Below are positions 1 through 64,000 of a stretch of 64,000 nucleotides of DNA, in pieces; position 1 is the stretch's first letter, and every line of letters starts with the position of its first letter. The position numbers were made by a program, and so were the translations under genes. The DNA comes from Alkalicoccus halolimnae (lineage in GTDB: Bacteria > Bacillota > Bacilli > Bacillales > Salisediminibacteriaceae), in assembly GCF_008014775.2 (NCBI RefSeq), contig NZ_CP144914.1, positions 1,302,001 to 1,366,000 on the forward strand, in the 5' to 3' direction. The notes under the pieces were generated by a model. The model had not been told where the DNA came from, searched no databases, and saw nothing but the letters and a program-made list of their open reading frames with translations.

Positions 1-33
1 AATAAAACCAGTGCCGACACAGGCAATATTCAT
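1..33 (-). CDS. 5' end of a Rossmann-fold protein (partial)
   Basis: Only the first 11 codons are inside the window, read leftwards from an ATG at 31-33. They give MNIACVGTGFI, a beta strand followed by GxGxxI, the usual start of an NAD(P)- or nucleotide-sugar-binding dehydrogenase. A strong AAGGAGG lies about 8 bases upstream. Candidates from general knowledge include UDP-sugar dehydrogenases, Gfo/Idh/MocA oxidoreductases and hydroxyisobutyrate-type dehydrogenases; the fragment cannot separate them. Confidence 0.55.
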   Translation of the reverse strand, partial: MNIACVGTGFI

Positions 34-153
34 CGGGAAATCCTCCTTTTTCATCTTTTTATCCATTGAAGCAGTGTATAGGCGGTGGACACGGTTTTCT
101 GGTTAATGAGGTCACGCATGGATAAAATCCAAAGGACCCCGCACTTAATTTTA

Positions 154-501
154 TTAAGTTAAAGGTGGCCGGGTTTTAGGAAGAAGCTTTTCGTAGGTCA
201 AATAGGAATAAAACCTGTAGAAGAGAGTTACTAATGCAAGTATTCCTACGATTGCTGTCTGAAAAGGTTCAAGGTAAAAAGCCATAATTACGGTCAGCAG
301 GATTGAAAAAAACACAACTAAGTTTCCGGAAAAACCATTGATGGGATAATTATCGAGCAGAAAAGACTTTCTCCCTTTCAATTCTCTGGAATAGCACTGT
401 TCATGATAAGGATGAACGTTAAGAAGTTTTTTTGTTGTTATTAATTCCTTCCGGGAGGGAATTGGTTTTTGACAGTATTCACATATAACAGGTTTTTGCA
501 T
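154..501 (-). CDS. Small zinc-ribbon-like membrane protein
   Basis: This 115-residue protein is not recognised as a named family. The N-terminus carries CEYC near residues 8-11 and a later HEQC, which could form a half zinc ribbon. Two hydrophobic segments follow (about residues 60-77 and 80-100), then a basic tail. That suggests a cytoplasmic metal-binding head on a membrane hairpin. The start has a modest GGGAG upstream. It is transcribed away from the YwaF-like gene. A similar zinc-finger-plus-two-helices layout is seen at 13835-14137. Function unknown. Confidence 0.6.
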   Translation of the reverse strand: MQKPVICEYCQKPIPSRKELITTKKLLNVHPYHEQCYSRELKGRKSFLLDNYPINGFSGNLVVFFSILLTVIMAFYLEPFQTAIVGILALVTLFYRFYSYLTYEKLLPKTRPPLT

Positions 502-608
502 GCTTTAATCTCCCATCGCTCCCCGATTATTATTTCCAATGTTATTGCATGTTACTTGTACTTTCAATAAGATTTTAATAATAGATAAATAACGCAAGGA
601 GGGAAGTT

Positions 609-1313
609 ATGTTTATTGGAGGAGACTCTTCTCTTGCCCCCTTTGAAATGTTTCAATTTCAGCATATCATAATGATAACGTTATTATTTATTGGAATTAT
701 CGTCATTTATGTGACAAAAAATAAAAAGGTGCAGCGTTCAGTAGAAATTATTACGGCCTTATCATTAATACTTTTTGAAATTTCCTATCAGCTGTGGCTT
801 TTGTTAACGGGAAACTGGGAAATTCACCATGCACTGCCTCTGGAACTCAGCAGCATAAGTATTATACTTGTGATTATTCTGCTTTTAACCGGGAAACGTG
901 AATTGTTTGAAATTACTTTTTTCATTGCTATTGGAGGAGCATTGCAGGCTGTTGTTACTCCTGTTCTGAACTTCGGCTGGCCTCATTTTCGCTACTGGCA
1001 CTTTTTTTATACTCATATTGCCGTAATATGGGCTGTTTTTTATTTCCTTTGGCATAAAGCTTATCGCCTTAAGTTCTGGAGTGTAATCAAAGCGCTGATT
1101 TTTTTAAATCTTCTTCTTCCTTTTATTTGGTTAATCAACAATTGGTCAGGTGGTAATTACTGGTTCATTATGGAAAAACCAGCTGGAGGAAGTCTTCTCA
1201 ATTACCTCGGTCCTGAACCATGGTATATATTAGGAATGGAAGCTGCGGCTGTGGTCATGTTTACAGCCCTATGGCTGATTTTCGGAAGAGGAAAAGAAAG
1301 TGTCGAAAGATAG
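609..1313 (+). CDS. ywaF: YwaF-like TIGR02206 family integral membrane protein
   Basis: The 234-residue product is almost entirely hydrophobic, with about seven predicted membrane segments. Histidine and tryptophan motifs typical of the TIGR02206/YwaF family are visible (EIHHALPLELSSIS, GGALQAVVTP, HFRYWHFFYTHIAV). The biochemical role of this family is not established. The ATG is preceded by AAGGAGGG at good spacing. A strong terminator follows at 1397-1436, so it appears monocistronic. Confidence 0.75.
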   Translation: MFIGGDSSLAPFEMFQFQHIIMITLLFIGIIVIYVTKNKKVQRSVEIITALSLILFEISYQLWLLLTGNWEIHHALPLELSSISIILVIILLLTGKRELFEITFFIAIGGALQAVVTPVLNFGWPHFRYWHFFYTHIAVIWAVFYFLWHKAYRLKFWSVIKALIFLNLLLPFIWLINNWSGGNYWFIMEKPAGGSLLNYLGPEPWYILGMEAAAVVMFTALWLIFGRGKESVER

Positions 1314-1396
1314 AAGGAGCTTGCTGAAGACCGTTTATAAGAAACTTGTTTGTCATTTCTACCATCCTGGGAGCATCTTCAATTTATTGGAATAAG

Positions 1397-1436
1397 AAAA
1401 AGTGTCCTGACAACTATTTGTCAGGACACTTTTTTT
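1397..1436 (+). terminator. Rho-independent terminator after ywaF-like gene
   Basis: AAGTGTCCTGACA pairs perfectly with TGTCAGGACACTT around a short loop and is followed by a run of seven T. An A run on the other side could make it work on both strands. Confidence 0.9.
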
Positions 1437-1557
1437 AGAAGATAGAAGATTTAAAAAGAAAAATTTTCACGGAGCAGCCGGTTTGTCAGGTGAAAAACGT
1501 CCAGATAATAGTTTTCTCATTCAGTCACCGATTCTATATTCAGACAATAGTGAGAAT

Positions 1558-2052
1558 TTATTCTTTCTCCTGTCGTCCACTGCTTTCTACAGGTTCTTCT
1601 CCTTCTTTCACGTCCCGGGTAATGTAATATTGATATTCATAGTCCGGTTCATCTTCAAAGGTAACAAGCATCGTAAATATAGGATCTTCATCCCTGCTGC
1701 TATGCTCTATTTCCCAGGACCGCTCAGGATGTTCTTCCTCCAGATGTTCATTAAGAAATTCGATACGTTCCGGAACATCATTATAAATAAGCTGATAAGG
1801 ACGAATAAGCCAGAACGTGGAACCAACGAGAATAACTGCCGCTAAGAAAGTCAGGATCAGTCCTTTAAGAAGGGTAAGACTTTTAGGTATAAAGAGGAGC
1901 GATAAAAAAAGAATGGTGGCTATACCGGAAGTAACTAGTGCAGAAATGTCTTCCACCCGGTTGGAGTGGGGTGATATGTAAAATTGATAAAAAATGACAG
2001 AAGCAGCCAAAAGCATGGCAAAAATGATGATAAAAATAAAGCGTGAAAACAT
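1558..2052 (-). CDS. Hypothetical membrane protein with acidic C-terminal tail
   Basis: This 164-residue protein is not recognised. It has an N-terminal hydrophobic segment (about residues 5-25) and two more (about 40-55 and 62-84). A strongly acidic, probably extracytoplasmic domain rich in D, E and Y follows to the C-terminus. The ATG has AAAGGAGATCG upstream. It stands alone between the YwaF-like gene and glycerate kinase. The acidic tail fits exposure to high salt, but no function can be assigned. Confidence 0.65.
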   Translation of the reverse strand: MFSRFIFIIIFAMLLAASVIFYQFYISPHSNRVEDISALVTSGIATILFLSLLFIPKSLTLLKGLILTFLAAVILVGSTFWLIRPYQLIYNDVPERIEFLNEHLEEEHPERSWEIEHSSRDEDPIFTMLVTFEDEPDYEYQYYITRDVKEGEEPVESSGRQEKE

Positions 2053-2206
2053 GATTTACGATCTCCTTTGTATATATTTCCGTATCTAAGCGTAGCACAG
2101 GAGAATGGGAAAAGAAATATTCGCAGAGACGGAAAAAGGACGGAGCAGAGAGGGGGTAATTTCACTTTAAATGGAAATAACATATCAAAGGTAAAAGAGC
2201 TGCTTT

Positions 2207-3358
2207 TTAATCCGGGATTTTCTTTGACAAATTGACGAGTCTGCCGATGTTTTCAGCAGTATGTGAAATATGCCGGGGAGTAAGCTGTTTCAATTCTTCG
2301 ATTCCTGCTATTTCTGACAGGGTACTAAATACAGCATCTATACCATGCTCAAAAACATTTTCATACCCATCAGTAATACTTCCGCACAGAGCAATTACAG
2401 GTATCCCGGCATTTAGTTTTTTGGAAAGAGCCGCAACATAAATCGGAGTTTTTCCATAAATCGTCTGGCTATTGATGCCGCCCTCACCGGTAACGACGAG
2501 ATCAGCCTGCTTAAGATAATGCTCGAGATTAACAACATCTGCAACAATTTCAGCCCCTTTTTCAAGAAAAGCAGGAAAGAAACCTAAAAATGCAGCGCCA
2601 AGTCCACCTGCAGCACCAGCACCGGCAATATTATCTATAGGAACTCCGGCAGCTGCTTCTCCAACAGTCGCAAATCGTTTTAATGCATTATCGAGGACTT
2701 TTATATCTTCAGCATCTGCTCCCTTCTGAGGACCGTAAACGGCGGAAGCACCATATTCTCCTGTAAGAGGATTTTCAACATCACAGGCAATGCGAAACGT
2801 GGACTCTGAAATTCTTGTGTCAAAACTGGTCAGGTCAATTGTTTCCAACTCAGCTAAAGCAGCACCACCTGGATGCAGCTGAAAGCCATTTTTATCTCTG
2901 AAGACGGCTCCAAGGGATTGAAGCATGCCGGCGCCACCATCGTTCGTGGCACTTCCGCCAATTCCTATTATGAAATTTCTCGTACCTCTGTTTAGAGCGT
3001 GTAATATAAGTTCTCCAGTTCCGTATGAAGAAGCTTTTCTGACATCGCGTTCTATTGATTGAACCAAATGTATGCCGGAAGCTTCTGCCATTTCAATAAA
3101 GGCGGTATCGTTATTTCCCGATAAACCATAGCGTGCCTGAATAAGTCGGCCAAGCGGATCATGGACATCTGCAGAAATAAAAGATCCGTTTGTTGCATCC
3201 ACCATTGCGGCCACTGTCCCTTCTCCTCCATCGGCCATTGGACATATGAATGTTTCAGCACAGGGAAGCGATTTTTTAAAGCCGGCTGCTGCAGCTTCTC
3301 CAACTTCGTAAGCAGACAAAGTTTCTTTAAATGAATCTGGAGCAATAACAATTTTCAT
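2207..3358 (-). CDS. glxK: Glycerate kinase (GlxK/GarK family)
   Basis: This cytoplasmic enzyme phosphorylates D-glycerate to a phosphoglycerate, feeding it into glycolysis. The 383-residue length is normal. Family motifs are clear: IAPDSFKETLSA at the N-terminus, MADGGEGTV near residue 50, IIGIGGSATNDGGAGML in the middle and TGEGGINSQTIYGKTP towards the end. I placed the start at the ATG before KIVIAPDSF because GGAGG sits 7-8 bases upstream; an earlier in-frame ATG would add 16 unlikely residues. A GntP-type permease, a common partner of glycerate kinase, lies on the same strand 8 kb away across the arabinose genes. Confidence 0.92.
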   Translation of the reverse strand: MKIVIAPDSFKETLSAYEVGEAAAAGFKKSLPCAETFICPMADGGEGTVAAMVDATNGSFISADVHDPLGRLIQARYGLSGNNDTAFIEMAEASGIHLVQSIERDVRKASSYGTGELILHALNRGTRNFIIGIGGSATNDGGAGMLQSLGAVFRDKNGFQLHPGGAALAELETIDLTSFDTRISESTFRIACDVENPLTGEYGASAVYGPQKGADAEDIKVLDNALKRFATVGEAAAGVPIDNIAGAGAAGGLGAAFLGFFPAFLEKGAEIVADVVNLEHYLKQADLVVTGEGGINSQTIYGKTPIYVAALSKKLNAGIPVIALCGSITDGYENVFEHGIDAVFSTLSEIAGIEELKQLTPRHISHTAENIGRLVNLSKKIPD

Positions 3359-3544
3359 TTTAAGCCTCCAATATAGTAAGTTTAAAATTTCAGAACGGCA
3401 TATCATACAGCTATTATAATGATGTACTAATTATAAAATAATTCTTATTTAAAGATTTTAAGGGAATTAATCTATTTCTCAAAGCGAATTCTCTGTTAAT
3501 TTTTAAAAGTTGTTTCATCATTAATATATTTTATTTATTAAAAG

Positions 3545-3700
3545 ACTCAGATGATAGAAACAGAAGAGCGCCTGCCTCTATGAATCAGCTCTGCCTGATA
3601 ACGTGTTGGTCTTGTGGAAAAGAGGCGGTGGAAGACAAGCAGGAAATTGCCATCTGCCAGAGATAAATTATCAGGGGTGGATATGAATATTCAGCAGGGA
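3545..3700. other. Structured non-coding stretch between glxK and the ara promoter
   Basis: No credible reading frame is present. CCTGATAA near 3594 is matched by its inverse TTATCAGG near 3669, and shorter complementary pieces lie between, so a transcript could fold into a roughly 80-nt stem-loop domain. I could not match it to a riboswitch consensus. It may be a decayed dispersed repeat. Confidence 0.3.
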
Positions 3701-3757
3701 ATTATGAGAATACTTCCATGAAATATAAAAAATAAAAGATATTAAAATGCAAACAAC

Positions 3758-3814
3758 ACTTGCGCATAAGTTAGTATTATTCTATGATTATACTATATCT
3801 TGTACGTATAAGAG
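3758..3814 (+). promoter_or_regulatory. ara operon promoter with AraR-like operator boxes
   Basis: A sigma-A promoter is visible: TTGCGC (3760-3765), 17-bp spacer, TATGAT (3783-3788). TCTTGTACGTATAAGA at 3798-3813, just after the expected start point, is a near palindrome resembling AraR operators of Bacillus. ACTTGCGCATAAGT at 3758-3771 overlaps the -35 and is a weaker box with its half-sites two bases closer. The two centres are about 41 bp apart, close to four helical turns, which fits cooperative repression. The operator calls are by resemblance, not a computed search. Confidence 0.7.
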
Positions 3815-3884
3815 TGGGTATGATGGAGAATCTGTGATTCAGGTGTCGTGATGCTTTCGAAATTTTACTTATACTTTATATTTT

Positions 3885-3991
3885 AGCTCTGTAAAAGCCT
3901 GTTGTTGTTATATATAAGAAAACTTAGCTTCAACCCGGCAGGTGGAAGAGCCGCAGGCAATCCAATAACAACACGGAGCTTTAACAGAGCC
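3885..3991. repeat. Family A MITE-like element in the ara leader
   Basis: A 107-bp non-coding element with 26-bp imperfect terminal inverted repeats (20 of 26 matching; outer core GCTCTGT-N-AAAGC). TATATTTT flanks it directly on both sides (3877-3884 and 3992-3999), like an 8-bp target duplication. The interior has AAAACTTAGCTTCAACCCGG and GAGCCGCAGGCA, which recur at 13032-13090. It lies inside the untranslated leader of araD, where it would form a long RNA hairpin. Confidence 0.75.
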
Positions 3992-4090
3992 TATATTTTT
4001 AGAAAGATTTGAAATGTAGAGGAATTGGTGAGAGAAAAACGTATTCCAGTTTCAAAACTCAGCTTAACATGAACTTATATTCAAGCTGCT

Positions 4091-4107
4091 TTGCAAGCGG
4101 ATACATT
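4091..4107 (+). promoter_or_regulatory. CcpA catabolite-responsive element (cre)
   Basis: TTGCAAGCGGATACATT matches the published cre consensus WTGNAARCGNWWWCAWW at all 17 positions. It lies about 300 bp downstream of the ara promoter and 87 bp before araD, where bound CcpA could act as a transcription roadblock when preferred sugars are present. Confidence 0.7.
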
Positions 4108-4193
4108 TAACCGATACCTTTTCTGTTAATAAGTTTTCTTAAAACGGATCTTGTCTTTAAAAGAGTTAAATAATAATGGAGGTGAAAAACCAT

Positions 4194-4892
4194 ATGTCAC
4201 TAAAAAAATTAAAACAGCAGGTGCTTGAAGCAAATCAAGCGCTCCCAGCTTATAAACTGGTTACATTTACGTGGGGAAATGTAAGCGGTATTGACCGGAA
4301 ATCCAATCTTGTTGTAATCAAACCGAGCGGAGTAGAATATGAGGATTTAAACATGGATAACCTCGTTGTAGTCAATATGCAGGGAGAAGTTGTGGAGGGG
4401 AGCCTGAAACCTTCTTCCGATACGCCGACCCATATTGAATTGTACAAGCATTTTCCTAATATAGGCGGCGTGGTGCATACTCACTCTCCGTGGGCGACAA
4501 GCTGGGCCCAGGCTGGTAAGGATATAGAAGCTCTTGGAACTACTCAGGGAGACTATTATTACGGTGCCATTCCATGCACGAGATCATTGAAAAAAGAGGA
4601 AATACAAGAAGAATATGAAAAAAAGACGGGAACAGTTATAGTGGAAACCTTTCAGGAACGTGGGATCGATCCGAACACTGTTCCCGGGGCACTTGTAAGG
4701 AATCACGCGCCTTTTAACTGGGGAAAAAACCCGGAAGATGCTCTTCATAACGCCGTGGTATTGGAAGAAGTCGCAAAAATGGCAGCGGCGACTTATCAAA
4801 TTAATCCTGAGGCAGAAAAAATGGACCAGGTTCTGCTTGACAAACATTATTTAAGAAAACATGGTAAAGACGCCTATTACGGCCAGTATTAA
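4194..4892 (+). CDS. araD: L-ribulose-5-phosphate 4-epimerase
   Basis: AraD converts L-ribulose-5-phosphate to D-xylulose-5-phosphate, the last step from arabinose to the pentose phosphate pathway. The 232 residues match the usual length. Class II aldolase/epimerase motifs are present: TWGNVSGID near residue 27, [17 protein letters not shown], and the zinc-binding [10 protein letters not shown]. The ATG at 4194 is used because GGAGGTG lies 9 bases before it; the upstream in-frame ATG overlaps that ribosome site. It leads the operon here, unlike the B. subtilis order A-B-D, and a 430-bp gap separates it from araB. Confidence 0.95.
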
Positions 4893-5028
4893 TAAGCTTC
4901 TCTATTCATGTACTGTATTGTTATTACAGGAAAATTTACGGGAACTCAGCAGGTGCAGGAGCTGTGGGTTCTCCTGAAAGAACACTTTACTTTAAGTCTT
5001 TTTGAAAAAGATGCTTCTTTATTAAAAG

Positions 5029-5050
5029 CTCTGTTAAAGCTTTAACAGAG
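5029..5050. repeat. 22-bp perfect palindrome made of family A ends
   Basis: CTCTGTTAAAG followed immediately by its inverse CTTTAACAGAG. This is the terminal sequence of the family A elements joined end to end with no interior, lying between araD and araB. It would form a tight hairpin in the operon mRNA. Confidence 0.7.
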
Positions 5051-5200
5051 ACACTCATCCAAATATTTTTGCACCATGAAGCATGAAAATGCCCTTTTAC
5101 AAGAATAGAATTTCCCATCTATAAAGGTGGTATGAAGGATGTTCAAGAAATGATTCTTCTTTTTTTACATGAAGCTGTTCCAACAGCAGGATGAAAGAAT

Positions 5201-5297
5201 AGGAAAGCGTCCAGATGGAAGCAAAAGCGGCTGTTTACAGAAGTGGAAACTAAAATGATATTCAACCTTAAGTAGATATTTAATTTTCAAGACAGCC
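5201..5297. repeat. Family B dispersed repeat, partial copy
   Basis: GGAAAGCGTCC-N2-ATGGAA then AAAGCGGCTGTTTACAGAAG and a tail ending in CAAGACAGCC. The same series occurs at 11099-11199 and 57610-57660, and the tail again at 14420-14452. With the palindrome at 5029 it fills most of the 429-bp araD-araB gap, which has no reading frame I would support. Confidence 0.65.
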
Positions 5298-5321
5298 AAA
5301 GAAATAAAAGGAGTGATGGCA

Positions 5322-6977
5322 TTGGGGAAATACGCAATTGGAGTCGACTACGGCACACAGTCTGGAAGAGCCGTGCTCGTTTCACTGGAAAATGGAGATG
5401 AAATAGCAGTTCACGTAGTGGAATATAAACATGGAGTAATGGATCAGACTCTTCCAAATAAAGAAATCCGGCTGCCTCATGAATGGGCTCTGCAGCACCC
5501 GACAGACTATCTGGATGTGATCAGACAGGCAGTGCCTGAAGTTGTCAAAACATCGGGAGTTGATCCACAGGAGATCGCCGGTCTTGGTATAGATTTCACA
5601 GCTTGTACAATGCTTCCAGTTGATGAAAAAGGTACGCCTCTCTGCTGGGTGGATGAATACAAAGACGAACCTCACAGCTGGGTAAAACTATGGAAGCATC
5701 ACGCAGCTCAACCGCACGTGAACAAGATCAACGAACTGGCAGAAAAAAGAGGAGAAAAGTTTCTCCCGCGTTACGGCGGGAAGCTTTCTTCCGAGTGGAT
5801 GCTCGCTAAAATTTATCAGACGCTTGATGAAGCCCCGCAGATTTATGAAAAAACTGACCGCTTTGTCGAAGCAACAGACTGGGTCATAGCACAGCTGACA
5901 GGACAGTTTTACCGAAACAGCTGTACTGCCGGGTACAAAGCATGCTGGCATAAAAAAGAAGGCTATCCGTCGAAAGATTTTTTCAAAGAGATTGACCCAC
6001 TTTTGGAAAATGTTACGGAAACGAAGCTGAAAGGTGAAGTAGTTCCACTGGGAACGAAAGCGGGGGGGCTCCTAAAACAAATGGCCGAGATAACCGGTCT
6101 TCCGGAAGGTCTTCCGATAGCTGTAGGAAATGTGGATGCTCACGCTTCGGCTCCAGCTGTCGGTGTAGTGGAAGAAGGAAAGATGGTCATGGCGATGGGA
6201 ACTTCGATTTGCCATATGCTTCTTGGAAAAGAGGAAGTGGAAGTGGAGGGCATGTGCGGCGTCGTTGAAGATGGAATCGTTCCTGGGTTCTACGGATACG
6301 AGGCCGGTCAGTCTGCGGTAGGTGATATTTTTGCCTGGTACGTTGACCATGCTGTACCGAAATATATCGTGGACGAAGCGGAAGAACAAGATATAAATGT
6401 CCATGCACTTCTCGAAGAAAAAGCCTCCCGGCTGAAACCTGGCGAAAGCGGACTTCTTGCACTGGACTGGTGGAACGGAAACAGATCAGTACTTGTAGAT
6501 ACTGAACTGAGCGGCATGATGATCGGCTATACACTATTGACCAAACCGGAGGAAATTTACCGGGCGCTTCTGGAATCCACAGCTTTCGGGACAAGAATGA
6601 TCGTGGATGCTTTTCACAACAGAGGCGTAGAAGTAAATGAACTGTATGCCTGCGGCGGACTTCCGCAGAAAAATCCTCTGTTAATGCAAATTTATGCTGA
6701 TGTAACCAATCGTAAAATTAAAGTGGCAGATTCCAAACAGACACCAGCCCTGGGAGCTGCGATGTTTGGTGCTGTAGCAGCAGGAAAAGACCATGGCGGT
6801 TTCGACAATATATACGAAGCCGCTGCTAAAATGGGCAGAATTAAAGAAGAGGTATTTACTCCTAAAGAAGAAAATGTTAAAAAATACAATGATATTTTCC
6901 AGGAATATAAACGTCTGCATGATTACTTCGGCCGCGGAGAGAATGATGTTATGAAAAGATTAAAAAAAGGGCGCTAA
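5322..6977 (+). CDS. araB: Ribulokinase
   Basis: AraB phosphorylates L-ribulose to L-ribulose-5-phosphate using ATP. The 551-residue protein is a FGGY kinase: phosphate-1 motif [16 protein letters not shown] at the N-terminus, [10 protein letters not shown] near residue 90, [10 protein letters not shown] in the middle, and the C-terminal [21 protein letters not shown] and [13 protein letters not shown]. Three starts are possible at 5313 (GTG), 5316 (ATG) and 5322 (TTG). AAAGGAG ends at 5313, so only the TTG has normal spacing (8 bases), and I chose it. araA follows after 148 bases. Confidence 0.93.
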
Positions 6978-7000
6978 TTAATAAGGCTGACTTTTGAATG

Positions 7001-7056
7001 TTCCAAGGAGGTGCAGCAGATTGCATACAGGGGCGGAACAGCCTTTCTCCTTGGAA
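7001..7056 (+). promoter_or_regulatory. Inverted repeat that includes a ribosome-binding site, between araB and araA
   Basis: TTCCAAGGAG (7001-7010) and CTCCTTGGAA (7047-7056) are perfect 10-bp inverted repeats separated by 36 bases. The left arm contains the AAGGAGG ribosome site of the small frame at 7021. Folding would hide that site, so the structure could tie translation of the small frame to mRNA folding or processing ahead of araA. Confidence 0.5.
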
Positions 7057-7110
7057 GGGCGAAAGCAAGGGACTTTTCTGTTCATTTTTATCAAATCAGC
7101 AGCAACGTGA
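7021..7110 (+). CDS. Possible 29-residue leader peptide before araA
   Basis: A TTG at 7021 sits 8 bases after AAGGAGGTG and opens a 29-codon frame (MHTGAEQPFS..., ending ...FIFIKSAAT). Its TGA at 7108-7110 directly precedes the AGGAGAGG ribosome site of araA. The ribosome site is better than that of many genes in the window. The product resembles nothing I know. It could be a translated leader coupled to araA, or chance. The interest lies in the placement rather than the peptide. Confidence 0.3.
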   Translation: MHTGAEQPFSLEGRKQGTFLFIFIKSAAT

Positions 7111-7125
7111 AGGAGAGGAAGAAAA

Positions 7126-8610
7126 TTGAAAAATAACAGTTATACTTTTTGGTTTTTAACCGGAAGTCAGCATTTATACGGTAGAGACACACTGGACCTC
7201 GTTGAAGCACAGGCGAGAGGTATTATAGAAGGCCTCAATGCTTCGGGACTGCCCTACAGTATAGTTATAAAACCAGTACTGACGACGAGAGAAGAAATTC
7301 GCAGCGTCATTCTCGAAGCGAACGCGGACCAAAGCTGCGCTGGAATTATAACATGGATGCATACTTTCTCACCATCGAAAATGTGGATTGACGGTTTAAC
7401 AAAGCTTCAGAAGCCGATGCTTCACCTTCATACACAATATCATCGTGATATTCCGTGGGACTCAATTGATATGGATTACATGAACTTGAACCAGTCTGCT
7501 CATGGAGACAGGGAATTTGGTTTTATCGTGTCACGACTTAACATAGACAGAAAAGTAATTGTCGGCCACTGGTCGAGTCCTGATGTTCAGACGCGTATGG
7601 GCGAATGGATGAAAACGACTGCAGGATATACTGAAAGCCAGCACGTCAAAGTAGCTCGATTTGGAGACAATATGCGTCGTGTAGCAGTTACAGAAGGGGA
7701 CAAAGTGGAAGCCCAGATCAAGTTCGGCTGGACCGTGGATGGTTTCGGAGTGGGTGACCTTGTGAAATATATTGAGGAATTTTCTACATCAGAGGTAGAG
7801 CAGCGCTTCCAGGAATATGAAAATCAATACCGGATTTCTTCGGCAGTAAAAGCTGACCTCGGATTGAAGCAGTCAGTACTGGAACAGGCGAGAATTGAAA
7901 TGGGAATCCAGGCGTTCTTCGACACGGAAGGCTACAATGCTTTTACCACTACATTTGAAGATCTGCACGGCATGCCGCAGCTGCCGGGACTGGCGGCTCA
8001 AAGGCTGATGGAAAAAGGATATGGGTTTGCCGGTGAAGGAGACTGGAAAACAGCTGCTTTTCTGCGGATGATGAAAGTAATGACAAACAATGTAAAAACA
8101 ACATTTATGGAAGACTATACGTATCATCTTGAACCGGGGAAAGAAATGGTGCTCGGTTCCCATATGCTTGAAATCTGTCCAACTGTAGCTTCAGGCAAGC
8201 CGGAAATTCAAGTTCATCCGTTATCGATAGGCGGAAAAGGGGACCCTGCAAGAATGGTTTTCGACGGCATCGGCGGGCATGCTGTAAATGCAGCACTGAT
8301 TGATTTAGGCCATCGCTTCAGATTGGTAATAAACGAAATCGATGCTGTCGTGCCGGATATGCCTACTCCGAATCTCCCTGTAGCTAAAATGCTTTGGACA
8401 CCGCAGCCATCTTTAAGTACTGCTGCTGAAGGGTGGATTCATGCCGGTGGAGCGCATCATACTGTGCTGTCCTTTTCAGCCTCCGTTACTCAGCTTCTTG
8501 ACTGGGCAGAAATGACAGGGATTGAAGCAGTGGTTATTAATAAAGATTCGACTATTCACGAACTAAAGAACACTTTGAAATGGAATGAACTTGTATGGAA
8601 ACCTTCATAA
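7126..8610 (+). CDS. araA: L-arabinose isomerase
   Basis: AraA interconverts L-arabinose and L-ribulose in the cytoplasm, using Mn2+. The 494 residues match the family. Recognisable blocks are FWFLTGSQHLYG at the N-terminus, MHTFSPSKMWI, HTQYHRDIPW, FGDNMRRVAVTEGDKVEAQIK in the middle and GSHMLEICP, IGGKGDPARMVF and GGAHHTVLS carrying metal-binding Glu/His residues of the C-terminal half. Translation starts at TTG 7126, 7 bases after AGGAGAGG. The frame begins KNNSYTFWF, which supports this start. Confidence 0.96.
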   Translation: MKNNSYTFWFLTGSQHLYGRDTLDLVEAQARGIIEGLNASGLPYSIVIKPVLTTREEIRSVILEANADQSCAGIITWMHTFSPSKMWIDGLTKLQKPMLHLHTQYHRDIPWDSIDMDYMNLNQSAHGDREFGFIVSRLNIDRKVIVGHWSSPDVQTRMGEWMKTTAGYTESQHVKVARFGDNMRRVAVTEGDKVEAQIKFGWTVDGFGVGDLVKYIEEFSTSEVEQRFQEYENQYRISSAVKADLGLKQSVLEQARIEMGIQAFFDTEGYNAFTTTFEDLHGMPQLPGLAAQRLMEKGYGFAGEGDWKTAAFLRMMKVMTNNVKTTFMEDYTYHLEPGKEMVLGSHMLEICPTVASGKPEIQVHPLSIGGKGDPARMVFDGIGGHAVNAALIDLGHRFRLVINEIDAVVPDMPTPNLPVAKMLWTPQPSLSTAAEGWIHAGGAHHTVLSFSASVTQLLDWAEMTGIEAVVINKDSTIHELKNTLKWNELVWKPS

Positions 8611-8687
8611 TTTGAAAGAACAGTTTCAAAAGCATTATAAAAAACCTCGGAATGTTAAGTTTTAAGAATGAACTAACTTATCATTCA

Positions 8688-8717
8688 TGGTAAACTATTT
8701 GTACGGATAAGTATAAT
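8688..8717 (+). promoter_or_regulatory. araR promoter with AraR-like operator
   Basis: TATAAT at 8712-8717 is a perfect -10, with a weak TGGTAA -35 at 8688-8693 (18-bp spacing). ATTTGTACGGATAAGT at 8697-8712 lies between them and shares TTGTACG-N-ATAAG with the box at 3798-3813. This indicates that AraR represses its own gene. Confidence 0.6.
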
Positions 8718-8731
8718 ATACGAGGTGCTGT

Positions 8732-9850
8732 ATGGAGACAAAATATAATTACGTTAAAAATCACATCAAATCGAAAATTCTGCAAGGTTTTTTTCAGCCG
8801 CATCAGAAAGTGGGATCGGAAAATAACCTTATTCAAGAATACAACGTGAGCAGACATACGGTCCGCAAAGCTATCGATGAACTTGTGAATGAAGGCTGGA
8901 TTTATAAAAAACAGGGGGCGGGTACTTTTTGTGCTGACCGGACCGCGCCAAAGTCGTCCCGGGAACAACGAAATAAAAATATTGCTGTTATAACTACTTA
9001 CTTCTCTGACTATATCTTTCCGACAATTATCCGTGGTGCGGAAAGTTTCCTAAGTGAAAATGGCTATCAGGTCACGGTGTTCAGTACCAACAATGATATT
9101 GAGCAGGAAAGAAGATGTCTTGAGGCGGTTCTTTCCCAGCAGTTCGACGGAGTTATTATCGAGCCGACTAAAAGTGCGCTTCCCAACCCAAATATTAATT
9201 ACTACTTGAATTTTGAGCGGATGGGAATTCCTTATGTTATGATCCATGCTTATTATGAGGAACTGGAGCCTGTTCATATTATTATGGATGATGTTGAAGG
9301 CGGACGTATTCAAACAAAGCATCTTCTTGACCTCGGACATGAACACATACTCGGCTTTTTCAAAAATGATGATATCCAAGGTATTAAGCGAATGAAAGGC
9401 TTTATTAAAGCCCACCGTGAATGTGGAGTCTCACTCAGCCCGCAGAATATTGTCACTTATACAACAGAGACCAAAAATGCTCTGCCTACACAGATGCTGG
9501 AGGAAAAGCTCAAAGGTGGAAATGAGTTGCCGACAGCTATTGTCTGTTATAACGACCAGCTGGCTATTCAGCTTCTTGACGTACTGAGGAAAATGAAACT
9601 GGCTGTCCCAAAGGATATTTCCATCGTTGGGTATGATGACTCCTCTCTTTCTGTTGCTTCGGAAGTTAAACTTACAACGGTAAAACATCCTCAGGAAGAA
9701 ATGGGGATTGAGGCGGCTCAGCTTATAAAACAGATAATCGAAAAAAAAGAGAACAGCCTGCAGGAACCGATTATAAAGCCGGTAATCTTCAATCCGGAAT
9801 TAATTATCCGCAGCTCTACAGGTAAAACAGGTATCAAAGAGGTGAATTAA
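8732..9850 (+). CDS. araR: Arabinose repressor AraR (GntR head, LacI-type effector domain)
   Basis: AraR represses arabinose genes until L-arabinose binds it. Residues 1-70 form a GntR-type winged helix (KNHIKSKILQGFFQPHQKVGSENNL, VSRHTVRKAIDELVNEGW, KKQGAGTF). Residues 80-370 resemble a periplasmic-binding/LacI fold (IAVITTYFSDYIFPTIIRGAE, DGVIIEPT, DDVEGGR, PTAIVCYNDQLA, ISIVGYDDS). This head-body mix is the hallmark of AraR. The stop codon abuts the ATG of araM, so the two are translationally coupled. Matching operator-like boxes occur at its own promoter and at the operon promoter. Confidence 0.94.
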   Translation: METKYNYVKNHIKSKILQGFFQPHQKVGSENNLIQEYNVSRHTVRKAIDELVNEGWIYKKQGAGTFCADRTAPKSSREQRNKNIAVITTYFSDYIFPTIIRGAESFLSENGYQVTVFSTNNDIEQERRCLEAVLSQQFDGVIIEPTKSALPNPNINYYLNFERMGIPYVMIHAYYEELEPVHIIMDDVEGGRIQTKHLLDLGHEHILGFFKNDDIQGIKRMKGFIKAHRECGVSLSPQNIVTYTTETKNALPTQMLEEKLKGGNELPTAIVCYNDQLAIQLLDVLRKMKLAVPKDISIVGYDDSSLSVASEVKLTTVKHPQEEMGIEAAQLIKQIIEKKENSLQEPIIKPVIFNPELIIRSSTGKTGIKEVN

Positions 9851-11017
9851 ATGCATGCTTTTCATGAGTGGTATGATTCTTACAGGAACAACTGCTCCTG
9901 TGGAAGGAAGCATGAAAGGTTAACAACAGAAGAATTTTTACTGGGAGACGGAGTTTTAAAGAAACTCTGTCCTTTTTTAAAAAAGAAAAATTTTACGCGC
10001 CCGTTGATCGTATGTGACAAAAACACGAAAAAAGCTGCAGGTAACAGCATCATTCTATTATTAGATCAGCAGGAGATCAGTTATGATCTGACGGTACTCT
10101 CTGAAAACGACCAGGGAGATGTCCTGGCAGAAGAAACTGCATTGGTACACACTATGGTGGCATCAAATTCTGACACGGATGTGCTGATTGCGGTCGGATC
10201 CGGTACTATTCATGACATTAGCCGGTTTGTAAGCTACAAGATGAAACTTCCTTTTATTTCCGTGCCGACTGCACCTTCTGTAGACGGATTTAATTCTAAA
10301 GGAGCCCCTATTGTCTTAAATAAAAAGAAGGTTACATATCAGACGCAGGCACCAATAGCTCTTTTTGGCGATATTAATATTTTGAAAAATTCCCCGCAGA
10401 AGATGATAGCTGCCGGATTTGCCGATATGTTGGGGAAGCATACATCGATGGCGGATTGGGAATACGGTAAAATTACTGCAGGAGAACCTTATTGTGGAGC
10501 GGCAGCTCTGATGACAAGGGAGGCACTGCAGCTTGCAATGGACAGCGCGGAATCTCTCGCAGAGGCCGAGGAAAAAGGAATCTACAACTTAATGACAGCT
10601 CTAATTTACTCAGGGATGGCTATGGCTCTTTTCGGTCATTCCCACCCTGCTTCCGGAGGGGAGCATCATCTATCCCATTACTGGGAAATGATTTTCCTTA
10701 AAGAAGATCAAAAACAGCTCCTTCACGGAGAGAAGGTAGGTGCTGCGTGTGGCATTATCGCTGATCACTACCATCAAAATAAACAGCAGATTATAAGTGC
10801 TGCGGAAGATTCTAAGCAGGGGGAGATTAAAGAAATATTTAATCAGCTTCCATCAGGGGAATCGATAAGAAACGTTTTGGCATGCGCCGGAGGGAAGTCA
10901 ACGGCTGAAGAGCTTCACCTGGCCGACCATGTGGTTGAGAACGGGCTCAAAAACGCTCACTTAATAAGAGACCGCCATACGATGCTTAGAACTCTGAATA
11001 GTACTCCCAACAGCTGA
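9851..11017 (+). CDS. araM: sn-glycerol-1-phosphate dehydrogenase AraM/EgsA
   Basis: AraM of Bacillus reduces dihydroxyacetone phosphate to glycerol-1-phosphate with NAD(P)H. The 388-residue protein shows the iron-type dehydrogenase fold: DVLIAVGSGTIHDISRFVSYK, PTAPSVDGFNSKGAPI, and metal ligands in AAGFADMLGKHTS and FGHSHPASGGEHHLSHYW. It begins with the base after the araR stop and its ribosome site lies inside araR. In B. subtilis araM is likewise in the arabinose operon, though not next to araR. Why a G1P-forming enzyme travels with arabinose genes is unclear. Confidence 0.92.
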   Translation: MHAFHEWYDSYRNNCSCGRKHERLTTEEFLLGDGVLKKLCPFLKKKNFTRPLIVCDKNTKKAAGNSIILLLDQQEISYDLTVLSENDQGDVLAEETALVHTMVASNSDTDVLIAVGSGTIHDISRFVSYKMKLPFISVPTAPSVDGFNSKGAPIVLNKKKVTYQTQAPIALFGDINILKNSPQKMIAAGFADMLGKHTSMADWEYGKITAGEPYCGAAALMTREALQLAMDSAESLAEAEEKGIYNLMTALIYSGMAMALFGHSHPASGGEHHLSHYWEMIFLKEDQKQLLHGEKVGAACGIIADHYHQNKQQIISAAEDSKQGEIKEIFNQLPSGESIRNVLACAGGKSTAEELHLADHVVENGLKNAHLIRDRHTMLRTLNSTPNS

Positions 11018-11098
11018 ATTGTATCAGGCTGATCCAACTTCCTGTCCCTTTTAAATTTCATTGTTGAATAAGAAATCCTGCGGCTTCTTCACCTGCTG

Positions 11099-11199
11099 CC
11101 CGGAAAGCGTCCCCATGGAAACGAAAGCGTCTGTTTACAGAAGCGTAAACTGAAATTGGGTGTTCCACATATAATAGATATTTTATTGTCAAGGCAGTC
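11099..11199. repeat. Family B dispersed repeat, partial copy
   Basis: GGAAAGCGTCCCCATGGAAACG, AAAGCGTCTGTTTACAGAAGCG and a tail ending TTGTCAAGGCAGTC match the copies at 5201-5297 and 57610-57660. It lies just downstream of araM and, with the following terminator, accounts for the araM-gntP gap. Confidence 0.65.
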
Positions 11200-11217
11200 T
11201 TTCAGTTTAATCATCAG

Positions 11218-11254
11218 AAAAGTCCTGAAGAGTTCTCCTCTCCAGGACTTTTTT
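11218..11254. terminator. Terminator between convergent araM and gntP-like genes
   Basis: AAAAGTCCTG pairs with CAGGACTTTT around a 15-base loop, followed by T residues. An A run on the other side suggests it serves both directions. Confidence 0.85.
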
Positions 11255-11321
11255 GAATGATTATTAAAGAGATATATTGAAAACTTTAGTTGATAGAGTT
11301 ATTTTGTCATAATCAAAAGCC

Positions 11322-12578
11322 TTAAAAGAGGCCGGTAATTCCGTAAATAATTGTAGCAGTAAGGGCCATTACGAACCCGGCGGCTGTCTCATATGGAAAC
11401 AGCTTCAGTCGTTCTTTTATCGTCATCCCTACACTTGCAGCAGAGGCGTGAAAGAAGCTCCCGTGAGGCATATGATCGAGTACCGTCGCTCCGGCATGAA
11501 TCATAACAGCCCCGGCTAATGCGGAAACACCCAGCTCAAGCAGTGTTCCGCTGAAGACTTCCCCTGCAACAACGGAGCCAGCTGTCGTAGATGCCGTCGC
11601 TCCTCCCATAAAAATCCCCGATAAAGGAGCTATAGCATAAGCAGGAAGCCCGCCTGCCTCTATAGTACCGGTAATCAAAGCCGGAAGCATAGAATTGGAA
11701 ATAATCCCCGCAATAGCCCCGGTTCCCAGAAGTAAGACAGCCACGGCAGATACTTTGTTGAGTCCGCTGATGAAAAAAGCATTCAACTGAGAGGACTGCC
11801 CCATCACTATTGCTCCCAGAACCGCTCCTGCAGGAAGGGCAATGAGGGGATCTATTTCTATGCCGGCAACCGGTCCTGCCAGAAGAAGCAGGATAGCAGT
11901 GACAGGCGCTGTTGCAGCAGCGGCCGGGTGAGGAAGTTTTGAAGATTCTTCCGGCATTTCTTTATGGACCACAAAGCTTCCTCGTGATTTAAGCCTCTCT
12001 GCGATTAAATAAGTGACGATAATACCAGCGAAAGCGGAGGGAAGCCCTGCAGCCATAAGTGTGGTCAACGGCAGATCAAACGCATCTGATAAAGCAATTG
12101 TATTCGGATTCGGAGAAATTAAGTTGCCTGCTTTGCCTCCTCCTACCATCGCCAGAAGAACAGAGGGTCTCGAAAAGTTTGCTTTATAAGCCACTGCCAT
12201 GGCAATGGAGGCTACAGTCATAACAGCAATAACAATAAATACACCGACAGCAGTCAATACAGCAGTAGCCAGAACAAGGGCAAGCAGTGCTCTTTTTTGA
12301 CCGAGCAGCCTGACTACTCCGGCGGCGATTGAGCTGGCAGCTCCAGAATCGATCATGACTCCGGCTAATATACCCGCTGCAATGACTCTCATGACGGCGG
12401 GTATCATGCCCTCCGCTCCTTCCATGATGAATCCTACTGTTGCAGGTAAATCTGCCCCTCCGAGAAGTCCTCCTGCAGCAGCACCAGCTAAAAGGGAATA
12501 GACGGGAGGAATTTTTATTAGAATAAGGATAATTGATAAGATTAAACCGGCTAAAGCACCGACAGCAGTAACAGTCAT
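11322..12578 (-). CDS. GntP-family permease (gluconate/glycerate type)
   Basis: A 418-residue, almost wholly hydrophobic protein with 10 or more membrane segments. It shows GntP-superfamily features: a glycine/alanine-rich N-terminus, AGVMIDSGAASSIA, GGGKAGNLISPNPNTIALSDAF near residue 150, and TASTTAGSVVAGEVF near 330. Members import gluconate, glycerate or related hydroxy acids with protons. Glycerate is the likeliest substrate because glycerate kinase lies on the same strand beyond the arabinose block, but that is inference. GAAGGAG precedes the ATG. Confidence 0.82.
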   Translation of the reverse strand: MTVTAVGALAGLILSIILILIKIPPVYSLLAGAAAGGLLGGADLPATVGFIMEGAEGMIPAVMRVIAAGILAGVMIDSGAASSIAAGVVRLLGQKRALLALVLATAVLTAVGVFIVIAVMTVASIAMAVAYKANFSRPSVLLAMVGGGKAGNLISPNPNTIALSDAFDLPLTTLMAAGLPSAFAGIIVTYLIAERLKSRGSFVVHKEMPEESSKLPHPAAAATAPVTAILLLLAGPVAGIEIDPLIALPAGAVLGAIVMGQSSQLNAFFISGLNKVSAVAVLLLGTGAIAGIISNSMLPALITGTIEAGGLPAYAIAPLSGIFMGGATASTTAGSVVAGEVFSGTLLELGVSALAGAVMIHAGATVLDHMPHGSFFHASAASVGMTIKERLKLFPYETAAGFVMALTATIIYGITGLF

Positions 12579-12607
12579 GGTTAAGCTCCTTCTTTCGCAG
12601 ATAATGA

Positions 12608-12624
12608 GTGATCTATATTATCAC
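12608..12624. promoter_or_regulatory. Possible operator before the GntP-like gene
   Basis: GTGAT and ATCAC are inverted around seven A/T-rich bases, 30 bp upstream of the permease start. The interior contains a -10-like TATATTA. This would be a reasonable repressor site, but a 5-bp half-site can arise by chance. Confidence 0.3.
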
Positions 12625-12681
12625 GAAGCTTAAAAGTTGAAAACAGGGGAGCAGTAAATCAGAAATACTCTGTTTTTTATA

Positions 12682-12800
12682 AGCTGTGTTAAAGTCCGTT
12701 GTTTATAAATATAGGAAACTTCGCTTCAGCTCTGCCGTGGAGGCGCTTTCCGGGCGGGATCTTCCAATCTTATTCTTCAACGGGCACGTTTCCGCTTCGT
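12682..12800. repeat. Decayed family A element
   Basis: It begins AGCTGTGTTAAAGTCCGTTGTTTA and continues AAATATAGGAAACTTCGCTTCAGC, matching the left end and interior of the copies at 3885 and 13006. The right terminal repeat is not recognisable, so it looks truncated or rearranged. A GC-rich segment (GGCGCTTTCCGGGCGG) follows. Confidence 0.5.
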
Positions 12801-12890
12801 TTTGATTTCACAAGTCTAATAAAGTTGAAGAACAAAGCTCCCTGACTAAATAAAAATAAGAGTTGTTTAACGTCAGGGCTGGATAAACGA

Positions 12891-12928
12891 AACTCCTCTC
12901 AGGATGAAAGCTCACCTTGAGAGGAGTT
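12891..12928. other. Stem-loop in the 12.6-13.1 kb gap
   Basis: AACTCCTCTCA and TGAGAGGAGTT form a perfect 11-bp stem around a 16-base loop. There is no clear T run on either strand, so termination is uncertain. A second short inverted pair (CCCTGAC/GTCAGGG) lies at 12840-12878. Confidence 0.45.
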
Positions 12929-13005
12929 CAGGATTACTGCATGTTTTTACAGTCTGGAACGGGGGACAGGCAGGCTTGCAGATGGAAAAAATGCAATTGA
13001 AACTA

Positions 13006-13119
13006 AGCTCTTTTAAAGCAGTCGTTGTTGATTAGTATAGAAAACTTCGCCGCAGCCAGGCAAGTGAAGAAAAAGGAGCCGCAGGCACTCCGAAAACAAC
13101 ACGGAGCTTTAACAAAGCC
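13006..13119. repeat. Family A MITE-like element, second copy
   Basis: A 114-bp element with ends AGCTC-N4-AAAGC and the inverse of GGCTTTGTTAAAGCTCC, and the shared interior GAAAACTTCGC plus GGAGCCGCAGGCA. It is the best match to the ara-leader copy. No direct repeat of the flanks is obvious, so it is probably older. It abuts the 3' end of the lipoprotein gene that follows. Confidence 0.65.
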
Positions 13120-13124
13120 AAAAA

Positions 13125-13526
13125 TCAAGAAAACGCAAGCTTTTCCTGTTTTGAAGATTCGTCTTCCTCCCATTCAACTTTAATAATGAATGTCTTCCCA
13201 TCTGCATAGCCTTCCGTAAACTGATAGTTCACAAAGTTCTCCGTAAACGGCTGCTCTTTTTCAGGAAGTTCTGCTTCCCGGATTATATGAGTTCCATTCA
13301 ACCATTCAGGAAGACAAGTGTAAGAGAAATTTCCCCGGGCATCTCCATTGTAAAAAAGATTCATATCTGCGGATTCAATCACGTCGTCATCATGTTCGAT
13401 ATGTTCAACTTCAATCAAACCCGACCAATTTTCGCTTTCAGCAGTAAGGGTAGTCGTTTCATTCTCCGCTTCAGCCGATATGCACCCTGTAAGAAAAAGG
13501 GAGATGCATAAAATTATTATTTTCAT
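13125..13526 (-). CDS. Small hypothetical lipoprotein
   Basis: Translation from the ATG at 13526, with AGGAGG 8 bases upstream, gives 133 residues. A short type II signal peptide ends in LTGC (lipid-modified Cys near residue 15). The mature part is strongly acidic (EAENETTTLTAESENWSG, EHIEHDDDVIESAD). It should be anchored to the outer face of the membrane. No family recognised. The gene's 3' end lies against a family A repeat. Confidence 0.7.
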   Translation of the reverse strand: MKIIILCISLFLTGCISAEAENETTTLTAESENWSGLIEVEHIEHDDDVIESADMNLFYNGDARGNFSYTCLPEWLNGTHIIREAELPEKEQPFTENFVNYQFTEGYADGKTFIIKVEWEEDESSKQEKLAFS

Positions 13527-13771
13527 ACGTTCTGCCTCCTGAAGCATCCGGACGTTTTTTTAGAAAAATTCATAGTGGAGAAAAAAGCATGTGAACTATT
13601 ATAAATAGCTGCACGTTATTTATTCGCAAATACTTACGAAAAGTGTTTTAAAATTGAAATCGGGGTGGACTACGTAAATAGACCAACTGTTTTCTAATAC
13701 CACGTGATTTAAATAATAAACGTATTTTCATCAAACAAATGAAGGGGCATCGAATGACCTATTAATTAAAT

Positions 13772-13801
13772 TTGTTAATCTAAAAATAGTTCCAGTATGA
13801 T
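13772..13801 (+). promoter_or_regulatory. Putative sigma-A promoter
   Basis: TTGTTA (13772-13777), 18 bases, TATGAT (13796-13801), about 30 bases before the zinc-finger protein gene. The rest of the 13527-13834 gap is A/T-rich with no other feature I can support. Confidence 0.5.
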
Positions 13802-13834
13802 AAATTGTAAACAATAGAAAGAAGGGATCAATAA

Positions 13835-14137
13835 ATGAAGCAGCCAATTTGTCCAAATTGTAAAAGAGAGTTCAAATACAGGGAAGTACTGTTTGTAAAT
13901 AGAAGTAAAATTTGTCCGTCTTGTAAAATGGAATTATTCCCAACGCCTGCATCACGTAAAAAACAAGGTTTTCTGCTGTTTGTGATTCTTACTTTCGTCC
14001 TGTCGGTACGGCTGCTGCTCGATCTGAATCCTGGCTTGTATCTGCTTATAAGTACAGGAGCTCTGATCATTATTCTTCTCGGTGTACCTTTTATTACAGC
14101 ATTCACACGGGAAGAGAAACCAATGTTCAGGAGGTAG
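13835..14137 (+). CDS. TIGR04104-type zinc-finger membrane protein
   Basis: The 100-residue protein starts with CPNC (Cys 6 and 9) and CPSC (Cys 27 and 30), the paired CxxC pattern of the TIGR04104 putative zinc-finger family. Two hydrophobic segments (about residues 48-62 and 68-88) follow. A cytoplasmic zinc ribbon on a membrane hairpin is likely. Biochemical role unknown. GAAGGG precedes the ATG, and a promoter is visible at 13772. Confidence 0.7.
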   Translation: MKQPICPNCKREFKYREVLFVNRSKICPSCKMELFPTPASRKKQGFLLFVILTFVLSVRLLLDLNPGLYLLISTGALIIILLGVPFITAFTREEKPMFRR

Positions 14138-14160
14138 TTCAAAGCAGGCATTTCTATGAA

Positions 14161-14452
14161 AAGTTGAGCTATATAAATTGAACTTAATATCTATAGAGAT
14201 AGAAGGAAAGATCTTGAAAGTGGTCTTCATCATCAAAAGAAAGAAGGGGTGTTGTCATTTTTAACGGCAGACCGTCCCTGCATGAAAAACAGAAAAGCAG
14301 TAGAGACCGCTGCAGGGCGCATGGGTGACTCCTGGGCGATGAAGGACGAGCCGGCCACAGGGAGAAGGGATTAGCTGAGTCCGGGCCTGTGCCACCCATG
14401 GAAACGAAAGCTCACGTTCATCACTTATCTACTTTATTGTGAAGGCAGCCTA
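14161..14452. repeat. Family B dispersed repeat, long copy
   Basis: About 290 bp running parallel to 57370-57690. Shared pieces include CTATATAAATTGAACTTAAT at the left end, GGTGTTGTCATTTTTA, CCTGCA-GAA, CAGGGCGCATGG, TGGGCGATGAAGGACGAG, CCGGCCACAGGGAG-AAGGGATTAGCTGAG and CCCATGG-AACGAAAGC. It ends in the GAAGGCAGCC tail also seen at 5297 and 11199. Open frames across it are not supported by a start site or by conservation. Confidence 0.75.
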
Positions 14453-14523
14453 AAAAAAGACCTGCTTAATAAATTAAACGATCTTGGTTGGGAAGGCTTT
14501 GTAATTGGCAAATATGAAACGAC

Positions 14524-14597
14524 CTGTATACAGCTTAATGAATGAACTTTTTCCTCATAAGACAGCGCTTTACTATCTTGTATATACAAGTTATAAT
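14524..14597 (+). promoter_or_regulatory. treA promoter with TreR-type operators
   Basis: TTTACT (14569-14574), 17 bases, TATAAT (14592-14597). The perfect palindrome CTTGTATATACAAG (14577-14590) fills the spacer, and CTGTATACAG (14524-14533) lies 55 bp upstream. Both share the TGTATA-ACA core described for TreR operators in B. subtilis, and treR lies two genes downstream. Confidence 0.8.
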
Positions 14598-14632
14598 AAA
14601 CCAAGACCAGCAAGTACAAGGAGGGCGTAAAA

Positions 14633-16315
14633 ATGACAGCAATGCAGGAATGGTGGCGTAAAGCAGTCGTTTATCAAATTTACCCTAAAAGCTTCAACGA
14701 TACGATGGGGACGGGAGTAGGAGATCTGCAGGGGATCATTGAAAAACTTGATTACCTGAAAAAGCTGGGAATTGACGTAATCTGGCTTACACCGCCGTAT
14801 ACTTCTCCACAGAAAGATAACGGCTACGATATAAGCGATTATTATAATATTCATGAGGAGTATGGAACGATGGACGATTTCGATCAGCTCCTAGATGAAG
14901 CTCATGAGCGTGGAATTAAAGTTATTATGGACATTGTTGTAAATCATACGTCTACCGAACATAGATGGTTTCAGGAATCTGCTTCCTCTAAAGAAAACCC
15001 CTACAGAGATTACTATATATGGAAAGATCCGCATAACGGTGAAGAACCGAACAACTGGCAGTCCAAATTCGGTGGAAATGCCTGGAAATATGATGAAGTG
15101 ACAGGACAGTATTACCTGCATTTGTTTGATGTAACACAGGCGGATTTAAACTGGGAAAATGAACAGCTTCGTCAAGATGTTTATGACATGATGCATTTTT
15201 GGTTTAAAAAAGGAGTCGACGGTTTCCGGCTCGACGTTATTAACCTCATATCCAAAGATCAGGATTTCCCCAATGATGATGGCTCAACAGCTCCTGGTGA
15301 CGGCAGGAAGTTCTATACCGACGGGCCTCGTGTGCATGAATTCATGCAGGAAATGAACAAAAACGTATTTTCCCATTATAATGCCATGACGGTTGGAGAA
15401 ATGAGCTCGACCACAATTGACCATTGTATTAAATATACCCGGCCGGACCGTAATGAGCTGAGTATGACATTTAATTTTCATCACTTGAAAGTGGATTATC
15501 CCGGCGGAGAGAAATGGGCACTCGCCGACTTTGATTTTCATGCATTAAAAAACATTCTTTCCACCTGGCAGAAAAGAATGCATGAAGGCGGAGGCTGGAA
15601 TGCTCTGTTCTGGTGCAACCACGATCAGCCGCGGGTTGTTACACGTTATGGAAACGATACAAAATATCACAATGAATCAGCCAAAATGCTTGCTACAACT
15701 ATTCATATGATGCAGGGCACGCCTTATATTTATCAGGGCGAAGAGTTTGGGATGACGGATCCTAAATTTTCTTCCATCGATGATTACCGGGATGTTGAAA
15801 CGATTAATTTTTACAATACCAAGAAGGAAGCCGGATGGTCTGATGAAGAGATTATGCCATTGATTCAGGGGAAATCCCGTGATAATTCCCGTACCCCGGT
15901 ACAGTGGTCGAATGAAAAGAACGGGGGCTTCACGACTGGTACGCCCTGGATCCCCACTGCAGACAACTATAAGACAATAAATGCAGAATCAGCTCTTGCT
16001 GATCCGGAATCCATTTTTTATCATTACAAAGAGCTGATCCGCCTTCGAAAAGAACTGGACATTGTAACTTTTGGTGATTATCAGTTGGTTTCTGAAGAGG
16101 ACTCGGAAGTCTTTGCCTATACACGCACATGGAATAAGGAAACACTCCTTGTAATTAACAACTTTTATGCGCAGGAAACGGTATTTTCTATTCCATCTCA
16201 TCTCAGAGAGTTACACGCCGAACTGCTTCTTTCCAATTACACGGGAACTGAGCTGCAGCCTCAGCTTTCTCTCCGGCCGTATGAATCACTGGTTTACCGG
16301 CTTGTTAAGGAATAA
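14633..16315 (+). CDS. treA: Trehalose-6-phosphate hydrolase (TreA/TreC)
   Basis: It cleaves trehalose-6-phosphate to glucose and glucose-6-phosphate in the cytoplasm. The 560-residue GH13 enzyme shows the expected order: DVIWLTPPYTSPQKDNGYD, DIVVNHTS, GFRLDVIN with nucleophile Asp near 201, TVGEMSS with acid/base Glu near 256, and FWCNHDQPR with Asp near 331. TreA rather than oligo-1,6-glucosidase is preferred because treR follows six bases later and a TreR operator precedes it. The trehalose PTS gene treP, normally upstream in Bacillus, is missing here. Confidence 0.9.
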   Translation: MTAMQEWWRKAVVYQIYPKSFNDTMGTGVGDLQGIIEKLDYLKKLGIDVIWLTPPYTSPQKDNGYDISDYYNIHEEYGTMDDFDQLLDEAHERGIKVIMDIVVNHTSTEHRWFQESASSKENPYRDYYIWKDPHNGEEPNNWQSKFGGNAWKYDEVTGQYYLHLFDVTQADLNWENEQLRQDVYDMMHFWFKKGVDGFRLDVINLISKDQDFPNDDGSTAPGDGRKFYTDGPRVHEFMQEMNKNVFSHYNAMTVGEMSSTTIDHCIKYTRPDRNELSMTFNFHHLKVDYPGGEKWALADFDFHALKNILSTWQKRMHEGGGWNALFWCNHDQPRVVTRYGNDTKYHNESAKMLATTIHMMQGTPYIYQGEEFGMTDPKFSSIDDYRDVETINFYNTKKEAGWSDEEIMPLIQGKSRDNSRTPVQWSNEKNGGFTTGTPWIPTADNYKTINAESALADPESIFYHYKELIRLRKELDIVTFGDYQLVSEEDSEVFAYTRTWNKETLLVINNFYAQETVFSIPSHLRELHAELLLSNYTGTELQPQLSLRPYESLVYRLVKE

Positions 16316-16321
16316 GAGACA

Positions 16322-17038
16322 ATGCAGAATAAATATTTGCTCATTTACAGGGAAATAGCAGAGGAAATTCAGGCGGGTAAATATGCTGCAGGAGAAAAAC
16401 TCCCTTCAGAGCATGAACTGGTAGAAATGTTCGAAACGTCACGGGAGACTATTCGTAAAGCGTTGAATCAGCTCGCCCAAAACGGATTTATTCAAAAAAT
16501 TCAGGGGAAGGGGTCCATTGTCCTTGATGCACGAAAGTTTGACTTCCCAGTATCCGGTTTGGTAAGTTTTCGCGAACTGGCAGCAAATATGGGGGAGAGG
16601 CACCGCACTTATGTAGAAAAGCTGGAACTTAAAAAGGCGGATAAGTATATACGAAAACAACTTGAAGTATCATCCGCATCAAAAGTGTGGGAAGTTCACC
16701 GCGTGCGGGAAATCGACGGTGAAAAAATTATTCTCGATAAAGATTATTTTAATCAGTCGTATATAAATCATTTAACGGAAGAAATCTGTGAAGCTTCTAT
16801 ATATGATTATATTGAGAATGAACTGGGAATGAAAATCAGCTTTGCAAAAAAAGAAATCATCGTCGTTGAGCCTACAGATGAAGACAGGTCCTATTTGGAT
16901 TTGAATGGCTTTCAGAATATTGTCGTCGTTAAAAATTATGTTTATTTTGATGACGCGGGCTTATTTCAATATACTGAATCGCGGCACAGGCCGGATAAAT
17001 TCAAGTTTGTAGATTTTGCAAGAAGGACTCACTTATAA
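16322..17038 (+). CDS. treR: Trehalose operon repressor TreR
   Basis: GntR/HutC-family repressor of 238 residues; family members release DNA when trehalose-6-phosphate binds. The N-terminal winged helix reads KLPSEHELVEMFETSRETIRKALNQLAQNGFIQKIQGKGS. The UTRA effector domain follows with FPVSGLVSFRELA, WEVHRVREIDGE, ILDKDYF and VVVKNYVYFDDAGLFQYTESRHR, all very close to B. subtilis TreR as I recall it. Six bases separate it from treA, so they share one message and one operator. Confidence 0.93.
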   Translation: MQNKYLLIYREIAEEIQAGKYAAGEKLPSEHELVEMFETSRETIRKALNQLAQNGFIQKIQGKGSIVLDARKFDFPVSGLVSFRELAANMGERHRTYVEKLELKKADKYIRKQLEVSSASKVWEVHRVREIDGEKIILDKDYFNQSYINHLTEEICEASIYDYIENELGMKISFAKKEIIVVEPTDEDRSYLDLNGFQNIVVVKNYVYFDDAGLFQYTESRHRPDKFKFVDFARRTHL

Positions 17039-17202
17039 ATAGGGTGCCTTGGAAATAGTCAAAGAAGCAGGCGTATGTCATAAGCGCTTTTCTCAGCTAA
17101 ACATACGAATATTTATAAAAAATTATACTCTGCTATTCGAAGCTATGAACGAACCACTTAAGGGTTTCTGCAAAAGATCAGACCAGATAGTAAAATAACT
17201 TT

Positions 17203-17238
17203 AAAAAGAACCGCCGGCATAGTTCCGGCGGTTCTTTT
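17203..17238 (-). terminator. Bidirectional terminator
   Basis: AAGAACCGCCGG and CCGGCGGTTCTT pair perfectly around CATAGTT, with A and T runs on either side. It lies just after the hypothetical gene on the minus strand and also downstream of treR. Confidence 0.88.
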
Positions 17239-17251
17239 CTGGTTTTGTCTG

Positions 17252-18115
17252 TTATTTTTTTAGAGAAGCAACTACCGCTTGTTTGAGAGTTCGTTCACTT
17301 GTAATTTCATTGAGCCATTCCTTCATGGAAAGGTCGCTTTCCTGTTTCACACGACGCGAAAATTTTGTAAGCAGTTTTTTTAATGCCTCTGAATCGTGTT
17401 CGCTGCCAAGTTTCTCAGCTCTCACAAGCATGTCTTCGATCAATTTCGTTTCTGTAAGCGGAACAGTGGAAGCAGCTTCCAGAAGGAAATCCTGCAGTGT
17501 GCTGCCTCGGTTGGCATAAAAATAATCGGAGCTTACTTTCTCCAGAAGCTCAGGGTGCTCAGATAACTGGCGGCCATAGGCAGGTATCATATGATCAATT
17601 CTATGATCCTTCAAAAAGCTGTAGGATTTTTTAGGGTTGGCAGTTTCGACAGCTTCGAACAGAGCCTCCATAATTAACGAATTATCTGCTCCGTTTTCTT
17701 CTCTTTGCAGAGTAATCAGCCGTGAAGGCCACTGATGTTTAATGTCTTCAAGGTGCTCGTCCCGAAGAAGCTTTTTAATTTTTTTGTTTTTCATCTTCGC
17801 TTCTTTTTCCGGCTTCAGGGCGTCTTTTAGATCATCCTGGGTCATACGGTGCTGTTTTTTACGGGAGTTGATTTCTTTATATCTCTCCAATGCTTCCCCG
17901 GAAGCTTTCGTAGTTTTACTCGTGACATAAAAAGAATCAAGAAAATTCCCGTCAAAATCCATAATTCCGAAGATAACAGGAACCTCATGTTCAAACAGCA
18001 GAACGTCGATAGACTGCTTGCTCGTTTTTTCTTCGTATTTCACGACGTAAAATTGTGTTTGATTTCCATCCATATACACTTTTTTTCCTAAAAAACTGGG
18101 CGCTAATGCTGTCAT
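17252..18115 (-). CDS. Hypothetical cytoplasmic protein, 287 residues
   Basis: No family recognised. No signal peptide or membrane segment is seen. The N-terminal third looks like a compact alpha/beta region (VYMDGNQTQFYVVKYEEK, VPVIFGIMDFDG). A charged lysine-rich segment follows (about residues 85-120), and the C-terminal half looks helical with regular leucines. AAAGGGGAG lies 8 bases before the ATG. The next gene on the strand, 30 bases upstream, is a small membrane protein, so they may be co-transcribed. Confidence 0.65.
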   Translation of the reverse strand: MTALAPSFLGKKVYMDGNQTQFYVVKYEEKTSKQSIDVLLFEHEVPVIFGIMDFDGNFLDSFYVTSKTTKASGEALERYKEINSRKKQHRMTQDDLKDALKPEKEAKMKNKKIKKLLRDEHLEDIKHQWPSRLITLQREENGADNSLIMEALFEAVETANPKKSYSFLKDHRIDHMIPAYGRQLSEHPELLEKVSSDYFYANRGSTLQDFLLEAASTVPLTETKLIEDMLVRAEKLGSEHDSEALKKLLTKFSRRVKQESDLSMKEWLNEITSERTLKQAVVASLKK

Positions 18116-18147
18116 AAAAGCGTCTCCCCTTTCTGTGGGTGGTGCCG

Positions 18148-18372
18148 CTATTTGTCATTACGTATAATTAAGTAGACGATTAGTCCGATGATCGGAAAGA
18201 AAAGCGTGCCTATTAATACGATAATGGCAAACTCTTTACTATTGCCTTTTCGGAGGGAATCCCGGTAAGACCATATACTTGTCAAAATATTTAAAAGTAA
18301 AATAAAAAGTCCAACAAATAATATGGTTAAGAATACTATACCTGATCCTATTCCGATTTCCTGAAACATCAT
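18148..18372 (-). CDS. Small PLDc_N-like membrane protein
   Basis: Starting at the ATG at 18372, 9 bases after AAAGGAG, the product has 74 residues and two membrane helices joined by a charged loop (SIWSYRDSLRKGNSKEFA). The loop-helix pattern ending FFPIIGLIVYLIIR resembles the PLDc_N (phospholipase D nuclease N-terminal) domain common in small Bacillus membrane proteins. A longer frame would add 11 residues but lacks a ribosome site. It probably shares a transcript with the gene that follows it. Confidence 0.6.
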   Translation of the reverse strand: MMFQEIGIGSGIVFLTILFVGLFILLLNILTSIWSYRDSLRKGNSKEFAIIVLIGTLFFPIIGLIVYLIIRNDK

Positions 18373-18608
18373 TTTAAACGGCTCCTTTGATCGTACTACT
18401 TCCATCTTAACGTTTATAAGAGGCTTTGTGTAGGGGAAGAGAACAAACTCTGTAAAAGAAACCTCAAAATAGGGTGAAGAAGATCATGGTTTTCCATTAT
18501 AGAAGTTTTTCATGTATAGAAGTTGAAGAGCCGGTTTACAAGGGAGAGCATTCAGTTTCCGATAATAACCCGATCGTTATTTTTGGTATGTATTAGAAGC
18601 AAGTAAAA

Positions 18609-18645
18609 GAGGAAGTCCTGTCTTATCTTTGGGACTTCCTTCATA
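18609..18645 (-). terminator. Terminator after yfhF
   Basis: AGGAAGTCC and GGACTTCCT form a 9-bp stem. Read on the minus strand it ends in a CTCTTTT stretch, 20 bases after the yfhF stop. Confidence 0.65.
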
Positions 18646-18663
18646 AACTATATGAATATTCGA

Positions 18664-19569
18664 TTATTCACCGATTAGGTCATAAAAAGCTTCCTCTAAC
18701 TGTGGATAATTAAAATCAAATCCATTATCAAGCAGTTTCTGGGGAATTACCTGCTGACCTTCTACAATAATTACGCTCATATCTCCGAGGATAAGCTTAA
18801 GGACATTGCTTGGGACAGGAGCCCAGAACGGCCGGTTTAATACGTCAGCGAGCGTTTTACCAAACGACTTCATTCGTTCCGGAGTAGGAGAAGTAACATT
18901 AACAGGGCCGCTTAATTCTTCATGTTCAATCAAATACAGAATCGCCCTCGCTACGTCATCAACATGAATCCATGACATCCACTGTTCGCCGGTCCCCAGT
19001 TTGCCGCCGACTCCCATCTTAAATGCGGGAAGCATTTTTTTCAAAGCACCTTCTTCTGCTGAAAGCACAACTCCAGATCTGCTCAAAACGACTCTTACTT
19101 CATCGGGGGCTTTTTGTGCTTCCTGTTCCCAGCGTGAAACTACTTCAGCCATGAAATCATCTCCTGGGGTAGTCGTTTCTTCTGTAAAGGTTTTTTCAAA
19201 GGAAGTCCCATAAAATCCAACGGCCGAGCCGTTTATAAGTACAGAAGGTTTATTATTTAGTACACTTAATATACGCACTGTCTCACGGGTTACATCTATC
19301 CGGCTGTCCAGAATTTCCTGCTTTTTCTTTTCTGTCCAGCGTCCACTGTTCAAGTTTTCTCCAGCAAGATTGACAAAAGCGTCTATCCCTTCCAGTTTCT
19401 CTTCCGGGGCAGCTCCTTCAGTCATCCATTCAATGTACTGAATACCATGGGAATCTATTTTATTTTGCGGATTTCTCGTCAAAATATATGCTTCATGCCC
19501 CTCCTTAAGTAACAGCTTTGTTAAATTTTTTCCTACTAGTCCTGTTCCACCTGCAATTGCCACTTTCAT
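18664..19569 (-). CDS. yfhF: TIGR01777 family NAD-dependent epimerase-like protein (YfhF)
   Basis: An extended short-chain dehydrogenase of 301 residues. VAIAGGTGLVGKNLTKLLL is the nucleotide-binding loop, followed by NLAGENLNSGRWTEKKKQEILDSRI and GSAVGFYGTS, signatures of the TIGR01777/YfhF group (SulA-like epimerases). Substrate unknown. It is divergent from recX exactly as in B. subtilis. AGGAGGGG precedes the ATG. Confidence 0.85.
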   Translation of the reverse strand: MKVAIAGGTGLVGKNLTKLLLKEGHEAYILTRNPQNKIDSHGIQYIEWMTEGAAPEEKLEGIDAFVNLAGENLNSGRWTEKKKQEILDSRIDVTRETVRILSVLNNKPSVLINGSAVGFYGTSFEKTFTEETTTPGDDFMAEVVSRWEQEAQKAPDEVRVVLSRSGVVLSAEEGALKKMLPAFKMGVGGKLGTGEQWMSWIHVDDVARAILYLIEHEELSGPVNVTSPTPERMKSFGKTLADVLNRPFWAPVPSNVLKLILGDMSVIIVEGQQVIPQKLLDNGFDFNYPQLEEAFYDLIGE

Positions 19570-19659
19570 TCTGACCCCTCCTGGTATAATCTTGTGTGTA
19601 GTTAGGTATTCCTTTAAAACGGAAAATTAAAACGTTTAGTATGTGAAGGAGGCCCGGAT

Positions 19660-20484
19660 GTGCCAAAAATAGCTAAAATACAGGCCGCTAAAAAAACGCG
19701 GCAGCGCTACCATATTTTTTTGGAAGAAAATAATCAGGCAGAATATAGTTTTTCCTTGTCAGAAGATATACTTGTAAAAGAGGGACTGGCCAAAGGAGAC
19801 GAACTTACAAATTCGGACATAAACCGCTTAAAACAGACGGATGAGACAGACAAAGCATTTCAGAAAGCTTTAAACTATCTTTCCTACAGAATGCGTTCTG
19901 AAAAGGAGCTCTCTGATTACTTAAGGGAGCAGGAGGTTCCTTCGGAAGAAATAAGCAGGATGATAGAAAAATTGAGAGAATTGGATTTTGTGAACGACGA
20001 AAGATTTGCCTTTTCTTTTGTAAGAACAAAGCGTGATCAATCAAAAAAAGGTCCGATCGTCATTAAACAGGAATTAAAACAAAAAGGAGTTGCAGATAAT
20101 ATCGTGGATAAATCCTTATCGCAATATACACCCGAGGAACAGCTTGATCTGGCAGTGAAGCTCGCTGAAAAAAAACAAACGTCCTACCGGAAAGAATCCA
20201 AACGTCAGACAGAGCAGAAGCTGGTTCAGTTTCTTATGCAGAAAGGTTTCCCGTCAAGTATCGCTTTTGAAGCAGTAAAAGAAGCTGATATTGAAGCGGA
20301 AGAAGGAGAGGAGTGGGAAGCAGTCAGCAGCTGGGGAGAAAAATCGTGGCGTAAATTTGCTTCCAGCGAGCCTTATCAACGGAAGCAGAAGGTCAAACAG
20401 GCACTCTACCGGAAAGGTTTTCCGGGACAGCTTATAGATCAATGGATAGAAGAAAAAGAAATGGAGGAGGAAGAGGAACTTTAA
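19660..20484 (+). CDS. recX: Regulatory protein RecX
   Basis: RecX modulates RecA filaments during recombination and the SOS response. The 274 residues are mainly helical tandem RecX repeats: ALNYLSYRMRSEKELSDYLRE, IEKLRELDFVNDERFAFSFVRTK, GPIVIKQELKQKGV and KLVQFLMQKGFPSSIAFEAV. The length is typical of Bacillus RecX and longer than E. coli RecX. The start is the GTG at 19660 after AAGGAGG. It heads the conserved group recX-yfhH-yfhJ. The C-terminus is strongly acidic. Confidence 0.9.
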   Translation: MPKIAKIQAAKKTRQRYHIFLEENNQAEYSFSLSEDILVKEGLAKGDELTNSDINRLKQTDETDKAFQKALNYLSYRMRSEKELSDYLREQEVPSEEISRMIEKLRELDFVNDERFAFSFVRTKRDQSKKGPIVIKQELKQKGVADNIVDKSLSQYTPEEQLDLAVKLAEKKQTSYRKESKRQTEQKLVQFLMQKGFPSSIAFEAVKEADIEAEEGEEWEAVSSWGEKSWRKFASSEPYQRKQKVKQALYRKGFPGQLIDQWIEEKEMEEEEEL

Positions 20485-20548
20485 TCTCTCCCGCTGAAAG
20501 GCTATAATAAAAACAGCAGACAAAGCAGAGAGAGGATTGACGTCTGAT

Positions 20549-20860
20549 ATGAATCAAAAGTACAGCCAAATGTCACGCGCAGAATTGGAATCAGAAATTG
20601 CTGAAATGCGGGTACTTGCTCAAAAAGCAGAAGCAAAGGGTATGATAAATGAATACGCTGTTCATGAAAGGAAAATATTAATGGCTGAAGCTTACCTGCT
20701 TAATCCAGCAGACTTTAAGCCGAAAGAAATATATATCGTAAAAGATTCAGGAGAAACTTTTGAAATAAGCTATATAAACGGCGTTTTTGCCTGGGGATAT
20801 CGAAACAAAGCAGCAAAACTGGAAGCTGTACCTATTTCTATTCTTGCACAGAAAAATTAG
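20549..20860 (+). CDS. yfhH: YfhH family protein (DUF1811)
   Basis: A conserved Bacillus protein of unknown function, 103 residues from the ATG at 20549. The conserved pattern YSQM...LE-EIA, KAYLLNP-like AEAYLLNPADF and FEISYINGVFAWGYR closely follows B. subtilis YfhH as I recall it. A TTG four codons earlier is possible but is almost on top of the purine-rich GAGAGG. Position after recX matches B. subtilis. Confidence 0.82.
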   Translation: MNQKYSQMSRAELESEIAEMRVLAQKAEAKGMINEYAVHERKILMAEAYLLNPADFKPKEIYIVKDSGETFEISYINGVFAWGYRNKAAKLEAVPISILAQKN

Positions 20861-21048
20861 AGCTGATGTCTTTACGGAAAACTGCGCTTCCACAGACATG
20901 ATCCCTTTTCGTTTTTTAATGAGCTGCAGTATAGAAGATCTGTCCGAACGCAAAAGAGGAATAGGTGAAGGCTTTCTAGGCGGCAGGCACTCTAAAGAAA
21001 CACTAATCATTAATAGAACCAAAAAACTAAGGAAAGGGGGGAAGAAAT

Positions 21049-21315
21049 ATGCAGGATTACATGGAACGATTAACGAACCGGCTGCTGGAACAGAATGATC
21101 AGCTTTCTTATGCTGAAGCAAGAACCTGGGTAGAACTGCTTTGGGAAGATTTCGAAGCGACTTATGCGAAGGCAGGCTATGAGTACAAAGGCAAAGAAAT
21201 GACTGAAAAAGTTATTCAGCAGTGGATTGACAACTACGGGCCAAAACTGCATGAGACTTTAAAAGACAACCCCCGTTACAAAAAATGGTTTGATCAAAAA
21301 AGGTTTTATCATTAA
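21049..21315 (+). CDS. yfhJ: YfhJ family WVELL protein
   Basis: An 88-residue conserved Bacillus protein named for its WVELLW motif, here at about residues 27-32, followed by DFE-TYAKAGYEYKG and a C-terminal WFDQKRFYH. Function is not established. AAAGGGGGG precedes the ATG. It keeps its B. subtilis position downstream of recX and yfhH, although the small gene sspK found there is not visible. Confidence 0.82.
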   Translation: MQDYMERLTNRLLEQNDQLSYAEARTWVELLWEDFEATYAKAGYEYKGKEMTEKVIQQWIDNYGPKLHETLKDNPRYKKWFDQKRFYH

Positions 21316-21380
21316 GCCTGTCGTTAACTGAATGAAACGCGGTATGTATTTATGAAGGACCGGGGAACTTTAGAAGATCT

Positions 21381-21421
21381 AAAAAAGCGTCATGACGATA
21401 AATTTCGTCATGACGCTTTTT
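21381..21421. terminator. Bidirectional terminator between yfhJ and yfhP
   Basis: AAAGCGTCATGACGA and TCGTCATGACGCTTT are perfect inverted repeats around a 6-base loop with flanking A and T runs. It separates convergent genes. Confidence 0.92.
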
Positions 21422-21457
21422 GGTCGTGAAGGCAAAAAGGGAAACAGGGTAATGGTT

Positions 21458-22432
21458 TTAAGCGTAAGAAAGTTTTCTTTTAAGAGTAGCGGTGTTGTAG
21501 ATCCAGCCGGTATAAGAACTCAGCACATTTAAGTTTTCATCCAATCTGACAATCGCTACGAATGGGTAGTATCCTTTACTTCTGTATCTTAAATCAACAA
21601 ATTTAACGGAATATCCGTGTTCTTCAATAGAAACTGCCCACCTGTAAGCTGGAGAAAAGGAAAGAAATGCTTCCAGATTTCTATCCTTTTGAGCAGCATT
21701 GATAACAGGGTCATCGGGGACAGGTTCAAACGGATAAGTTTCAAAATAAGTAAGTTTTCCATTACGATGTTCCGCTACGTACATTTCTTCGGGCGTCCGC
21801 ACAACAATATGCCAGCGGGACCATCGGAAAGTCGGGGAGGTAAATATGTGAGTAGCATCCGGATGTTTTTCGTGCACATGTTTGTGTACGAGGTTCTGCT
21901 CGTAAATGCGCCAGAAGTAATAAATAATAATGATCCCAAACATAATTAAAAACGTCCATCCTGGATCTGCTCCAAATCTCCAGAATAAAATAGCAATTAT
22001 GTGAGCGATGAAAATAAATGGGTCAAAAATATTTATAACGCCCAGAGCAAGCCACTTGTTATAGACTGGTGCAAAAGCTTTCGTCCCGTAAGCGTTGAAA
22101 ATATCGATAAACACATGGAGAAAGACAGCAAAGAAAGTCCACATCCATAAATGAAACATATTAACGGGAGGCATGATAAAATACAGCATCAGGGTAATTG
22201 CTGTTGGCCAGAGAAACCAAAAAGGCACAGAATGAGTTACTCCCCGATGATTTGCTATATATACGGCATTGTTCTTCAATTTTAATACGGTGTCAAAATC
22301 GGGAGCCTGGGAACCGACCACTGCGCCGATCATTACCGCCTGCGTCATAGCAGGATTTTCGGCAACTACAGGATCAAGCGTTGCAAGCCCTCCAAGAGCG
22401 ACTCCCATAACGACGTGAGTAGCTGTGTCCAT
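21458..22432 (-). CDS. yfhP: YfhP-type membrane-bound metal-dependent hydrolase family protein
   Basis: A 324-residue protein beginning MDTATHVVMGVALGG, the metal-binding histidine entry motif of the YdjM/DUF457 family, followed by GAVVGSQAPDFDTV and HRGVTHSVPFW. About four membrane segments lie between residues 65 and 180; a soluble C-terminal domain follows. B. subtilis YfhP occupies the same position beside mutY. Exact enzymatic activity is unproven. Confidence 0.85.
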   Translation of the reverse strand: MDTATHVVMGVALGGLATLDPVVAENPAMTQAVMIGAVVGSQAPDFDTVLKLKNNAVYIANHRGVTHSVPFWFLWPTAITLMLYFIMPPVNMFHLWMWTFFAVFLHVFIDIFNAYGTKAFAPVYNKWLALGVINIFDPFIFIAHIIAILFWRFGADPGWTFLIMFGIIIIYYFWRIYEQNLVHKHVHEKHPDATHIFTSPTFRWSRWHIVVRTPEEMYVAEHRNGKLTYFETYPFEPVPDDPVINAAQKDRNLEAFLSFSPAYRWAVSIEEHGYSVKFVDLRYRSKGYYPFVAIVRLDENLNVLSSYTGWIYNTATLKRKLSYA

Positions 22433-22508
22433 AAGTTTCCCTCCATCAATTACTTACTATATCCTATTTTACCCGTTTTACATCAGTTTCAAAAGAGGAG
22501 TTTTCAAG

Positions 22509-23567
22509 TTGAAAATATTAGATAAGCAGCGGTTTCAGAATGATTTACTTAATTGGTATGACCAGGAAAAAAGAGATCTGCCCTGGCGTAAAGAAAGGGA
22601 CCCCTATAGAATTTGGGTTTCTGAAATTATGCTTCAGCAGACAAAAGTAGATACTGTTATTCCATACTTTTATAATTTTATGGATAAGTTCCCGACTTTG
22701 GAAAAACTTGCAGAAGCAGAGGAAGAGGAAGTTCTAAAAGCGTGGGAAGGACTGGGTTATTACTCGAGAGCCCGAAATCTCCACACCGCAGTAAAAGAAG
22801 TAAAAGAGTTTTATAACGGACAGGTGCCTGATACGGAGGATGAAATTAAAAAGCTTAGAGGAGTCGGCCCCTATACTGCAGGAGCAATACTTTCCATCGC
22901 CTACAATGTTCCTGCTCCTGCGGTGGATGGAAATGTCATGAGAGTACTATCCAGAATATTTACGATTTATGATGACATTTCCAAAGTATCTGTGAGAAAA
23001 AAGTTTGAAGAAATTGTCCGTGAAACGATTGCAGCTGACAGGGCTTCAGATTTTAATCAGGCCATGATGGAACTCGGAGCTACCGTTTGTACCCCAAGAA
23101 GCCCGGCGTGCCTGCTTTGTCCAGTTCAGCAGCACTGTGAAGCCCGCGAAGAAGGTGTGCAGGAGATCCTTCCCGTAAAAGCGAAGAAAAAAGCTCCCAG
23201 GCCGGTGTCTTTAAAAGCGCTTGTCGCACAGGACTATTCCGGCCGCTATCTGGTAGAGAAAAGGCCGGATACGGGGCTGCTGGCCAAATTATGGCAGTTT
23301 CCATATATAGAATCATTGACAGAATCGGATGAAGATTTAAAATCTTTTGCAGAGGAATTATCCGTCAATGCGGAGAAGTTTTCTTATCAGCAGCACGTGC
23401 GCCACGTCTTTTCCCACCTTGTCTGGGAAATGGATGTTTATCAGGCAAGAGGGAAAATTACAAATCCTGCACCAAACCAGAAGCTGCTTACAAAAGAAGA
23501 GTTGAAAGAGCTAACTTTTCCAGTTTCACATCAAAAAATACTTTATAAATTAGAGGAGGAGTTGTAA
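22509..23567 (+). CDS. mutY: A/G-specific adenine glycosylase MutY
   Basis: MutY removes adenine mispaired with 8-oxoguanine. The 352-residue protein has the HhH-GPD core: SEIMLQQTKVDTVIPYF with catalytic Glu near 39, helix-hairpin-helix LRGVGPYTAGAI, VDGNVMRVLSR with catalytic Asp near 139, and the iron-sulphur loop C-x6-C-x2-C-x5-C (CTPRSPACLLCPVQQHC). A NUDIX-like 8-oxoG recognition domain forms the C-terminus. I start at TTG 22509, 8 bases after AAGAGGAG; the longer frame lacks a ribosome site. The stop overlaps the next ATG by one base. Confidence 0.94.
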   Translation: MKILDKQRFQNDLLNWYDQEKRDLPWRKERDPYRIWVSEIMLQQTKVDTVIPYFYNFMDKFPTLEKLAEAEEEEVLKAWEGLGYYSRARNLHTAVKEVKEFYNGQVPDTEDEIKKLRGVGPYTAGAILSIAYNVPAPAVDGNVMRVLSRIFTIYDDISKVSVRKKFEEIVRETIAADRASDFNQAMMELGATVCTPRSPACLLCPVQQHCEAREEGVQEILPVKAKKKAPRPVSLKALVAQDYSGRYLVEKRPDTGLLAKLWQFPYIESLTESDEDLKSFAEELSVNAEKFSYQQHVRHVFSHLVWEMDVYQARGKITNPAPNQKLLTKEELKELTFPVSHQKILYKLEEEL

Positions 23568-24325
23568 TGGATTTACGACTGCATGGAAAAAAAGTACTTG
23601 TTACTGGTGGATCTAAAGGAATCGGCCTGGGGATTGCGCAGGCATTCGCAGCAGAGGGGGCAGACGTAGGTGTCGTTGCCCGGGGAGAAGAAGCTTTGAA
23701 AAAGTTGAAGGAAGAATTCCCTGAAATATTAACACTTCAGGCCGATATCTCAGAAAAGGGAGAGCGTCAGCGTGTTTTCCAGGCTTTTATTGATAAATTC
23801 GGTACAATAGATGTTCTTATAAATAATGCTGGAGGTTCAAGTGGCGGAAAGACTATGGAAACAGAGATAGGACAGTTTGAAGAAGCGATGCATTTGAATT
23901 ATTTTTCTGCTGTTCATTTATCACAGCTGGCAGTTCCTTATATGAAAAATCAGGGAAAAGGAGCGATTATAAATATAACTTCTATTTTCGGAAGAGAATC
24001 AGGGGGCAAACCAACTTATAACAGTGCAAAATCAGCGATGATAAGTATGACGAAATCTCTCGCCGATGAAGTGATAAAAGACGGTATAAGGGTTAATGGA
24101 ATAGCACCTGGGTCGATCCTTCACCCTACCGGGAACTGGCAGAAACGTCTAGATGAAAACCCCGAAAAAATCAATCAGTTTGTAGAAGATCAGATTCCTG
24201 CAGGACGTTTCGGCACCGTGGAGGAAATCGCAGATGTAGCTCTTTTCTTAGCTTCAGAGAAAGCTTCATGGATCGTCGGCGCCAATCTGAATGTGGATGG
24301 GGGCCAGTCAAAATCTAATTTTTAA
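23567..24325 (+). CDS. SDR family oxidoreductase (FabG-like)
   Basis: A classical short-chain dehydrogenase of 252 residues: TGGSKGIGLGIA cofactor loop, NNAGG near residue 86, ITSIFGRESGG and the catalytic YNSAKS, then DGIRVNGIAPGSI and a C-terminal VDGG. It probably reduces a carbonyl using NAD(P)H; substrate unknown. The ATG overlaps the mutY stop (TAATG), so it is translationally coupled to mutY. Confidence 0.85.
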   Translation: MDLRLHGKKVLVTGGSKGIGLGIAQAFAAEGADVGVVARGEEALKKLKEEFPEILTLQADISEKGERQRVFQAFIDKFGTIDVLINNAGGSSGGKTMETEIGQFEEAMHLNYFSAVHLSQLAVPYMKNQGKGAIINITSIFGRESGGKPTYNSAKSAMISMTKSLADEVIKDGIRVNGIAPGSILHPTGNWQKRLDENPEKINQFVEDQIPAGRFGTVEEIADVALFLASEKASWIVGANLNVDGGQSKSNF

Positions 24326-24408
24326 AAAGATGAATTGTTCAGAAAAAAGTTATTTCGAAAGACGAAATATGATAGGATGAAGAAAACAGCAGAGGATGGT
24401 TTTCGGAT

Positions 24409-26022
24409 ATGAATCATAAAACAGCACTGACTTACCCCTACAGCTCTAAACGTAATGTTACATATGGAAAAAATGGCATGGTAGCTACTTCCCAGCCTCT
24501 TGCAGCACAGGCGGGACTTGATATTCTGAAAAAAGGCGGTAATGCCGTAGACGCTGCGATTGCTGCGGCCGCTGCTCTTACCGTCGTTGAACCTACCTCG
24601 AACGGAATCGGCAGTGACGCTTTTGCGCTTGTGTGGATAAAAGACAAGCTTCACGGTTTGAACGCGAGCGGTCAAGCCCCGCAAAAGCTTTCTATCGAAG
24701 AGTTAAAATCTCAGGGAGTGGAGGAAATACCGAAATTCGGCTTTACTCCTGTCACAGTTCCTGGAGCTCCTGCAGCGTGGGCTGAGCTTTCAGAAAAGTT
24801 CGGTAAGCTGAGTTTAAAGGAAGCACTGGCACCAGCTGTCTGCTATGCAAGAGAAGGTTATCCTCTCAGTCCCACTCTTGCTTCTTTCTGGAATCGTGCA
24901 GCGGATGTTTTCAAAGAACAGCTTAACGGGGAAGAGTTTCATGCCTGGTTCGAAACGTTTGTACCTGGCGGGAAAGTGCCGGATGTAGGGGAAATATGGA
25001 AATCAGAAGGCCATGCTTTTACGCTGGAAAAAATAGGTGAAACAAATGCAGCGTCTTTTTACAGTGGGGAACTTGCCGATAAAATAGACGCCTGTTCCAA
25101 AAAGCATAACGGATTTATTAGAAAAGAAGATCTTGAAGCTTTTTCTCCTGAATGGGTGAATCCTGTCTCTGTTAATTACAAAGGTTACGACGTGTGGGAA
25201 ATTCCGCCTAACGGACAGGGAATTATTGCTCTTATGGCACTGAATATGCTTAAAAAGGAGACTTTTCAGACACGGGAGTCTGAAAAGACCTACCACAGAC
25301 AAATTGAAGCGATGAAACTTGCTTTTGCCGATGGTGAAAAATACATTACAGAAGAAAAACATATGTCTCAATCCGTTTCCGATCTCCTGAGTGAGGATTA
25401 CGCGGAAAAGCGTTCCAGTAAAATAGGCGAAGAAGCGCTTTATCCAGAAGCGGGCGAGCCTTCTTCATCCGGAACGGTTTATCTGGCTGCTGCAGATGGA
25501 GAGGGTAACATGGTTTCGTTTATTCAAAGTAATTATATGGGCTTTGGCTCCGGAATTGTCGTTCCCGGCACCGGAATCAGTCTGCAGAACCGGGGTCACA
25601 ATTTCAGTATGAACCCGGAAGATGATAACGCACTGGAGCCTGGAAAACGAACGTATCATACGATCATTCCCGGATTTTTGACAAAAGATAATCAACCAGT
25701 TGGTCCGTTCGGGGTCATGGGCGGATTTATGCAGCCGCAGGGCCATATGCAGGTAGTCATGAATACAATCGATTTTGGATTGAACCCCCAGTCTGCTCTG
25801 GATGCTCCGCGCTGGCAGTGGATGGGCAAGAAAAATGTGCTTCTGGAACAGACTGTACCAAATCATATTGCGCATGCTCTTTCGGCCAGAGGGCACGATG
25901 TCCAGGTTACACATCAATCCGGGAATTTTGGCCGCGGACAGATAATCTGGAGAGATCCAGTCACTGGAGTTCTCGCTGGAGGCACAGAGTCGAGAACCGA
26001 TGGAAGCATTGCCGTATATTAA
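24409..26022 (+). CDS. ywrD: Gamma-glutamyltransferase family protein (YwrD-like)
   Basis: A 537-residue Ntn-hydrolase precursor. GMVATSQPLAAQAGLDILKKGGNAVDAAIAA marks the large subunit. SSGTVYLAAADGEGNMVSFIQSN carries the predicted autocleavage and nucleophile Thr of the small subunit. No signal peptide is seen, as in cytosolic YwrD and unlike secreted Ggt. Substrates may be gamma-glutamyl compounds, but specificity is unknown. A chromate-transporter pair follows, recalling the B. subtilis ywrA-ywrB-ywrC-ywrD cluster. Confidence 0.85.
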   Translation: MNHKTALTYPYSSKRNVTYGKNGMVATSQPLAAQAGLDILKKGGNAVDAAIAAAAALTVVEPTSNGIGSDAFALVWIKDKLHGLNASGQAPQKLSIEELKSQGVEEIPKFGFTPVTVPGAPAAWAELSEKFGKLSLKEALAPAVCYAREGYPLSPTLASFWNRAADVFKEQLNGEEFHAWFETFVPGGKVPDVGEIWKSEGHAFTLEKIGETNAASFYSGELADKIDACSKKHNGFIRKEDLEAFSPEWVNPVSVNYKGYDVWEIPPNGQGIIALMALNMLKKETFQTRESEKTYHRQIEAMKLAFADGEKYITEEKHMSQSVSDLLSEDYAEKRSSKIGEEALYPEAGEPSSSGTVYLAAADGEGNMVSFIQSNYMGFGSGIVVPGTGISLQNRGHNFSMNPEDDNALEPGKRTYHTIIPGFLTKDNQPVGPFGVMGGFMQPQGHMQVVMNTIDFGLNPQSALDAPRWQWMGKKNVLLEQTVPNHIAHALSARGHDVQVTHQSGNFGRGQIIWRDPVTGVLAGGTESRTDGSIAVY

Positions 26023-26470
26023 ACTTCTATCTGTATACTGTTTCCGCCGGAGGGATTCCACATTCCCGCTAAATAGGAAAACTCCTTGCTTTAATTGAGG
26101 TAAGGAGTTTTTCTATTTGGATCCGGAAGTTTCCTTGATTGTGATTAATGAGTTTTTCGCTTCAATTTGACTGTCTTCATTACTGAAGCCAGGCCCCGCG
26201 GCAAGCTTCCGCCGGGAAGCGAAGGAGAAAATACAAGGGATAGAATAAATATACTTCTTCCTTTACTTAATCAACACTCTGTCTAGAGAGCTTCCGTCAC
26301 GAAAAAAAAGAAAGACTGCTCATACAGAAAACCTATTCTGAGAAGAAACATTTGTTAATCCACTCCTTTATCCGGAATAGTGTATCCTGATTACTGATAA
26401 TCTCCTTTAATAGAGTCTTTATTAATAGTATGATTGGAAACGAGTAAATCAAAAGGAGGGGATTGTAAAG
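26023..26470. other. Non-coding gap between ywrD-like and chromate-transporter genes
   Basis: It holds the terminator at 26077-26113 and a GC-rich segment near 26185-26225 (CCCCGCGGCAAGCTTCCGCCGGG) reminiscent of decayed dispersed repeats. The remainder is A/T-rich. I see no supported gene. Confidence 0.5.
26077..26113 (+). terminator. Terminator after ywrD-like gene
   Basis: AAAACTCCTT and AAGGAGTTTT pair around a 14-base loop, followed by T-rich sequence. Confidence 0.8.
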
Positions 26471-27022
26471 TTGAAAACCCATAAGGAGATTTTTATGGCC
26501 TTTTTACGCGTCGGCCTGCTTGGTTACGGTGGAGGACCTGCCGCAATTCCCCTGATTCAAAAAGAAGCGGTGGATACATATAAATGGATGAATGATGAAG
26601 AATTTTCAGATATTCTGGCAATCGGGAATACACTTCCGGGACCAATAGCAACGAAAATGGCCGGTTACATCGGTTACCGCGTTTCAGGAGTCGGAGGATT
26701 GATCAACGGGGTGCTCGCAACAGTACTTCCTACCGTGATATTAATGATAATTCTCCTGGTATCATTAGCTTCCTTTCGTGATTATGCCTGGGTTCAGGGT
26801 ATGACAAGGGGCGTACTTCCAATTGTAGCGGTCATGCTCGGAGTGCTGACCTGGAGTTTCGTGAAAAAATCAAAGACGGATCTCGGTTGGATAAAAGTCC
26901 TTCTTTTAATTGCACTTTCGATCGTTCTTATTGAATTTGCAGGTCTTCACCCAGCTCTACTGATTGGGTCACTTATCTTATTTGTACTTCTGAAGCCAAA
27001 GAAGAAGGAGGATGCAGCATGA
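26471..27022 (+). CDS. ywrB: Chromate transporter, short CHR subunit 1
   Basis: A 183-residue half-size CHR protein. The family motif FLRVGLLGYGGGPAAIPLIQKEAV is followed by GNTLPGPIATKMAGYIGYRVSG and about five hydrophobic segments. Short CHR proteins act in pairs, forming an exporter of chromate or a related anion. The start is TTG 26471, 9 bases after AAAAGGAGGGG. The stop overlaps the start of its partner by four bases, typical of an obligate heteromer. Confidence 0.86.
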   Translation: MKTHKEIFMAFLRVGLLGYGGGPAAIPLIQKEAVDTYKWMNDEEFSDILAIGNTLPGPIATKMAGYIGYRVSGVGGLINGVLATVLPTVILMIILLVSLASFRDYAWVQGMTRGVLPIVAVMLGVLTWSFVKKSKTDLGWIKVLLLIALSIVLIEFAGLHPALLIGSLILFVLLKPKKKEDAA

Positions 27023-27549
27023 CCTACTGGGAAATTTTCCTCGCCTTTTTTATTCCCGGCATCGTCGGGTACGGCGGAGGGCCGGCGACTATTCCTTTAA
27101 TCGAACATGAAGTTGTACATAGGTATGAATGGATGAACGTTGAAGAGTTCGGGGAAGTTCTGGCTCTTGGAAATGCGCTTCCTGGACCAATTGCTACGAA
27201 AATGGCAGGCTATATTGGTTTTGTGGAAGGCGGGATTATTGGAGCATTTATCGCTTTATTTGCAACGATTGCACCTTCCCTTATTCTAATGGTTATATTA
27301 CTTGGAATCTTAATGAAATTTAAAAATTCACCAAAAGTGAAAATGCTTTCAGCAGTGGTTCGTCCAACCATTGCTGTGCTGCTTGGTGTTATGACTATCC
27401 GCTTTATTGACACTTCTTATGATGACAACGGCATTCTGCAGACAATAGTACTTCTCGGAGCAGGATATTACCTGCTTGAGGTAAGAAAAATTCACCCCGC
27501 ATATGTCATCATCGGGGCCCTTTTATATGGCGCATTATTTTTAGCCTGA
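27019..27549 (+). CDS. ywrA: Chromate transporter, short CHR subunit 2
   Basis: The 176-residue partner has the same motifs, FIPGIVGYGGGPATIPLIEHEVV and GNALPGPIATKMAGYIGF, with the opposite half of the transporter expected to insert in inverted orientation. ATGA overlap with the preceding gene indicates translational coupling. B. subtilis YwrA/YwrB form the same kind of pair near ywrD. Substrate in this organism is not proven. Confidence 0.86.
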   Translation: MTYWEIFLAFFIPGIVGYGGGPATIPLIEHEVVHRYEWMNVEEFGEVLALGNALPGPIATKMAGYIGFVEGGIIGAFIALFATIAPSLILMVILLGILMKFKNSPKVKMLSAVVRPTIAVLLGVMTIRFIDTSYDDNGILQTIVLLGAGYYLLEVRKIHPAYVIIGALLYGALFLA

Positions 27550-27552
27550 TAA

Positions 27553-28422
<870 letters not shown>

Positions 28423-28424
28423 AC

Positions 28425-28462
28425 CAGGCTGCTTCTCTGCATAAGCGGAGGGCAGTTTTTTA
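28425..28462 (+). terminator. Terminator after fabL
   Basis: AGGCTGCTTCTCTGC and its imperfect inverse GCGGAGGGCAG form a stem followed by six T. Confidence 0.65.
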
Positions 28463-28599
28463 ATAAGCTTTGTTTGTTTCAGTTCATCAATGCATTGAGT
28501 GCAAAAGAATAGTATAATGGTATAGGTAAATGATAAGAAGATAAGTTATTGCTGTCGGCGGAAGTGTTTAATAGTCACTTTATCAGAGGGGGCAACGTC

Positions 28600-29064
28600 A
28601 TGTTTAATAGAAAGCGGAAGGAGCGTAAAAAGGAAAATGCTCAAAAGGAACCGGAGATTATTTCATGTTCTCTTGAGGATATGCGTAAAGCCGTAAACCG
28701 TTTTGCAGATAATTCTGACCAAAGGTTGTCGCTCCGTTCTATTATTAATCAGGATAATACCATTGATGCTGAATTTTTAGCTCCTTATCTGGGAGGAATA
28801 CCGGACCGGCCTTTTTATATGTCGAAAGAGACGTATGACATTTTCGAAGAAGAGGGAAAGGCCCATCATATTGACAGAGCACAGATTGCCTGCGATCAGT
28901 ATTTTTTGGAAACGGGACAGTTTCCTTTTATATCCGGAGATAAAGCTGGTAAAATAAGTTATTTCAAGTTGAAAAATTATCTCATTGAAGAACCCCCTTT
29001 TGATTTGTATTTAGATCCTAAAGATCGGATGGTGACACACAGAAAGCCGCCGGAAGAGCAATAG
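28600..29064 (+). CDS. Conserved hypothetical protein, possibly DUF3939
   Basis: 154 residues from the ATG at 28600, which follows AGAGGGGG. A lysine/arginine-rich N-terminus ([19 protein letters not shown]) leads into a mixed alpha/beta domain ending [23 protein letters not shown]. That ending recalls the DUF3939 family of Bacillus, but I hold this loosely. The gene sits where B. subtilis has sspE-ygaB, and 13 bases before ygaC. Function unknown. Confidence 0.6.
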
Positions 29065-29077
29065 AAAGGAGAAGCAC

Positions 29078-29605
29078 GTGGATTTTCCGACGGTAGGAAG
29101 TACAATTGAAGTCCAAAGTTACAAACACAACGGCTCGCTTCACCGCATATGGGAAGAGACCGTCATTTTGAAAGGAACGTCCCACGAAGTAATCGGTGGA
29201 AACGACCGCATCCTCGTGCAGGAATCTGATGGGAGGCAATGGCGGACAAGGGAGCCGGCCATCTGTTATTTCACAGCTTACAGCTGGTTTAACGTAATCG
29301 GAATGATACGCAATGACGGCATTTATTACTACTGTAATCTTGGGACTCCTTTCACCTATGATTCTGAAGCGCTGAAATATATTGATTACGATCTTGATAT
29401 AAAAGTCTTTCCTGATATGACATATAAACTCCTGGACGAAGATGAATTTGCTTTACATAAAAAGCAGATGAATTATCCGGATGAAGTGGAAATAATTTTA
29501 AGAAAAGCTGTAGACGAACTCGTTTCGTGGATAAGTTCCCAGAAGGGACCGTTTGAGCCGGGCTTTATAGAATACTGGTATGAACGATTTTTACAGCACC
29601 GCTAA
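29078..29605 (+). CDS. ygaC: Nucleoside tri-/diphosphate phosphatase YgaC (DUF402)
   Basis: A 175-residue DUF402 protein. Family members hydrolyse nucleoside tri- and diphosphates using divalent metals bound by acidic residues. The conserved blocks are seen: [43 protein letters not shown], and [24 protein letters not shown] with clustered Asp. Start is GTG 29078 after AAAGGAG. The gene lies before the ABC exporter ygaD as in B. subtilis. Confidence 0.86.
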
Positions 29606-29671
29606 GAGTTTGAGGAAAGGAGATGTCTTTAAAGGCATCTCTTTTCTTGCGTATAAAAAGGAGGTGGAGTA

Positions 29672-31411
29672 ATGGATAGTATTAAAAGGTACATGCAGTT
29701 TGTCATTCCTTACTGGAAGCAGATTATCATCACCGTATTAATTGGAATGATGAAGTTTGGAATTCCGCTGCTTATCCCGCTCATATTAAAGTATGTTATT
29801 GATGATATAATCGGCGGCGATGGTCTTTCTACAGCTGAACAGCTGAATATGCTCTACTGGCTTATGGGTGGTACATTCATATTATTTGTTTTTCTTCGTC
29901 CGCCGATCGAATATTACCGCCAGTATTTTGCCCAGTGGACAGGAAATAAAATTCTTTACGACATCAGAGATCAGTTGTTTACACATCTGCAAAAACTGAG
30001 CCTGAAATTTTATGCCAACAGACAATCCGGTGAAGTTATTTCACGGGTCATAAACGATGTAGAACTTACAAAAAATTTCATCATGACCGGTATGATGAAT
30101 ATATGGATCGATATGTTTACTATAATAGTAGCTATTATTATAATGCTGACACTTGACCCTTGGCTCACTCTTGCTGCAGTGGCGCTGCTGCCGCTTTACG
30201 GCCTGTCTATTAAGTTTTTCTATTCAAGACTCCGCGATTTGACGAGGCGACGATCTCAGGCTTTAGCAGATGTACAGGGGCATCTTCATGAAAGACTGCA
30301 GGGAATAAGCGTAATTAAAAGCTTTGCCCTGGAAAATCATGAGCAGAAAGAATTCGATAAGCAGAATGAAAATTTTCTCGACAGAGCAGTAGACCATACA
30401 AAATGGAATGCCAAAACTTTCGCAGTAGTCAATACCATTACAGATATCGCTCCGCTCGTCGTAATATTTGTGGCAGCTATGATGGTTATTCAAGCTGATT
30501 TAACGGTTGGTACGCTTGTGGCATTTGCAACGTATATGGAAAGGCTTTATGCTCCGCTCCGAAGACTGGTAAACTCCTCAACGCAGCTTGTTCAGTCGAT
30601 TGCCTCAATGGACAGAATGTTCGAATTGATTGACGAGAAGTATGACATTACTGACCGCAAAGATGCAGTCCCTTATAAAAGTTCTGGAGGAGCGGTGGAA
30701 TTCGACCGCGTTTCTTTCGCTTACGATAACGAAGAAGTTCTTCACAACGTCAGTTTTCGTGCTGACCGCGGAGAAACTGTCGCAGTTGTTGGAATGAGCG
30801 GAGGCGGGAAGAGTACGATTATGAGCCTGATTCCCCGTTTTTACGATGTTACTGAAGGTACAATCCGCATTGATGGCAAAGATATCCGTGATTTACAGGT
30901 ACGCTCCCTCAGAGACCAAATAGGGATGGTTCTTCAGGATAATATAATATTCAGCGATTCCATCATGTTCAACATTCGTATGGGGAATCCGGAAGCAACG
31001 AACGAAGAAGTTTATGCAGCTGCCCGTGCGGCAAATGCGGACGGCTTTATATCCGAGCTGCCGGAAGGCTATGATACTAAAATCGGAGAGCGTGGTGTAA
31101 AGCTTTCCGGAGGACAGAAGCAGCGTGTGGCAATTGCCAGAGTATTTTTGAAAAACCCTCAAATTCTCATATTTGATGAAGCAACAAGTGCGCTGGATCT
31201 GGAAAGTGAAAAATTGATTCAGGATTCTGTGGAACTGCTGGCCCGTGACCGCACCACGTTCGTCGTGGCTCACCGCCTGGCTACAGTAACGCACGCTGAT
31301 AAAATAATCGTCATGGAAAATGGAGAGATTGCAGAAATAGGCACTCACCAGGAATTAATGGCTGTGGAAGGGAAGTATGCCCAGTTATTTAATATTCAAA
31401 AGTTCGGTTAG
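29672..31411 (+). CDS. ygaD: ABC exporter YgaD (fused membrane and ATPase domains)
   Basis: A 579-residue half-transporter of the multidrug/lipid type. Six membrane segments occupy residues 1-300. The nucleotide-binding domain has Walker [11 protein letters not shown]-loop IGMVLQDN, signature KLSGGQKQR, Walker [13 protein letters not shown] and the H-loop VVAHRL. It should work as a homodimer in the plasma membrane. Substrate unknown. AAAAAGGAGGTGG precedes the ATG. Its place between ygaC and ygaE/gsaB matches B. subtilis. Confidence 0.9.
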
Positions 31412-31486
31412 AAAAATGAGTGTTTAAAAGGCTTTTTCCACATTTGTAGTTCTTCCATCAAGCCTGTCTCGAAAATAAAACATCTA

Positions 31487-31515
31487 GTTGAAGCGAAGTT
31501 TCCTATATAATCAAA
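31487..31515 (-). repeat. Family A fragment in reverse orientation
   Basis: TTGAAGCGAAGTTTCCTATATAA is the inverse of the interior of the element near 12695-12720 (TATAGGAAACTTCGCTTCA). Terminal repeats are gone. It lies in the 31412-31834 gap, exactly where the local order departs from that of B. subtilis. Confidence 0.55.
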
Positions 31516-31684
31516 ATCAAAAAGCACTTATGTTAAAAAGGGAAGCTATTAGAGGTTACCTGCGAAGGAAAAAGACCAATGCCTGCAATATTCAAGGCAT
31601 GCGTTCAGCTGCCAGCAGAAAGAGGATGCAGTTCCTGAAGCGTTCCTTTTCATTTTTAAATGAAGACAATTAAATAAGACAAAT

Positions 31685-31757
31685 GAAAACACGGGGCGAA
31701 AAAGATTTCAGCAGGTAATCAAAGACCAAAAGCTGTATTTACCGCCCCGTGTTTTTA
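31685..31757. terminator. Long-loop hairpin before yhaQ-like gene
   Basis: GAAAACACGGGGCG (31685-31698) and CGCCCCGTGTTTTT (31743-31756) form a 13-14 bp stem around a 44-base loop, ending in T residues. It may be a terminator for ygaD or an attenuator for the following operon. Apart from this and the repeat fragment the gap looks empty. Confidence 0.6.
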
Positions 31758-31834
31758 TTTTAGTTCGGTATTGTGAAACGAACAGCCGGTGCAGCCGTAT
31801 AAAAGAAGCAAGTGGAAAGGAAAGGAGATAAGTA

Positions 31835-32737
31835 ATGACGCTGGAATTGACGAATTTAACAAAAACTTTTGATGAAACGAAAGCTGTCAGCGGAATTGAT
31901 TTAAAAATTGACAGGGGGCAGATGTTTGGAATGCTCGGAGCCAACGGAGCTGGAAAAACGACGACCTTCAGAATGATTATTGGACTGCTCGATCCTACTT
32001 CCGGAACAGCGGAATGGAGTGGTTCCCGAATTGACTACAGCCGTACACACTTAATAGGTTATCTGCCGGAGGAAAGAGGTTTGTTCCCTAAACTTACGGT
32101 TAAAGAGCAGCTCATTTATTTAATGAGATTAAATCGAATGAAAAAGCAGGATATTATTACGGAGATGAGAAAGTGGCTGGAAAGATTTCAAGTGGAAAAC
32201 TACGAAAATAAAAAAGTAGAAGAACTGTCGAAGGGCAACCAGCAGAAAATTCAATTTATGGCTGCAGTTTTACATAAACCTGAGCTGCTTATTCTTGATG
32301 AGCCATTCAGCGGCCTTGATCCTGTGAATTCAGATATGCTTAAAGAAGCAGTACTCGACCTTCAGAATGAAGGCACGACTATCGTGTTTTCAAGCCATCA
32401 GATGCGCAACGTCGAGGAGCTCTGTGATGAATTAATTATATTGAAAAACGGATCTGCGGTCCTTCAGGGTAATCTGAGTGAAATCAAAAAGTCCTATAAT
32501 ATGAAATCAATAAAGATTAAAGCGGATTTCGATGTGGATTTTTTGAGAGACCTGCCTGGTGTTACCGACATAGCGATAACGAAAGTGGAAACGGAACTAA
32601 AAGTGGATAATGAAAAAACCGCTGAATCCGTTTTTCGTTCTCTTGCGGCAAGAGGATTTGTCAGGAAATTTGAAGTAGCTGAGCCTTCCCTGCACGACAT
32701 TTTTATCGATCAGGCAGGAGGTGGAGAACATGAATAA
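31835..32737 (+). CDS. yhaQ: ABC transporter ATPase (YhaQ/NatA-like)
   Basis: A 300-residue ATPase with Walker A GANGAGKTT, GYLPEERGLFPKLTVKEQL, signature ELSKGNQQK and Walker B LLILDEPFSGLD. The C-terminal extension (DUF4162-like, after residue 215) is typical of the YhaQ/NatA group, which pair with ABC-2 permeases for Na+ or unknown substrates. The stop lies 8 bases inside the following permease gene. AAAGGAGAT precedes the ATG. Confidence 0.85.
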   Translation: MTLELTNLTKTFDETKAVSGIDLKIDRGQMFGMLGANGAGKTTTFRMIIGLLDPTSGTAEWSGSRIDYSRTHLIGYLPEERGLFPKLTVKEQLIYLMRLNRMKKQDIITEMRKWLERFQVENYENKKVEELSKGNQQKIQFMAAVLHKPELLILDEPFSGLDPVNSDMLKEAVLDLQNEGTTIVFSSHQMRNVEELCDELIILKNGSAVLQGNLSEIKKSYNMKSIKIKADFDVDFLRDLPGVTDIAITKVETELKVDNEKTAESVFRSLAARGFVRKFEVAEPSLHDIFIDQAGGGEHE

Positions 32738-33977
32738 TTTCTGGACAACTTTTTCTCACACTGCTCTAAGACGAATAAAATCGAAAGCTTTTGCTATTTC
32801 AACATTGATTATGGCCCTGCTGATTATTGGTTTTTTTGCTGTACAGCCATTAATGAACATTTTTGGTGTTCCTGAAGGGCAGGAAGAACAAGTCGAAATG
32901 ACTGTTGCGGATCAAAGTGAGTTTGAGGGAGAACTTGGCACCGCACTTGAAAACGGGAATTTCCCCGGAATAACCTTTATAGACGAAACAGGCAGGGATA
33001 TAGAAGGACTGACGTTGGAAGCGGAAGAATCTGATTCTTATTTGATCGTACTTCAGGGGGAGAGGGCAAACTTAGAAGCAGAGTTTTATGGGGAAGCGTC
33101 AGGATTTGAAGTTATAAATAATGCTCAGCAGTATATCGAGCAGACAAAGCAGAATACAGCAGCTTCTGAAACGAACCTTTCCGAAGAAGAGAAAGAAGCG
33201 ATCTTATCGCCGGTTGTAATCTCGGAGCAGACTTTTGCAGACGGAGAGGAGCCAGAAGAAGTTTTTTCCGATTCCTACTGGATGGTTTACGGTCTGGTTT
33301 TTGTTATTTACTTAATCATCATTACTTTTGGGTCTATGATTGCTACTGAAGTAGCTACGGAGAAATCATCCAGAGTGATGGAACTGATAGTTTCGAGTAT
33401 CAGCCCGGTTACGCAGATGTTCGGTAAACTTGCGGGTATCGGAGCTGCCGGGGCAGTGAATATAGCTGTATTAGCTGGTGCTGTTGCGATAGGGTCTTTA
33501 TTAAATGGGCAGGAAGTATTTCAGTTTATTTTCGTTGAGGTGATTGAAGTATCTTTAATCGCTTATGCGCTTTTATTTATTGTTTTAGGGTATTTTGTTT
33601 ATGGCGGTATAGCTGCCATGCTTGGGGCGCTTGTGAGTCGTGCTGAAGAAGTGAATCAGGCTATTCAGCCGCTGATTTTTTTAGCTATGATAGCCTTTTT
33701 CTTATCCATTGTAGCTCTTAATGCTCCGGACCTTACTATTTTCAGGGTACTTTCCTATATACCTTTCTTCACACCGCAGCTTTTATTCCTGAGTATTGGG
33801 ATGGGAACAGTACCGGCATGGGAAATCGTACTGATTCTCAGCATATTAATAGTATGTGCAGTTGGCATCAATCTGCTGGCAGCACGTATTTATAAAGGCG
33901 GAGTGCTGATGTACGGGAAGTTTTCATTTAAAAACGGGATTAAGCAGGCTATGCGTCTTTCCAAAAAAGAAGAATAA
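32730..33977 (+). CDS. yhaP: ABC-2 type permease (YhaP/NatB-like)
   Basis: The 415-residue partner permease has one N-terminal membrane helix, a large acidic external domain (about residues 45-190) and five or more helices after that. IATEVATEKSSRVMELIVSSISPVTQMFGKLAG is the conserved ABC-2 coupling region. The ATG at 32730 is chosen over the GTG three codons earlier, because the GTG lies inside AGGAGGTGG. The acidic external loop fits a saline habitat. Substrate unknown. Confidence 0.85.
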   Translation: MNNFWTTFSHTALRRIKSKAFAISTLIMALLIIGFFAVQPLMNIFGVPEGQEEQVEMTVADQSEFEGELGTALENGNFPGITFIDETGRDIEGLTLEAEESDSYLIVLQGERANLEAEFYGEASGFEVINNAQQYIEQTKQNTAASETNLSEEEKEAILSPVVISEQTFADGEEPEEVFSDSYWMVYGLVFVIYLIIITFGSMIATEVATEKSSRVMELIVSSISPVTQMFGKLAGIGAAGAVNIAVLAGAVAIGSLLNGQEVFQFIFVEVIEVSLIAYALLFIVLGYFVYGGIAAMLGALVSRAEEVNQAIQPLIFLAMIAFFLSIVALNAPDLTIFRVLSYIPFFTPQLLFLSIGMGTVPAWEIVLILSILIVCAVGINLLAARIYKGGVLMYGKFSFKNGIKQAMRLSKKEE

Positions 33978-34054
33978 ATACTGGAGCCTATGCCCGGAGT
34001 GGAAATCCAGGTTTCCATCGAGAGCAGAAGCTGACGACCTGTCAGGGTTCAGAC

Positions 34055-34096
34055 TAAAAAAAGTCCTTATGACAAGCAATGTCATAAGGACTTTTT
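34055..34096. terminator. Bidirectional terminator
   Basis: AAAAGTCCTTATGAC and GTCATAAGGACTTTT are perfect inverted repeats around AAGCAAT. It separates convergent yhaP and ygaE. Confidence 0.93.
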
Positions 34097-34144
34097 TAAG
34101 ACAAGACATGCAGCCGGCAGTTTTTTCAGTGAAGGTCTATGATC

Positions 34145-35224
34145 TTATATTTCTCGTTCATCTATTTCCACTTCATTATCTTCCGTATGATAAGTAAAGA
34201 AGTTATCTACGAGACTATCAAGATGTTCCAGTTCTTCCGAGTATTCGATAATAAGTGCAATAACCGGAAGAAAGCGAATCCAGGTGTCGTGGTCGAACGT
34301 CTGGTTATTCTGACAAGTGATGAAAACTTCAATGAGTTCTTTTTTTCCCGTGTTTATCTCTTCGTAATAATCGCTCACCGACTGCGGGCGGACTTTCCCC
34401 ATATACTTCAACATAATTCGTTCGTGGTAGTTGGTGAGCTGATCAAGCTGATAGCGGATAGTCTGCTCGACTTCTTCAGGAAGCTGGTGCGTCAGATGGT
34501 CATGTCTGGCGAGACTCTTCAAAATATCCTCCGCTTTTAAAGTAGAACGTATCATCTGTCTGAATAATACTATTTTCCGCATCCGGGCATACTCTGTTTT
34601 TTTAAAGAAGCTCCGCTCTTCTTTATAAAGAGAAAAAATCGTTTCGAGTTTTAGGATCGAAGTACGTATTTTATCCTGATCCTGCTTTAACGTACTGTAA
34701 TCAATTTCGTGATGAAGCATCAATCGGATCCATTGAATGACTTCTTCATTTATTCCAGTTAGTTTATGATACATCTGATTCTCATGCTTTGGACGAAGGA
34801 AAATCAAATTAACGATAAAGGCAGAGAATACTCCGCACATAACTAGAAGCAGCCGGTCGGCTGCAAAATGATAAAAGTTTTCCGAAGGACTTCCCATAAT
34901 TATGATTGCTGTTACTACTGCCAACGGGATGATAGTTTCTTTATTCCATTTAATGTGAATTGCAATGATGAGTACAACGACAGCTCCTATTACAAATGGT
35001 TCTGCACCAAATGCAGTGACAAAAGCTATAGCAAGTACGGCACTGATAATATTCGCCTGTACCTGATCCCAAATTAGGGTCAGGCTTTTATGAACGGAAG
35101 GCTGCACTGCAAAAAATGCAGCTAGACCCGCATAGGCAGGGTTTTCAAAATTAAACCAGATAGCTGCGTATAATGCGAGAGTAATGGCCAACCCAGTTTT
35201 AAAAATACGGGCTCCAAGCCTCAT
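34145..35224 (-). CDS. ygaE: YgaE-type FUSC/aromatic acid exporter family protein
   Basis: A 359-residue protein with about six N-terminal membrane segments, opening with GARIFKTGLAITLALYAAIWF and FFAVQPSVHKSL, typical of the DUF939/FUSC-like family. A cytoplasmic helical domain occupies residues 150-359. Relatives are suggested to export aromatic acids, but the substrate is unproven. B. subtilis ygaE is also next to gsaB. A weak AAAGGAAA precedes the ATG. Confidence 0.82.
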   Translation of the reverse strand: MRLGARIFKTGLAITLALYAAIWFNFENPAYAGLAAFFAVQPSVHKSLTLIWDQVQANIISAVLAIAFVTAFGAEPFVIGAVVVLIIAIHIKWNKETIIPLAVVTAIIIMGSPSENFYHFAADRLLLVMCGVFSAFIVNLIFLRPKHENQMYHKLTGINEEVIQWIRLMLHHEIDYSTLKQDQDKIRTSILKLETIFSLYKEERSFFKKTEYARMRKIVLFRQMIRSTLKAEDILKSLARHDHLTHQLPEEVEQTIRYQLDQLTNYHERIMLKYMGKVRPQSVSDYYEEINTGKKELIEVFITCQNNQTFDHDTWIRFLPVIALIIEYSEELEHLDSLVDNFFTYHTEDNEVEIDEREI

Positions 35225-35385
35225 GATATTAGCATTTCCTTTCTCTCTGTAAAGTTTCTATTAGATTCTTCATGTATGATACACCTATGGTAAAGCAATT
35301 TCAAGGAGGTTGAGAAAGAGAACTCGATCGCAGCCATAACTCTATGCTAAGAAATCAGCCTCTCTAAACGGACAATTTTCATACA

Positions 35386-35422
35386 GAAAAAATGCGCCGG
35401 GACAAAAACTGTCTCGGCGCAT
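35386..35422 (-). terminator. Terminator after gsaB
   Basis: AATGCGCCGGGACA and TGTCTCGGCGCATT pair around a short loop. On the minus strand the stem is followed by six T. Confidence 0.88.
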
Positions 35423-35506
35423 TAGGAAGGCTTTATAAGGGATGAGGAATGACTTCCATTGCTTTATTTTCAAAACAGCTGCTTGAAAATGTAAGAGCTG
35501 CTAATA

Positions 35507-36811
35507 TTATATTTCATACTCTTCGAGACCTTCGGCGAAAACTTCTTCCACGATGTGAATTGTTTTATTAATATCTTCTTCTGTATGAGCACTTGTTAAA
35601 AATAAAGCTTCAAATTTAGACGGAGCAAGGTTGATCCCACGGACAAGCATTTTTTTAAAAAAGGCAGCAAACATATCGGTACTGCTCGATTCTGCATCTT
35701 CAAAATTGCTTACTTTATCAACATCAAAATAGACAGTAAGTGCGCCGCGCAGACGATTGACAACAGCAGGAATATTATGATCTTCAGCTGCTTTCAAAAT
35801 TCCCTCTTCCAATTTTCTGCCTAATTGATCCATTTTGTCATATACGCCCGGGGTTTGGAGGACTTCCAGGCAGGCGATACCTGCGCGAATGGATGCTGGA
35901 TTTCCAGCCATTGTGCCTGCCTGATAAGCGGGCCCGAGAGGGGATATCTGCTCCATGATATCCTGGCGCCCGCCATAAGCTCCAATCGGCAGCCCTCCCC
36001 CAATGATTTTACCGAGAGCCGTCAAGTCAGGCTCAATTTCAAGAAGATTCTGAGCTCCGCCGTACATGAATCGGAAGGCAGTAATTACTTCATCGTAGAT
36101 GACGAGAGATCCATTAGCGCGGGAAAGGTCGTTAACAGCTTCCAGAAAGCCGGGTTCCGGTTCAACGATTCCAAAATTACCGACGATAGGTTCAACGAGA
36201 ACGCCGGCAATTTCTTTGCCAAAATGGTTCAGTGCTTCTTTAAATCCGGACAAATCATTAAAAGGGACCGTGATTACTTCCTCTGCAATATTTTTGGTTA
36301 CACCCGCAGAATCGGGATTTCCGGTAGTCGAAGGCCCTGATCCTGCTGCGACAAGGACGAGATCCGAATGTCCGTGATAACAGCCGGCGAATTTAATGAT
36401 TTTGTTCCTTCCTGTATAAGCTCTCGTGACGCGGATGGTTGTCATCACTGCTTCAGTACCGGAATTCACGAAACGCACCTTTTCAAGGGAAGGGATGGCA
36501 TTCTGGAGCATACCAGCGAATTTATTTTCATAAACGGTCGGAGTACCATAGAGAACCCCATCCGCTGCGGCATTCTGGATCGCTTTTGTCACGTGAGGAT
36601 GGGCGTGGCCCGTGATAATCGGTCCGTAAGCAGCTAAATAATCTATGTATTTGTTTCCGTCTGCGTCCCAAAAATAGGCTCCGGAAGCTTTTTCCATAAA
36701 TACAGGTGTTCCTCCTCCTACTCCTTTGTATGCTCTTGATGGACTGTTTACCCCTCCCAGAATAACTTCCTGTGCTTCTTTATAAAGTTGTTCTGAATTC
36801 GAAAAATTCAT
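35507..36811 (-). CDS. gsaB: Glutamate-1-semialdehyde 2,1-aminomutase
   Basis: This PLP enzyme makes 5-aminolevulinate for heme and related tetrapyrroles. The 434 residues match the family: [15 protein letters not shown] at the N-terminus, [39 protein letters not shown] and the PLP lysine in [16 protein letters not shown]. Its position beside bcp and near perR corresponds to the GsaB (HemL2) paralogue of B. subtilis rather than the hem-operon copy. AAAGGAGAG precedes the ATG. Confidence 0.94.
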
Positions 36812-36931
36812 AATGATGTATCTCTCCTTTGATTGGACTGATATTTGCAGTAAAATTGTATCATGAATAAGATTGGTGCGATGCAGGAATCCTGTATGGT
36901 ATGGAAAAGACGATTGAAAAGGAGGGGTAAG

Positions 36932-37405
36932 ATGAATGATTTAGTTGGAGAAAAAGTTCCGGATAGGAAACTTTCTGATGCAGAAGGAAATTTAATTTCT
37001 CCTGCTCAATTTAAAGGTAAATATGCAGTCCTTTACTTCTATCCGAAAGACATGACACCTGGATGCACGACAGAAGCTTGTGATTTTCGTGACCAGTTTG
37101 AAAGCTTTAAAGATGCGGATGCGGTCATTATCGGAGTAAGTCCTGATCCGGCGGCTAAACACAAAAAATTTGCTGCCAAGTATGAGCTCCCATTTTATCT
37201 TCTGTCCGATGAAAAATTGGAACTTTCAAAAGCGATGAATGTCTGGCAGCTCAAAAAGAATTTCGGGAAAGAATATATGGGTATTGTCCGCTCAACGTAT
37301 GTGATTGATCCTGAAGGAACCATTATTAAAGAATGGAAAAATGTTCGTGTGAAGGGGCACGTCCAGCAAGCTCTCGAATTTATACAGAGCCAAAAAAAAG
37401 AGTAA
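36932..37405 (+). CDS. bcp: Thioredoxin-dependent thiol peroxidase Bcp
   Basis: A cytoplasmic peroxiredoxin of 157 residues that reduces peroxides. [20 protein letters not shown] carries peroxidatic Cys 45 and resolving Cys 50, the alpha-helical 2-Cys Bcp arrangement; [13 protein letters not shown] lies towards the C-terminus. The ATG at 36932 has GGAGGGG upstream; a 23-codon upstream extension is unlikely. Divergent from gsaB and close to perR, matching B. subtilis ygaF. Confidence 0.93.
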
Positions 37406-37409
37406 ACAA

Positions 37410-37449
37410 AAGGAGGCTGAACCATAATGTTTATGGATCGGCCTCCTTC
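37410..37449. terminator. Bidirectional terminator after bcp
   Basis: AAGGAGGC and GCCTCCTT with additional inner pairing (CCATAA/TTATGG) form an imperfect stem between two convergent genes. Confidence 0.75.
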
Positions 37450-37450
37450 A

Positions 37451-38236
37451 TTAATATTCCTGCAGCATCTCCAGCCACGCCGGGTCTCCTGCTCTTGGCA
37501 GGACTACGCCTGAATCATCAGAGATATAGCGGTGAATTTTTTCCCAGTCAGAGGTCCTCAGCACTTCTCCATTTGTATGGAGAAGAACATATAAAGGTTC
37601 GCTTTCTACATTTAAATATTTCTGGAAATACTCCGGTGTATGGTAATGTACATCGAGATAAGTATCGTATCTGTCTTCAATTTTTTCCGCGAAAGTCTGC
37701 AGAATATATAAATATTGTCTGTCAAAATTTTCATCAAATAAAAACAGCATATAGTGGTTATCTTCAACAGGGGTGTGTACTTCAACAAAATCCTCATAGC
37801 TGTAAGGGTAAGTAATTATTTTTTCTGCGCTGTAGATGGGAAGAAGGCGGTTATTAACTGTAACCGGCGTATCCATGGAGGTAGTTTTCTTCGTGAAAGG
37901 TTCTTCAGTTTCTATTGAAATTTGCTGGTTCGGCCAGTGAAACGGAAAGCTGCTTTCCTCCAAGGTTATTATTTCTCCCGTTTCTTTATCTTCAAATAAC
38001 GTATTCTCATTAACTTGTATAATGTACGATTCAGCATAATAATCCTCCGGAAGGTTTATATGGAGTCCATTTAAATACCGGTAGGATTCTCCTGTGTAGG
38101 AATCTTCTACAAAAAGCTGGAATGTATTATCTATAGCAGAGGTGAACATGTACCTTCCGTGAATCTCTTTTTCCTCGGGTGTACAGCCACTTAGGAAAGC
38201 AGCTATCACGAACGTTAAAAAAAGACGTGGCACCAT
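37451..38236 (-). CDS. Hypothetical lipoprotein, 261 residues
   Basis: From the ATG at 38236, 6 bases after AGGAGGGG, the protein has a signal peptide with lipobox LSGC near residue 18. An acidic, aromatic-rich exported domain follows. The C-terminal part (VLFLFDENF..., then VEVESEPLYVLLHTNG-like and YISDDSG regions) could be a thioredoxin-like fold lacking a CxxC pair; that is a guess from strand pattern only. Not recognised as a named family. Confidence 0.65.
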   Translation of the reverse strand: MVPRLFLTFVIAAFLSGCTPEEKEIHGRYMFTSAIDNTFQLFVEDSYTGESYRYLNGLHINLPEDYYAESYIIQVNENTLFEDKETGEIITLEESSFPFHWPNQQISIETEEPFTKKTTSMDTPVTVNNRLLPIYSAEKIITYPYSYEDFVEVHTPVEDNHYMLFLFDENFDRQYLYILQTFAEKIEDRYDTYLDVHYHTPEYFQKYLNVESEPLYVLLHTNGEVLRTSDWEKIHRYISDDSGVVLPRAGDPAWLEMLQEY

Positions 38237-38369
38237 ACACTCCCCTCCTGAAACCAGACTTCTCATTAATATAGCATGAGAGAATCAGTGTGCAAAAAAT
38301 ACAGCTCAGAAAAAACTGAATTCTTGTATTCAGTCTGCTAATATAGATATAAGAGGGGTGGGATTGGTC

Positions 38370-38801
38370 ATGAAACAGCTCATACCATTTGTAGTTATAA
38401 TTGCAATTGTGGCAGCCGTAATGTTTTTTCTTCAGGATGATTATGAGGGACCTTTCAGCCCGGACTACCGGAGTGAGGCTTCTGATTCCTTCTGGGATGC
38501 AGCCCTTTATATTAATGAAGCTGATGAAGGGTATGAGGTGGGGGTCAGGCTGGAGCATAATGATGAAACTATAAACCCTGACGATATAGAAGCACTCGAA
38601 TTTTTTGTGGACAGCTCTAATGTTTCTTTCTTCTATCAGGAACTGGAGCTTGAAGATTTTGATGGAACAGTTAATTATTCAGAAATGTGCACCCACTGTG
38701 AAAACCTGACGCAGCTGGAAGCAAGAGTTCTTGTAAACTGGCAGGATAGTGAAATGACGAGAAGTACACAGTATCAATTCAGTATTCTTCTGGATGAATA
38801 A
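38370..38801 (+). CDS. Hypothetical exported or membrane-anchored acidic protein
   Basis: 143 residues from the ATG at 38370, 8 bases after AAGAGGGGTGG. One N-terminal hydrophobic segment (residues 3-20) is followed by a very acidic domain (DDYEGPFSPDYRSEASD, NPDDIEALEFFVDSS) and a CTHC pair near residues 111-114. Probably faces outside. Not recognised. It may share a message with the dehydrogenase 20 bases downstream. Confidence 0.6.
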   Translation: MKQLIPFVVIIAIVAAVMFFLQDDYEGPFSPDYRSEASDSFWDAALYINEADEGYEVGVRLEHNDETINPDDIEALEFFVDSSNVSFFYQELELEDFDGTVNYSEMCTHCENLTQLEARVLVNWQDSEMTRSTQYQFSILLDE

Positions 38802-38821
38802 GCAGAAAGGTGTTGGCAGAC

Positions 38822-39772
38822 TTGGTAATTGTATCATCAGCAAATATTTTGCAGGAAATTCAGTCTGATTTTATAAGTAAGTATCCGGACCTGGATTTTC
38901 GTTTCTGCAATGATATCAGCGAAGCAGAAAGAGAACTGTCGGAAGCTGAAATACTGATTACACTCGGAGAAGACCTTGTACCGGAGCATATAAATATGGC
39001 CAAAAATTTAAAGTGGATTATGGTTATTTCAGCAGGAATGGATAAAATGCCGTTTGAAGCGATAGCGGAAAGAAACATTTTTGTTACAAACGCTAAAGGA
39101 ATTCATGCGGTTCCTATGGCGGAGTACACTATTCATATGATGCTGCACACAGCGCGGCAGGCAACGGTCGTTCTTGAGCAGGAGCGCCAAAGAGTATGGG
39201 ACAGGTCTCCTGTCATGATGGAACTCCACAGTAAAACCGTCTGTATCGTGGGAGCAGGTGCTATCGGCACAGAGATTGCGAGACTCGCAGCTGCTTTCAG
39301 AATGAAAACAGTCGGCGTTAATCAGTCTGGAAGAAACATTGATTATTTTGATGAAATATTTCCGGTGAAAGAGCTTCGCAGCGCTCTTCAGCATGCGGAT
39401 TTTGTAATTTCTGTTCTGCCTAAAACTCCGGAAACAGATGATTTATTTTCAGGAGAGGCTTTTAAAGCTATGGATAAACATGCCGTGTTTATCAATATCG
39501 GGAGAGGCAATGTTGTAAATGAAAAAGCCCTCATCGATGCACTCGATAAAAATGAGCTGCATGAGGCTGTATTGGATGTTTTCAAAGAAGAGCCGCTTCC
39601 GTCTTCCCACGCTTTTTGGAGTCATCCAAAAATAACCGTAACACCACACTTGTCGGGGATCTCCCCGCAGTACCAGCCGCGTGCTTTTAAGATGTTTTCA
39701 TCTAATTTAAACGTTTATTTATCGGGTGAAGGTGAGTATATTAACCCTGTGGACACTGTAAAAGGATATTAA
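38822..39772 (+). CDS. D-isomer-specific 2-hydroxyacid dehydrogenase family protein
   Basis: A 316-residue NAD-dependent dehydrogenase. The Rossmann motif VCIVGAGAIGTEIARLA is near residue 135. Catalytic-site blocks are MVISAGMDKMPF, NAKGIHAVPMAEYTIHMML, FINIGRGNVVNEKALIDAL with Arg, DVFKEEPLP with Glu, and HPKITVTPHLSG with His. Substrate unknown. TTG 38822 lies 9 bases after AAAGGTG and gives the cleanest start; GTG 38810 and TTG 38813 overlap that site. Two small genes follow before perR. Confidence 0.83.
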   Translation: MVIVSSANILQEIQSDFISKYPDLDFRFCNDISEAERELSEAEILITLGEDLVPEHINMAKNLKWIMVISAGMDKMPFEAIAERNIFVTNAKGIHAVPMAEYTIHMMLHTARQATVVLEQERQRVWDRSPVMMELHSKTVCIVGAGAIGTEIARLAAAFRMKTVGVNQSGRNIDYFDEIFPVKELRSALQHADFVISVLPKTPETDDLFSGEAFKAMDKHAVFINIGRGNVVNEKALIDALDKNELHEAVLDVFKEEPLPSSHAFWSHPKITVTPHLSGISPQYQPRAFKMFSSNLNVYLSGEGEYINPVDTVKGY

Positions 39773-39789
39773 AGGCAGGAGGGAGTACA

Positions 39790-40089
39790 ATGAAATTAAT
39801 GGTCTGTGTGGTCCAGAATCGCTATCGTGATGCAATGGAAGAAGGGCTTAAAGCCGAAGAATATCGTATGACTGAACTATCCAGCAGCGGTGGATTTCTC
39901 CGCCGGGGGAGTACAACCTTTTTAATTGGGATTGATGAACACGACGCAGAAAAGTTAAATGACATGATGAAGAAAATCTGTCTTGATTATGAAGTAAAGC
40001 GTGGAAAAGCACGAGGGAAGTCTCATCGATATATTTCATTTATGATAGATGCTGAAAACAGTCTTCCTTTTTTAAGGCAGCAAACATAG
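39790..40089 (+). CDS. Small DarA/YaaQ-like protein (possible cyclic-di-AMP receptor family)
   Basis: A 99-residue PII-like protein related to the DarA (YaaQ) receptors, DUF970. KLMVCVVQNRYRDAMEEGL and the MTELSSSGGFLRRGSTTFLIGI block strongly resemble DarA strand and ligand-loop regions. The later loop differs: DarA has a long proline/glycine B-loop, whereas here it is KRGKARGKSHRY. Binding of c-di-AMP is therefore not assured. It lies 17 bases after the dehydrogenase gene, with AGGAGGGAG before the ATG. The usual darA lies near the tmk-holB genes elsewhere, so this is probably a paralogue. Confidence 0.72.
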   Translation: MKLMVCVVQNRYRDAMEEGLKAEEYRMTELSSSGGFLRRGSTTFLIGIDEHDAEKLNDMMKKICLDYEVKRGKARGKSHRYISFMIDAENSLPFLRQQT

Positions 40090-40198
40090 ATCAGAGATTA
40101 AATTGATCATGCTCACATCTGTTTTCCATAAAAGGATCACCTTCTATATTTTAGGCAGAGCAACCTCACGTCAGCCAGGGCCTAAGCCGGTCAAATAA

Positions 40199-40258
40199 TT
40201 GACAGTTAAAGAAGCCCTTCGTTATACTGATTGTAACCATTCTTATATAATAATATTA
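40199..40258 (+). promoter_or_regulatory. perR promoter and candidate PerR box
   Basis: TTGACA (40199-40204), 18 bases, TATACT (40223-40228). Downstream, TATAATAATATTA at 40246-40258 matches 11 of 13 core positions of the PerR box TTATAATNATTATAA, suggesting autoregulation as in B. subtilis. Confidence 0.55.
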
Positions 40259-40345
40259 ACGCAAGCAGTAGTAATGAAAAAGGCGTAACCGTTAATCACC
40301 GCCTTTCAGGTGTAAGAAATTGGACAAAATAGAGAGGTGAAACCG

Positions 40346-40774
40346 ATGGAAAATACAGAACTTCGAGAAGCACTACAGTCTCTGAAAAGCACAAAAGTAA
40401 GAATGACGCCTCAGCGTCACGCAATCCTGGAGTTTCTTTTTAATTGTGACAGTCATCCTACAGCTGATGACATATATAAATCACTTGAAAATAATTTTCC
40501 TAATATGAGTGTAGCTACTGTATACAATAACCTTCGTGTTTTTAAAGAAGCGGGTCTGGTGAGAGAACTTACTTATGGAGATTCTTCGAGCAGGTTTGAT
40601 AGCAACACGACAAAACACTATCATGTTATTTGCGACAGCTGTGGGAAAATCGTGGATTTTCATTATCCCGGCCTTGATGAAGTGGAAACTCTCGCTGAGC
40701 ATGTTGCGGGATTTGAAGTAAAAAATCATCGTATGGAGGTTTATGGTACCTGTCCTGAATGCAGAAAAGGCTGA
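40346..40774 (+). CDS. perR: Peroxide-responsive repressor PerR
   Basis: A Fur-family sensor of H2O2 that represses oxidative-stress genes. All ligands known for B. subtilis PerR fall at the same positions: His37, Asp85, His91, His93 and Asp104 for the regulatory Fe/Mn site, and Cys96, Cys99, Cys136 and Cys139 for structural zinc. Asp at 85 distinguishes it from Fur. The winged helix contains [19 protein letters not shown]. The 142-residue start at ATG 40346 follows GAGAGGTG. Confidence 0.96.
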
Positions 40775-40802
40775 TCGTGTACACGTTCGCATATTATAAT
40801 AG

Positions 40803-40848
40803 AAAAAGAGCAGGAAAGATTAATTTAATCTTTCCTGCTCTTTTTTTT
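40803..40848. terminator. Bidirectional terminator after perR
   Basis: AAAGAGCAGGAAAGATTAA and its perfect inverse with almost no loop, flanked by A and eight T. It separates convergent perR and ygzB. Confidence 0.95.
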
Positions 40849-41184
40849 GGAGTTATAAGCCTGATCAAATTCTTTGCCTTCCAGACTTTGGTCGAGTGTT
40901 AAGGCTTCATTACAATGCATGCATGCATCTACACGGCCGAGCATTTTAGTTGGTTTTTCACATTCCGGACATGTAACCTGCACCGCTTTTGAAGAAAGCA
41001 TCCCAATCCAGAAATAAATTACAGTACTTGCTATGATCGCTAAAAATCCAAGCAGCATAAAGATGGTCATGACTATTGGATTTGCCTGAAAGAACAAACC
41101 GAGATACATAATGATGATTCCTGCAAATATTAAAACAAGGGCGAATGTTCTAATCTTATTTATTTTGCTCGTAAAGCTTAACAA
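40825..41184 (-). CDS. ygzB: UPF0295 membrane protein YgzB
   Basis: A 119-residue protein with two membrane helices (about residues 12-30 and 36-62) followed by a zinc-ribbon domain CPEC...CMHC. The opening [13 protein letters not shown] and ending [15 protein letters not shown] closely follow B. subtilis YgzB. Start is TTG 41184; the nearby ATG is in another frame and stops at once. The terminator arm at 40825-40846 overlaps its 3' end. Function unknown. Confidence 0.86.
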
Positions 41185-41392
41185 AACTGCATCACGCCTT
41201 TCTACAAAAGCTATTATATCATATCAGCAGTAAATTAATACAGTGAAGAAACAGTGAAATTATTCTTTGGCAGGAAGAGTAAGTTATTGCGGTATTTGAA
41301 AATTCATCTTCAATTTACAGAGGATTTCCCTGTCAGTTGTCGAACATTAATCATTAGTAAAGTTATTTGACTCATATGGGAGGAGGGACGTT

Positions 41393-42286
41393 ATGGATGA
41401 GTTTATGCGTGAACTATATCAGGATAGAACGGGAGATCCGCAGACGCTGGCAGTAATTGTTGTAGAGAAATCCAAAATGGAAGATGCAGCTACAGATTAT
41501 TTTGATGGTATCCTTTTAGTCATAAAAGATAAAACAAGTAAAGCATGGGAAATTAAACATTATGAATATAAAGATATGACGATCGCAATGCATATTGTTA
41601 ATACTACGCAGATTAACGAATGGCTCGCAAACAGTTCAAATCGGAGAGCAATCGACTGGCTGCTTAACGGGAAAATCATTTTTGACCGTAATGAATATAT
41701 GAAAAATTTCAAAGAGAAAATGATCACTTTTCCGGAGAAGGAGAGGGAGTCCCGGATCGGGATAGAGTTTTCTAAGCTGGTCAGGCGTTTTTCTGATGGA
41801 AAGTCTCTCTATTATGAAGGACATTATCTGGATTCTTTCAATCAAATTGTTCATGCTCTTCATCATTTAGCCAGACTAGCTGTCATTGAGCGCGGGTATC
41901 ATCCTGAAGTAACTGTCTGGCAGCAGGTGCGTCAAATCGAACCCGAGATTCACAAACTTTATTCCGAACTTGTTACTGGCACAGAGCCAATCGATAAAAG
42001 GCTCGAACTTCTTCTGTTGGCAAATGAATTCGAGCTGGCTACGAAAGTAAGGTTAGGGAGTGCTCATCTAATTTCAATTATGAATGAAAAGCACGACGCC
42101 TGGAATGTGGATGAACTTAAAGAAAGGGTTGCTATGCATGATTACTCTCTTGATTTAAGTATGCTGCTTGAATATTTAGTTAAAAAAGGACTGGTGGATA
42201 TTAAATTAGAGGAAACGAAAGGAAGAACAATCAATCATCGGAAATATATTGCTAATTCCTACCAGGATATGGCAGCCTCCCGCTAA
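41393..42286 (+). CDS. ygxA: YgxA nucleotidyltransferase-like protein
   Basis: A 297-residue protein conserved immediately upstream of the rRNA operon in Bacillus. The N-terminal half resembles a nucleotidyltransferase fold (YFDGILLVIKD, WLLNGKIIFDRNEYM). The middle is helical (HYLDSFNQIVHALHHLARLAVIERGYHPEVTVW) and the C-terminus is winged-helix-like. Activity unproven. GGGAGGAGGG precedes the ATG. Confidence 0.86.
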   Translation: MDEFMRELYQDRTGDPQTLAVIVVEKSKMEDAATDYFDGILLVIKDKTSKAWEIKHYEYKDMTIAMHIVNTTQINEWLANSSNRRAIDWLLNGKIIFDRNEYMKNFKEKMITFPEKERESRIGIEFSKLVRRFSDGKSLYYEGHYLDSFNQIVHALHHLARLAVIERGYHPEVTVWQQVRQIEPEIHKLYSELVTGTEPIDKRLELLLLANEFELATKVRLGSAHLISIMNEKHDAWNVDELKERVAMHDYSLDLSMLLEYLVKKGLVDIKLEETKGRTINHRKYIANSYQDMAASR

Positions 42287-42305
42287 CGAGCTGGAGGCTT
42301 TTTTC
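42274..42305 (+). terminator. Terminator overlapping the end of ygxA
   Basis: AGCCTCC and GGAGGCT pair around a loop that contains the ygxA stop codon, followed by six T. Confidence 0.85.
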
Positions 42306-42580
42306 GATAATGACTTGTAATGTTTACGAACTATAAAGAATTTCAGCTCTTTTTTCCAATGTTAATGTTTGGAGAATCATATCGCATTTCTGTGAATAAC
42401 ATTGAAGGTTATTGAAGGTTTATGATGATAGTTTTCCCGTAAGCTGAATTTTCAAGTTCATTGATTTTTATGTTACTAACGATTTACTGTACTTTCAGCT
42501 GTTTATCCTTCGTTTTCTATGTGCCCCATAAAGAGGACACCTTAAATGACGATCTTTTTTAAAGTTTTTCTTTAAACGTA

Positions 42581-42705
42581 TTGCAAAGTCTGAATTTATT
42601 ATGCTATATTAATAATCGTCGCTGAAGCCGATTGGTAGCAACCGGCGATGAGAACAAACAAAATTATATAAACATATTGACTCGAACTGTCAGTAATGGT
42701 ATATT
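42581..42705 (+). promoter_or_regulatory. Tandem rRNA promoters P1 and P2
   Basis: P1: TTGCAA (42581-42586), 18 bases, TATATT (42605-42610). P2: TTGACT (42677-42682), 17 bases, TATATT (42700-42705). The 95-bp spacing between -10 boxes is typical of tandem rrn promoters in Bacillus. The remaining 42306-42580 stretch is A/T-rich with no gene seen. Confidence 0.75.
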
Positions 42706-42742
42706 AATTAAGTCGCCAAAAACAGGCGGCGCTGTGATTTGC

Positions 42743-42763
42743 CCTTTGAAAACTAAACAAAAG
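42743..42763 (+). other. 16S processing stem, 5' arm
   Basis: CCTTTGAAAACTAAACAAAAG pairs, with a few mismatches, with 44514-44534 behind 16S. This is the long precursor stem that RNase III cuts in Bacillus rRNA. Confidence 0.7.
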
Positions 42764-42890
42764 ACGATTGTGAAGGAAAAAAGAGAATGAATCATTCTCT
42801 GTCAATTTATTATTAAAGAATCTTTAGCCAGATTCAGTTTTGAAAGCGAAGCATCCCGCTTCGCGATGTCAGAAGTTCAAACTTCGACGA

Positions 42891-44470
<1,580 letters not shown>

Positions 44471-44528
44471 AAGGAGCTCGAGTAAGCTCACTTATCGATT
44501 CCTTCCTTTCGTTCTTTTGTTTAGTTTT

Positions 44529-44613
44529 GAGAGGGTTAATACCTCTCGGCCGGCTCTTTTTTTTCGGCTTTCTTCTGCTTTGCAGAAGAAAAAAGGAAAA
44601 AAGAAAGACGGCC
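44529..44613 (+). other. 16S-23S spacer hairpins
   Basis: The spacer has no tRNA. GAGAGG/CCTCTC forms one small hairpin at 44529-44547. A long pyrimidine-rich arm ending TTTCTTCTGC (to 44577) pairs with a purine-rich arm starting GCAGAAGAAA (44582) out to GGCC at 44609-44613, giving an imperfect stem of about 30 bp. Confidence 0.6.
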
Positions 44614-44626
44614 CGCAAGCCTCTGT

Positions 44627-44646
44627 CCTTTGAAAACTGGATAACG
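44627..44646 (+). other. 23S processing stem, 5' arm
   Basis: CCTTTGAAAACTGGATAACG pairs with 47782-47801 behind 23S, forming the precursor stem from which 23S is cut. Confidence 0.7.
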
Positions 44647-44787
44647 TAATGTATGAACAATCAATCACCGGAAACAAGGTCTATTGGTCCGGGGTGCGCC
44701 CCGTGACGAAGAAACGAGTTTCCGAGTGTCTTAGAATATCGCCAAGACGATCGAATGACGTCCACTGCCTCCCTCAGGGAGGCAGCT

Positions 44788-47733
<2,946 letters not shown>

Positions 47734-47781
47734 AAAAAAGAAGATGATTCGAAGACACCGATTGAAGGGTTCATACACCCC

Positions 47782-47801
47782 CGTTATCCAGTTTTGAGAG
47801 G
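47782..47801 (+). other. 23S processing stem, 3' arm, where 5S would be expected next
   Basis: CGTTATCCAGTTTTGAGAGG is the inverse of the 44627-44646 arm. In ordinary Bacillus operons a 5S gene follows this spacer. Here only 27 bases remain before tRNA-Asn. Confidence 0.7.
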
Positions 47802-47828
47802 ATAGTATCTCAATTATTATTTTAATAA

Positions 47829-47903
47829 TCCACAGTAGCTCAGTGGTAGAGCAATCGGCTGTTAACCGATCGGTCGTAGGTTCGAATCCTACCTGTGGAG
47901 CCA
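47829..47903 (+). tRNA. tRNA-Asn (GTT)
   Basis: Cloverleaf with acceptor TCCACAG/CTGTGGA, anticodon GTT and encoded CCA. First of 14 tRNAs, 95 bases after 23S. Confidence 0.97.
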
Positions 47904-47906
47904 TCT

Positions 47907-47999
47907 GGAGAGCTGTCCGAGTGGCCGAAGGAGCACGATTGGAAATCGTGTAGGCGGTTTTAACCCGTCTCGAGGGTTCGAATCCCTCGCTCTCCGCCA
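47907..47999 (+). tRNA. tRNA-Ser (GGA)
   Basis: Class II tRNA with long variable arm, acceptor GGAGAGC, anticodon GGA and encoded CCA. Confidence 0.97.
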
Positions 48000-48003
48000 G
48001 AAT

Positions 48004-48078
48004 GGCCCGTTGGTCAAGTGGTTAAGACACCGCCCTTTCACGGCGGTAACACGGGTTCGAATCCCGTACGGGTCACCA
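48004..48078 (+). tRNA. tRNA-Glu (TTC)
   Basis: Acceptor GGCCCGT, anticodon TTC within CGCCCTTTCACGGCG, encoded CCA. Confidence 0.97.
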
Positions 48079-48120
48079 TTACTTACTTCTAAACTTAAAG
48101 ATGAAAAAACATATTAAAAT

Positions 48121-48196
48121 GGAGGATTAGCTCAGTTGGGAGAGCACCTGCCTTACAAGCAGGGGGTCGGCAGTTCGAGCCTGTCATCCTCCACCA
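48121..48196 (+). tRNA. tRNA-Val (TAC)
   Basis: Acceptor GGAGGAT, anticodon TAC within CTGCCTTACAAGCAG, encoded CCA. Confidence 0.97.
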
Positions 48197-48209
48197 TATT
48201 TAATATTAC

Positions 48210-48286
<77 letters not shown>

Positions 48287-48297
48287 CTTACATATTT

Positions 48298-48373
<76 letters not shown>

Positions 48374-48380
48374 CTAATGT

Positions 48381-48456
<76 letters not shown>

Positions 48457-48462
48457 TTTCTC

Positions 48463-48491
48463 TTGACGATAAAAAATCCCTTTGGTAAGAT
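48463..48491 (+). promoter_or_regulatory. Possible internal promoter in the tRNA array
   Basis: TTGACG (48463-48468), 17 bases, TAAGAT (48486-48491), in the unusually long 92-base gap before tRNA-Tyr. Confidence 0.45.
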
Positions 48492-48548
48492 AATTTTTAT
48501 CTTGAAGGTTTGTATGTAAATACGTACAAATTATTGTTAGGAAAACAT

Positions 48549-48633
48549 GGAGGGGTAGCGAAGTTGGCCAAACGCGGCGGACTGTAAATCCGCTCCTTCG
48601 GGTTCGGGAGTTCGAGTCTCTCCCCCTCCACCA
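48549..48633 (+). tRNA. tRNA-Tyr (GTA)
   Basis: Class II tRNA with long variable arm, acceptor GGAGGGG, anticodon GTA, encoded CCA. Confidence 0.97.
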
Positions 48634-48647
48634 TTTTTATCTGATAT

Positions 48648-48724
48648 GGCGGTTGTGGCGAAGTGGTTAACGCACCGGATTGTGATTCCGGCATTCGTGG
48701 GTTCGATTCCCATCAGCCGCCCCA
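48648..48724 (+). tRNA. tRNA-His (GTG)
   Basis: The extra 5' G (G-1) opposite C73 is encoded. Anticodon GTG within CGGATTGTGATTCCG, CCA encoded. In B. subtilis tRNA-Trp lies before it; here it is absent. Confidence 0.96.
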
Positions 48725-48730
48725 CTACAT

Positions 48731-48805
48731 AGGGCTATAGCCAAGCGGTAAGGCATCGGATTTTGATTCCGTGACCCGCAGGTTCGAATCCTGCTAGCCC
48801 TGCCA
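48731..48805 (+). tRNA. tRNA-Gln (TTG)
   Basis: Acceptor AGGGCTA/TAGCCCT, anticodon TTG within CGGATTTTGATTCCG, encoded CCA. Confidence 0.96.
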
Positions 48806-48817
48806 TTTTCAAACGAT

Positions 48818-48892
48818 GCGGGAATAGCTCAGTGGTAGAGCACCACCTTGCCAAGGTGGGGGTCGCGGGTTCGAATCCCGTTTCCCGCTCCA
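48818..48892 (+). tRNA. tRNA-Gly (GCC)
   Basis: Acceptor GCGGGAA, anticodon GCC within CCACCTTGCCAAGGTGG, encoded CCA. Confidence 0.97.
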
Positions 48893-48902
48893 TATATTTT
48901 AA

Positions 48903-48976
<74 letters not shown>

Positions 48977-49010
48977 TTTTTGTATCACGAACTTACAAAT
49001 ACTGGTATTT

Positions 49011-49100
49011 GCCGGGGTGGTGGAATTGGCAGACACACAGGACTTAAAATCCTGCGGTAATTGTATTACCGTGCCGGTTCGAGTCCGGCCCTCGGCACCA
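49011..49100 (+). tRNA. tRNA-Leu (TAA)
   Basis: Class II tRNA, acceptor GCCGGGG, anticodon TAA, encoded CCA. Confidence 0.96.
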
Positions 49101-49125
49101 AATCACTCATAAATTAATCAGTGCG

Positions 49126-49210
49126 CCGGAGTGGTGGAATGGCAGACACGTTGGACTCAAAATCCAATGCCTTCACGGGCGTACGGGTTCAAGTCCCGTC
49201 TCCGGTACCA
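49126..49210 (+). tRNA. tRNA-Leu (CAA)
   Basis: Class II tRNA, acceptor GCCGGAG with a G1-U72 pair, anticodon CAA within TTGGACTCAAAATCCAA, encoded CCA. Last gene of the array. Confidence 0.96.
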
Positions 49211-49227
49211 AAACTAATACATCTCAG

Positions 49228-49251
49228 AAGCAGCAGAAGCTGCTTTTTTTG
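49228..49251 (+). terminator. Terminator of the rRNA-tRNA operon
   Basis: AAGCAGC-AGAA-GCTGCTT followed by T7. The rest of the gap to 49544 is A/T-rich and shows no supported gene. Confidence 0.88.
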
Positions 49252-49544
49252 TTGTTTAATAAGTTTGACACGTTTATAAAGAAATAGTAAGCTTTTTAAG
49301 ACTAAAGCACTTGAAATATTTACTCAGGAAATGAAATAAAACAGTTTCACATATAAATTTCATATTTATGTAATCGAAAGCAATTAGATTGTGATTCCCA
49401 AAGTTTCTGCTGCTTCCCATCCGCAGCGCACTCTTTTTGAAAGTAAGAGTGATATAAGAACCTTTGAAATAGGATATTTGAATTATTTTAATATAATCCT
49501 AAAGCGAAAAGACAATGTGAAATATTTAAAGGGGAGGAGGAAAG

Positions 49545-50696
49545 ATGTCCAGCCAATTTAAAAATGAGATTATTGAATTCAGCAGGAAAATAGGTATAGA
49601 TAAGATAGGATTTGCTCCTGCAGATCCCTTTGTCACGATGAAGGAACGCCTGCGGATTCAGCAGGAAAAAGGTTATGCTTCGGGATTTGAAAAAGGAAGT
49701 CTTGAAGAACGTACAAATCCGGACCTTCTTCTTCCGGAAGCTAAAACAATCATTTCAATTGCACTTGCTTACCCGTCTAAAATGAAAGATGCTCCGCGTT
49801 CTGTAAAAGGAGACCGCCGGGGAATTTTCTGCCGTGCAAGCTGGGGAGAAGATTATCATCATGTTTTAAGGAGAAAGTTGAAGCAGGTGGAGGAATTTAT
49901 TCTTCAGAAAGATCCTCGTGCCAGATGCAAAGAAATGGTAGATACCGGGGAGCTCCCGGACCGTGCAGTAGCTGAAAGAGCAGGCATAGGATGGAGCGGT
50001 AAAAATTGTGCGATTATCACTCCGGAATTTGGTTCCTATGTGTACCTGGGAGAAATGATAACAACAATTTCTTTTGAGGAAGATGTGCCTCTGGAAGAAC
50101 AGTGCGGAACCTGTAACAAATGTGTAGACGCATGCCCTACAGGCGCACTTGTGCAGGGAGGACAGCTGGACGCAACGAAATGCATTGCTTTTTTAACTCA
50201 GACAAAAACCATGCTTCCCAAGCAGTATAGAAAAAAATTGGGCAACAGACTCTACGGGTGTGATACGTGTCAAACAGTCTGTCCGGAGAATAAAGGAGTA
50301 GATGAACACCGGCATCCTGAAATGGAACCCGATCCTGAAATAGTTAAACCTCAGCTCGAGCCGCTGCTTACCATGTCAAACAGAGAATTTAAAGAAAAGT
50401 TCGGACGGATTTCCGGTTCGTGGAGAGGGAAAAAACCTATTCAAAGAAATGCAATAATTGCACTCGCAGTTTTTAAGGAAAAAGCTTCATTGCCGGTACT
50501 TACGAAGCTCATGCATGAGGATCCAAGACCTGTTATACGTGGGACTGCAGCCTGGGCTCTTTCTGAAATCGAAAACAGCGAAGATATTTATAAGGAAATT
50601 GATAAAGCAGGTAGTAACGAAAATAATGAAGAGGCAAAAACAGAAATGGAGAACGCGTTATCTTTTATGAAGAATGCCGGTGAAAAGAGTTATTAA
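49545..50696 (+). CDS. queG: Epoxyqueuosine reductase QueG
   Basis: QueG reduces epoxyqueuosine to queuosine in the wobble position of tRNA, using cobalamin and two iron-sulphur clusters. The 383-residue protein shows RAVAERAGIGWSGKNCAI, the ferredoxin motifs CGTCNKCVDACPTGAL and CDTCQTVCPENK, and a C-terminal HEAT-like repeat region (IQRNAIIALAVFKE, VIRGTAAWALSEI). GGGGAGGAGG precedes the ATG. It opens the queG-ogt group, comparable to B. subtilis yhbA. Confidence 0.94.
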   Translation: MSSQFKNEIIEFSRKIGIDKIGFAPADPFVTMKERLRIQQEKGYASGFEKGSLEERTNPDLLLPEAKTIISIALAYPSKMKDAPRSVKGDRRGIFCRASWGEDYHHVLRRKLKQVEEFILQKDPRARCKEMVDTGELPDRAVAERAGIGWSGKNCAIITPEFGSYVYLGEMITTISFEEDVPLEEQCGTCNKCVDACPTGALVQGGQLDATKCIAFLTQTKTMLPKQYRKKLGNRLYGCDTCQTVCPENKGVDEHRHPEMEPDPEIVKPQLEPLLTMSNREFKEKFGRISGSWRGKKPIQRNAIIALAVFKEKASLPVLTKLMHEDPRPVIRGTAAWALSEIENSEDIYKEIDKAGSNENNEEAKTEMENALSFMKNAGEKSY

Positions 50697-50714
50697 AAGA
50701 AGGAGGAGGTTTAA

Positions 50715-51242
50715 ATGGAGAAAATTTATTATGGAGAGATGGACAGTTTTCTGGGTCCCCTCACTTTAGCAGCTACCGCAAAAGGACTTTGCATGATTCA
50801 ATATGGAAATCAAAAAAATGTGCTGTCCTCTATGAAACGAAGATGGGAAAAGCAGGAACAGAATTCTTTATGGATTGAGGATTATACTGTGATAGGAGAA
50901 GCGATCAGAGAAATAAAGGAGTATTTCGACGGCTCGAGAAATAAATTCGATATTAAAATGGATCTAAGAGGGACTGCTTTTCAAAAGCAGGTCTGGGAAC
51001 AGCTGCAGTTAATTCCATGTGGAAACACCCAATCCTACAAAGACATTGCGGAAGCATTGGGGAACCCGAAAGCTGTGCGTGCTGTAGGTGGAGCCAATAA
51101 TAAAAATCCAGTTCCTATTCTTATACCCTGCCATCGTGTGATAGGAGCCGACGGTACGCTTACAGGCTACGCTGGAGGCATAAGCATAAAAGAGTCTCTG
51201 CTAAATCATGAGAAATCCTCTTTTGCTAGTGTAGTAAACTAA
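50715..51242 (+). CDS. ogt: Methylated-DNA--protein-cysteine methyltransferase
   Basis: This suicide enzyme removes alkyl groups from O6-alkylguanine. The acceptor motif PCHRVIGADG is near residue 138, preceded by FQKQVWEQLQLIPCGNTQSYKDIAEALGNPKAVRAVGGANNKNPVPILI, which includes the helix-turn-helix and the arginine finger. The 175-residue length is standard. It starts 18 bases after queG with AAGGAGGAGG, so it is probably co-transcribed. Confidence 0.93.
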   Translation: MEKIYYGEMDSFLGPLTLAATAKGLCMIQYGNQKNVLSSMKRRWEKQEQNSLWIEDYTVIGEAIREIKEYFDGSRNKFDIKMDLRGTAFQKQVWEQLQLIPCGNTQSYKDIAEALGNPKAVRAVGGANNKNPVPILIPCHRVIGADGTLTGYAGGISIKESLLNHEKSSFASVVN

Positions 51243-51567
51243 TAACAGCACATTGCAGCACTTAGTTTAGAAAGCGGCAGCAATTTCCTGAACTAATTTT
51301 GTGAAAGATATTAATGTCTTCTTTCCGAATATCGTTATCAAAAACAGGGACTTTTCTTTACTCATCGGGCAAGCTGAGAGCTAGATCTCTCTATGATCGA
51401 AAACTACTTAAAAATTATATTAAAATAATATTATCTTTCAAAAGAAATCTTTTTCAGTAGTTAAAGTTTTATGATCTTTAAAGAGTAAAAGAGAGAAGTG
51501 CGAAGGTTTCGGCAAATCTGAACAAACAATAACTGTATATTTTCCAGTAAAGGAATTGATTTCTACG
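51243..51567. other. Non-coding gap
   Basis: A/T-rich sequence between ogt and a lipoprotein gene. I see no strong hairpin, repeat or reading frame that I can support. Confidence 0.5.
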
Positions 51568-52080
51568 ATGAAAAAACTGCTAATACTCCTTATGATATGT
51601 CTCTTTCCTGCGTGTCAGAATACAGAAGCCACTTTAACCGAGGCTGAGGAATCGCTTCCATTTCATATTTTACAACCCTCGAGTCTTTCAGAAGGGTGGA
51701 AGGTAAAAGAAACAATTTATGAAGAAGATTTAGTTGTGATTGTATATAAACATGAAAAAGAAGGCACTATAGAACTTATTCAGGATCAGCATATTCAAGG
51801 GTTGAATCAGAAAGCCCTCAAACAATACATGGAGCACGGAGAATGGAGTTCTTACAACAACCTGGACACTCGTCATCACACTTTGGTGATTGATAAATAT
51901 ATTGGAGAGTGGACGATTTTACCGGAAGAAGAAAGAAAAATGCAATATACATTTGTAAGGCAGTTTGATCTATATGCCGAGCCTCGACAGGGTATTTCTT
52001 ATTATCAGGTAACAGGACAGGATGTTACAAGTGAGGAAGTTGTTTCCTTTGTAGAAACATTGAGTGGCGTGACAAGTTAA
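51568..52080 (+). CDS. Hypothetical lipoprotein, 170 residues
   Basis: Signal peptide MKKLLILLMICLFPAC with lipid-modified Cys near residue 16, then an acidic exported domain. The ATG at 51568 is preferred because it begins the signal peptide; AAAGGAA is rather far upstream (about 14 bases), and a TTG four codons earlier is an alternative. It lies 25 bases before trmL. No family recognised; the domain may resemble small Bacillus lipoproteins of unknown function. Confidence 0.65.
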   Translation: MKKLLILLMICLFPACQNTEATLTEAEESLPFHILQPSSLSEGWKVKETIYEEDLVVIVYKHEKEGTIELIQDQHIQGLNQKALKQYMEHGEWSSYNNLDTRHHTLVIDKYIGEWTILPEEERKMQYTFVRQFDLYAEPRQGISYYQVTGQDVTSEEVVSFVETLSGVTS

Positions 52081-52105
52081 CATACACAAAAGGAGCGAAA
52101 GTGAA

Positions 52106-52597
52106 TTGAGTATACATGTAGTACTGCACGAACCGGAAATACCAGCTAATACAGGTAATATTGCAAGAACATGTGCCGGGACTAATTCATGCCTGCACTT
52201 AATTCACCCTCTGGGTTTTTCCACAGACGACAGAATGCTCAAGCGGGCAGGCTGCGATTATTGGCCGCATGTAAAAGTGGAACATCATAACAGTATAGAA
52301 GAATTGATGGATAAATTCCCGGAAGGCCATTTTTATTTTATTGAAACAATAGGAAATCAACACTATTCGCAGGTGGATTACAGCGAAGCACAGGAGGATT
52401 ATTTTTTTGTATTTGGAAAGGAAACCAAAGGACTCCCCGAATCATTAACGAATAAATTCCGTGACAACTGTTTGCTCATTCCTCAGACTCAGCTGGTGCG
52501 ATCTTTAAATTTATCGAATGCTGCTGCAATTCTGGTATATGAAGCTATGCGTCAACAGGCTTTTAGTGCAATTGAACAAAAAGCATTTTGTGAGTAG
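52106..52597 (+). CDS. trmL: tRNA (cytidine/uridine-34-2'-O)-methyltransferase TrmL
   Basis: This SPOUT enzyme methylates the wobble ribose of some leucine tRNAs. The 163 residues show the knot motifs EPEIPANTGNIARTCAGT, HLIHPLGF, DYWPHV, FVFGKETKGLP and NLSNAAAILVYEAMRQ. Start is TTG 52106 after AAAGGAGCG, giving SIHVVLHEPEIP. B. subtilis trmL (cspR) also lies near queG. The two tRNA-Leu genes it may act on are in this window. Confidence 0.93.
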   Translation: MSIHVVLHEPEIPANTGNIARTCAGTNSCLHLIHPLGFSTDDRMLKRAGCDYWPHVKVEHHNSIEELMDKFPEGHFYFIETIGNQHYSQVDYSEAQEDYFFVFGKETKGLPESLTNKFRDNCLLIPQTQLVRSLNLSNAAAILVYEAMRQQAFSAIEQKAFCE

Positions 52598-52730
52598 TCA
52601 GAAGCGGAGTGAAAGCAGATTAATTAGTAAAACTTGTTTTTTAAATCTTCAAGCGTTTATTAAATACAAAGATAGGGTTCGGAATAGACATATGCAGGGA
52701 ATCCTAGAACAAGTATTTGATTGAGCTGCA

Positions 52731-52772
52731 CAAAAAAAGAAGGCTGATCTCAAAAGATCGGCCTTCTTTTAT
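52731..52772. terminator. Bidirectional terminator after trmL
   Basis: AAAGAAGGCTGATC and GATCGGCCTTCTTT pair around a short loop with A7 and T-rich flanks. It also serves the small minus-strand gene at 52785. Confidence 0.9.
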
Positions 52773-52784
52773 ATGTACGTGGAA

Positions 52785-52874
52785 TTAGTTTTTAGTCGAC
52801 TTCGCATTATAACCACCGGTCCAGATAGATACTAGAAATACGATACATATACCTAAAATTAAAATAAGATCCAT
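52785..52874 (-). CDS. 29-residue single-helix membrane peptide
   Basis: AGGAGG lies 8 bases before an ATG at 52874. The frame gives a hydrophobic helix (DLILILGICIVFLVSIW) followed by TGGYNAKSTKN and a stop, and the terminator follows 13 bases later. The layout of ribosome site, helix, short polar tail and terminator is what real small membrane proteins show. No homologue is recognised. It may be a regulatory or toxin-like microprotein, but no function can be assigned. Confidence 0.6.
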   Translation of the reverse strand: MDLILILGICIVFLVSIWTGGYNAKSTKN

Positions 52875-53013
52875 AATTCCGCCTCCTCATTTTATCTCTA
52901 CTATAAAATATACCACGTTTTTGAGGAGAAAAAAAGGACCAAGGTCTATGCTTTTTAAAGTAGAATAATAATATGTATAATAGCAGTTAAATGAATATAA
53001 TAGGAGGATGATT

Positions 53014-53319
53014 ATGTACGTAGTAATGAATCAGCTTCACATTCCAGCAGAAGGAAGAGAAAATGTAGCAGCCCGTTTCGCAGACAGTGCAGCAAAGATG
53101 AAGGAAATAAAAGGCTGCCTTGACTTTATGTACCTTGAACCGGAAGAGGAGGAGAACTATCCCGTAGTTCTTACTAAATGGGAAAGTAAAGACGATTACC
53201 AGAGCTGGATTAATAGTGACGCTTTTAAGGATGCGCATAAAAAACGTCGGGAGAACCTGGACAGCAGTCCGACTCAAAGTAATAAAATATTTGAATATGA
53301 AGCAGTTCATCATCTTTAA
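53014..53319 (+). CDS. Antibiotic biosynthesis monooxygenase-like protein (HmoA/IsdG type)
   Basis: 101 residues from the ATG at 53014, 6 bases after AGGAGG. The protein has the dimeric ferredoxin-like ABM fold: MYVVMNQLHIPAEGRE first strand, FADSAAKMKEIKGCLDFMYLEPEEE, and YPVVLTKWESKDDYQSWINSDAFKDAHKK. This pattern resembles Bacillus HmoA/HmoB heme-degrading enzymes, with a candidate heme-binding His near residue 70. Heme activity remains an inference. Confidence 0.75.
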   Translation: MYVVMNQLHIPAEGRENVAARFADSAAKMKEIKGCLDFMYLEPEEEENYPVVLTKWESKDDYQSWINSDAFKDAHKKRRENLDSSPTQSNKIFEYEAVHHL

Positions 53320-53321
53320 TT

Positions 53322-53361
53322 TAAAAGCCGGTTTCCTGAAAATAAGGAAACCGGCTTTTTT
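53322..53361 (+). terminator. Terminator after ABM gene
   Basis: AAAGCCGGTTTCCT and AGGAAACCGGCTTT pair around GAAAATA and run into T6. The rest of the gap to 53714 holds no gene I can support. Confidence 0.92.
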
Positions 53362-53714
53362 ACAGCATTCAATTGAAAAAAATGCCAATGAATGTCATTC
53401 TATTAAATACTATTTATCTCAAATCCTGTTGTAACAGTATCAGGTATACTTCACTTTCTGAAAAGCACGGGCTTCTACCTTTCTTTTTTGACAAATGGGC
53501 AGGAGATTTCACCACAGAGGCTCTTTCAAATAATGCTGTTTTTACAAGAACGGTTTATTTAAGAATAAATGTGGAGAAAAGATAATCAGTTAACTGTTAA
53601 AAGCCGGAATAAAGCTGAATTGAACGGAAACCATTTTATTCCAGTTTAGAAAATGAAGTTCCGGGCAATTAAAAGTAATAAGCTGGAGCGGTGTAAAGAA
53701 AGAGGAGGAGGCCT

Positions 53715-54293
53715 ATGCGTGAGCCGAAGAAAAGCGGAAGTGGAAAAAAACTTTGGCGCAGAGGAATTTGGAGAATAATTCAAACAGCAGCTATCGTTTT
53801 AGTGTTAACTTTTATTGTCAGAGAATTCATGTTTACTAATTATATTGTCTACGGGCAATCCATGCTCCCTACAATCAAAGACGGGGAGAGAATTATCGTT
53901 AATAAAATAGGCTATGAACTTACTGAACCCGATAGGTTCGATTTAATAATATTTCATGCAGATGAAGATTCAGATTATATCAAACGGATTATCGGATTGC
54001 CCGGAGATGAGCTTTATTATGAAGCAGATACATTATATGTGAATGGGGAGTCAGTGGAAGAAGACTTTCTCGAAACAATCTCTGTAAACGGGTCGGATGT
54101 TTTTACAGACGACTTTACGCTTGAAAACTTAACAGATGAACATACTGTTCCTGAAGGACATGTTTTTGTACTGGGAGATAATAGAAAAAACAGTGTAGAC
54201 AGCAGACAAATTGGCTTCATTCCTACAGATGAAATCGTTGGAAGAGCTAATATTACATTCTGGCCTCCACAGAATATACGCTTTATCGATTAG
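53715..54293 (+). CDS. sipS: Type I signal peptidase
   Basis: A 192-residue membrane protease that removes signal peptides outside the membrane. One N-terminal helix (about residues 20-38) is followed by YGQSMLPTI with catalytic Ser49 and DYIKRIIGLPGDEL with general-base Lys90, then the box LGDNRKNSVDSRQIGFI. This is the compact Gram-positive P-type form. GAGGAGGAGG precedes the ATG. It is one of probably several paralogues in such a genome. Confidence 0.93.
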   Translation: MREPKKSGSGKKLWRRGIWRIIQTAAIVLVLTFIVREFMFTNYIVYGQSMLPTIKDGERIIVNKIGYELTEPDRFDLIIFHADEDSDYIKRIIGLPGDELYYEADTLYVNGESVEEDFLETISVNGSDVFTDDFTLENLTDEHTVPEGHVFVLGDNRKNSVDSRQIGFIPTDEIVGRANITFWPPQNIRFID

Positions 54294-54412
54294 CTTGTAC
54301 ATTACTAAAAGTTCTGTCGGCGTTTTACTGTTTTTGCGTAAAAACAGTGTGTCAGATTGGAAAGAGCCGCTGGCACGCTTAATAAACATTTGAATTTAAC
54401 ATTGGCATAAAA

Positions 54413-54453
54413 GAAAAAGCAGCGCCTCATTAAAATTGAGGCGCTGCTTTTTC
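54413..54453. terminator. Bidirectional terminator between sipS and opuD
   Basis: AAAAAGCAGCGCCTCA and TGAGGCGCTGCTTTTT are perfect inverted repeats around an A/T loop between convergent genes. Confidence 0.93.
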
Positions 54454-54456
54454 TTT

Positions 54457-55965
54457 TTAAGATCGTTTTTTCGCTTCTCTTGCGGCTAAAGCATTCTTTT
54501 CAATCTGTAAAGATTTAATGAGGGAATAAGTCATTAATATCATAATAACAGAAAAAGGAAGAGCCGCTATAATCATAGCATTCTCGAGTCCCTGCAGCCC
54601 CCCTGTGAAAAGCAGGATGGAAGCTGTAGCGGACAACATAAGTCCCCAGATAAGCTTCACCGTTTTTGGAGGAGTCAGAGAGCCGTTGGTTGTCTGCATC
54701 CCCAGAATAAAGGTTCCTGAGTCAGCAGAAGTAATAAAGAAGGTACAGATCAGCATAATGGCTATTACTGACATTAAAGCTCCCAGCGGGAAATTCCCTA
54801 AAACAGCAAACAGTGCTGCCTCTGGAGCAAGGTCAGAAAGTACAGCCTGGCCTGATTGCTCGAGGAAGATTCCGGATCCTCCAAAGACGGCAAACCAGAA
54901 AAATCCAACTACAGATGGGACGAGCAGGACGCCCAGGACGAATTCGCGAAGCGTACGCCCTTTTGATACGCGGGCAATAAAGGAGCCTACAAAAGGAGAC
55001 CACGAAATCCACCATGCCCAGTAAAAAATAGTCCATCCGTCGATCCAGGCACGCTCATCCTCATTGAATGGAGCGATTCGGAAACTCATGCTCGGAAGCT
55101 GTTGAATATACATGCCTAATGATTCGGTAAACAAGTTTAAGTTAAATAGTGTAGGACCAAACGCAAACATAAATATAAACAGTGTAAAAGCGAGCCAGAG
55201 GTTTACGTTTGAGAGAATTTTAATCCCACGGTTCAACCCTGTGTATGCTGAAATCATGAACAGTACTGTAACTACACAGATAATAATAAACTGTATGGAG
55301 AAGTTAGTTCCGATTCCAAGAAGATAATCGAGGCCGCCGTTAATTTGAACAGCGCCAAAACCAAGCGTACTTGAAACCCCGATTACTGTAGCAACTACGG
55401 CGATAATGTCTACCGTATTACCGACAGGTCCTTTCGCATACTTACCGAGAACGGGAGTAAGCGTCCCGCTGATCAGTCCTGGAGCATCGTGACGGAATTT
55501 GAAGTATGCAAGAGCCATCGCAACGACTGCGTAAATTGCCCATGCGTGTACTCCCCAATGGAAAAAGGAATAGCGCATTGCTTCCAGTATTGCAGCGTCA
55601 GAACCGGTTTCTGCAATCGGAGCATCTGTCATAAAATGGGAAATAGGCTCTGCAGCCCCCCAGAATACAAGTCCGATACCCATGCCGGCGCTGAAAAGCA
55701 TCGCAAACCATGTTAAGTAGCTGTAATCCGGCTTGTCGTCCGGCTTACCGAGTTTAATTTTTCCGAAAGGACTTACTACGATAAAAGCACAGACACCCAC
55801 AAATCCAGTTACAACAAGCAGATAATACCAACCAAGTGTTGATGAAATTTGTTCTCTTAGACCAGCTGTGACGTTTTCGAAAGCTTGAGGCACGAAGATC
55901 CCGAAAACCATGAAAAATAATAGTATAGCTAATGCAATCCAGAAAACTACTGTCAGTTTTTTCAA
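54457..55965 (-). CDS. opuD: BCCT-family glycine betaine transporter OpuD
   Basis: A sodium- or proton-coupled importer of compatible solutes. The 502-residue protein has about 12 membrane segments and the BCCT signature region: GMGIGLVFWGAAEPISHF near residue 95, FFHWGVHAWAIY, and WTIFYWAWWISWSPFVGSFIARVSKGRTLREF near 310 with the betaine-binding tryptophans. The TTG at 55965 lies 8 bases after GGAGAGG; the upstream GTG overlaps that site. A sigma-B-like promoter is visible upstream. Confidence 0.92.
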   Translation of the reverse strand: MKKLTVVFWIALAILLFFMVFGIFVPQAFENVTAGLREQISSTLGWYYLLVVTGFVGVCAFIVVSPFGKIKLGKPDDKPDYSYLTWFAMLFSAGMGIGLVFWGAAEPISHFMTDAPIAETGSDAAILEAMRYSFFHWGVHAWAIYAVVAMALAYFKFRHDAPGLISGTLTPVLGKYAKGPVGNTVDIIAVVATVIGVSSTLGFGAVQINGGLDYLLGIGTNFSIQFIIICVVTVLFMISAYTGLNRGIKILSNVNLWLAFTLFIFMFAFGPTLFNLNLFTESLGMYIQQLPSMSFRIAPFNEDERAWIDGWTIFYWAWWISWSPFVGSFIARVSKGRTLREFVLGVLLVPSVVGFFWFAVFGGSGIFLEQSGQAVLSDLAPEAALFAVLGNFPLGALMSVIAIMLICTFFITSADSGTFILGMQTTNGSLTPPKTVKLIWGLMLSATASILLFTGGLQGLENAMIIAALPFSVIMILMTYSLIKSLQIEKNALAAREAKKRS

Positions 55966-56010
55966 CCCGTTCACCTCTCCTCAATTTTTCATATTTTAGT
56001 CTGTTTCTAT

Positions 56011-56035
56011 ATACCCTAATCCCCCTGTTAAAAAC
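56011..56035 (-). promoter_or_regulatory. Candidate sigma-B promoter for opuD
   Basis: Read on the minus strand: GTTTTT (56035-56030), 13 bases, GGGTAT (56016-56011), against the consensus GTTTAA-N13-15-GGGTAT. The -10 is perfect. Sigma-B control would suit a stress-induced osmolyte importer. The remaining sequence to 56426 is A/T-rich with no gene supported. Confidence 0.45.
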
Positions 56036-56426
56036 AATACTTTCTTTGTAAAGAAGCATTGCACGAAACAACCAACAACTAATGCTACTATATTTGACCC
56101 GTTTCATGCAAGGTAATTTGTACCATTCTAAGGAAGGGGAGAACTTGAATAGAAATTATATTAGTTAAAGGGGAGCTGAAAAATTTTTAATGGGGATCTA
56201 AACAATCAAGTTTTTAGTGAAATTAATAAAAGATAAGTAATGTAATTCCTCCTATTTCGAAGGGCATTTGTACTTAAACAATGAGACTGTTCAAGGTTGT
56301 GTGTATTTTTAAAAATTTTCGCTTATGTCATCCCAGTATCCGGCTCAATTTCCGAGAAAGATGGTTCTGACATTTTAAAAACAACACTTTCCATGAACGG
56401 ATCTCAATTGAAAAGGGGGAATCAAA

Positions 56427-57113
56427 ATGGCATTCATTATTAAAGATGTAAGAAAGAAACTGTTGGAGCATAGAAAAAAAACATATCGTACAGGGGTGCT
56501 CCCTGATAATATCACAATTCATCATAGTGCTACGGAAACAGGAAATTCCTCAGCATTTGCTGCTTATCATGTAAATAATCATCAATGGCCGGGGGTTGGC
56601 TATCATTATATTATATTGAAAAATGGTGTTGTCGAGCGGTGCTGGGACGATCATACAGTATCTTATCATACCAGAGGCCTCAACACAGGTAATATTGGTA
56701 TCTGTCTAGTAGGAAATGGAAGTTTTACTACATCTCAAAAAAGTTCTCTCATTAAACTTATTCAAATACTGCTGAAAAAGTATGGGATGGATATATCCAA
56801 AGTGAAAGGGCACCGTGAAAGAAGAGGTCAGACTACGAGATGTCCAGGTTTTGATGCAGGAGTTATCCGGGACAAGCTGCGTAATGATCTAAATTCTCCT
56901 CTCCTCAAAATAGGCAGTAAAGGCGGTGAGGTAAAAAGGATGCAGAAAATTCTTGCTCGGAATGTCCAACTATCAAAATACGGCGCTGATGGTATATTTG
57001 GACTGGAAACGGAAAAAGCAGTAAAAGAATTTCAGAAGCAGAGGAAACTTACGGCAGATGGTATTGTAGGCGTTAAAACGTGGAAAGAATTATTAAAAGA
57101 GAGGAAGAAATGA
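56427..57113 (+). CDS. N-acetylmuramoyl-L-alanine amidase with peptidoglycan-binding domain
   Basis: A 228-residue cell-wall hydrolase. Residues 25-150 form an Amidase_2/PGRP domain: ITIHHSATETG with zinc-binding His, GVGYHYIILKNGVVERC, GNIGICLVGNGSFT, VKGHRERRGQTTRCPG with the second His and a Cys ligand. Residues 165-226 form a PG_binding_1 repeat (GEVKRMQKILARNV...GADGIFGLETEKAVKEFQKQRKLTADGIVGVKTW). There is no signal peptide, as in phage endolysins. It stands alone without holin or other phage genes. Confidence 0.88.
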   Translation: MAFIIKDVRKKLLEHRKKTYRTGVLPDNITIHHSATETGNSSAFAAYHVNNHQWPGVGYHYIILKNGVVERCWDDHTVSYHTRGLNTGNIGICLVGNGSFTTSQKSSLIKLIQILLKKYGMDISKVKGHRERRGQTTRCPGFDAGVIRDKLRNDLNSPLLKIGSKGGEVKRMQKILARNVQLSKYGADGIFGLETEKAVKEFQKQRKLTADGIVGVKTWKELLKERKK

Positions 57114-57369
57114 TAAATTCATAACTTTAGAAAAAAGAAGAGGCAGCAGGATATATCAGGTTATGTAAGTTTGTCTTTATGAACATAATTGCATGAGCCT
57201 GGATCCCCGCTGAATTTTCTTTATAAAGTTGGTTCACTTGTGTTTGTATTTCGGACCATACTTTACCGTAAAAGAATGCTGAAGGGTCGATATAACTCCC
57301 CTATACAGCTTATGAAAACAGGTTCGTCTGTTTTCGAAGAAATCTCTCTTAAAAACAGCTGCTCAAAAA

Positions 57370-57690
57370 TTTAACTATATAAATTGAACTTAATATTTAT
57401 AAAGACAGAATGTATGACCTCGAAAGCGGTCTTCTCTATCGAAAGAAAGAAGGTGTTATCATTTTTATCGGCAGACCATTCCTGCAGGAAGAACAGAAAA
57501 AGAGGGCAGGCCGCTGCAGCAGGGCACATGGGGCGACTCCAGGGCGATGAAGGACGAGCGCCACCCCGACCGGCCACAGGGAGGAAGGGATTAGCTGAGG
57601 CTTTCCCGCCTGGAAAGCGTCCCCATGGTAACGAAAGCGGCTGGTTACAGAAGCGGATACTAATTATTAAGTTCAGCATATATAACTAAA
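57370..57690. repeat. Family B dispersed repeat, complete copy with inverted ends
   Basis: A 321-bp element whose ends (57370-57397 and 57663-57690) are imperfect inverted repeats, about 23 of 28 matching, around GAACTTAATA. The interior matches 14161-14440, and its right part matches 5201 and 11099. A 102-codon minus-strand frame crosses it but lacks a ribosome site. Together with an A/T-rich flank it fills the gap after the amidase gene. Confidence 0.75.
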
Positions 57691-57724
57691 ATGCCTTCAT
57701 AACGTTATGTGTTATGAAGGCATT
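57688..57724. terminator. Terminator-like hairpin beside the family B element
   Basis: AAATGCCTTCATAAC and GTTATGAAGGCATTT are perfect inverted repeats around a 7-base loop, with short A and T flanks. It lies downstream of the 83-residue gene on the minus strand. Confidence 0.8.
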
Positions 57725-57793
57725 TAACGTACTGTATAAATTTGTTTTTTCTTATAAAATGCTTGAAAAATCATTTGAACAAGCTGCCTGGTG

Positions 57794-58045
57794 TCAGGAG
57801 TCGTCAGAGTTGTTTTTCTTTTTCTTCACAGCATTCACAATAAATGCTATGGAGCGGTAGATTCCGAATAAGAATAAAGCTGCGAGAAGGGAGCCTGCAA
57901 TATAGCCGGCAGTAAAGTTTCTTCGATCCATCCATTCTTCATTCATTCCTACAACAATACCTGCCAGAATAGAGACAGCTATTAAAGAAAGTGCAATTGT
58001 GTATTCCATTTTTTGATCTTTATTTAAATCTTTCAGAATTAGCAT
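57794..58045 (-). CDS. Small two-helix membrane protein
   Basis: 83 residues with two hydrophobic segments (about 14-33 and 45-68) separated by a charged loop (NEEWMDRRNFT), and a lysine-rich C-terminus (KKKKNNSDDS). GGGAGAGG precedes the ATG. No family recognised. A possible 27-codon frame with its own ribosome site ends 14 bases upstream and may belong to the same message. Confidence 0.6.
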   Translation of the reverse strand: MLILKDLNKDQKMEYTIALSLIAVSILAGIVVGMNEEWMDRRNFTAGYIAGSLLAALFLFGIYRSIAFIVNAVKKKKNNSDDS

Positions 58046-58059
58046 TTTAAATCCTCTCC

Positions 58060-58143
58060 CTATTTTAAATTACCAGTGTAAACGTTCATTATTGTTTCAT
58101 TGAGACTTCTTTTTTGTCTGGAAGGCTGCTTTTGATCAATCAT
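58060..58143 (-). CDS. Possible 27-residue basic peptide
   Basis: An ATG at 58143 lies 6 bases after AAAGGA and opens MIDQKQPSRQKRSLNETIMNVYTGNLK. It has no membrane helix and is basic. It ends just before the ribosome site of the 83-residue membrane protein. A longer in-frame reading of 70 codons has no ribosome site. Could be a real microprotein or a chance frame. Confidence 0.3.
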   Translation of the reverse strand: MIDQKQPSRQKRSLNETIMNVYTGNLK

Positions 58144-58233
58144 GTGCCTTCCTTTAAGAAGTCCGTAAAATAGAAGTAAAAGAAGATTTAGTATGTTTTC
58201 ATTATATACTGAACAAATGGGGAGGTAAATAAA

Positions 58234-58267
58234 AAGATGACCCGCAGAATTCCGGATCATCTTTTTG
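58234..58267 (-). terminator. Terminator after yhfK-like gene
   Basis: AAAAAGATGA and TCATCTTTTT pair, with inner CCG/CGG pairing, 18 bases after the stop of the NAD(P)-binding protein. Confidence 0.75.
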
Positions 58268-58284
58268 TTCAACTTTTATAACCT

Positions 58285-58929
58285 TTAAATATTTTTAATA
58301 GCTTCTCCAATGGGAATGGTACCGCCGATGAGTTCAAATGTTTTATTGAAAGTCTCTTCAAGTACCAGGGAATTAACTGCTGCTGCGGCAACATCCTCGC
58401 GGGAGATGGAACCATCATAGCTGTCCAGTTTTTGAGCAGTTTTAATCATACCGGTGGCACTGTCATTGGAAAGAGGACCGGGCCGGAGAATCGTATAGGA
58501 AAGAGATGTGCTTCTGAGAGCATCATCCGCTGCTTTTTTAGCCGAAAGATAGTGCTGGATATTTTCAGGAGCGTTTTCAGCCTCATCAGCCATAATTGTG
58601 CTGATCATAATAAATCGTTTTACACCGGCACTCTCGGCCTCCTTGACAGCCTGAATGGCTCCTTTTTTATCGATTGCTTCTGTTTGTTCTTTACCAGTAT
58701 GACCGCCGGACCCTGCAGTGAAAATGACTGCATCAATCCCCTTAAAGGCGTGGGAAAAATCCTGTTCAAGATCTCCCAGTACGATCTCATCAGCACCGAG
58801 TTCTCTCATATGTGCTTTTTGTTCTTCTTTTCTAATCATAGCATGGACGTGGTGCTCTGAACTTAGTCCGAGCATTTTCACTAAGTGATTGCCTATTTGT
58901 CCATTGGCGCCAATAACTAAGACGTTCAT
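58285..58929 (-). CDS. yhfK: NAD(P)-binding atypical SDR protein (YhfK-like)
   Basis: A 214-residue NmrA/atypical SDR protein. The nucleotide loop VLVIGANGQIGNHLVKML opens the sequence. DAVIFTAGSGGHTGKEQTEAID, KRFIMISTIMAD and YLSAKKAADDALRSTSLSYTILRPGPL follow B. subtilis YhfK as I recall it. Members often act as quinone-reductase-like or sensor proteins; the substrate is unknown. AGGAGG precedes the ATG. Confidence 0.83.
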   Translation of the reverse strand: MNVLVIGANGQIGNHLVKMLGLSSEHHVHAMIRKEEQKAHMRELGADEIVLGDLEQDFSHAFKGIDAVIFTAGSGGHTGKEQTEAIDKKGAIQAVKEAESAGVKRFIMISTIMADEAENAPENIQHYLSAKKAADDALRSTSLSYTILRPGPLSNDSATGMIKTAQKLDSYDGSISREDVAAAAVNSLVLEETFNKTFELIGGTIPIGEAIKNI

Positions 58930-59046
58930 TTTAAAACCTCCTCTGTATAAAGACTGAAATTCCCTTCTTTATCAGCCTGCAAACATGTAATCGTTGACGG
59001 GCTGTCTTCCTGAAGATTAAGATATGTTCATAGAGGAGGGGATTTT

Positions 59047-59916
59047 ATGAAGAAATTTCAGTCTAAAGTAGCTACTTTTTCTATTATAGGATACGACCCT
59101 GTAACGGAAGAACTGGGAGTTGCAGTACAATCCAAGTTTTTAGGGGCAGGTGCAGTCGTTCCCTGGGCTGAAGCAGGGGCAGGTGCTGTTGCGACGCAGT
59201 CTTTTGCTAACACCGCTTTCGGACCTGAAGGAATACATATGATGAAAAAAGGCTTTTCGCCTGAAGAGACAGCTGCCAAATTAGTTGAAAATGATAAAGA
59301 TAAAAACCTCCGCCAGTTCGCCGTTATGGACCATAAAGGCAATACAGCAGCATTCACTGGTGAAGAATGCTATGAATGGGCTGGGCACAAACAGGGGAAG
59401 TACTGCACGGCCCAGGGAAATATTCTCATGAATGGAGAGACTGTGGATGCACTGGTTAGCACCTTTGAACAATCGGAAGGAACTTTATCCAACAGGCTTC
59501 TCGCTGCATTAGAAGCCGCACAGAATGCCGGAGGAGATTCAAGAGGCAAGCAGTCGGCAGCTCTTTTCGTTGTTCAGGAGGGAGGGGGATACGGCGGATA
59601 TAACGACAGGAAATTCGATCTGCGCGTAGATGATCACCCTGAGCCTATTAAAGAACTGCAGCGTCTGCATGAACTGCATAAGCTGTATTTTTCCCAGTCA
59701 GATAAAGAAGATTTATTGTCGCTGAATGGAGAAGTATTGGAAGAAGTGGAGACGCTGTTAATAGAAGGAAATCTCCTTAAAGAGAAGCAGGGAAAGTATA
59801 ATATGGAAGTTAAAGATGCAATACAAACTTATTTTATGCGCGAAAATTTTGAGGAGCGCTGGCAGGAGGATATGATCGATCCCGCTGTGCTCGCTTTTAT
59901 GCGTTCAGGAATGTAA
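59047..59916 (+). CDS. DUF1028 family Ntn-hydrolase-like protein
   Basis: 289 residues. The N-terminal DUF1028 domain (about 1-215) reads ATFSIIGYDPVTEELGVAVQSKFLGAGAVVPWAEAGAGAVATQSFANTAFGPEG and GNILMNGETVDAL, with later GGDSRGKQSAALFV and DLRVDDHPEPI. It is predicted to have an Ntn-hydrolase fold. The C-terminal 70 residues resemble the peptidoglycan-binding-like extension often attached. Substrate unknown. The gene is 38 bases before an EutH-like permease and probably co-transcribed. GAGGAGGGG precedes the ATG. Confidence 0.82.
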   Translation: MKKFQSKVATFSIIGYDPVTEELGVAVQSKFLGAGAVVPWAEAGAGAVATQSFANTAFGPEGIHMMKKGFSPEETAAKLVENDKDKNLRQFAVMDHKGNTAAFTGEECYEWAGHKQGKYCTAQGNILMNGETVDALVSTFEQSEGTLSNRLLAALEAAQNAGGDSRGKQSAALFVVQEGGGYGGYNDRKFDLRVDDHPEPIKELQRLHELHKLYFSQSDKEDLLSLNGEVLEEVETLLIEGNLLKEKQGKYNMEVKDAIQTYFMRENFEERWQEDMIDPAVLAFMRSGM

Positions 59917-59954
59917 ATAGAAGGCAGTTCTATTCGGGAAATGGGGGCAGATAC

Positions 59955-61037
59955 ATGAATGCACTAATCATATGGGTTCTGCTCGGGTTCCTCTTTGCAG
60001 GGGTTATCGATAAAATACTTGGAAATAAAAAAGGGTATGGGGAAGCTTTCGACGAAGGCTTCCGCACCATGGGGCCGCTGGCATTCGTTATGACCGGTAT
60101 GATATCTATAGCACCACTATTAGCAGAGGTTCTGAGACCGGTTCTCGTGCCTATATTTACAGCTCTTGGAGCGGACCCGGGAATATTTCCCGGAATGATT
60201 CTTGCTATTGATATGGGGGGATACCCTCTCGCAGCTGAACTGGCCCGGACAGAGGAAGCTGCGCTTTTCTCAGGGATTATTCTTGCTACAATGCTAGGAC
60301 CAACATTTGTTTTTACGGTTCCTGTGGCCCTTGGCTTAATACATAAAGAACATTACACGGATTTTGCCAGGGGGATTATGTACGGGCTTATCCCTGTCCC
60401 GGCAGGAGCTTTTATAGCGGGAATGGCGGCAGGTATGGAACCTTTATTTATTTTGCGGCAGCTTGTTCCAGTAATTCTTTTTGTAGGCATTATACTAATC
60501 GGTCTCCGGTGGGCCCAGCGGATCATGGTTCAGGCATTTCTGATTTCTGGAAGAGGTATAATGGCTTTAATCGCGATGGTTATTGCAGTAGTAGCTGTAC
60601 AGGAACTGACCGGGGTAGTACTTATAGCGGGACTTACTCCTTTTTCGGAATCAATGGAAATAATAGGAGTGATCGTTCTTGCGCTGGCAGGAGCTTTCCC
60701 GCTTGTGCACTTTCTGAAAACTGCAGTTGTACCCAAATGCAGAAAGCTTATTGAACGAACTCCACTGCCTGCTGAGGCATGGGTTGGTTTTTTTACTCAG
60801 CTGGCGCATAGCATACCGGTTTTCAAGCAGCTGCATACAATGGATGAAAGAAGCAGACTTATGAATGTGGCTTTCTCAGTAAGTGGAGCTTTTCTCGTAG
60901 GAGGGCATTTAGGTTTTACAGCAGCAGTAGAACCAGCAATGACTACTGCTATGCTGACAGGCAAAGCAAGTGCCGGTGTAATGGCGGTGCTGCTTGTATT
61001 TTGGAAGACAAGCGATAAAAAACCTGCCGGGAGCTAA
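59955..61037 (+). CDS. EutH-like ethanolamine permease family protein
   Basis: 360 residues with about ten membrane segments. The opening IIWVLLGFLFAGVIDKILGNKKGYGEAFDEGFRTMGPLAFVMTGMISIAPLLA and the AIDMGGYPLAAELA block are typical of EutH, which facilitates ethanolamine entry. None of the other eut genes is near, and the gene follows a DUF1028 hydrolase, so the substrate may be another amine. The stop overlaps by four bases with the convergent regulator gene. Confidence 0.8.
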   Translation: MNALIIWVLLGFLFAGVIDKILGNKKGYGEAFDEGFRTMGPLAFVMTGMISIAPLLAEVLRPVLVPIFTALGADPGIFPGMILAIDMGGYPLAAELARTEEAALFSGIILATMLGPTFVFTVPVALGLIHKEHYTDFARGIMYGLIPVPAGAFIAGMAAGMEPLFILRQLVPVILFVGIILIGLRWAQRIMVQAFLISGRGIMALIAMVIAVVAVQELTGVVLIAGLTPFSESMEIIGVIVLALAGAFPLVHFLKTAVVPKCRKLIERTPLPAEAWVGFFTQLAHSIPVFKQLHTMDERSRLMNVAFSVSGAFLVGGHLGFTAAVEPAMTTAMLTGKASAGVMAVLLVFWKTSDKKPAGS

Positions 61038-61062
61038 ACTTCAGCTCCATGGCAGGTTTTTA
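61017..61062. terminator. Bidirectional terminator at overlapping gene ends
   Basis: AAAAACCTGCC and GGCAGGTTTTT with inner GGAGCT/AGCTCC pairing. The hairpin contains the stop codons of both convergent genes. Confidence 0.88.
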
Positions 61063-61399
61063 AAATTTCTCTAACATTTATGTCAGTAAATGGTTTTTGA
61101 ATAAAAGAATCGGCACCTATAAGAAAAGCCTTTCGCAAATGGGAAACATTTGAGCAGGATGAAGTCATAACAATTTTGGCTTCACCTTTGAAAGGTAGTA
61201 TTTCTTTAATCGCGGTAATCCCGTCTTTATTCGGCATGATAATATCCATAAAAATTAGATCGGGCGTGTGTTGATGAAATTTTTCGACTGCTTCATTTCC
61301 ATCTGCAGCTTCCTGTATATCCTCGATGCCGCAGGTCAGCAGAACCTTTTTCAATTCCTCTCTGGATGATAAGGAATCGTCGCAGACGAGCGTCCTCAT
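61034..61399 (-). CDS. Stand-alone CheY-like response regulator
   Basis: A single receiver domain of 121 residues with no output domain. RTLVCDDSLSSREEL holds the acidic pair, DLIFMDIIMPNKDG the phosphorylated Asp near residue 52, VMTSS the conserved Ser/Thr and FIQKPF the Lys. I start at the ATG at 61399 after GGGGGGAA; the longer frame adds 20 unrelated residues. No histidine kinase is nearby, so its partner is elsewhere. The similarity to CheY is only at domain level. Confidence 0.85.
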   Translation of the reverse strand: MRTLVCDDSLSSREELKKVLLTCGIEDIQEAADGNEAVEKFHQHTPDLIFMDIIMPNKDGITAIKEILPFKGEAKIVMTSSCSNVSHLRKAFLIGADSFIQKPFTDINVREILKTCHGAEV

Positions 61400-61578
61400 A
61401 AAATTCCCCCCGAGCTGATTTTGTACAAATATTCTATCACCAAACTGCAATAAAAGCATACCCTTTTCATCAAAATTTATAAGGCGGACAGCCTAATTAC
61501 TTATTTTCATTATATTATGAAAAAATGTCCAAAAACTATTTATTAATAAAAGAAGGCGTGGTATATTGAAAAAGTAAT

Positions 61579-61630
61579 AAGAAAACGCTGTCAATTCGTA
61601 TCAGTGTGTCCTTTTTAGATGTCAGACATC
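61579..61630 (+). promoter_or_regulatory. Candidate operators upstream of the BMP lipoprotein gene
   Basis: AAGAAAACGCTGTCAAT (61579-61595) matches the cre consensus at 15 of 17 positions. GATGTCAGACATC (61618-61630) is a perfect 13-bp palindrome. A confident promoter could not be placed in this 378-bp A/T-rich gap, so both sites are tentative. Confidence 0.35.
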
Positions 61631-61777
61631 GAACAAGTAAATAATTATTTTTTGGAAGCGTTTTTAAGATTATAATTTTTGAAATTATGTGGCATAATAG
61701 TGTGAGAGTTTTTATCTCTTTTACATATTTGAGGTAAAAGCAAAAATATAAACATATTTACAAGGGGGATTTTTATT

Positions 61778-62959
61778 ATGAAAAAGAGTCAAAAAGTACT
61801 TTTGTCATCTGTACTTGCAGCAGGGGTAGTACTTGCCGGATGCGGCGGGAATGACGAAGATACAACTCCAGTTAACGAAAATGGAGGCAATGAAGGCGCT
61901 GATAATTCTGCAGAAGAAAATAACGCGTCTGAAAATACAGATAATGCAGAGGATAATAACGGGGAAGCTTCCGGAGATGCCGAAGGATTTTCTTCTAAAA
62001 TGGTAACAGATGTCGGCGGGGTTGATGACCGTTCCTTTAACGAATCAGCATGGGCAGGATTGACACAATTCGGTGAAGACTATCCCGAAGCGGATGTGGA
62101 TTATGTACAGTCCGGCGATGCTGCCGATTATCTGCCAAACCTGCAGCAGCTTGCACGTGAAGGCACGGATATAACGTTTGCTATCGGCTTTTTAATGGCG
62201 GATGATGTACTCACAGTAGCCGAGCAGAATCCAGAGCAGAACTTTGCAATTGTTGACGAAGTGGTAACAGATGGCGACGGAAACCCAGTTGATAACCTTG
62301 CAAGCATTACGTTTGCTGAACACGAAGGTTCTTTTCTTGTTGGAGCTATAGCTGCAATGCACTCGGAAAACGATGAAGTAGGCTTTATCGGCGGCGTGGA
62401 AAGCCCGCTGATCAAAAAGTTCGAAAATGGATTCAAGGCCGGAGTAAAGCATGTAGATTCAGATATTGAAGTTGCTGTTCAATATGCACAGGACTTTAAT
62501 GATGCTTCAACAGGTCAGAATATTGCGGATACTATGTATTCCAACGGAGCGGATATTATTTATCATGCTGCCGGTGGTACAGGAAATGGACTATTCACGG
62601 AAGCGATTGACCGTAATGAAAGCGGAGAAGAAGTTTGGGCTATCGGCGTGGACCAGGACCAGGCTGTAACGGAAGGTGAATGGTCTGAAGGTAACGTCAT
62701 ACTTTCCTCCATGGTCAAACGTGTAGACAATTCCGTATATAATGTATCTGAAGAGACGTTAAATGGAAACTTCCCTGGTGGAGAAGTAATTGAATTAGGA
62801 CTTGAAGATGATGGTGTCGGTATTGCTGAAACACAGGATGATGTTTCTCAGGAAGCATTGGATGCTGTGGAAGAATATGAACAGATGATTACTGACGGGG
62901 AAATTGAAGTGCCTCAGACAGACGAAGAATATGAAGAATTTCTAAGCTCTCAGGAGTAA
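61778..62959 (+). CDS. BMP-family substrate-binding lipoprotein (nucleoside ABC importer)
   Basis: 393 residues. The signal peptide ends VLAGC with lipidated Cys at 22. A linker rich in N, E and D (about residues 23-68) precedes the BMP/Med domain: KMVTDVGGVDDRSFNESAWAGL, ITFAIGFLMADDV, GSFLVGAIAAM, VGFIGGVESPLIKKFENGFKAG and VWAIGVDQDQ. Relatives bind purine nucleosides (NupN, PnrA). The strong acidity fits a saline environment. A terminator and an ATPase gene follow. AAGGGGGAT precedes the ATG. Confidence 0.88.
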   Translation: MKKSQKVLLSSVLAAGVVLAGCGGNDEDTTPVNENGGNEGADNSAEENNASENTDNAEDNNGEASGDAEGFSSKMVTDVGGVDDRSFNESAWAGLTQFGEDYPEADVDYVQSGDAADYLPNLQQLAREGTDITFAIGFLMADDVLTVAEQNPEQNFAIVDEVVTDGDGNPVDNLASITFAEHEGSFLVGAIAAMHSENDEVGFIGGVESPLIKKFENGFKAGVKHVDSDIEVAVQYAQDFNDASTGQNIADTMYSNGADIIYHAAGGTGNGLFTEAIDRNESGEEVWAIGVDQDQAVTEGEWSEGNVILSSMVKRVDNSVYNVSEETLNGNFPGGEVIELGLEDDGVGIAETQDDVSQEALDAVEEYEQMITDGEIEVPQTDEEYEEFLSSQE

Positions 62960-62987
62960 GCTGTTCGAACTCTGACATATCAGGACG

Positions 62988-63015
62988 AAGGCTAGTCGCG
63001 TACTAGCCTTTGTTT
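62988..63015 (+). terminator. Weak terminator between lipoprotein and ATPase genes
   Basis: AAGGCTAGT and ACTAGCCTT pair around CGCGT, followed by TGTTT. Its imperfect tail fits partial read-through, which would keep the binding protein in excess over the membrane components. Confidence 0.7.
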
Positions 63016-63138
63016 ATACCCTGATTTAGAGATATTCGATTTAATATTACAAGATTCGACATTTATGATAGCTGCGGATAGGAGCTGGCGGCGTAAGAGC
63101 CTCAGAATCTCTTATGAATCTGATAGGAGTTGTTAATC

Positions 63139-64000
63139 GTGGACTACGTTATTGAAATGAATAACATACGAAAAGAATTCCCCGGTATTGTCGCGAATGA
63201 TAATATTACGCTGCAGGTCAAACAAGGCGAGATTCATGCGTTGTTAGGGGAAAACGGGGCCGGCAAATCTACACTTATGAACGTCTTGTTCGGCTTGTAT
63301 CAACCGGAGCGCGGAGAAATTAAAGTCCGCGGGGAAAAAGTGGACATTACAGATCCTAATAAAGCAAATGATCTTGGAATAGGAATGGTCCATCAGCACT
63401 TTATGCTGGTGCAGAATTTCTCTGTTACTGAGAACATTATTCTCGGGAGTGAACCAACGACTCGAGGACGAATCGACCTTGGCAAGGCAGAGAAGCACGT
63501 CCAGGAAATCTCTGATCGTTATGGGCTCAAAGTGGATCCTAAGGCTAAAATTGAAGATATTTCAGTCGGCATGCAGCAGAGAGCTGAAATTTTAAAAACA
63601 CTTTACCGCGGAGCAGAAATACTTATTTTTGACGAACCAACAGCTTCGCTTACTCCACAGGAAATTAAAGAGCTTATTCAGATCATGAACAATCTCATTG
63701 ATGAAGGAAAATCTATTATTCTTATTACCCATAAACTGAAAGAGATCATGCAGGTTTGTGACCGCTGCACGGTTATCCGCCGGGGAGTTGGAGTAGGGAC
63801 AGTAGATGTGGAAGGAGCCACAGAAGATAGTCTTGCAGAAATGATGGTCGGTCGTGAAGTGAGCTTTAAAGTGGATAAAAAACCAGCTCAACCAGGTGAG
63901 ACCGTTTTATCCATTAAAGATTTAACTGTGGAAGACATCCGTAAAGTAGATGTAGTCAATAAATTAAGCCTTGATGTCAGAGCAGGAGAAATTATGGGTG
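63139..64000 (+). CDS. Nucleoside ABC importer ATPase (NupO-like), partial
   Basis: The frame runs from GTG 63139 to the end of the window (287 codons) without a stop. It is a sugar/nucleoside-type double ATPase: Walker A GENGAGKST, MVHQHFMLVQNFSVTENI, signature SVGMQQRAEILK and Walker B ILIFDEPTASLT. A second domain begins near residue 255 (VLSIKDLTVEDIRKVDVVNKL). AGGAG lies 10 bases before the GTG. With the BMP lipoprotein it forms a Nup-type importer; the permease genes are expected beyond the window. Confidence 0.9.
   Translation, partial: MDYVIEMNNIRKEFPGIVANDNITLQVKQGEIHALLGENGAGKSTLMNVLFGLYQPERGEIKVRGEKVDITDPNKANDLGIGMVHQHFMLVQNFSVTENIILGSEPTTRGRIDLGKAEKHVQEISDRYGLKVDPKAKIEDISVGMQQRAEILKTLYRGAEILIFDEPTASLTPQEIKELIQIMNNLIDEGKSIILITHKLKEIMQVCDRCTVIRRGVGVGTVDVEGATEDSLAEMMVGREVSFKVDKKPAQPGETVLSIKDLTVEDIRKVDVVNKLSLDVRAGEIMG

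Follow-up and report, generated by a model that had tools for sequence, protein, structure and literature searches.

In the rRNA operon at 42892-49210, the 16S and 23S genes are complete and are followed by 14 tRNA genes, but a 5S gene is missing. Plain coordinates count within the window, the whole stretch of 64,000 nucleotides that was analyzed, which corresponds to positions 1302001-1366000 of the single 3694897-base contig of this genome (labelled G000). The loss of 5S from the operon is real; it is not a recent slip and very probably not an assembly error. The explanation in which we have high confidence is that a likely functional operon lost its 5S gene once, before Alkalicoccus radiated, and that 5S rRNA is supplied by six other operons and by an older orphan 5S gene.

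Organization of the operon and absence of 5S

All window features described in this section lie on the plus strand. The operon is located between a YgxA-like gene, which marks the locus just upstream (41393-42286; PF14540, PF22339, and PF18576 above cut-off), and queG downstream (49545-50696; TIGR00276, 414 bits), which was used for locating the locus in relatives. It is preceded by a leader (42737-42891) that is common to the other operons, with 98.7%-100% identity over at least 155 nt in 6/6 cases. The 16S (42892-44468; RF00177, 1611 bits) and 23S (44788-47734; RF02541, 2981 bits) rRNA genes are in canonical order, are both full length, and are each 99.9%-100% identical to the six other copies. 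The 23S processing stalk is retained, with 19/20 positions paired between its 5′ arm (44627-44646) and its 3′ arm (47782-47801) and a folding energy of -26.6 kcal/mol. The first tRNA gene, tRNA-Asn, starts at 47829, 27 bases past the 3′ arm. The first-pass annotation had described both the intact arm and this short distance, and we found them as described. ARAGORN identified the 14 tRNA genes (47829-49210) as Asn, Ser, Glu, Val, Met, Phe, Thr, Tyr, His, Gln, Gly, Cys, Leu, and Leu, and detected no tRNA in the 16S-23S spacer (44469-44787). In another operon of the same genome, near 105 kb (L199), two segments of the 16S-23S spacer that match the window operon are separated by ~215 nt, compared with ~90 nt in the window.

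The spacer between 23S and tRNA-Asn (47734-47828), where a 5S gene is expected, is 90%-94% identical to those of the six other operons over its first 72 nt and ends its resemblance just past the stalk, at ~47805; beyond these 72 nt, no match to the six was found. Because the leader and both rRNA genes are nearly identical to those of its siblings, and because the 3′ likeness ends just past the stalk, the operon is in step with them up to the 5S site. It is most likely functional and would be transcribed and processed to rRNA, although the shared leader is an indirect sign of this.

Rfam models at gathering score matched the 16S, the 23S, and the tRNAs of the window, and the 5S model (RF00001) had no match anywhere in it. 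The 5S also remained unmatched in 42000-50500 when the threshold was loosened to an E of 10. The orphan 5S was additionally aligned locally, on both strands (10 tests), with five spacers: 23S-Asn, Glu-Val (48079-48120), Thr-Tyr, the 330 bases that follow the tRNA cluster, and 16S-23S. All scores were at shuffle level, with 71 to 298 of 300 shuffles scoring as high; in a positive control, a 5S-bearing stretch scored 174, whereas its best shuffle reached 24. Neither these alignments nor the Rfam searches (E up to 10) revealed a concealed or degraded 5S in the operon. The absence of 5S noted in the first-pass annotation, which covered the 16S-23S spacer, the tRNA gaps, and the region after the tRNAs, was thus confirmed for the operon and for every gap tested.

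The whole contig contains seven 23S 3′ ends and seven 5S genes. By coordinates, six of these 5S genes sit ~123 to 133 nt past the six other 23S ends, and none sits beside the 23S of the window. The operon is therefore of the 5S-less type, with 16S and 23S but without the downstream 5S that the other operons carry.

Distribution in Alkalicoccus and in other genera of the family

The genus sample comprised eight genomes (G000-G007, with G005 and G006 being MAGs), and the locus was readable in seven of them, the G003 sequence breaking off at tRNA-Thr. A 5S gene between 23S and tRNA-Asn was absent in all seven. G000, G002, G004, G005, and G006 had no 5S at either site in the cluster, and G001 and G007 had an intact 5S between tRNA-Glu and tRNA-Val, three tRNA genes downstream, at the gap that is free of 5S in the window. 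The earlier proposal of a clean loss from one operon thus stands as far as this genome is concerned, since each of the six other 23S genes adjoins a 5S, but the loss is not private to it, and in two of the genomes a 5S is found further downstream. The 165-nt Glu-Val gap of G002 contains no 5S remnant. This gap was examined as a possible 5S relic and rejected. Its right part, from ~position 57 on, is similar to a repeat that occurs in spacers throughout the family.

The exact pattern of a 23S end followed after 85 to 115 nt by tRNA-Asn occurred in 5/8 genus genomes and 0/27 other family genomes; clusters missed by it were read through other searches of the tRNA cluster and the flanking locus. 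Across one genome per species (84,980 species, a set that may leave out the window's own genome), the pattern was found on four contigs, which belong to A. saliphilus, A. urumqiensis, an Alkalicoccus MAG, and a Bacillus sp. MAG. A looser tRNA pattern matched 7 of 397 genomes of the order, four of them Alkalicoccus; it needs an 85-115 nt gap and a certain D-loop, missed G001, is blind to operons broken in drafts, and says nothing outside that geometry. The three matches from elsewhere were taken as chance, with no 23S end in their loci.

A tree of 25 genes, with two outgroups and with partial data for G005 and G006, grouped G001 with G007 (99.4/99) and set this clade against G000 and G002-G006 (94.8/92). 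An earlier 9-gene tree had left the genus root undecided. In the 25-gene tree, G003 grouped with G002 (99.7/98). A constraint that joined the five known 5S-less genomes without G003 was rejected (AU 0.011), which is compatible with a single loss because G003, whose locus is broken at tRNA-Thr, groups with G002.

Outside the genus, 27 genomes were searched, of which five gave no matching cluster; counts were made by hand from printed maps. Among the 30 family loci (L123-L152), 22 (L123-L144, one per genome) had the matching Asn-Ser(GGA)-Glu cluster and eight had other tRNA clusters. A 5S gene directly preceded tRNA-Asn in 20 of the 22 matching clusters, and the 23S end was also in view in 15 of these. 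Of the remaining two, the G019 cluster ends at a contig edge. The other (L132; G023:C1:1387841-1388366) has neither 23S nor 5S in the 1.5 kb upstream, and its rRNA genes seem to have been lost or relocated.

The tRNA order had been likened to that of a Bacillus operon with a 5S between 23S and tRNA-Asn. Bacillus subtilis rrnD, which has ygxA upstream and a similar tRNA order, differs from the window operon in carrying 5S at this position. The order also agrees with that of the other family members, but the window cluster lacks tRNA-Asp and tRNA-Trp (sites 48287-48297 and 48634-48648), as do the six other readable genus clusters; by hand count, they are present in 18/22 and 16/22 matching clusters of other genera, respectively.

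The orphan 5S unit and the supply of 5S

The seventh 5S gene of the genome is an intact orphan (419472-419588 of the contig; L001 1501-1617, 94.6 bits), located 930 kb from the window operon together with tRNA-Asn and tRNA-Thr(GGT). There is no 23S end upstream of it in L001, and no rRNA end probe matches within 7.4 kb upstream in L097. The orphan was found in 8/8 genus genomes without a 23S end in at least 1.3 kb upstream, and with the same tRNAs in five other genera (g2, g3, g5, g6, and g7). Among the 20 orphan-unit stretches fetched outside the genus, 14 had 5S before Asn-Thr(GGT) and six did not. No 23S end was present in at least 2.3 kb upstream in 13 of the 14; the contig of the fourteenth (G034, g8) stops within the 5S gene. 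The orphan also occurs in G027 and G029, where 1.5 kb of upstream sequence was in view. All six stretches without it belong to genus g4 (6/6 examined), and in three of these (L163, L170, and L171, from G015, G013, and G014) one or two additional tRNA-Asn genes stand where the orphan would be. The presence of the orphan in all eight genomes of the genus and in five further genera shows that it is older than the loss from the operon.

The gene counts agree between 5S and 23S in the genome of the window (7/7) because the orphan supplies the seventh 5S. Counts were obtained for 11 of the 27 family genomes, with 74 candidates scored per genome and with G010, G011, G022, and G030 consisting of 2 or 3 contigs. 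In genera of the orphan type, the 23S/5S counts were 7/8 in G011, G022, G031, and G033, 11/12 in G012, 6/7 in G023, G029, and G030, and 6/8 in G010. The 5S number therefore exceeds the 23S number by one in eight of these nine genomes, the orphan itself not having been viewed in G023 and G030. In g4, whose examined members have no orphan, the counts were 10/10 in both G015 and G018.

A promoter-like sequence, TTGTCA...TAGTAAGAT, precedes the orphan 5S. The general pattern TTG..A-(17-19)-TA..AT was present upstream of the orphan in 8/8 genus genomes, compared with 45 of 4000 shuffles of the upstream stretches; a stricter pattern, devised once the sequences had been inspected, was present in 8/8 and in 0/4000 shuffles. 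The orphan unit may have a promoter of its own. By eye, a T run follows within a few bases of the orphan 5S (L001:1618-1627) in all eight genomes, and the transcript might end there, before tRNA-Asn.

The orphan, relocated, and operonic 5S genes look like working genes. In helix I of 18 chosen genes of these three kinds, 162/162 cells were paired, with 22 double changes, counts that are inflated by relatedness and refer to a helix defined from one of the 18 genes. In controls, shuffles averaged 89.7% paired cells and slid versions 20%-57%. A compensated pair separates the relocated from the operonic 5S of G007, and the relocated 5S of G001 shows, within the aligned gene, one helix I difference from an operonic 5S of G001. 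The genome also encodes RNase M5 (170 bits, cut-off 111) and a Mini-III-like protein, a 140-aa gene product with an RNase III domain by Pfam only and with no NCBIfam match at E 1e-10. This gene lies between cysS and rlmB, the place of Mini-III in Bacillus.

In Bacillus, the stalk is cleaved by Mini-III and the tRNA is released by RNase P. We infer that the window operon is transcribed and processed in the same manner: the transcript would give 16S, 23S, and tRNAs but no 5S, Mini-III would cleave the intact stalk to form the 23S end, RNase P would free tRNA-Asn, and the RNase M5 step would be omitted for this transcript. The 5S for seven 16S/23S sets would then be drawn from the six other operons and from the orphan 5S-tRNA-Asn-tRNA-Thr unit with its putative separate promoter. 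Judging from the age of the orphan and the gene counts, this buffering by the orphan is probably the reason why the loss was tolerated. A broader reading, which we regard as rather unlikely, is that the lineage is part-way in moving its 5S supply from rRNA operons to stand-alone units: an orphan with its own promoter would have made operonic 5S dispensable, one operon would have dropped it, and another clade would have come to hold 5S behind three tRNA genes, off the 23S.

An equal supply of 5S and 23S is usually credited to co-transcription. Across the readable members of Alkalicoccus, one operon yields no 5S, and a gene placed elsewhere makes up the number; this is a natural case, and the sister clade and the outgroups show other states, so that selection on 5S dosage and on 5S linkage can be tested in nature, beside the deletion work in Escherichia coli. 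Operons without 5S are already known; the present one, which is genus-wide and has a sister state in which the 5S is relocated, is a variant of these. Operon III of Halothermothrix orenii, likewise one of several rRNA operons in a Firmicute, has 16S and 23S without 5S (PMC2626281). It differs in carrying tRNA-Ile between 16S and 23S, which is absent in the window operon, and the passage that describes it is silent on relatives and on any orphan or relocated 5S (PMC2626281). Francisella has an orphan 5S that is likewise unlinked and conserved in the genus beside complete operons, but there 5S is in surplus (3+1 vs three 23S) (PMC3479022), whereas in the genome of the window the orphan levels the count. 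A 5S surplus occurs in >20% of bacterial genomes, and deletion of 5S genes in E. coli has a marked cost (PMC7283268; PMC4330394). These cases share with Alkalicoccus a natural mismatch of 5S and 23S numbers and show that 5S gene loss is costly in E. coli; in Alkalicoccus, however, one operon is naturally short of 5S and a stand-alone 5S makes up the number. In the open-access literature, judged from titles and abstract starts, nothing was found on a 5S-less operon of Alkalicoccus.

History of the loss

Since the spare orphan predates the loss, a lineage with a spare 5S would have lost the 5S beside the 23S of one operon before the genus radiated. Two finer histories of this event were considered. 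The first has perhaps an even chance of being right. Here, the 5S of the genus ancestor left its place ahead of tRNA-Asn for one behind tRNA-Glu, for instance through duplication of a 5S-Asn-Ser-Glu block followed by loss of the outer parts, and was then kept in the clade of G001 and G007 and lost in the other clade. This history accounts for the intact 5S at Glu-Val in two genomes that form a clade, and the change from 5S-Asn-Ser-Glu to Asn-Ser-Glu-5S can be read as a circular permutation of one block. Yet it needs as many steps as loss followed by regain, and the Glu-Val gaps of the window and of G002 hold no 5S remnant.

The second history is plausible, though somewhat short of an even chance. 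The ancestor would have lost the 5S outright, and the clade of G001 and G007 would later have acquired a 5S and the adjoining tRNA-Val from an operon of the 5S-tRNA-Val type. In G007, 8 nt separate the relocated 5S from tRNA-Val (CATTATAT); the same holds, by model coordinates, in G001, and the spacing is similar in 5S-Val operons of G000 (TTTAATAT) and G022 (CTTTATAT). The likeness of these spacers is weak, because ATAT before tRNA-Val is also found in outgroup operons that have no 5S there (CATATAT in G016 and G018). The closeness of the relocated 5S of G001 to an operonic 5S of that genome, one helix I position apart, also fits a regain, but gene conversion can account for such likeness. 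We lean slightly toward relocation first.

Under either history, the 5S beside the 23S would have disappeared before the genus radiated. rRNA operons are repeats, from which a 5S could have been collapsed during assembly, but the genome is a single contig, and other species have a like junction in their assemblies, each species with a different spacer, making such an artifact very improbable. A recent deletion private to the strain would fit the retention of 5S in the six other operons but is scarcely credible given an absence common to all readable genus genomes.

The orphan 5S cluster also contains four tandem ~120-nt repeats between tRNA-Gln and tRNA-Lys (L097:10388-10826; G000:C1:422387-422825). 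The repeat had no Rfam match at E up to 1, and all 17 genus matches to one copy (in 5/8 genomes) lie inside the orphan 5S cluster. Distant relatives of the repeat were found in other rRNA/tRNA spacers across the family, where it could aid recombination.
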